A DNA stretch of 20,798 nucleotides from a virus. Shown here piece by piece: positions 1-20,798 of the stretch; within the stretch, counting starts at the first letter, position 1; each line of letters begins with the position of its first letter. Both the position numbers and the translations under genes were made by a program. A model generated the notes under the pieces. That model was not told the origin of the DNA. It saw only the letters and a list, made by a program, of their open reading frames with translations, and did no database searches. The stretch covers positions 1 through 20,798 of IMG/VR virus record IMGVR_UViG_3300049484_000117; one strand, 5' to 3'.

Positions 1-21
1 GTTTTCGGGTGTATGACATAA

Positions 22-717
22 ATGCCGAAGGCTAAAGCACTTACGAACTACGTCCAATTCGCCAAAGCCCTTGGCATCAGCCGGATGACAATCTACAACT
101 GGCAAAACCGCGATGATTGGCCGGTTTCGCGGAAGGCACCGTGGACGCCGGTGGATCTGGCGACGGTGAAGGCGTGGGCGGAAAAGACGATCGCTCCAAA
201 GCGAATGAGCAGCGGGGCGACGGGTTCGACGGCCGAGCTTCAGCGGCAACTACTCGCCGAACGTCGCGAGCGGCTGGCCCTGGAAAACGCACAAACACGG
301 GGCGAGCTTCATGCCAAGGCTGCATGTCAGACGGCTATCGTCCGCAAGATCCACTACCTGAAACGCGAGCTATTGGAATCGCCCGACTTGGCTGCATGTC
401 GGCCGGCGTTAGAGGACATGCTTCGGAGGTGGGCTGTCAGCGAGCCCTTTTGCGTCGATCTGGACGGCACCGGAGCGGAGGGCGTGGGAGATACCGGAGC
501 GGCTGACAGTGGCCGAGTGGGCTGTGAAATACAGGACCTTACCCCGTGGCCAGTCGTCAGTGCCCGGCCCGTGGCGGCACGAAGAGGCACCGTATCTCCG
601 CGGCATCATGACGCTGTCCACAAAGCCCGGCGTCAAAGAGCTAAACATCCAAAAGGCGGTACAGATCGGGGCAAGCGAGGCGTGCAGAAACATCGTCGGC
701 AGAATGGCACATCTTGA
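22..717 (+). CDS. Terminase small subunit (Nu1-like), C-terminus uncertain
   Basis: Likely DNA-recognition subunit of the packaging motor. Residues about 10-52 look like a helix-turn-helix (FAKALGISRMTIYNWQ followed by a DLATVKAWAE helix), as in Nu1-type small terminases. Residues about 70-120 are charged and alpha-helical, probably a coiled coil for oligomerisation. It lies directly upstream of a GpA-type large subunit, the normal position. The first half looks like real protein. From about residue 145 on (after position 451) the sequence becomes Gly/Arg-rich and looks like out-of-frame translation, and it overlaps the large subunit by 209 bases from the GTG at 509. The true protein may therefore be shorter, frameshifted, or affected by a sequence error. 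The ATG at 22 is the first start in frame; no strong ribosome binding site is visible in the 21 bases before it. The identification rests on the N-terminal pattern and position. Confidence 0.72.
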   Translation: MPKAKALTNYVQFAKALGISRMTIYNWQNRDDWPVSRKAPWTPVDLATVKAWAEKTIAPKRMSSGATGSTAELQRQLLAERRERLALENAQTRGELHAKAACQTAIVRKIHYLKRELLESPDLAACRPALEDMLRRWAVSEPFCVDLDGTGAEGVGDTGAADSGRVGCEIQDLTPWPVVSARPVAARRGTVSPRHHDAVHKARRQRAKHPKGGTDRGKRGVQKHRRQNGTS

Positions 718-2416
718 ACCCGACCCGTGGGGCATCGTCCTACCGGCGAAAGACAAAGGCCGCAAGGTCATAAAGAACCGCATTCTCCCGATGTTCCGCA
801 ACACTGAACCCCTGCGCGAGTTGTTCACCGATTCGGCGCACGACCTACAGAACGAACAGCTCCAACTCGCCAACGGGTTTCTGTTCCATCTCATGTGGTC
901 GGGTAGTGCGTCAAGCATGGCATCCGATCCTATGCGGGGCGTCATCTGTGACGAGGTGAACAAGTACGAGCAGTGGGTTGGTGACGAGGCCGATCCGGTA
1001 ACGCTGTCGGCTATGCGGCTGCGGTCCTATGGCTCGCGGGCCTTGCAGATCAACATCAGCACGCCGACGAATCGCTTCGGGCGCATAACAGAGCTATACG
1101 AGTCATCCGAGGTGAAGCTGGAGTTCTGTGTCCCGTGCCCGCATTGTGGCAAGTTCCAGCCGTTGGCGTTCGAGAGACTACGGTGGAACAAGGTGGAGGG
1201 CGAAAGCCATGAAGTTCAGGCCGTGCGAATCCTCGCGGAATCCGATGCGGTACACTACCAGTGTACACACTGCGACGGAAGTATCTACGAACGGGACCGC
1301 CGGGCAATGGAAAACCTGGGGCGGTATAGTTCCGAGGACGGAACCGTTGAAGATGCCGAGACCGTCAATCGCTTTCCCGATCGGACGCGAGTAGGAATAC
1401 AGATCAGCGCCCTGCATTGCCTTTGGGTCTCGTGGGCTGAGATTGTTGCCGAGTTCCTACGCTGTGGGAAGTCGCTCACCAAGCTGTTCAACTTCAGGAC
1501 TCAGACACTCGGCGAGCCATTCGAGCAGCAGATAGAAAAGGCCAAGCCGTCCTTGTTCTCTGGCAAGTCTGCGCGGGCGACACTCGCGGAGGGTGTCTGC
1601 CCGGCGTGGACGATGCGGCTCATCGCGGCGATTGACCCCGGATCGGATCACTTCTGGTTGACGTTGCGGGCGTGGGGGCCGGGGATGCAATCGCAGCGTG
1701 TTTGGCATGGGCGCGTCGAGTCGTTCGATGAGTTGGATCAGCTTCTATGGCATCATCCGTGGCCGGTTGACGGCGGAAAGCAGCCCAGAACGGTTGACTT
1801 TGTTGGCATCGACACGGGCGGAACCGTCGGGGAGGGCGGCGAAACTAGCCGAACTATGCAGGTTTACCGCTGGATTCTGCCCAGAAAATCGCGCGTCCGT
1901 GGCCTGAAGGGGGCATCGAAGCCCCGCGGCAACCTGCGATTATGGAACGGCAAGGGCATTCTGGACACCGGGACCGGCTCAAAACGCGACGGCCGCGAGG
2001 TGCTGCTGACGTATCTGGACACCAACCACTGGCAGGACGAGCTACACGACCTGATCAACCGTGGGTGCGATACCAATCTGACGACGCGTGAGACCGAGAT
2101 GTGGCACCTGAACCAACGCGACGACCAGGCGTACAACGCACATCTGGCCGGCGTCCACAAGGTTGCCGTACGCAAGGGGCTTCAAGTCACGGAAGAGTGG
2201 ATGCCGATCAGCAGACACACTCCGATTCACCTGAGGGACTGCGAAGTATACCAAGTGGCTTTGGCGTACCTATGCCAAGTCCACACCTTGCCGACGGTAG
2301 AACAGATGGCCCATATCGAATCGGTTCAACAGCAGGCGGTTATCGACCAGACGATCAGAAGACCACGAGAAAACCGGGACCCGTGGGAACCTGGTGGCAT
2401 GGCGGAATACCTATGA
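509..2416 (+). CDS. Terminase large subunit, GpA family
   Basis: ATPase/nuclease of the DNA-packaging motor (635 aa; lambda gpA is 641). Visible parts: the family N-terminal signature EWAVKYRTLP with PGPWR and APYLRGIM; a deviant Walker A near residues 49-57 (KAVQIGASE); Walker B with acidic D148-E149 in GVICDEV; a coupling-type motif ISTPTNRFGRI near 183-193; a zinc-finger-like cluster C207, C210, C213, C252, C255; and nuclease-domain acidic positions D376 (AAIDPGSD) and D435 (VGIDTGG). The start is GTG at 509 with GGAG at 496-499, nine bases upstream. The same frame is open back to 413 and there encodes residues (PERLT just before VAEWA) that fit the family, so the real N-terminus may be longer. 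It ends in an ATGA overlap with the methyltransferase gene. Family assignment is strong; the exact start is not. Confidence 0.93.
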   Translation: MAEWAVKYRTLPRGQSSVPGPWRHEEAPYLRGIMTLSTKPGVKELNIQKAVQIGASEACRNIVGRMAHLEPDPWGIVLPAKDKGRKVIKNRILPMFRNTEPLRELFTDSAHDLQNEQLQLANGFLFHLMWSGSASSMASDPMRGVICDEVNKYEQWVGDEADPVTLSAMRLRSYGSRALQINISTPTNRFGRITELYESSEVKLEFCVPCPHCGKFQPLAFERLRWNKVEGESHEVQAVRILAESDAVHYQCTHCDGSIYERDRRAMENLGRYSSEDGTVEDAETVNRFPDRTRVGIQISALHCLWVSWAEIVAEFLRCGKSLTKLFNFRTQTLGEPFEQQIEKAKPSLFSGKSARATLAEGVCPAWTMRLIAAIDPGSDHFWLTLRAWGPGMQSQRVWHGRVESFDELDQLLWHHPWPVDGGKQPRTVDFVGIDTGGTVGEGGETSRTMQVYRWILPRKSRVRGLKGASKPRGNLRLWNGKGILDTGTGSKRDGREVLLTYLDTNHWQDELHDLINRGCDTNLTTRETEMWHLNQRDDQAYNAHLAGVHKVAVRKGLQVTEEWMPISRHTPIHLRDCEVYQVALAYLCQVHTLPTVEQMAHIESVQQQAVIDQTIRRPRENRDPWEPGGMAEYL

Positions 2417-3114
2417 GCACTACAGACGCAGAACGGGCGGCATGGACGGATTGGCATGCACGGGTAACGCTTCAATACCCGGATACTGAGCTGGTGCGTC
2501 TTGTGCATCGGCTGGATAGTCCTATCAGCGAAGCCTATCCGAAGGCTATTGTCCTCGGTTGCGGGACCGGACGGCACGTTTCCAGCCTGGCCCGCGAGGG
2601 CTACTCCGTCTGTGGGTGCGACATCCTTGAAAGTGCGATAGGAACGGCACGCGAACGCCTGAAACGCGAAGGGTTGTATAGTGAGGTGTGGACTGGCGAC
2701 GCCGATTCAACGGGGGCACCGGATCAGAGCTTCGATCTGGTGGTCGCGTGGGGGCTTCTCATGTCTACGTCACGAGACAAGGCCGTTGCGATTCTCCGCG
2801 AGGCCTACCGAGTACTAAAGCCAGGCGGGCACCTGATAGGTAACTGGCGAACTACCGACGATTGTCTAACCCGGTGTGGCCTGAAGATGCCGAATCTGGG
2901 GCCTAACACGTTCGTATTGGACGCCAGGGCCAACGAGCACGGCTTGACCGGCTGCACCTACAACTTCGCGAGCAGGCTGGAAATAGCCCAACTGCTTGAA
3001 GATCCGCACGCTGGGGCGGCGTTTCACATAGAGAACCTGGAACGCAAAGACTTCTGGACGGATAACCTGTCGCATCGCTTTAGCTGGTGGATGTTCACCG
3101 CGAGGAAGCCATGA
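2413..3114 (+). CDS. Class I SAM-dependent methyltransferase
   Basis: A 233-residue protein with a Methyltransf_11-type Rossmann fold. Motif I is AIVLGCGTGRHV (about residues 49-60), the acidic end of strand 2 is in CGCDILES, motif III/IV is FDLVVAWGLLM, and motif VI is LKPGGHLIGNW. There is no DNA-methylase DPPY/NPPY motif and no target-recognition domain, so a small-molecule, protein or modified-base substrate is more likely than adenine/cytosine DNA methylation, but the substrate cannot be named. The ATG at 2413 overlaps the terminase stop (ATGA), which suggests translational coupling. The frame is open further upstream, but that stretch is antiframe terminase coding and is rejected. It sits between the terminase and gpW-like genes, where lambda has nothing, so it looks like an inserted accessory (moron-type) gene. 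Confidence 0.85.
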   Translation: MSTTDAERAAWTDWHARVTLQYPDTELVRLVHRLDSPISEAYPKAIVLGCGTGRHVSSLAREGYSVCGCDILESAIGTARERLKREGLYSEVWTGDADSTGAPDQSFDLVVAWGLLMSTSRDKAVAILREAYRVLKPGGHLIGNWRTTDDCLTRCGLKMPNLGPNTFVLDARANEHGLTGCTYNFASRLEIAQLLEDPHAGAAFHIENLERKDFWTDNLSHRFSWWMFTARKP

Positions 3115-3278
3115 TTCTGATACGGCGTCGGAAAAGGGTAGTCCTTCCAATTCCGCCAGTGTGCCCCAAGTGCGGCGTCAATGCAATATTTGTCTATGCC
3201 ACGAGGGGCCAAGTCCGCTGGACTAAGTGCGGTAACTGTAATAATTTGTCAAAGTTCGCAGCAGATGCCACACCCTAG
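3111..3278 (+). CDS. Small zinc-ribbon protein
   Basis: A 55-residue basic protein with two CxxC knuckles, C18-P-K-C21 and C40-G-N-C43, spaced as in a zinc ribbon. The N-terminus is arginine/lysine-rich (IRRRKR). ATG at 3111 overlaps the methyltransferase stop (ATGA) and has GAGGAAG at 3102-3108 upstream. A longer in-frame start at 3087 lies inside the methyltransferase gene and is less likely given the coupling. Its role is unknown; nucleic-acid or protein binding is a reasonable guess from the fold. It forms a two-gene insert with the methyltransferase. Confidence 0.7.
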   Translation: MILIRRRKRVVLPIPPVCPKCGVNAIFVYATRGQVRWTKCGNCNNLSKFAADATP

Positions 3279-3326
3279 TATCACTTCAATTGCATAATAG
3301 AGAATCTAGGTCATGCTTGAAATAGC
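3279..3326 (+). other. Short AT-rich gap between accessory pair and head genes
   Basis: Forty-eight bases separate the zinc-ribbon stop from the gpW-like start, one of only two notable breaks in an otherwise overlapping operon. It is AT-richer than its surroundings and contains CATAAT (3293-3298), a fair -10 look-alike, but no matching -35 element 16-18 bases upstream. No terminator hairpin is seen. It could hold a weak promoter, or simply mark the edge of the inserted genes. Confidence 0.25.
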
Positions 3327-3551
3327 ATGGCTGATCCGACCTGGGCAGAAATCAAATCCGCATTGCTGACCACGTACAAAGCGGTGGCTCAGCAAGCCTA
3401 CTCTGCGCAATCGATGGCCGATCGCAACTATGCCGTAGTGAAGCTATCCGAGTTACGTGAAGCGATCTCCGACGCGGATAGACACATCTCTGCGGAGAGT
3501 GCATCAACAGGCGGATCTTGTGCGGTTGTGGTCTTTGGTGATCCGGCATGA
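3327..3551 (+). CDS. gpW-like head-tail joining protein
   Basis: A 74-residue protein placed between terminase and portal, exactly where lambda has W (68 aa). The sequence shows an N-terminal helix (TWAEIKSALLTTYKAV), a central strand-like stretch and a second helix VKLSELREAISDADRHI, matching the gpW pattern of helix, short hairpin, then a S-x-x-x-L-x-x-x-I helix. gpW-type proteins bind below the portal and complete the head before tail attachment. The ribosome binding site is weak (AGG at 3308-3310). It ends in an ATGA overlap with the portal gene. The assignment rests on size, position and a helix pattern, not on strong identity. Confidence 0.65.
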   Translation: MADPTWAEIKSALLTTYKAVAQQAYSAQSMADRNYAVVKLSELREAISDADRHISAESASTGGSCAVVVFGDPA

Positions 3552-5182
3552 TGCTGACCTTTCTCGATCGTGCGATTGGCTACGTTTCTCCTACTTGGGG
3601 CAAGCGGCGGGCTTTTTCTCGCCTTGGCATGGCATCGGCAGACGAGCAGATTTCTGCCCTCCGGTCGCTGGACGCCGCTGGCAAAGGCAGGCTTCAGAAG
3701 GATTGGCCCACCGATCCACAGTCCGCTGATCAGCAGACGATAGACGACCTGTCATCCACGAACGCAAGGGCACGCCGGGCAGTGTTCAACGACTGGGCGG
3801 CGTCTTCGCTGGTCAAGGCGTATGTGCGGCACGTCGTCGGCAAGGGCTTGTCCGCCAAGTCCACTGGTAAGGACCCGATCACTAATACCCCTCTGACGGA
3901 TTGGAACCGGCAGGCAACGAGGTATTTCGACCGGTGGGCACGCGATCCCCGCCGATGCGACGTGGAGCGGCGGCGCACCTTCCGCATGCTCCAGCGGCTA
4001 TGGGTTCGCGAGCTGGTCACGGTTGGCGAGACGTTCATTCGCATTGTCCGCAGGGCGGGCAAGGACGTATCGCTACAGACGTTAGAACCCGAACAGCTCT
4101 ATACCGACCTGGCGTATTCACCGGATGGCGGGGCGATTAAGGGCGGTATCGAGGTTGACGAGTTCGGCGCACCGGTGGCGTATTGGTTCTATCCGAAGAA
4201 TCACCCGCTGGAAGGCGGCGTAGGCGTTCGCAGATCCACCGGAGCGGGCGACGATCCTACCAGTCCGGTAAGAATTCCCGAAGACGAGGTAATCCACCTG
4301 TACGACCCAGAGCGTGTACGGCAGGCCCGCGGCTTGTCATTCATGGCTTCGGTGCTCGTTAAGCTGTGGCACCTGTCGGCATACGATCAGTATCAGCTCG
4401 TCAAGGCACGTATAGAGGCTTGTGTTGGAGCCACGATAGAAACCGATCCGCGGTACGACAACGGGCAGAATCTAACCGGGTTGCCCGTGCCGTCTGGGCA
4501 GTCGTCTACCGATGTGAACGGGGCCCGCCAACTGTTCACCGAGCCGGGCATGATGTGGGAGGCTCCGGCCGGCAAGCGGGTAAACTGGATGCCACCGGTA
4601 AACCCTGGCAACAACTATCAGCCGTTTACCCGCAAGCAGGTAGCCGACTTCGCAGCCGGTGCCGGTAAGGATCTTCCGCAAGTCACGCGGGACTTCTCAG
4701 GCAATACCTACAGCGGGCAGCGGCAGGGGATGTTGGAGGATGAGAAGGAGACGGACGCGCTACAGCAGATCATCACCGATCTGGCGTGCAGGCCGATCCG
4801 CCGCGACGTTCTGACTCAGGCCGTGTTGAACACCGAGACCGATTCATCCGAGCATCGTTTGGACGCTCCCGAACATTGGAACGACGGCGATGAGGAATGG
4901 ACCGAAGCCTATCTCTGTGACGAATGGCGCGGCCCACCGAAGGGCTGGATAGATCCACGCAACGAGGCGGACGCCACCAAGACGCTGCTGGACACGTTCC
5001 AAACGACTCTACGGGACGAACTGAATGAGCAGGATGGGGACTGGGAAGACAAGATCATCCAGCGCGGGGAAGAACTGAAGCTGATCCGCAAGAGTACGCC
5101 AACTGAACAACCATCGGTGACGCCGGAAGGCGAGCCGGTAGGAGTAGAAGACAATGCCACTGCCGACACCGAATCCGAATGA
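3548..5182 (+). CDS. Phage portal protein, lambda gpB family
   Basis: Forms the dodecameric ring at the DNA-entry vertex and binds terminase and head-completion proteins. It has 544 aa, against 533 for lambda gpB. Family-like stretches include RARRAVFNDWAASSLVKAYV followed by VVGKGL, the FIRIVRR strand, VIHLYDPERVRQARGLSF near the middle, the helix LSAYDQYQLVKARIEA, and the C-terminal GPPKGWIDPRNEADATK, which corresponds to the conserved W-x-DP-x-KE region of this family. Two adjacent ATGs (3548, 3551) are possible starts; the first overlaps the gpW-like stop. The last 29 bases overlap the protease-capsid gene. The C-terminal tail is acidic and Thr/Glu-rich, typical of an unstructured end. 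Confidence 0.93.
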   Translation: MMLTFLDRAIGYVSPTWGKRRAFSRLGMASADEQISALRSLDAAGKGRLQKDWPTDPQSADQQTIDDLSSTNARARRAVFNDWAASSLVKAYVRHVVGKGLSAKSTGKDPITNTPLTDWNRQATRYFDRWARDPRRCDVERRRTFRMLQRLWVRELVTVGETFIRIVRRAGKDVSLQTLEPEQLYTDLAYSPDGGAIKGGIEVDEFGAPVAYWFYPKNHPLEGGVGVRRSTGAGDDPTSPVRIPEDEVIHLYDPERVRQARGLSFMASVLVKLWHLSAYDQYQLVKARIEACVGATIETDPRYDNGQNLTGLPVPSGQSSTDVNGARQLFTEPGMMWEAPAGKRVNWMPPVNPGNNYQPFTRKQVADFAAGAGKDLPQVTRDFSGNTYSGQRQGMLEDEKETDALQQIITDLACRPIRRDVLTQAVLNTETDSSEHRLDAPEHWNDGDEEWTEAYLCDEWRGPPKGWIDPRNEADATKTLLDTFQTTLRDELNEQDGDWEDKIIQRGEELKLIRKSTPTEQPSVTPEGEPVGVEDNATADTESE

Positions 5183-7496
5183 GGCAGAGACCGATTTCGT
5201 ATCTCGCTGCATGGGCGACGAAACGACCGTAGGCGACTTCCCCGACGAATCGCAACGGGCGGCGGTATGTCATGGCCAATGGGACAAGTCGCAAGAGCAG
5301 ATGTCTTCCGAAGGGCAGATGACTTCGTTCCGCTCTAGCGACGGTTCGGGCCTGGTCGTTGACCGGGAAGCTCGGATCATTCGCAATGTCTCCGTTATCA
5401 CGAGAGGCCCGGCGAAGGGTCACGGCCTATTCGTCGATGATACCACGCTCCAGCAAGTCCTCGGTTTTATGCGGTACTTCAAAAATGGCGTAAGGGTTCG
5501 GGTATCTCACCCCGAAATACAGCCGGACGGCACCAGGACGGACGGCGCGACAATGCTTTTGGGCAAGGGCATCAATCCCCGCATAGAGGGGGATCACGTC
5601 CGATGCGATGTCCGTTTCGGTGCCTACGCCAACGACACGGCCAAGGGCCGGATGGGCGACTATTTCCTGGGGCTGGCCGCAGAGGACCCCGACAGCTTCG
5701 GCTTGTCCATTTACTTCATGCAGGCCAAACCAGAGATCAAAGACGGGCGTAAAAATGTCCGTATAGCGTCGTTGCATTCCCTCGACTTCTCGGATGATCC
5801 CGCCACGAATCCTGACGGGCTCATGTCTGCAAATACGGGCGCGCAATCGGTGCCGCCTGACACTACCACGAAAGGAGATTTTCCGATGGCTGACGAGAAA
5901 AAGGAAACTCAGGCACCGGTGGAGGTGCCCGCGACCGAGCCCGCGAAGTTCACGGCTCAGGAACCCAAAGTCGATGTCAACGAGGTTGTCCGTATCGCCA
6001 TGATTACGGAACGCGAGCGGATCGAAAAGCTCACCGCGTTGTGCAAGACGTACAAGATCGGGCCAACGGTCTTTCGGGCGTTGATCGACAGTGGCGCGGA
6101 CGAGACCCAAGCAAAGGCCGCGATTCTCGACGCTCGCACTACGCTCGCTGTTCCGTCTGACACCCGCGTTGAAGTGGGCGAAGACCTGAACCGCAGTACG
6201 CTGACCGCAGCGGTGGAAGACGCCATTGCCCTGAAGGCCGGTTGTCGACTCGTCAAGACCGACGATGAAGGCAACGTGGAGATTGATGAGAACCATACCG
6301 GCTTCTCCGTCAACGAGGGCGGCGCGAGCCACCACACGCTGACCGTCGGGCGCAAGGCCCACGACCGGGCGACTGAGTTCCGCAATCGTCGGCTCGTGGA
6401 CATCGGACGGATGTATTTTGAGAAGATGGGGCATACGGGCCTTCGCAACATCAACGACCTCCAGATCGCCGATTGGATGTTGAACCCGCACAAAATGACC
6501 GGGTTCAACGCTCCGCTCGGCACGGCGGACTTCAGCAACATCCTCGCGAACGTGATGAACAAGTCACTCCGCAAGGCATACGTTGAAGCCCCCGTAAAGT
6601 GGCCTATCTGGTGCGTTCGCGGTACGGCGGCCGACTTTAAGACGATCACCCGCGCTCAGTTGATGGGCGTTCCGGGTATGCCCAAGGTGCCGGAAGGTGC
6701 CGAGTACGGGTATGCCCACGTCGTCGATCAGAAAGAGACGTTCACCCTGGCGACGTATGGCAAGATCGTCAAGATCACCCGCCAGTGCGTCATCAATGAC
6801 GACCTTGGCGCATTCAACCGTCTTCCGACGCAGCTCGCCAACGCGGCCAAGCGGCTGGAAGACTACCTCGCGTTCGATCAGCTCATCGGCAATACGACGA
6901 TGGCCGACGGCGGAACGCTGTTCAACGCTACGGCCGTGACCTCCAGCGGTGGCCACTACAACTACTTGAGCAGCGGTTCGGGTGCGCCGACGGTGGCCTA
7001 TGTGTCGGGCCTGGCCAAGATGATGCGGAAGCAGGTTGCGTGGGATAAGTACTCTCAGAAGTACCTGAGCGACACGACCAACATACCCAACCCCGACAAG
7101 GTTGCCGGGTATCTCGACTTGGACCCGGCGATCATCCTCGTGCCCACCGAATACAGCGAGGTGGTCAAGCAACTATACACGTCGCCCATTGATCCGACCG
7201 CGACCTATGGCCACGCCAGCAACCCCTGGCAGGGCGGTCTGATTCCGGTTGTGTCGGCCCAGATGTCCGACGTTACCCCGACCGGTGGCGGTGCCGCTGC
7301 GACCGTCTGGTATCTGTCCGCTTCGCCGTCCGTGATCGACACCGTTGAAGTGTGCTTCTTGGAAGGCGAGCAGCAGCCGGTTATCGAACGCGAAGTCGAT
7401 TTCATGTCCGATGCACTGGCGGTCAAGGTTCGCCATACCGTCGCGTCCGCTCCGCTGGAGTGGCGTGGCATGGCGAAGACGATCGGAACTGCGTAG
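5154..7496 (+). CDS. Prohead protease / scaffold / major capsid fusion protein
   Basis: One 780-residue ORF combines three head functions. Residues 1-45 carry a short Cys-containing module (DFVSRCMGD ... QRAAVCHGQW) that I recall from other phage protease N-termini. Residues about 60-225 look like a serine protease of the prohead type, with candidate catalytic H119 (RVSHPE) and S185 (SFGLSIYF). Residues about 245-430 are charged and helical, scaffold-like. Residues about 430-780 resemble the Mu gpT-like major capsid protein (e.g. WPIWCVRGTAADFKTI, KIVKITRQCVINDDLGAF). The protease would remove the scaffold after shell assembly. ATG at 5154 has GGAG at 5141-5144 and overlaps the portal gene by 29 bases. 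Fused protease-capsid proteins are known in some phages. The fusion is seen directly as one open frame; domain borders are estimates. Confidence 0.88.
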   Translation: MPLPTPNPNEAETDFVSRCMGDETTVGDFPDESQRAAVCHGQWDKSQEQMSSEGQMTSFRSSDGSGLVVDREARIIRNVSVITRGPAKGHGLFVDDTTLQQVLGFMRYFKNGVRVRVSHPEIQPDGTRTDGATMLLGKGINPRIEGDHVRCDVRFGAYANDTAKGRMGDYFLGLAAEDPDSFGLSIYFMQAKPEIKDGRKNVRIASLHSLDFSDDPATNPDGLMSANTGAQSVPPDTTTKGDFPMADEKKETQAPVEVPATEPAKFTAQEPKVDVNEVVRIAMITERERIEKLTALCKTYKIGPTVFRALIDSGADETQAKAAILDARTTLAVPSDTRVEVGEDLNRSTLTAAVEDAIALKAGCRLVKTDDEGNVEIDENHTGFSVNEGGASHHTLTVGRKAHDRATEFRNRRLVDIGRMYFEKMGHTGLRNINDLQIADWMLNPHKMTGFNAPLGTADFSNILANVMNKSLRKAYVEAPVKWPIWCVRGTAADFKTITRAQLMGVPGMPKVPEGAEYGYAHVVDQKETFTLATYGKIVKITRQCVINDDLGAFNRLPTQLANAAKRLEDYLAFDQLIGNTTMADGGTLFNATAVTSSGGHYNYLSSGSGAPTVAYVSGLAKMMRKQVAWDKYSQKYLSDTTNIPNPDKVAGYLDLDPAIILVPTEYSEVVKQLYTSPIDPTATYGHASNPWQGGLIPVVSAQMSDVTPTGGGAAATVWYLSASPSVIDTVEVCFLEGEQQPVIEREVDFMSDALAVKVRHTVASAPLEWRGMAKTIGTA
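5871..5877 (+). promoter_or_regulatory. Internal ribosome binding site within fusion gene
   Basis: AAAGGAG lies 8 bases before the in-frame ATG at 5886, at the join between protease and scaffold-like regions. The position exactly at a domain border argues that it is functional and not a chance match. Confidence 0.65.
5886..7496 (+). CDS. Nested in-frame start: scaffold-major capsid protein
   Basis: Inside the fusion ORF, an ATG at codon 245 is preceded by AAAGGAG (5871-5877) with an 8-base spacer, one of the best ribosome binding sites in the window. Translation from here gives a 536-residue protein starting MADEKKETQAP, lacking the protease. This resembles lambda C/Nu3, where scaffold is made from an internal start in the protease gene, but here the nested product would also carry the capsid domain. 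It would solve the stoichiometry problem: many capsid copies, few protease-bearing ones. The start signal is seen directly; its use is inferred. Confidence 0.7.
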   Translation: MADEKKETQAPVEVPATEPAKFTAQEPKVDVNEVVRIAMITERERIEKLTALCKTYKIGPTVFRALIDSGADETQAKAAILDARTTLAVPSDTRVEVGEDLNRSTLTAAVEDAIALKAGCRLVKTDDEGNVEIDENHTGFSVNEGGASHHTLTVGRKAHDRATEFRNRRLVDIGRMYFEKMGHTGLRNINDLQIADWMLNPHKMTGFNAPLGTADFSNILANVMNKSLRKAYVEAPVKWPIWCVRGTAADFKTITRAQLMGVPGMPKVPEGAEYGYAHVVDQKETFTLATYGKIVKITRQCVINDDLGAFNRLPTQLANAAKRLEDYLAFDQLIGNTTMADGGTLFNATAVTSSGGHYNYLSSGSGAPTVAYVSGLAKMMRKQVAWDKYSQKYLSDTTNIPNPDKVAGYLDLDPAIILVPTEYSEVVKQLYTSPIDPTATYGHASNPWQGGLIPVVSAQMSDVTPTGGGAAATVWYLSASPSVIDTVEVCFLEGEQQPVIEREVDFMSDALAVKVRHTVASAPLEWRGMAKTIGTA

Positions 7497-7564
7497 GAAC
7501 TTCAACCGCTCTGAGCCACTGTACCGCTGTACTTGGACAGGGCATTACAGAGGAGACTTAGACA
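7497..7564 (+). other. Gap between capsid and decoration-protein genes
   Basis: This 68-base stretch is the longest non-coding gap in the window. Near its end it holds a GGAG (7552-7555) serving the next gene. A short inverted GTAC repeat (7521-7532) is too weak to call a terminator, and no convincing promoter is seen. Confidence 0.3.
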
Positions 7565-7930
7565 ATGGCTAGAACTGCATGGCAGGTTGGCGGTATGACT
7601 GTACCGCGGGAAGTTGCGATCGGTACGGCTCGCGTTGGCGGCGTTCCGTTCAAACACGGGAACATGCTCGGCGTATGGGCTGCTGATGCAACCTCGACGC
7701 AGGTCCCGGTCTTGTTGACTGAGGGCTTCTGGCGAATGAATGCCCACACCGGGCAGGCGTTCACCGCGGGCAATATCCTGTACTGGAACGGGACCTCGAC
7801 CGGGAAGCTCACCACCACCGTTACTGGTATCACGATTGGGCGTGCTTTGTACGCCAAGTCGTCCAGCACGGCCACCGGTTACGTTCAGTTGTGGGGTGCC
7901 AACGGCGTTACGGTTGCGAGTTCGTCCTGA
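7565..7930 (+). CDS. DUF2190-like capsid decoration candidate
   Basis: A 121-residue Gly/Thr/Ala-rich beta protein directly after the major capsid gene, where lambda has its decoration gene D. The pattern (LGVWAADATSTQVPVLLTEG, then FTAGNILYWNGTSTGKL, then TVTGITIGRALYA and YVQLWG) fits the DUF2190 family of small phage proteins encoded beside capsid genes. Such proteins are thought to stabilise or decorate the head; the exact role here is inferred. Start ATG at 7565 with GAGGAG just upstream at 7550-7555. The stop overlaps the next start (TGATG). Confidence 0.7.
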   Translation: MARTAWQVGGMTVPREVAIGTARVGGVPFKHGNMLGVWAADATSTQVPVLLTEGFWRMNAHTGQAFTAGNILYWNGTSTGKLTTTVTGITIGRALYAKSSSTATGYVQLWGANGVTVASSS

Positions 7931-8460
7931 TGAAAGCCGTCATATTTGCTCCTGGGCCTGGACTTTCGGCCTTCCCAACGGATACGCCGCGAGATGTCAC
8001 TCTCGGTATCAACCGGGCGGTGAACGCAGTACCCTGCGACTACGCGGTAATCCTGGATCACGAGGCATGGCCGAAGGTCCAGCCCAAGGGCAAGCCCATC
8101 TGGGTGTGTCTGTTCATTCAGCATGACGAGGGGATAGAGAAGGGCAACCAGTCTGCCGACTATCCGTGGGTGGACATCCAATCCATTCGCTTTCCGCGTC
8201 CTATCTTGTGGTCGGTCTATTCGACTACGGCCGCTATTGCTATGGCGTGCCATCTTGGGGCCACAGAGATAGAGACCTGGGGGGTTGACTGGAACGGTTG
8301 CACCGACTGGGACGGGAAATACAGCTCCGAGCTTGGTAGATCAGAAGATCGGTGGAGATGCGAACGGGCAATGTGCCACGTCATCGCAACGATGGCCGAG
8401 GCCCGTGGTTGTACTGTGCGACGAATGCCATATGACGAGCCTTTGCGGCTTGTGGCATAG
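7930..8460 (+). CDS. Rossmann-like protein, possibly DUF115/MptE-like
   Basis: A 176-residue protein with a nucleotide-binding-like beginning: VIFAPGPGLSAFP, then DVTLGINRAVNAVPCDYAVILDHEAW, and later ATEIETWGVDWNG. The combination of a G-P-G-L loop, an N-R-A segment and a D-Y-A-V-I-L-D strand resembles DUF115 / MptE-like proteins, which in phages and cells are linked to sugar or pterin chemistry. The resemblance is from pattern memory and is weak. The start ATG at 7930 is coupled to the decoration gene; a longer start at 7891 would lie inside that gene and is rejected. It interrupts the lambda-like head gene order, so it is probably an accessory gene. Function unassigned. Confidence 0.6.
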   Translation: MKAVIFAPGPGLSAFPTDTPRDVTLGINRAVNAVPCDYAVILDHEAWPKVQPKGKPIWVCLFIQHDEGIEKGNQSADYPWVDIQSIRFPRPILWSVYSTTAAIAMACHLGATEIETWGVDWNGCTDWDGKYSSELGRSEDRWRCERAMCHVIATMAEARGCTVRRMPYDEPLRLVA

Positions 8461-8473
8461 AGGAGTGTGTCAA

Positions 8474-8770
8474 ATGGGGCTGGCTGCTGAAGGTCAAGTT
8501 ACAGGCATCAGCGGGGCAACCGTGAAGGCGTTGACTTCTACCGATACGCCTTGCAGGCGCGTATGGGTTTTCGCTCCGATGACAACCGGCGGCGCGGCAT
8601 CGAACACAGACTACGTTCGCGTCGGGCTGAAGACCGCGCCGGTTAAAAAGATCGCTCCGACAGATTACGAAGGCTGGCCCATCGACACCGACAACGCCGT
8701 AAACGTCGGATTTCTTGCCAACGCGGCGGCGACAACCGGGCAGAAGATGGACTATCAGATTGTGATGTAG
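8474..8770 (+). CDS. Small beta-rich protein, possible virion component
   Basis: A 98-residue protein I do not recognise. It is rich in Ala, Thr, Gly and Val with alternating strand-like segments (RRVWVFAPMTTGG, TDYVRVGLKT, NAVNVGFLANAA), which suggests a beta-sandwich of the type used in head or tail decoration. AGGAG at 8461-8465 lies 8 bases before the ATG at 8474, a good start. It is located in the head module next to the head-completion candidate, near where lambda has FI. A longer in-frame reading upstream is out of phase with the preceding real gene and is rejected. Confidence 0.6.
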   Translation: MGLAAEGQVTGISGATVKALTSTDTPCRRVWVFAPMTTGGAASNTDYVRVGLKTAPVKKIAPTDYEGWPIDTDNAVNVGFLANAAATTGQKMDYQIVM

Positions 8771-8772
8771 CA

Positions 8773-9117
8773 ATGGCAAGTCCTACCGTAGCCGAAATGC
8801 TGGCCGATCCGATGGCCCAGATGATTGACATCTGCGGCGAGTCGGTGACGTTCAAGCATGGCACTGGCATATCGAGGTCGATCAAAGCCTACGTTCAACG
8901 CGACGTAATCGACTCGCTTGGCAACGTCGATGCAGGGGCACCAAAGCTGACGGTGTGGGTTGCGAACAATAGCGGCTACGGGATCAAGCGTAGCGAGTTG
9001 GACACGGGCGGGGACCGGCTCAGCCTTCCCACCAAGGTTGGCGGTACAGCGGCAGATCGTCCTATCTCCGCTTTGCTGGCCGAGGATTCGGCGTGTCTCC
9101 GATTGGAGGTGCGCTAA
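8773..9117 (+). CDS. Head completion / head-tail connector candidate (FII-like position)
   Basis: A 114-residue protein with an N-terminal helix (VAEMLADPMAQMI) followed by beta strands, including the stretch ESVTFKHGTGISRSIKAYVQ, which resembles the start of the barrel in lambda FII-type connectors (a strand giving tFg..vty, then I-x-A-x-V). Such proteins cap the head and join it to the tail. Its position just before a Z-like and a U-like gene is that of FII in lambda. The start two bases after the previous stop has little ribosome binding signal and probably depends on coupling. The assignment is by position and rough pattern. Confidence 0.55.
   Translation: MASPTVAEMLADPMAQMIDICGESVTFKHGTGISRSIKAYVQRDVIDSLGNVDAGAPKLTVWVANNSGYGIKRSELDTGGDRLSLPTKVGGTAADRPISALLAEDSACLRLEVR
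9105..9110 (+). promoter_or_regulatory. Strong ribosome binding site of Z-like gene
   Basis: GGAGGT lies six bases before the ATG at 9117, inside the last codons of the upstream gene. It fixes the start of the Z-like protein. Confidence 0.7.
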
Positions 9118-9830
9118 TGGTTGCCTATGGGGCCATATTGGGCGGCAAGGGCGGACCTGGGGTAAATCTGTCTGTATCCATCAACCCCAAGGACATAGCG
9201 TACTTGCACGGCGTCTTTGGAACACAGTTTCCGCGAGCCCTTGAACGATCCATATTGCGGGCTGTCAACTCGGTATGTGATCGGCTGTTCGCCCGCGTCA
9301 AACGTGAAGTCTACGCGGAGACGCAAATCAAACCGGGCCTCATCGGAAAGATGATGAAGAAGTACAAGGCGACGTTCGGCAGGGGCGCGGATCGTGTCAA
9401 GCGGTTCAAAGCCCGCGTCTGGTTGGGTGGCCGTGACCTGGACCTGATGAAGCTGGGGCCTATCGAGGTCAACCCACGGGGGAAAAAGGGCAACCGATTC
9501 GCCAAGGGACGTGGTGAGGGCGGAGGCGTACAATTTAAGTCGCCGATTGGACGCGGCAAGACGTTCATTCCACATGCCTTCTTGCAGACGATGAAGGGCG
9601 GCGGTAGCCCGCACGTCTTCCTGCGAGCGAAGAGCATCGACGAATGGGCAAGTCATAGTAAGCGGTTGCCCATCTACAAGCAGGGTATCAAGAGCCCTGT
9701 TGCGGGCGTCTACCTTCGCAATCCCGCCAAGCTGAATGCGTTGCACGCGTTCGCTGATGCTGAACTGCGAAAACAGATTCTAACGCAGTCTGCGTTGGTC
9801 AAGGCTTCTCTGATGCGGAGGGTTGCCTGA
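9117..9830 (+). CDS. Minor tail protein Z-like
   Basis: A 237-residue basic protein resembling lambda gpZ family members, which are needed to join tails productively to heads. Features: an N-terminal helical part (ALERSILRAVNSVCDRLF), a lysine/glycine-rich middle (residues about 110-150), the family-like segment FIPHAFLQTMKGGG followed by HVFLRA, and LPIYKQGIKSPVAG near the end. The start ATG at 9117 forms TAATG with the previous stop and has a perfect GGAGGT at 9105-9110, six bases upstream, which decides the start over an earlier in-frame ATG at 9093. The stop overlaps the next start (TGATG). Confidence 0.75.
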   Translation: MVAYGAILGGKGGPGVNLSVSINPKDIAYLHGVFGTQFPRALERSILRAVNSVCDRLFARVKREVYAETQIKPGLIGKMMKKYKATFGRGADRVKRFKARVWLGGRDLDLMKLGPIEVNPRGKKGNRFAKGRGEGGGVQFKSPIGRGKTFIPHAFLQTMKGGGSPHVFLRAKSIDEWASHSKRLPIYKQGIKSPVAGVYLRNPAKLNALHAFADAELRKQILTQSALVKASLMRRVA

Positions 9831-10294
9831 TGGCTGATCCCGTATCAGAGCAGATCATGGCGGCCCTTGCATCGAGATTGGGTGGTATCACCGGGACGGG
9901 CTATCACCAGAACGTCCACGCTGTAGTCCGGCCGACTCGCATGGGCGGATTCACGCCGACAGACAAAGACATCATTCTGCGGTTCAACAGTTACACGGGC
10001 GACGTGAACCTGTCGCCGTGCGGTTATATCGACCGCGACATGATGGTTAAGGCTGAATGCGTCTTGCAGCCTGCCGAGTCAAGTACCACATCGGTTGACG
10101 AGGCCATTTTGTGGTTTGCGGGCGACGTGGAGAAGTCCATCAAATCAGACGATACACTCGGCGGCCTATGCCACTGGGCAGACGTTACAGACGTAAATCG
10201 AATCGACTCCGCGAATGCCGACTATGACGGCGCGGACGTAACGATTCAGATCAGATTCCGAACTTCGCGAACTGACCCAACTGTGAAAGGGTAG
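9830..10294 (+). CDS. Tail terminator candidate (gpU-like position)
   Basis: A 154-residue protein with an N-terminal helix (SEQIMAALASRLGGI) followed by strands (VHAVVRPTRM, DIILRFNS, MMVKAECVLQ) and a C-terminal strand VTIQIRFRTSR. Size and order, between Z-like and tail-tube genes, match the place of gpU, which caps the tail tube and fixes its length, and the helix-strand order fits that fold. No strong sequence motif is seen. The ATG at 9830 is coupled to the previous stop. Confidence 0.55.
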   Translation: MADPVSEQIMAALASRLGGITGTGYHQNVHAVVRPTRMGGFTPTDKDIILRFNSYTGDVNLSPCGYIDRDMMVKAECVLQPAESSTTSVDEAILWFAGDVEKSIKSDDTLGGLCHWADVTDVNRIDSANADYDGADVTIQIRFRTSRTDPTVKG

Positions 10295-10302
10295 GGTGTG
10301 AT

Positions 10303-11220
10303 ATGATCCTGAGCCGCAAGAAAACGCTGGTAATGAAGACTGAGACTACGGCGGGGACTGCCGAGACCCTAACCGCTGCCGAAGCGGTATACGTTGGGTT
10401 CGATGTGTCGATCACACCCGATGAGAACTTCATCGAGCGAGCGGCTCAGGGCACGTTCAGCCACGAAGCGGGCGTTCAACCTCCGCAGACTGGTACTGCC
10501 AAGTTCAAAATCGAATTGGGCGGCAACGGTGCGAGCGTGCCGCCGGCGTGGGCAACGACCATTTTCCCGGCTCTGGGGCTCGTCGCGTCTGGTGCGGTGT
10601 TTAAGGTGAAGTCAGAGGCTCCAGGAACCAGCACCAAGACGCTGACGATCGAAGTCCGCAACGACGGCCTGGTCGATCGGATCTACGGTGCGATGGGGGA
10701 CGCTGAGTTCACCTTCCAGAACGGTCAAATTGCGATGGCTGACTGCACGTTCCGTGGAATCTACTGGAACGGTAGCGGGACCACGTTCACGCCGACCTAC
10801 CCGACGATCAAAACCGCTAGATTCGATCATGCCAGCGTGCTGTGGACATCAACAATCCCCTGCTCCACGGCATCCATCAAACTCGGCAACGACGTACAGG
10901 TCGTGCAGGATGCTACCACTAGCACGGGCTTCAAGTACGCTGTCATCACCGGACGCAAGGTTGCCGGCGACTTGAACCCCGAATCAGCACGGGCCAACGC
11001 TCACAGGATCGCACAGACGGCAAACACCGAGGCTCAGCTTACTATCGCCGTACACAACGACACGGCGGCATTCAATACCGCTACGTTTGTAATGCCGAAG
11101 GCGCAACGCCGCAATGTATCTCCTGCCGATGATGGCGGCGTTCGGCGTGATGCCGTGTCGTTCCAGGCGAACAGATCTGCGGCAGCGGGGGACGATGAAT
11201 TGACCGTGACATTCTCATAG
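10303..11220 (+). CDS. Tail tube (major tail) protein
   Basis: A 305-residue beta-rich protein in the position of lambda gpV. The first part (KTLVMKTETTAGTAETLTAAEAV) is the common start of siphophage tube proteins, followed by Gly/Thr-rich strands such as GTAKFKIELGGNG, TKTLTIEVRNDG, the FTFQNGQIAMADCTFRGIYW region, and a C-terminal strand DDELTVTFS. It would polymerise in hexameric rings around the tape measure to form the tail tube. It is longer than lambda gpV (246 aa), so an added domain is possible. The start at 10303 has AGGG at 10293-10296, six bases before it. Confidence 0.75.
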   Translation: MILSRKKTLVMKTETTAGTAETLTAAEAVYVGFDVSITPDENFIERAAQGTFSHEAGVQPPQTGTAKFKIELGGNGASVPPAWATTIFPALGLVASGAVFKVKSEAPGTSTKTLTIEVRNDGLVDRIYGAMGDAEFTFQNGQIAMADCTFRGIYWNGSGTTFTPTYPTIKTARFDHASVLWTSTIPCSTASIKLGNDVQVVQDATTSTGFKYAVITGRKVAGDLNPESARANAHRIAQTANTEAQLTIAVHNDTAAFNTATFVMPKAQRRNVSPADDGGVRRDAVSFQANRSAAAGDDELTVTFS

Positions 11221-11231
11221 AGGGAGGACCA

Positions 11232-11615
11232 ATGCCAGCGATTGACCCACGACACAAACAGGAGTTTATCTTTGAGTGTGACGCCGTTCTGCCGGAAGCA
11301 GACAGGCCCACGTTCTTCTGGCGTCCGCTTACGGCGTCTGAGTTTCATCGCGTCGTTGACGCCGATTCCAAGGTGTCCGACGTGCTGGATATGGCGTTGC
11401 TTGGTTGGAAGAACGTACACGACGGGAGCGGAAACGTCGTCGAATTCTCAAGCGGCGTCGTTTCCAGCGTGCTGACTGTAGGCGAGACGGCTACGCTGGC
11501 CGGAGTCGTCATGAAGGCGTCTACGCTGAGGGCAGACGAAAAAAAAGACTCAGGGCAGCAGTTGCCTATCGATACGGGCAGCTCTGCCGACTCTGCACCT
11601 ACGCCAACCGCGTAG
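11232..11615 (+). CDS. Tail assembly chaperone (gpG-like)
   Basis: A 127-residue protein between tail tube and tape measure, the invariant place of the tail chaperone G. It has an N-terminal strand KQEFIFECDAVL, FFWRPLTASEFHRV, and a helical part ending GVVMKASTLRADEKKD. Such chaperones bind the tape measure before tube assembly and are absent from the virion. GGGAGG at 11222-11227 precedes the ATG. Near its end the gene carries eight A residues (11539-11546), at which ribosomes probably shift by -1 to make a longer product. The unshifted tail after the A run is low-complexity Ser/Asp/Thr/Pro. Confidence 0.78.
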   Translation: MPAIDPRHKQEFIFECDAVLPEADRPTFFWRPLTASEFHRVVDADSKVSDVLDMALLGWKNVHDGSGNVVEFSSGVVSSVLTVGETATLAGVVMKASTLRADEKKDSGQQLPIDTGSSADSAPTPTA

Positions 11616-11923
11616 GGAAGACGCCGTGCCATGATCGGCCGTCGCGAGAATCGCCGTACATCTTCGAGTGCCCGACGTGCGAAGGGGTGGGCTGCGGTGA
11701 GTGCAAAGACGGAAAGTATGAAATCGACTCCTGCCCGATTGAATACGTCGGGGCAGAGTTGCACCGCGTTCTGGGAATCTGCGATCTTTACGGAAGAGGT
11801 CTTCCCCCTGTCGCTGGCGGATCGCTCGACCAATGTCAATGGTTCGTTGAGGCGTGCGCCTTTGTCTGGGCAGAGGAAGCCCGCTGGAAAGCGGAGTTGA
11901 AGCTAAAGAATGACCAGGGCTAA
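11232..11923 (+). CDS. gpGT-like frameshift product of the tail chaperone
   Basis: If ribosomes slip by -1 at the A8 run, translation leaves the gpG frame after codon 105 and continues at 11546 (AGA CTC AGG) to the stop at 11921-11923, giving about 230 residues. The -1 frame is open all the way, has no good start of its own near the junction, and encodes convincing protein sequence. The extension is cysteine-rich: C119-x2-C122, C133, then C147-P-T-C150-E-G-V-G, C155-x2-C158 and C168, including a DnaJ-like CxxCxGxG element, followed by a helical end (QWFVEACAFVWAEEARWKAEL). This matches the conserved gpG/gpGT arrangement, in which the T part contacts tail tube protein. The shift is inferred; the two frames and the slippery run are seen. 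Confidence 0.75.
11538..11547 (+). promoter_or_regulatory. Slippery site for -1 frameshift (A8 run)
   Basis: The sequence GAA AAA AAA G in the gpG frame gives an A-AAA-AAG-type slippery heptamer where both tRNAs can re-pair after moving back one base. A short GGCA/TGCC inverted repeat (11554-11557 with 11563-11566) begins six bases downstream; it could help as a stimulator but is weak. The site lies 22 codons before the zero-frame stop, as usual for this gene class. Confidence 0.7.
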
Positions 11924-13406
11924 TACATCTGTCGGGATTGACATCGTTGCCAACGACCGCACGAAGGCCGGTTTCGATTCCGTCCTTGGCAGCGTGCGCG
12001 GCATATCCCACGAGATGGAATCGGCACGCAACCTACTGGCCGGTGGAATCGTCGGCGGGCTGATCGGTCATGAGGCGGTTGGTTTTCTGAAGGAGTCAAT
12101 ACAAGACTATGCGCGGCTCGAAGCCGGGGTGGTTAGTCTGAACGCTGCCCTTCGCAATGTTGGGGACGTTGGAACCAATCCGATAGAAGGATATCACGGG
12201 TTCATAGAACAACTTAAAACTGATACTACAATGACTGGAACCGAGATCAGATCCCTGATGCAACTCGGAGCCAGCATGGGGCATCAAGTTGGGGTTAGTC
12301 TTGAGAATACGACTCGTAATGCGATTGGGCTAGCCAAGGCCCTTGGAATAGACGTTGAATCGGCGTTGCGCCTCGTGATTAAAGCCGAGGCAGGACACTT
12401 CGAGACTTTAGCCCGTTACGGGTTAGTCATGAAGGATGGAGCAACGCAACAGGAAAAAATGGCTTTACTGATAGAGCGATCGGCGGAAGGCTTCAAGATG
12501 GCTTCTGCCGAAGTCGGAACATATATGGGACAGCTCAAGCAACTTGGGAAGGATTGGGAGGAGCTAAGAGTATCCATCGGAAAGAAGATCATCGGACCGA
12601 TTACTATTATCCTACAAGGTGCAAAAGGCACGTTAGACATGGGGCCAGGCGCTACCTATTCCGGTTTTGCGGCCGAAGCCAATCGGAAGATCGTTCAATT
12701 CCTTGAGTGGCTCGGCAAAAAGACTGGCGTATCGCCTGCGGATCTGGCAAAGAACCCGGCGATCAACTGGTTTCGTAAGAATGCGGAGATATGGGAAGGG
12801 AAGGTTGAAGACGTTGTAGGTAAGCAAGTAAGGGAGAAAGCCAAGGAAGCTATAAGGGACTCCAAGTCATCGCTTAGAAGAGATCGTGGTCTCTACGACT
12901 GGAAGAAGGAAACCGAATCTAGGCCCATGTGGAGTCAGGTTGACGAACTCGAAAAGCCCCTTGGGCTTAGTTGGGCTGGTGAGAAAATTGCCGAGGGGAA
13001 GACGGTAGAGGATGCCGCCGAAAAGTACAAAGAGAGCCTAGCGGAAGTCACAAGGAAGATACTCGACGGCATACAGAAAGCAGAAGACGACCTCGGCGAC
13101 TTGCAGATCAAACAGGAGGAGGACTACGCCCGAATCAACAAGCAACAGGAAGAAGAAGCCAAACAAAGAGCAGAGCAATTCGCGAGCGACTATCAGTCAA
13201 CTCGTTACGCCGGATCGGGCGCAACGAGCCGCTTCCTTGACTACAGGCCGCGAATGGGTGACGCACAGAACGAGACGGCCAAGAACACTGGAAAGCTGCT
13301 CGATAAGCAGCAGAGGATGATCGACGCACTGACCGACAATAATCGCCTGTTGCGGGATCTGAGCCGGAACAAGATCGCCGTAGCGGGCGTGAACGGTATG
13401 AATTGA
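11910..13406 (+). CDS. Tail tape measure protein (short)
   Basis: A 498-residue mostly helical protein directly after the gpGT-like frame, the standard position. The N-terminus (SVGIDIVANDRTKAGFDSVLGSVRGI) is typical of tape measures, followed by a hydrophobic helix LLAGGIVGGLIG (about 42-53), long amphipathic helices, and a charged coiled coil at about 365-430 rich in Glu, Lys and Gln. At roughly 0.15 nm per residue it predicts a tail of about 75 nm, short for a siphovirus. No lytic transglycosylase or peptidase domain is seen. Its start overlaps the preceding frame by 14 bases. The region about 12170-12720 is AT-richer than neighbouring genes. It ends in a TGATG overlap. Confidence 0.85.
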   Translation: MTRANTSVGIDIVANDRTKAGFDSVLGSVRGISHEMESARNLLAGGIVGGLIGHEAVGFLKESIQDYARLEAGVVSLNAALRNVGDVGTNPIEGYHGFIEQLKTDTTMTGTEIRSLMQLGASMGHQVGVSLENTTRNAIGLAKALGIDVESALRLVIKAEAGHFETLARYGLVMKDGATQQEKMALLIERSAEGFKMASAEVGTYMGQLKQLGKDWEELRVSIGKKIIGPITIILQGAKGTLDMGPGATYSGFAAEANRKIVQFLEWLGKKTGVSPADLAKNPAINWFRKNAEIWEGKVEDVVGKQVREKAKEAIRDSKSSLRRDRGLYDWKKETESRPMWSQVDELEKPLGLSWAGEKIAEGKTVEDAAEKYKESLAEVTRKILDGIQKAEDDLGDLQIKQEEDYARINKQQEEEAKQRAEQFASDYQSTRYAGSGATSRFLDYRPRMGDAQNETAKNTGKLLDKQQRMIDALTDNNRLLRDLSRNKIAVAGVNGMN

Positions 13407-14431
13407 TGGCAGACATCACACTCACACGACGACCAGGCGGGACAGCAAACGCCACGCGGACACAGGGCGGATCGTCCATCGAATATGACGCACTGTGGAA
13501 CGGGTCTATCAATGACTCGTTGAACGATCCGGCCTATATCCAGCAGTTGCTTGCCGGTCACGCAATCGAGGGCGGCGGGACGTTTCCGAAGCGTGGGCAG
13601 GCATATCCTAATAGCCCGTTCTTGTTCTTCACCGAAGCGGAGGTGAGCGAAGGCCCGCTACTCTATCGCGTGCGGGCCCGCTATGAAACGCTCGACTGGC
13701 AGAACCAAAAAAAGAAGGACGAGCCCGACCCGTTCAAGGACCCACTTGAGGCCGAGTCAACCATCGAGTGGTTCAACATTTCGACCAACGAGCCTATCTC
13801 GTGCGACTCAGAAGGCGTTGCCATCGTCAATCCGTGCGGTCAAGCCTATGACCCACCCGACACGATCGATTACAACGACCGGGGCCTGAGGGTGTCGGTC
13901 AACCGACAGGAATACGATCCGCTGGTGTTCGATCTGTTCAACCGGACGATGTGCAAGACGACGTTTCTTGGCTATCCGATGTACACATTCAGATGGATAG
14001 GAGAGACGGCCGTTGCGATGATAAAAAACGAGTTCGCCCAGTTCTGGCGAGTTACCGGAACATTCCACGTTCGACGAAATAACTACGCAAAAGACAACTG
14101 CTACGCCTTCGATAGTGGCTCATGGGTGGAAGTGCAGGAAACACTCGACTTGGGCTGGGCACTGAAAAAGCGGTGTGAAGGTTTCCTTGCCAAGAATTGG
14201 GACGCCGTTAGCAATCCCCCTGCCCCTGTCTTCATTAAGGATGACGGCACTATTACGTTCACAAAGACCGAAGGTGTAAGGCCACAGGAGCCGGTACTAC
14301 TCAGTATCTATGGATACCCATTAGTCAAACTTCTGGGCAGAGAACCCAAGCCAAACGAAGTACACTATCAGGTTTTCCTGCCCTACGTTCTCGCTGACTA
14401 TTCATTCTTGAAGGACTACTTCAAGCTGTAA
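13406..14431 (+). CDS. Unrecognised tail-tip region protein
   Basis: A 341-residue protein, start ATG at 13406 coupled to the tape-measure stop. I do not recognise it. It is rich in aromatic residues and Asp/Asn (e.g. SIEYDALWNGSINDSL, TFRWIGETAVAMI, VHYQVFLPYVLADYSF) and appears globular with mixed strands; no membrane segment or repeats are seen. Five cysteines are scattered. By position it should act in the distal tail: lambda-type phages place tip and hub proteins here, but no Dit, Tal or gpJ signature is visible. It could be a hub or baseplate protein of an unfamiliar family. Confidence 0.75.
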   Translation: MADITLTRRPGGTANATRTQGGSSIEYDALWNGSINDSLNDPAYIQQLLAGHAIEGGGTFPKRGQAYPNSPFLFFTEAEVSEGPLLYRVRARYETLDWQNQKKKDEPDPFKDPLEAESTIEWFNISTNEPISCDSEGVAIVNPCGQAYDPPDTIDYNDRGLRVSVNRQEYDPLVFDLFNRTMCKTTFLGYPMYTFRWIGETAVAMIKNEFAQFWRVTGTFHVRRNNYAKDNCYAFDSGSWVEVQETLDLGWALKKRCEGFLAKNWDAVSNPPAPVFIKDDGTITFTKTEGVRPQEPVLLSIYGYPLVKLLGREPKPNEVHYQVFLPYVLADYSFLKDYFKL

Positions 14432-14445
14432 GGTGAGGTGCTGAC

Positions 14446-15384
14446 GTGTCACATTGTCTATGGGCTGGGACAACGGTTTACTGGGGCACCACGGCGAACT
14501 GGACCAACATCACGTCGGGCGGAAACAAGTTACCCGTGAGCGGTGATACCGTCTGGATAGAGAACAGCTCTCAGTCAATCACAAGCGGCCTGGCTCAGTC
14601 GGCGGTTCATCTTGCGGCGTTGAACATCGGGCAGTCGTATACGGGTTCGCTTGGTTCGGCGACGGCGTTCCTTCAGATCGGCGTGACGGGTGCGGGTACG
14701 GTCAACATCGGATACGCCACGCCGGCCGGATCGTCAGCGGGTTCGGGCCGGATCAAACTGAACTTGGGCACGACGACGGCCGCGATCACCGTCAGCAACT
14801 CGGCAAGCTCAGCGACGGACACGGGCTATACGCCGATCCAACTCAAGAACGTGCAGGCGAGCAGTACGCTTAACGTTCTCAAAGGTATCGTCGGCGTTGC
14901 GGTGGGGCGCGGTGAAGTGTCCACGCTTGGGACGGTCTATTCGCAGTACACGACCTCGCAGTCTTCGGACGCCACGGTGGTACTTGGTTCGGGCGTGACG
15001 TGGACAACGCTAAATCAGAGCGGCGGGACGGTCACGATCAACAGCGCAGGCACCACGATCAACCAGTACGGCGGAACGTTGTACGTTCAAGGCGGCGGTG
15101 CGTATACCACGATTACGCAAACGGGCGGGACGCAATGGCTTTATGACACGGGCGCGATTACAACACTGACGGTTGACGGCGGGACCTGCTACGGGAACAA
15201 GACGGGAACGATCACCACGCTGGCGTGTAAGTCCGGTACGGTGGATCTCACGAAGGGCATCACGGCGCGGACGGTGACGACGCCGCAAATCTGGAAGGGT
15301 GCAGTACTCAAGTACGATCCCGCTATCGTGACCATGACAAATAAGGTTGCGCCACAAGAGGCGCTAACGCTGACGGCGAGCTAA
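14446..15384 (+). CDS. Predicted beta-solenoid tail fibre-like protein
   Basis: A 312-residue protein very rich in Gly, Thr and Ser with short repeating strand-turn units (e.g. TLNQSGGTVTINSAGTTI, then NQYGGTLYVQGGG, then ITQTGGTQWLYDTGA), the look of a right-handed beta-solenoid seen in fibres and adhesins. The N-terminal WAGTTVYWGTTANWTN segment resembles a W-x...-NW cap found before such solenoids. It starts with GTG at 14446, preceded by GAGGTG at 14435-14440. It is probably exposed on the tail and could take part in host contact. The C-terminus (KYDPAIVTMTNKV) may pack on a partner. The stop overlaps the next start (TAATG). Confidence 0.7.
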   Translation: MSHCLWAGTTVYWGTTANWTNITSGGNKLPVSGDTVWIENSSQSITSGLAQSAVHLAALNIGQSYTGSLGSATAFLQIGVTGAGTVNIGYATPAGSSAGSGRIKLNLGTTTAAITVSNSASSATDTGYTPIQLKNVQASSTLNVLKGIVGVAVGRGEVSTLGTVYSQYTTSQSSDATVVLGSGVTWTTLNQSGGTVTINSAGTTINQYGGTLYVQGGGAYTTITQTGGTQWLYDTGAITTLTVDGGTCYGNKTGTITTLACKSGTVDLTKGITARTVTTPQIWKGAVLKYDPAIVTMTNKVAPQEALTLTAS

Positions 15385-15836
15385 TGGGCTACCTGATCGA
15401 CGATGAGCTGCTTGGCGAGATTCGGCGATTGATACGCGAAAGCAAGTCGCCCAGCCGTGGCGGTAGTACGCAACGGCCGAATCCGAAGGAGCCAGTAGGC
15501 GAAGATGGTTCGGCGTCAGAAGAATTTTACGCCAAGCTCCAAGGCAGCTTCCCGACGAGCGGCAGTACGCTGACATGCAAGCTCTGGGACCCTGTAGCCG
15601 AAGCGGTCTACGGTGACAACATCACGGTGTACTGTGCGTCTCGGATGTACGGGTGGGGAGCGACCACGAAGTCATTCGCCGCGCCGTCTCTCGGACCTCC
15701 TGCGGTAAGCGGCTGCTGGCCCCAACTGTCGGCGAATGACGATTCATTGCGTGTGGCGATCCATGAGTATGACGCGAACAGCGACCCGGTCTATTGGCTG
15801 GTGAGTCCGCAGTTTACGTACTCGAAGGCGTGCTGA
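15384..15836 (+). CDS. Unrecognised tail-region protein
   Basis: A 150-residue protein, coupled by overlap to genes on both sides. Residues 1-25 form a charged helix (DDELLGEIRRLIRESK), then a Pro/Ser/Gly-rich linker (about 22-50), then a beta-rich C-terminal domain (about 50-150; KLWDPVAEAVYGDNITVYCAS, PVYWLVSPQF). The helix-linker-strand layout suggests an N-terminal attachment segment and an exposed domain, such as an adaptor between fibre and tail. No family is recognised. Confidence 0.7.
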   Translation: MGYLIDDELLGEIRRLIRESKSPSRGGSTQRPNPKEPVGEDGSASEEFYAKLQGSFPTSGSTLTCKLWDPVAEAVYGDNITVYCASRMYGWGATTKSFAAPSLGPPAVSGCWPQLSANDDSLRVAIHEYDANSDPVYWLVSPQFTYSKAC

Positions 15837-16507
15837 TGAGCGATCCGTATCAGGCCATCGACATTGCGAGCGGAGCGGTGCTCCTGGATTCCGTTACTGG
15901 GCCGGTTCGGAATTGCTGCTGCACAGAAATTATTGAATGGGCGTGTAGGCTGTGTCCCGGAAATACTACGATTCCTCTTCCGACTACTGTTCGCTTGACT
16001 CCTCCCGCGTCGTGGCCTTCCATGCCTGCGGTGTATGGATTGTGTACGTCGTGCGAAACCAGTCTAACTCCACCGACTGCAACAAAGACGCTGACGTTGG
16101 CCACTAACACGGCGTCGTCTATCACATGGACAGACGGTGGAGATTCTGACGTACAGGTTGGAAAGTGCGGATCTGGCGAGGGATACTTTGTTGGATTAAC
16201 GTGTGACGGTGCAAATAAGCCCTACGTCGGAGGTATCATTGTAAAACGAACTGCTACATCGAATTGTGGTACAGGAACTAGACCCTATGAGTACCTGCAC
16301 TATTATGCGTTTTCTAGTTTTGATGCAACGAGGTTAACGCAGGATCAGCTTGACGCGATGTGCGCGCAAGAAGACGTTACCTTGACATATCCTGTGTCCG
16401 GAGGAACTACGCAGGCGCTTAGGGTGTGTTACTATGGAACGCCTGTATCACAACATACTGACGCAAATTATCTTGCTGGAACTGTAACCATCGAGTTTTT
16501 GTACTGA
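15836..16507 (+). CDS. Cysteine-rich tail-region protein
   Basis: A 223-residue protein with 12 cysteines, including NCCC near residues 26-29, a C-x2-C (WACRLC) and C-x2-C (LCTSC) and several single cysteines in a Thr/Ser-rich beta-type sequence (TKTLTLATNTASSITW). The layout suggests repeated beta domains stabilised by disulfides or metal, fit for an exposed virion part. The start at 15836 overlaps the previous stop (TGATG); an in-frame ATG at 15794 lies inside the upstream gene and is rejected. The second half is AT-richer than its neighbours (two lines counted by hand gave 40% and 47% GC), hinting at separate ancestry. No known family is recognised. Confidence 0.72.
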   Translation: MSDPYQAIDIASGAVLLDSVTGPVRNCCCTEIIEWACRLCPGNTTIPLPTTVRLTPPASWPSMPAVYGLCTSCETSLTPPTATKTLTLATNTASSITWTDGGDSDVQVGKCGSGEGYFVGLTCDGANKPYVGGIIVKRTATSNCGTGTRPYEYLHYYAFSSFDATRLTQDQLDAMCAQEDVTLTYPVSGGTTQALRVCYYGTPVSQHTDANYLAGTVTIEFLY

Positions 16508-16508
16508 C

Positions 16509-16796
16509 ATGGAAGAGACTTGTGTTTATCTCGGCGGCTGTTGCAGTAACCCGGTATGCAAGCTTGGTCTGCCTCCGCTCTGTGATGGCTGCGGATCGTT
16601 TCAAGAAGCGGAGCAGAAGCAGCCGACGCCTAAGTCCGACCGCCACGCCTGGGAGACCGCGGCGAGGTTCGCGGCAGACGGCTGCAAGCATAGAAACGCG
16701 AAGACGAGACGCTGTTACGCACAAGGGACGTGCGAAATAGACAAGGCGACAATCGGGGCGTGCTCAATGGGCGTTTACCCCGCGTTTGGAAAGTGA
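16509..16796 (+). CDS. Small cysteine-rich protein
   Basis: A 95-residue protein with ten cysteines: C5, C11, C12, C17, C25, C28 in the first third, then C59, C69, C75 and C85. The middle (about 29-58) is helical and charged. Two clusters separated by a helix suggest two small metal- or disulfide-held knots. It begins one base after the previous stop, with no strong ribosome binding site, so translation is probably coupled. It sits next to another cysteine-rich gene and before the tail-spike gene. Function unknown. Confidence 0.65.
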   Translation: MEETCVYLGGCCSNPVCKLGLPPLCDGCGSFQEAEQKQPTPKSDRHAWETAARFAADGCKHRNAKTRRCYAQGTCEIDKATIGACSMGVYPAFGK

Positions 16797-16805
16797 GGAC
16801 GGACG

Positions 16806-18539
16806 ATGGCTGACATCTATGTTGACCTGGCGTATGCTGGCGGCGGCAGTGATGGAACGATCACCAAGCCATACCTGACGGTGACGGACGCCGTGGCGGC
16901 ATTTGCAGCGGCGAACAACGCCGACACCACGATTCACATTGCAACCGGAACATATGAAGAGGCGGGGCAGATCCTTCTGACCTCCTCGCACGACGCTTAC
17001 ACGCTGATATTCGCCAAGTGGGGCAGCGGCACCGATCCGATCATTACGATGGCCGCGGCCGAGGTTGTTGACTGCGAGGTGATCTCGATTGACGCGACGT
17101 TTACGCATACGGCCACGAAGTACTTGGAGATCGGTGACAACATCACGATCAAATGCACGGCGCAGATGGGCGTGACGCTGCCGACTCCGTTCAAGGTCAA
17201 AGGCAACGGCGATTTCAGATTGGGTGCGTGTAACCTGGATTGCTCGTTGCACTCCACGCCGACTACGGTTTACCCGGCTTACGTGGATGGTGCGACGTAC
17301 ACCGCAGCGAAACTCACCATGACAAACACGAAGATCACGCTGCCCAACACGGCCGGTGCTGCCTACGGCATATTCCTGCGAGACCTCGACCTGGCAACGC
17401 TGGACGGCGTGTATCTCGCGGCGGCTACCTACACTGCGGCGAACCTCGTCTATGTGCGTGACCGCGTTCGTCGGTTGCGCATCCTCAACTGCAAGGGTTG
17501 GACCGATACGGGCACGATGGTTGATATGAACCTTGCGGTCAGCGGAACGGGGATCGGATCTCTGACAGTAAAGGGTTGTTCGTGGCGTGGCCACATGATC
17601 TTTGACGGCCTCGAAGGATTGACTTCGACGTGGAAGACCGCCGTTCGAGTTCTGAACAACAAGTTCATCCGGTACGGAAAGACGCCTACGGCTCTTCCCC
17701 TGCTGAAGATTGGCAACGACGGCATAGCGGCTGCAAACGTTTTCGGGCCGGTGGTTGTGCGAGGGAATACAATCGTTGTCGATCCGTTGGCCCCCGCGAC
17801 TACTCACCTAATGCTCATCGGTGGCGATTGCTGGTATGCGGACGTATCCCGCAACTACGTAGATGGTTTGGTTGCTACGGACTACACCTGTGTCTTCAAG
17901 GGCTGCTATTCAAATCTGCACCACAACATGATCCGAGGGTTGAACCCGATCTACGCCAAGGGGCCCGTCGGGTCGAAGTTCATGAACAACACCGCGATAG
18001 CGTCCGAGCTTTCGGCTTATTGCCTGAAAATCAATGACGGCGCTGTCGCGGCTGGAAACAAGGACCCTGACGGCATCTGCGTATTCGGAAACATCCTCGC
18101 GAACTACTCCACGGCGGCGGATACAGTCGGAATGTTGATCGAAGGAACTGACGTTCCGGCCGTGGTTGACTATCAGGCCACGATAGACTCAAACCAGTAT
18201 TACGTCACTGCCGGCAAGAACCTCGCGAAACTCGACGCGACCACTTACGCAACGCTGGCACTCCTGCAAGCCGCATGGGCAGCGGGTGAAGCGACGAACG
18301 GACTCGGCACCGAAGACAACGACCTCAACAGCGTTGTGGCCGATCCGCTCATGTCTACGTTGGCATCGGCAACCGGGTACACCGTGACGGGCACCGATCC
18401 ATCCACGCTCGTTTGGGGCCTCGATTTCCGACCGTCGCCGGGATGCCTCGCGTCGCAGGGGCCGCAATTCGGCATATCGACGTACAGGCCGCTGAAGGGT
18501 GCGTGTACGCCTATATTGAAGAAGACGCTCTTTTTCTAG
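16806..18539 (+). CDS. Parallel beta-helix tail-spike candidate
   Basis: A 577-residue protein. The start, IYVDLAYAGGGSDGTITKPY followed by LTVTDAVAAF and IHIATGTYEE, is the typical opening of pectate-lyase-like beta-helix proteins (D-G-T...P..T...A, then V/I-x-I-x-x-G-T-Y-x-E). Repeating asparagine-containing coils follow (VRVLNNKF, VVVRGNTI, ADVSRNYVDG, LHHNMIRG, KFMNNTAI, CVFGNILANYS). Such proteins bind or cut surface polysaccharide, but catalytic residues cannot be assigned from the sequence. The C-terminal 60 residues contain FRPSPGCLASQGPQFGISTYRP, like ends seen in bacterial right-handed beta-helix proteins with DG.DFRP..GSPA. GAGGA at 16795-16799 precedes the ATG. It is probably the receptor-binding part. 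Confidence 0.78.
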   Translation: MADIYVDLAYAGGGSDGTITKPYLTVTDAVAAFAAANNADTTIHIATGTYEEAGQILLTSSHDAYTLIFAKWGSGTDPIITMAAAEVVDCEVISIDATFTHTATKYLEIGDNITIKCTAQMGVTLPTPFKVKGNGDFRLGACNLDCSLHSTPTTVYPAYVDGATYTAAKLTMTNTKITLPNTAGAAYGIFLRDLDLATLDGVYLAAATYTAANLVYVRDRVRRLRILNCKGWTDTGTMVDMNLAVSGTGIGSLTVKGCSWRGHMIFDGLEGLTSTWKTAVRVLNNKFIRYGKTPTALPLLKIGNDGIAAANVFGPVVVRGNTIVVDPLAPATTHLMLIGGDCWYADVSRNYVDGLVATDYTCVFKGCYSNLHHNMIRGLNPIYAKGPVGSKFMNNTAIASELSAYCLKINDGAVAAGNKDPDGICVFGNILANYSTAADTVGMLIEGTDVPAVVDYQATIDSNQYYVTAGKNLAKLDATTYATLALLQAAWAAGEATNGLGTEDNDLNSVVADPLMSTLASATGYTVTGTDPSTLVWGLDFRPSPGCLASQGPQFGISTYRPLKGACTPILKKTLFF

Positions 18540-18550
18540 GGAGGTGCTGT

Positions 18551-18796
18551 ATGAACGCGATTCGTCTGTTCTGGGACGGGTATCACAAGCTGATCGGAGC
18601 CGTGCTTCTGGCGATCCTCGGTGCGTTGCTCGCGGCGGGCGTCGTCACGATGGCGCAGGCCGAGTTGATCGGCGGGGCTATCGCCATCGCAACGGGGGCA
18701 ACGTGGCTATCCGCACGAGCGGTGGCCGATCCTGGCAACGTTCCGGTGATCCGTCCAACCGTGGGGGCGGATACGGCGGCGAAGGGAGGCGCGTGA
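18551..18796 (+). CDS. Holin-like small membrane protein
   Basis: An 81-residue protein with two likely membrane helices (about residues 14-34, LIGAVLLAILGALLAAGVV, and about 39-57, LIGGAIAIATGATWLSAR) and a short soluble tail. Size and topology fit a holin, which times lysis by opening the inner membrane. GGGAGGTG at 18539-18546 provides a good start for the ATG at 18551. It opens a series of membrane and lipoprotein genes after the tail spike, the usual place for lysis genes. No endolysin is next to it. A role other than lysis cannot be excluded. Confidence 0.6.
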   Translation: MNAIRLFWDGYHKLIGAVLLAILGALLAAGVVTMAQAELIGGAIAIATGATWLSARAVADPGNVPVIRPTVGADTAAKGGA

Positions 18797-19467
18797 TGCG
18801 TACCCTTGTCTACTGCCTTACGCCTGTTTTCGTTCTGACGATGTGTGGGTGCTTCGGCTATGAATCCTCTCCCTGGGGCGCGACTCAGAAAGCCAATCCC
18901 GGTTTCCGAATCCAAGCGAAAGATCCGAGGGCACCGAATACGCCGATCATCGACATAGGCTGCACGTCTGACATGGGAGCTACCGCCAAGAAGTTCAACA
19001 TCGAAAAGGACGGGTTGAAGGTCGAGACCGAAGACTTGAACCTGTCCAGCAACGCGACGAACCCGCGAAACGCGGATACGAATCAATTGCTCGCGACCGC
19101 GTACATCAACCGCGTGATCGGCGACACCATCACTGCCACGATTTCGGCCATCGTACCGGCCATCCTGGGCGGCATGAGCAAGGGCACCGGTTCGACGGCT
19201 GGCGGTATCTCATGGAACCCACAGACGGGGGCCGTCGGGTACACCGGGCCGAGCGGGCCGACTGGATACGCCGTTCAACCATACGTTCCGACGAGTCAGC
19301 CGGGTATGCCTGCACCGCCTCCGTTTGTGTCTACTCCGGTTTCGTCACCAGATCAGGCGGCTGTGAACGCGGCGATCCTGAAGGCGCTGGAGTCAATCAG
19401 TAATCGGTTGCCGACTCCTGCGAGTCAGCCGACATCGGCACCGACGACCACGAGGGCAACACAGTGA
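18796..19467 (+). CDS. Predicted lipoprotein with proline-rich tail
   Basis: A 223-residue protein starting MRTLVYCLTPVFVLTMCGC, a signal peptide with a probable lipidated cysteine at C19 (preceded by G). The mature part holds a charged region (about 30-95), a helical Ala/Ile-rich stretch (INRVIGDTITATISAIVPAI, about 108-127), a Gly/Pro-rich segment and a C-terminus rich in Pro, Ser and Thr. It sits after the holin-like gene, where outer-membrane spanin subunits (Rz1-like) often lie, but it is much longer than usual Rz1. ATG at 18796 overlaps the previous stop (TGATG) with GGGAGG upstream. Alternatives: an exclusion or adhesion lipoprotein. Confidence 0.65.
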   Translation: MRTLVYCLTPVFVLTMCGCFGYESSPWGATQKANPGFRIQAKDPRAPNTPIIDIGCTSDMGATAKKFNIEKDGLKVETEDLNLSSNATNPRNADTNQLLATAYINRVIGDTITATISAIVPAILGGMSKGTGSTAGGISWNPQTGAVGYTGPSGPTGYAVQPYVPTSQPGMPAPPPFVSTPVSSPDQAAVNAAILKALESISNRLPTPASQPTSAPTTTRATQ

Positions 19468-19766
19468 AGTGGTTTCTACTGGCTCTATTGCTGCTAGGCG
19501 TTACGGTGGCGCTGGCCATGCTCATGCCGGGGTGTGCGACTCGCGGCGAATGGCATCAGGTAACGGTTGACGTGGTTGACGAGAAGGGCACACCTGCGGC
19601 TGGAGCCACGGTACGTATGACCTTGGACACGTTGCCTCCGATCATGTTCGCGTTTGTGCTTGACGAGGTTGGGACGCGGCAATTCATGGCACCGGTGAAT
19701 GGTAGGGCAGTGGAGATACTCCAACGTAGCCAGCGAGCAAGGGTAACGAGTCAATGCGTGGACTGA
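19464..19766 (+). CDS. Second predicted lipoprotein, small
   Basis: A 100-residue protein with a hydrophobic signal (FLLALLLLGVTVALAMLM) ending PGC at C24, a likely lipidation site followed by A-T, compatible with outer-membrane sorting. The mature part has VTVDVVDEKGTPAAGATVRM, the pattern of a carboxypeptidase-regulatory-like beta-sandwich (V-x-V-x-D-x-x-G-x-P-x-x-G-A-x-V). It starts with GTG at 19464, overlapping the previous stop (GTGA). Two lipoproteins in tandem in a phage are uncommon. It is either an outer-membrane spanin candidate or a surface-modifying (superinfection exclusion) protein. Confidence 0.6.
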   Translation: MKWFLLALLLLGVTVALAMLMPGCATRGEWHQVTVDVVDEKGTPAAGATVRMTLDTLPPIMFAFVLDEVGTRQFMAPVNGRAVEILQRSQRARVTSQCVD

Positions 19767-19969
19767 TCACACAGTACGGCGGCAGGCTGATCGTGCCGGT
19801 GATTATGCTCCTGGCCGGCCTGCACTTCGGCGGTGTGCTGCTGCTGTGTCTGGCGTTGATGGGTGCGTTGTCGTTTGCGGTGGCGGTTCGATGGGGTGCG
19901 ATTATCGGCGCGGTGACGGCCGGGGCGATCCTGGCCCTGATGCTGATGGTTCGGATGATAGGCTTCTGA
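19754..19969 (+). CDS. Very hydrophobic small membrane protein
   Basis: A 71-residue protein that is nearly all membrane: stretches about 11-30 (RLIVPVIMLLAGLHFGG), 27-45 (VLLLCLALMGALSFAVAV) and 47-68 (GAIIGAVTAGAILALMLMVR), so two or three helices. It may be a second holin, an antiholin or a pinholin. It overlaps the end of the upstream lipoprotein gene by 13 bases and has no clear ribosome binding site. Assignment rests on size, hydrophobicity and neighbours only. Confidence 0.55.
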   Translation: MRGLITQYGGRLIVPVIMLLAGLHFGGVLLLCLALMGALSFAVAVRWGAIIGAVTAGAILALMLMVRMIGF

Positions 19970-19983
19970 GCGGGGGGCCACCC

Positions 19984-20454
19984 GTGGGCAAGATCGGCGA
20001 CACGCTGGGGAAGTACAGTACGGCCATCGTGTACGGCGTAATCGGCATTATTACCGCCGTGGCGGCAATCGTCGGGTTTTCGTACACGCTCCACGAGTCC
20101 GTCACGGTGATCCAGACCACCCGCAAAACGGATCTGGAGTTGCTTGAAGCCAAGCTCCAGGCCGAGGCCAAGGTGTACGCGATTGAGCGTGATGCAAGCG
20201 TTCGGATGGAACAGATGCTCCACGAGAAGTTGGATCTGCGGCTCGATCGTACCTCGCTGGCGAACACGCAGGATCATCAGAACATCATCACCAAGATCGA
20301 GTCGAACTACCGGGACAACCGAGACTCGATCAAGATGTTGAGCGATAAGGTGGACAGGTTGATTGAGAAGCACCTGACGAGCACGACGGCACCGAGCACG
20401 AAAACAGGGAACGCAATCGCGATCGGAAGACATCAGATTGGAGTTGACCCTTGA
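19984..20454 (+). CDS. Membrane-anchored coiled-coil protein (inner-membrane spanin candidate)
   Basis: A 156-residue protein with one N-terminal membrane helix (about 13-36, TAIVYGVIGIITAVAAIVGF) and a long charged helical, probably coiled-coil region (about 40-130; LELLEAKLQAEAKVYAIERD ... DSIKMLSDKVDRLIEKHL). This N-in/C-out anchor plus coiled coil is the layout of inner-membrane spanin subunits (Rz), and it also fits XhlA-like proteins. Start GTG at 19984 is chosen because it opens just before the membrane helix with a G-rich run upstream (19971-19977); in-frame reading further upstream is not convincing. It ends in a TTGA overlap with the next gene. Confidence 0.55.
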   Translation: MGKIGDTLGKYSTAIVYGVIGIITAVAAIVGFSYTLHESVTVIQTTRKTDLELLEAKLQAEAKVYAIERDASVRMEQMLHEKLDLRLDRTSLANTQDHQNIITKIESNYRDNRDSIKMLSDKVDRLIEKHLTSTTAPSTKTGNAIAIGRHQIGVDP

Positions 20455-20699
20455 ACGGAATCAAGCGGACGAAATGGGAGCAGGTCAAAGCTCTGGGAAT
20501 CTGGGCCGGTACGGTGGTTTCAATCGTCGGTCCGATGATCTCGTGGGAGTATTCGCAGCGGCGTGAGGTTCGGTCTGACCTGGCCGAGTTGAAGGGAAAT
20601 CAGATCCGCATGCACGAGCAGATGGGCAAGATGCCCACCAGCTTGACCAGTCTGAGGGACTTCGAAGACCTGAAGCGGTTTGTCGAGATCGGTAAGTAG
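20451..20699 (+). CDS. Small membrane-anchored helical protein
   Basis: An 82-residue protein starting with TTG at 20451 (stop/start TTGA overlap; GGAG at 20440-20443). Residues about 14-30 (ALGIWAGTVVSIVGPMI) form one likely membrane helix, followed by a charged helix (EVRSDLAELKGNQIRMHEQM, about 38-57) and a basic/acidic end. The layout repeats that of the previous gene in short form, as in XhlA-type hemolysin/holin helpers. Function unknown. Confidence 0.55.
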   Translation: MNGIKRTKWEQVKALGIWAGTVVSIVGPMISWEYSQRREVRSDLAELKGNQIRMHEQMGKMPTSLTSLRDFEDLKRFVEIGK

Positions 20700-20729
20700 G
20701 CCCGGCTTGACGCGGCGGAGGTCCAGCGA

Positions 20730-20798
20730 GTGACTCACGAGGACATTGCCCAGAAGCTCGGAGCGATCGCCAAAGGCCAGTCCGAGCAGGGGCAACGG
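20730..20798 (+). CDS. Start of a further gene, cut by the window end
   Basis: A GTG at 20730 has GGAGG at 20717-20721, eight bases upstream, and opens 23 codons (VTHEDIAQKLGAIAKGQSEQ and on) to the end of the window without a stop. The beginning is helical and polar. It follows the same spacing style as the genes before it. Too little is visible to name a function. Confidence 0.45.
   Translation, partial: MTHEDIAQKLGAIAKGQSEQGQR

Follow-up and report, generated by a model that had tools for sequence, protein, structure and literature searches.

The gene pair that follows the tail tube gene and precedes the tape measure gene in the window (the whole stretch of DNA analysed, 20,798 nucleotides) is most likely a lambda-type G/GT tail assembly chaperone gene. 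A -1 slip, aided by a Shine-Dalgarno (SD)-like element and a hairpin, would fuse the G-like protein to a cysteine-rich T part, a probable zinc-containing recruiter of the tail tube protein. The G/GT frameshift is among the most conserved recoding events of tailed phages and is in general already known; the frameshift described here is well supported, and the T domain family to which it leads appears to be new.

The gene order across the 20.8 kb viral record matched that of a head and tail module of the lambda type. The genes for TerL (509-2416) and portal (3548-5182) were followed by a single 780-aa ORF in which protease and major capsid protein are fused (5154-7496; PHROG 'major head and protease protein'), by neck and tail completion genes, and by the gene for a 305-aa tail tube protein (10303..11220, + strand), the probable partner of the T domain, which was identified by tblastn with Rhodobacter phage tail tubes (E 1e-8). 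A class I SAM methyltransferase gene (2101-3114) occupied an unusual position between the TerL and portal genes, and a small zinc-ribbon-like protein with weak Pfam zinc-ribbon matches was encoded directly behind it (3087-3278). Two more cysteine-rich ORFs without a known family were seen in the distal tail or lysis region (15794-16507 and 16509-16796).

As in lambda-type G/GT loci, the gene pair is flanked by the tail tube gene and a tape measure-like ORF (11910..13406, + strand, 498 aa), the latter assigned from its position behind the chaperone and a weak match to a PHROG tape measure family (E 0.044). Behind its SD sequence GAGGGAGGA (11220-11228), the zero frame encodes a G-like tail assembly chaperone of 127 aa (11232..11615, + strand). 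This assignment was based on homologues at the same position, of which that in RcMenchie is annotated as a tail assembly chaperone, and on a weak match to PHROG_313 'Tail assembly chaperone' (E 0.013); the G part had no match in Pfam, and its structural model matched no PDB fold.

The sequence-only reading had proposed a gpG/gpGT programmed -1 frameshift at this locus, and the features that it described were confirmed. The A8 run is at 11539..11546 (+ strand), and the slippery heptamer A_AAA_AAA occupies 11540-11546 in the X_XXY_YYZ register; the zero frame reads GA(A AAA AAA)GAC, which places the heptamer in the tandem-slip register of the G-like ORF. Exactly 22 codons (11547-11612) separate the site from the G stop codon at 11613-11615. 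In the -1 frame, no stop codon interrupts the sequence between 11360 and the stop at 11921-11923, and the tape measure gene begins at the ATG at 11910. With base 11546 read twice, the T part would extend over 11546..11923 (+ strand), and the predicted GT fusion was computed to be 230 aa, the approximate size given in that reading. T was also said to have no good start of its own: its frame contained no ATG downstream of the slip site, and the lone start upstream of its first cysteine was a TTG located 135 nt upstream of the site, within G. An A7 run as such is not rare (three matches in the window vs. 1.43 expected), and A_AAA_AAA departs from the family norm, A_AAA_AAC. Another A7 run was present at 13707-13713, within the ORF at 13403-14431.

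Loci of relatives were collected from TerL alignments covering genomes and viral contigs. A T homologue read in the -1 frame relative to a G-like ORF, and placed between the tube and tape measure genes, was found in viral contig L091 first and then in others; a T profile was then searched against whole genomes, and T sequences were searched against isolated phages. The 51 loci read (32 from the first survey, six from isolated phages, and 13 from later genome searches) include close kin and do not represent 51 independent events. In all 51, the frame of the T homologue was shifted by -1 relative to a G-like ORF, and T lay before the tape measure gene; L191 begins at a contig edge, and only little of its G is covered. 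The sequence-only reading had called for a check of the A run in related phages, and an in-register A_AAA_AAN or G_GGA_AAN heptamer was present in 50 of the 51 loci, mostly as A_AAA_AAC and often followed directly by the G stop codon. The sole locus without a canonical heptamer was L195, which has GGAAAAG. In-register A/G heptamers occurred in the long ORFs of these loci at a background of 4.6e-4 per codon, and the short G/T overlap contained one in 30 of the 30 first-survey loci tested, vs. 0.56 expected by chance. The T profile includes the KK pair encoded by the heptamer, which may bias what it finds; a profile from which the window and the first 12 columns had been left out still matched the window T (E = 5e-13) and recovered the whole first survey.

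The starting points of the T frames were also compared. No start codon whatever was found upstream of the first cysteine in nine of 32 loci, and hence no clear independent start of T; these include the nearest viral relative, L176, whose T is 53% identical and whose heptamer is A_AAA_AAC. Several T frames open just 0-9 nt ahead of the heptamer, which indicates that the homology begins at the slip site. Pattern scans with the G, T, capsid, tube, and TerL proteins of the window yielded no confirmed relatives, the patterns used not being the conserved ones, and no phage match was obtained by tblastn with the window T or G.

Signals on both sides of the heptamer add to the support for the frameshift. 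In the window, an internal SD-like GAGGG (11528..11532, + strand) lies 7 nt upstream of the slippery heptamer. Most loci have an SD-like GAGG some 8 nt before the heptamer and some lack it, and the glutamate codon that forms the element was GAG rather than GAA in 17 of 19 loci (9.7 expected; P 2.5e-4). A putative stimulatory hairpin (11554..11588, + strand; arms 11554-11567 and 11576-11588) begins 7 nt past the heptamer, and a second hairpin (11598..11616, + strand) spans the G stop codon. A 69-nt segment folded at this place had a minimum free energy of -33.7 kcal/mol (z -3.84; 0 of 200 shuffles). For the 60 nt downstream of the site in 32 loci, the mean z was -2.18, vs. -0.34 for control windows of the same loci (Wilcoxon P 9e-7). 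Among 12 loci that could be compared without gaps, 89% of the cells of a 14-bp stem were paired, vs. 23-42% for slid controls, and covariation was seen at seven pairs changed on both sides (18 double-changed cells), a score that no shuffle out of 500 attained. In L176, the heptamer and GAGG are present with no strong hairpin (z -0.38), and thus the hairpin is not universal. An Rfam scan of the window gave no match. With the site, the frame, the SD-like element, and the hairpin recurring in dozens of relatives, the proposed programmed frameshift is strongly supported.

By its sequence elements, this arrangement resembles the dnaX cassette of E. coli, which, as described in two reports (PMC5600365, PMC7282821), consists of an internal SD upstream, an A-rich heptamer, and a stem-loop downstream. 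It differs from dnaX in the gene concerned, in the heptamer, which is mostly A_AAA_AAC, in the products, which are tail chaperones, and in the stem, which lies 5-7 nt downstream. From these signals, we infer that the majority of ribosomes would terminate at 11615 to give G and that a minority would slip by -1 on A_AAA_AAA, aided by GAGGG upstream and the hairpin 7 nt downstream, to give the 230-residue GT.

In principle, T could be made through slippage of the RNA polymerase along the A8 run instead of by ribosomal frameshifting, and runs of eight or nine A are indeed present in the window, L223, L214, and L217. We consider this quite unlikely, as most members carry A6C or G3A3, which are too short to let the polymerase slip efficiently, and as the -1 tandem-slip register, the SD-like element, and the covarying hairpin, all of which act on the ribosome, are kept. 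If T were a separate gene translated from its own start by re-initiation behind G, the TTG or GTG right past the site in L015 and others might serve it, and the public annotations of Rhizobium, Microcystis, and Agrobacterium relatives do list a T ORF of its own. The nine loci without a start codon ahead of the first cysteine, the T frames that open 0-9 nt before the heptamer with homology from the slip site on, and the lack of an ATG in the window T make this origin highly improbable. Homopolymers are prone to error, and the A8 run or the open -1 frame might be a sequencing or assembly artefact or a chance overlap; the repetition of the same frame relation in 51 loci, including complete genomes of isolated phages, leaves this a negligible chance. 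Ribosomal frameshifting from G into T accordingly remains the preferred reading of the locus.

The window T part contains 11 cysteines, where the sequence-only reading had counted at least eight, and eight of them are within a probable zinc region (11585..11737, + strand) recognised from the cysteines in the alignments. The core cysteines are T16, T19, T30, and T65 (residues 119, 122, 133, and 168 of the fusion). An insert, CPTC-EGVG-CGEC, occupies T44-T55 (fusion 147-158), and its CPTCEGVG (fusion 147-154) is the CxxCxGxG motif at precisely the residues given earlier. In the aligned family, KKLxxAV is followed by CxxC, a third cysteine, a fourth cysteine as CP, and two helices with LPxxGGxLxQ. 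The CxxC...C...CP core is kept in most members, including diverged ones; a few members have just two or three core cysteines, which makes zinc uncertain in some. A second set of cysteine pairs, often CxxCxGxG, is inserted after the third core cysteine and before the fourth in the window, L176, L091, L015, L124, L177, L179, L181, L182, and L195, and also in L223. The CxxCxGxG insert was found in roughly one-fifth to one-quarter of the members. T thus probably carries a zinc site, for which a structural role is predicted.

The C-terminal part (11738..11920, + strand), defined by the alignments and an AlphaFold model, comprises two helices and the conserved LPxxGGxLxQ motif. The model of the window T had a pLDDT of 84.9 and a pTM of 0.78, and its helices (T66-85 and T100-126) had pLDDT values mostly above 90. 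The window T had no significant match to any Pfam, PHROG, or NCBIfam family or PDB sequence; its model matched no PDB fold (best E 3.0) and gave only weak matches to viral folds (best A0A218MKN6, E 0.12). Judged by these comparisons, T is a new cysteine-rich phage protein family outside the databases searched (Pfam, PHROG, NCBIfam, and PDB). In the Rhodobacter phage RcKemmy (L006:11980-12342), G_GGA_AAC leads into a T part that opens with a cysteine cluster, GKRISALAEWHFGKGAGYCDRCGDPCPDC, and is unmatched by the T profile; given this phage, T parts rich in cysteine may occur more widely, or may have arisen by convergence.

The cysteine-rich domain of DnaJ has four CxxCxGxG motifs. The sequence-only reading had described the T extension as zinc-type and DnaJ-like, of which the zinc domain stands as probable, whereas the likeness to DnaJ appears to be a resemblance of motif only: the window T shares one such motif, not four, its core is a separate CxxC...C...CP, and CxxCxGxG is optional. 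A true DnaJ-type zinc co-chaperone domain acting on unfolded clients would account for the motif at fusion 147-154 and its recurrence in several relatives, and one of 30 members gave a marginal DnaJ score (E 0.097). Searched against profile families, the window T gave no DnaJ match in Pfam even at E 10 and none in NCBIfam, no fold match was obtained, and the single motif is missing from most members; we therefore regard a DnaJ-type domain as very unlikely. The top Pfam match of the window T was Anti-TRAP, which was non-significant (E 0.1). A DnaJ domain in T was rejected, as were an assembly artefact and a separate T start. The reading that we retain for T is a probable structural zinc site with the CxxC...C...CP core, to which the window adds a CxxCxGxGCxxC pair, and behind it a domain of two helices.

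Work on lambda (PMC5009743) shows G coating the tape measure protein and T binding gpV, the tube protein. Of 38 T loci, 34 were directly preceded by a member of one tail-tube family, and among loci picked by TerL alone no T was found without that tube family. The co-occurrence of T with one tube family fits lambda, in which T recruits the tube protein. L107 has the same tube family and a different T part in the -1 frame (L107:11340-11729; GRGKKITPRQVLHKVCRAYH...), apparently without the cysteine core, and thus the pairing of T and tube is strong, not absolute. By analogy, the most likely role of T is the recruitment of the tail tube subunit by a zinc-stabilised T domain: G would coat the tape measure protein, T would bring in the tube subunit, and GT would start tube polymerisation and afterwards leave. 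This role appears to fit better than the folding of the tape measure or tube, which had been suggested from the sequence. An unlikely further idea is that the zinc domain, with two metal sites in the window, serves as a latch, sensitive to metal or redox state, that times the release of GT from the tube; if so, tail assembly of these phages would be zinc-dependent.

The locus shares with lambda gpG/gpGT and HK97 gp13/gp14 the position between tube and tape measure genes, a short G, a slippery heptamer near the end of G, and a T extension. Lambda T, in contrast, has no cysteine and reaches just E 0.21 with a negative bit score against the T profile, and the lambda slippery site is G_GGA_AAG, whereas here it is mostly A_AAA_AAC, accompanied by the SD-like element, the covarying hairpin, and a cysteine-rich T. 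Closer counterparts are the Rhodobacter phages RcMenchie and RcZahn and the Rhizobium phages RHph_I4 and L338C, which have the T family, the -1 relation, and the slippery heptamer in common with the window; their T has the four-cysteine core alone, without the CxxCxGxG insert. The records of these four phages list unfused ORFs as 'hypothetical' or 'tail assembly chaperone'. In isolated-phage records (L003, L198, L199, L200, L202, and L203), G and T are annotated as separate hypothetical ORFs, or T is missed, as in Alteromonas phage P24, because the frameshift went unrecognised in the public records.

The T profile matched 13 of 237 genomes from the phylum of an Omnitrophota MAG, six of 392 around a Planctomycetota centre, four of 189 around a Myxococcales centre, and nine of 349 around a Thalassospira (Pseudomonadota) centre, with one weak match in 249 genomes around an Acutalibacter centre; the phylum names follow the record titles of these centres. 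Among isolated phages, the T family was found in those of Rhizobium, Agrobacterium, Rhodobacter, Alteromonas, and Microcystis. By these profile matches, the slip site and T domain are shared by phages and prophages of at least four bacterial phyla, with prophages in Planctomycetota, Omnitrophota, Myxococcota, and Pseudomonadota. Searches of the open-access literature for tail chaperones with zinc or cysteine turned up no zinc-type T. The T halves of the family are mostly annotated as separate hypothetical proteins or are overlooked. The family offers a clean comparative set for how the SD-like element, heptamer, and hairpin set the ratio of G to GT, and it allows a test of the paired evolution of T and the tube protein.
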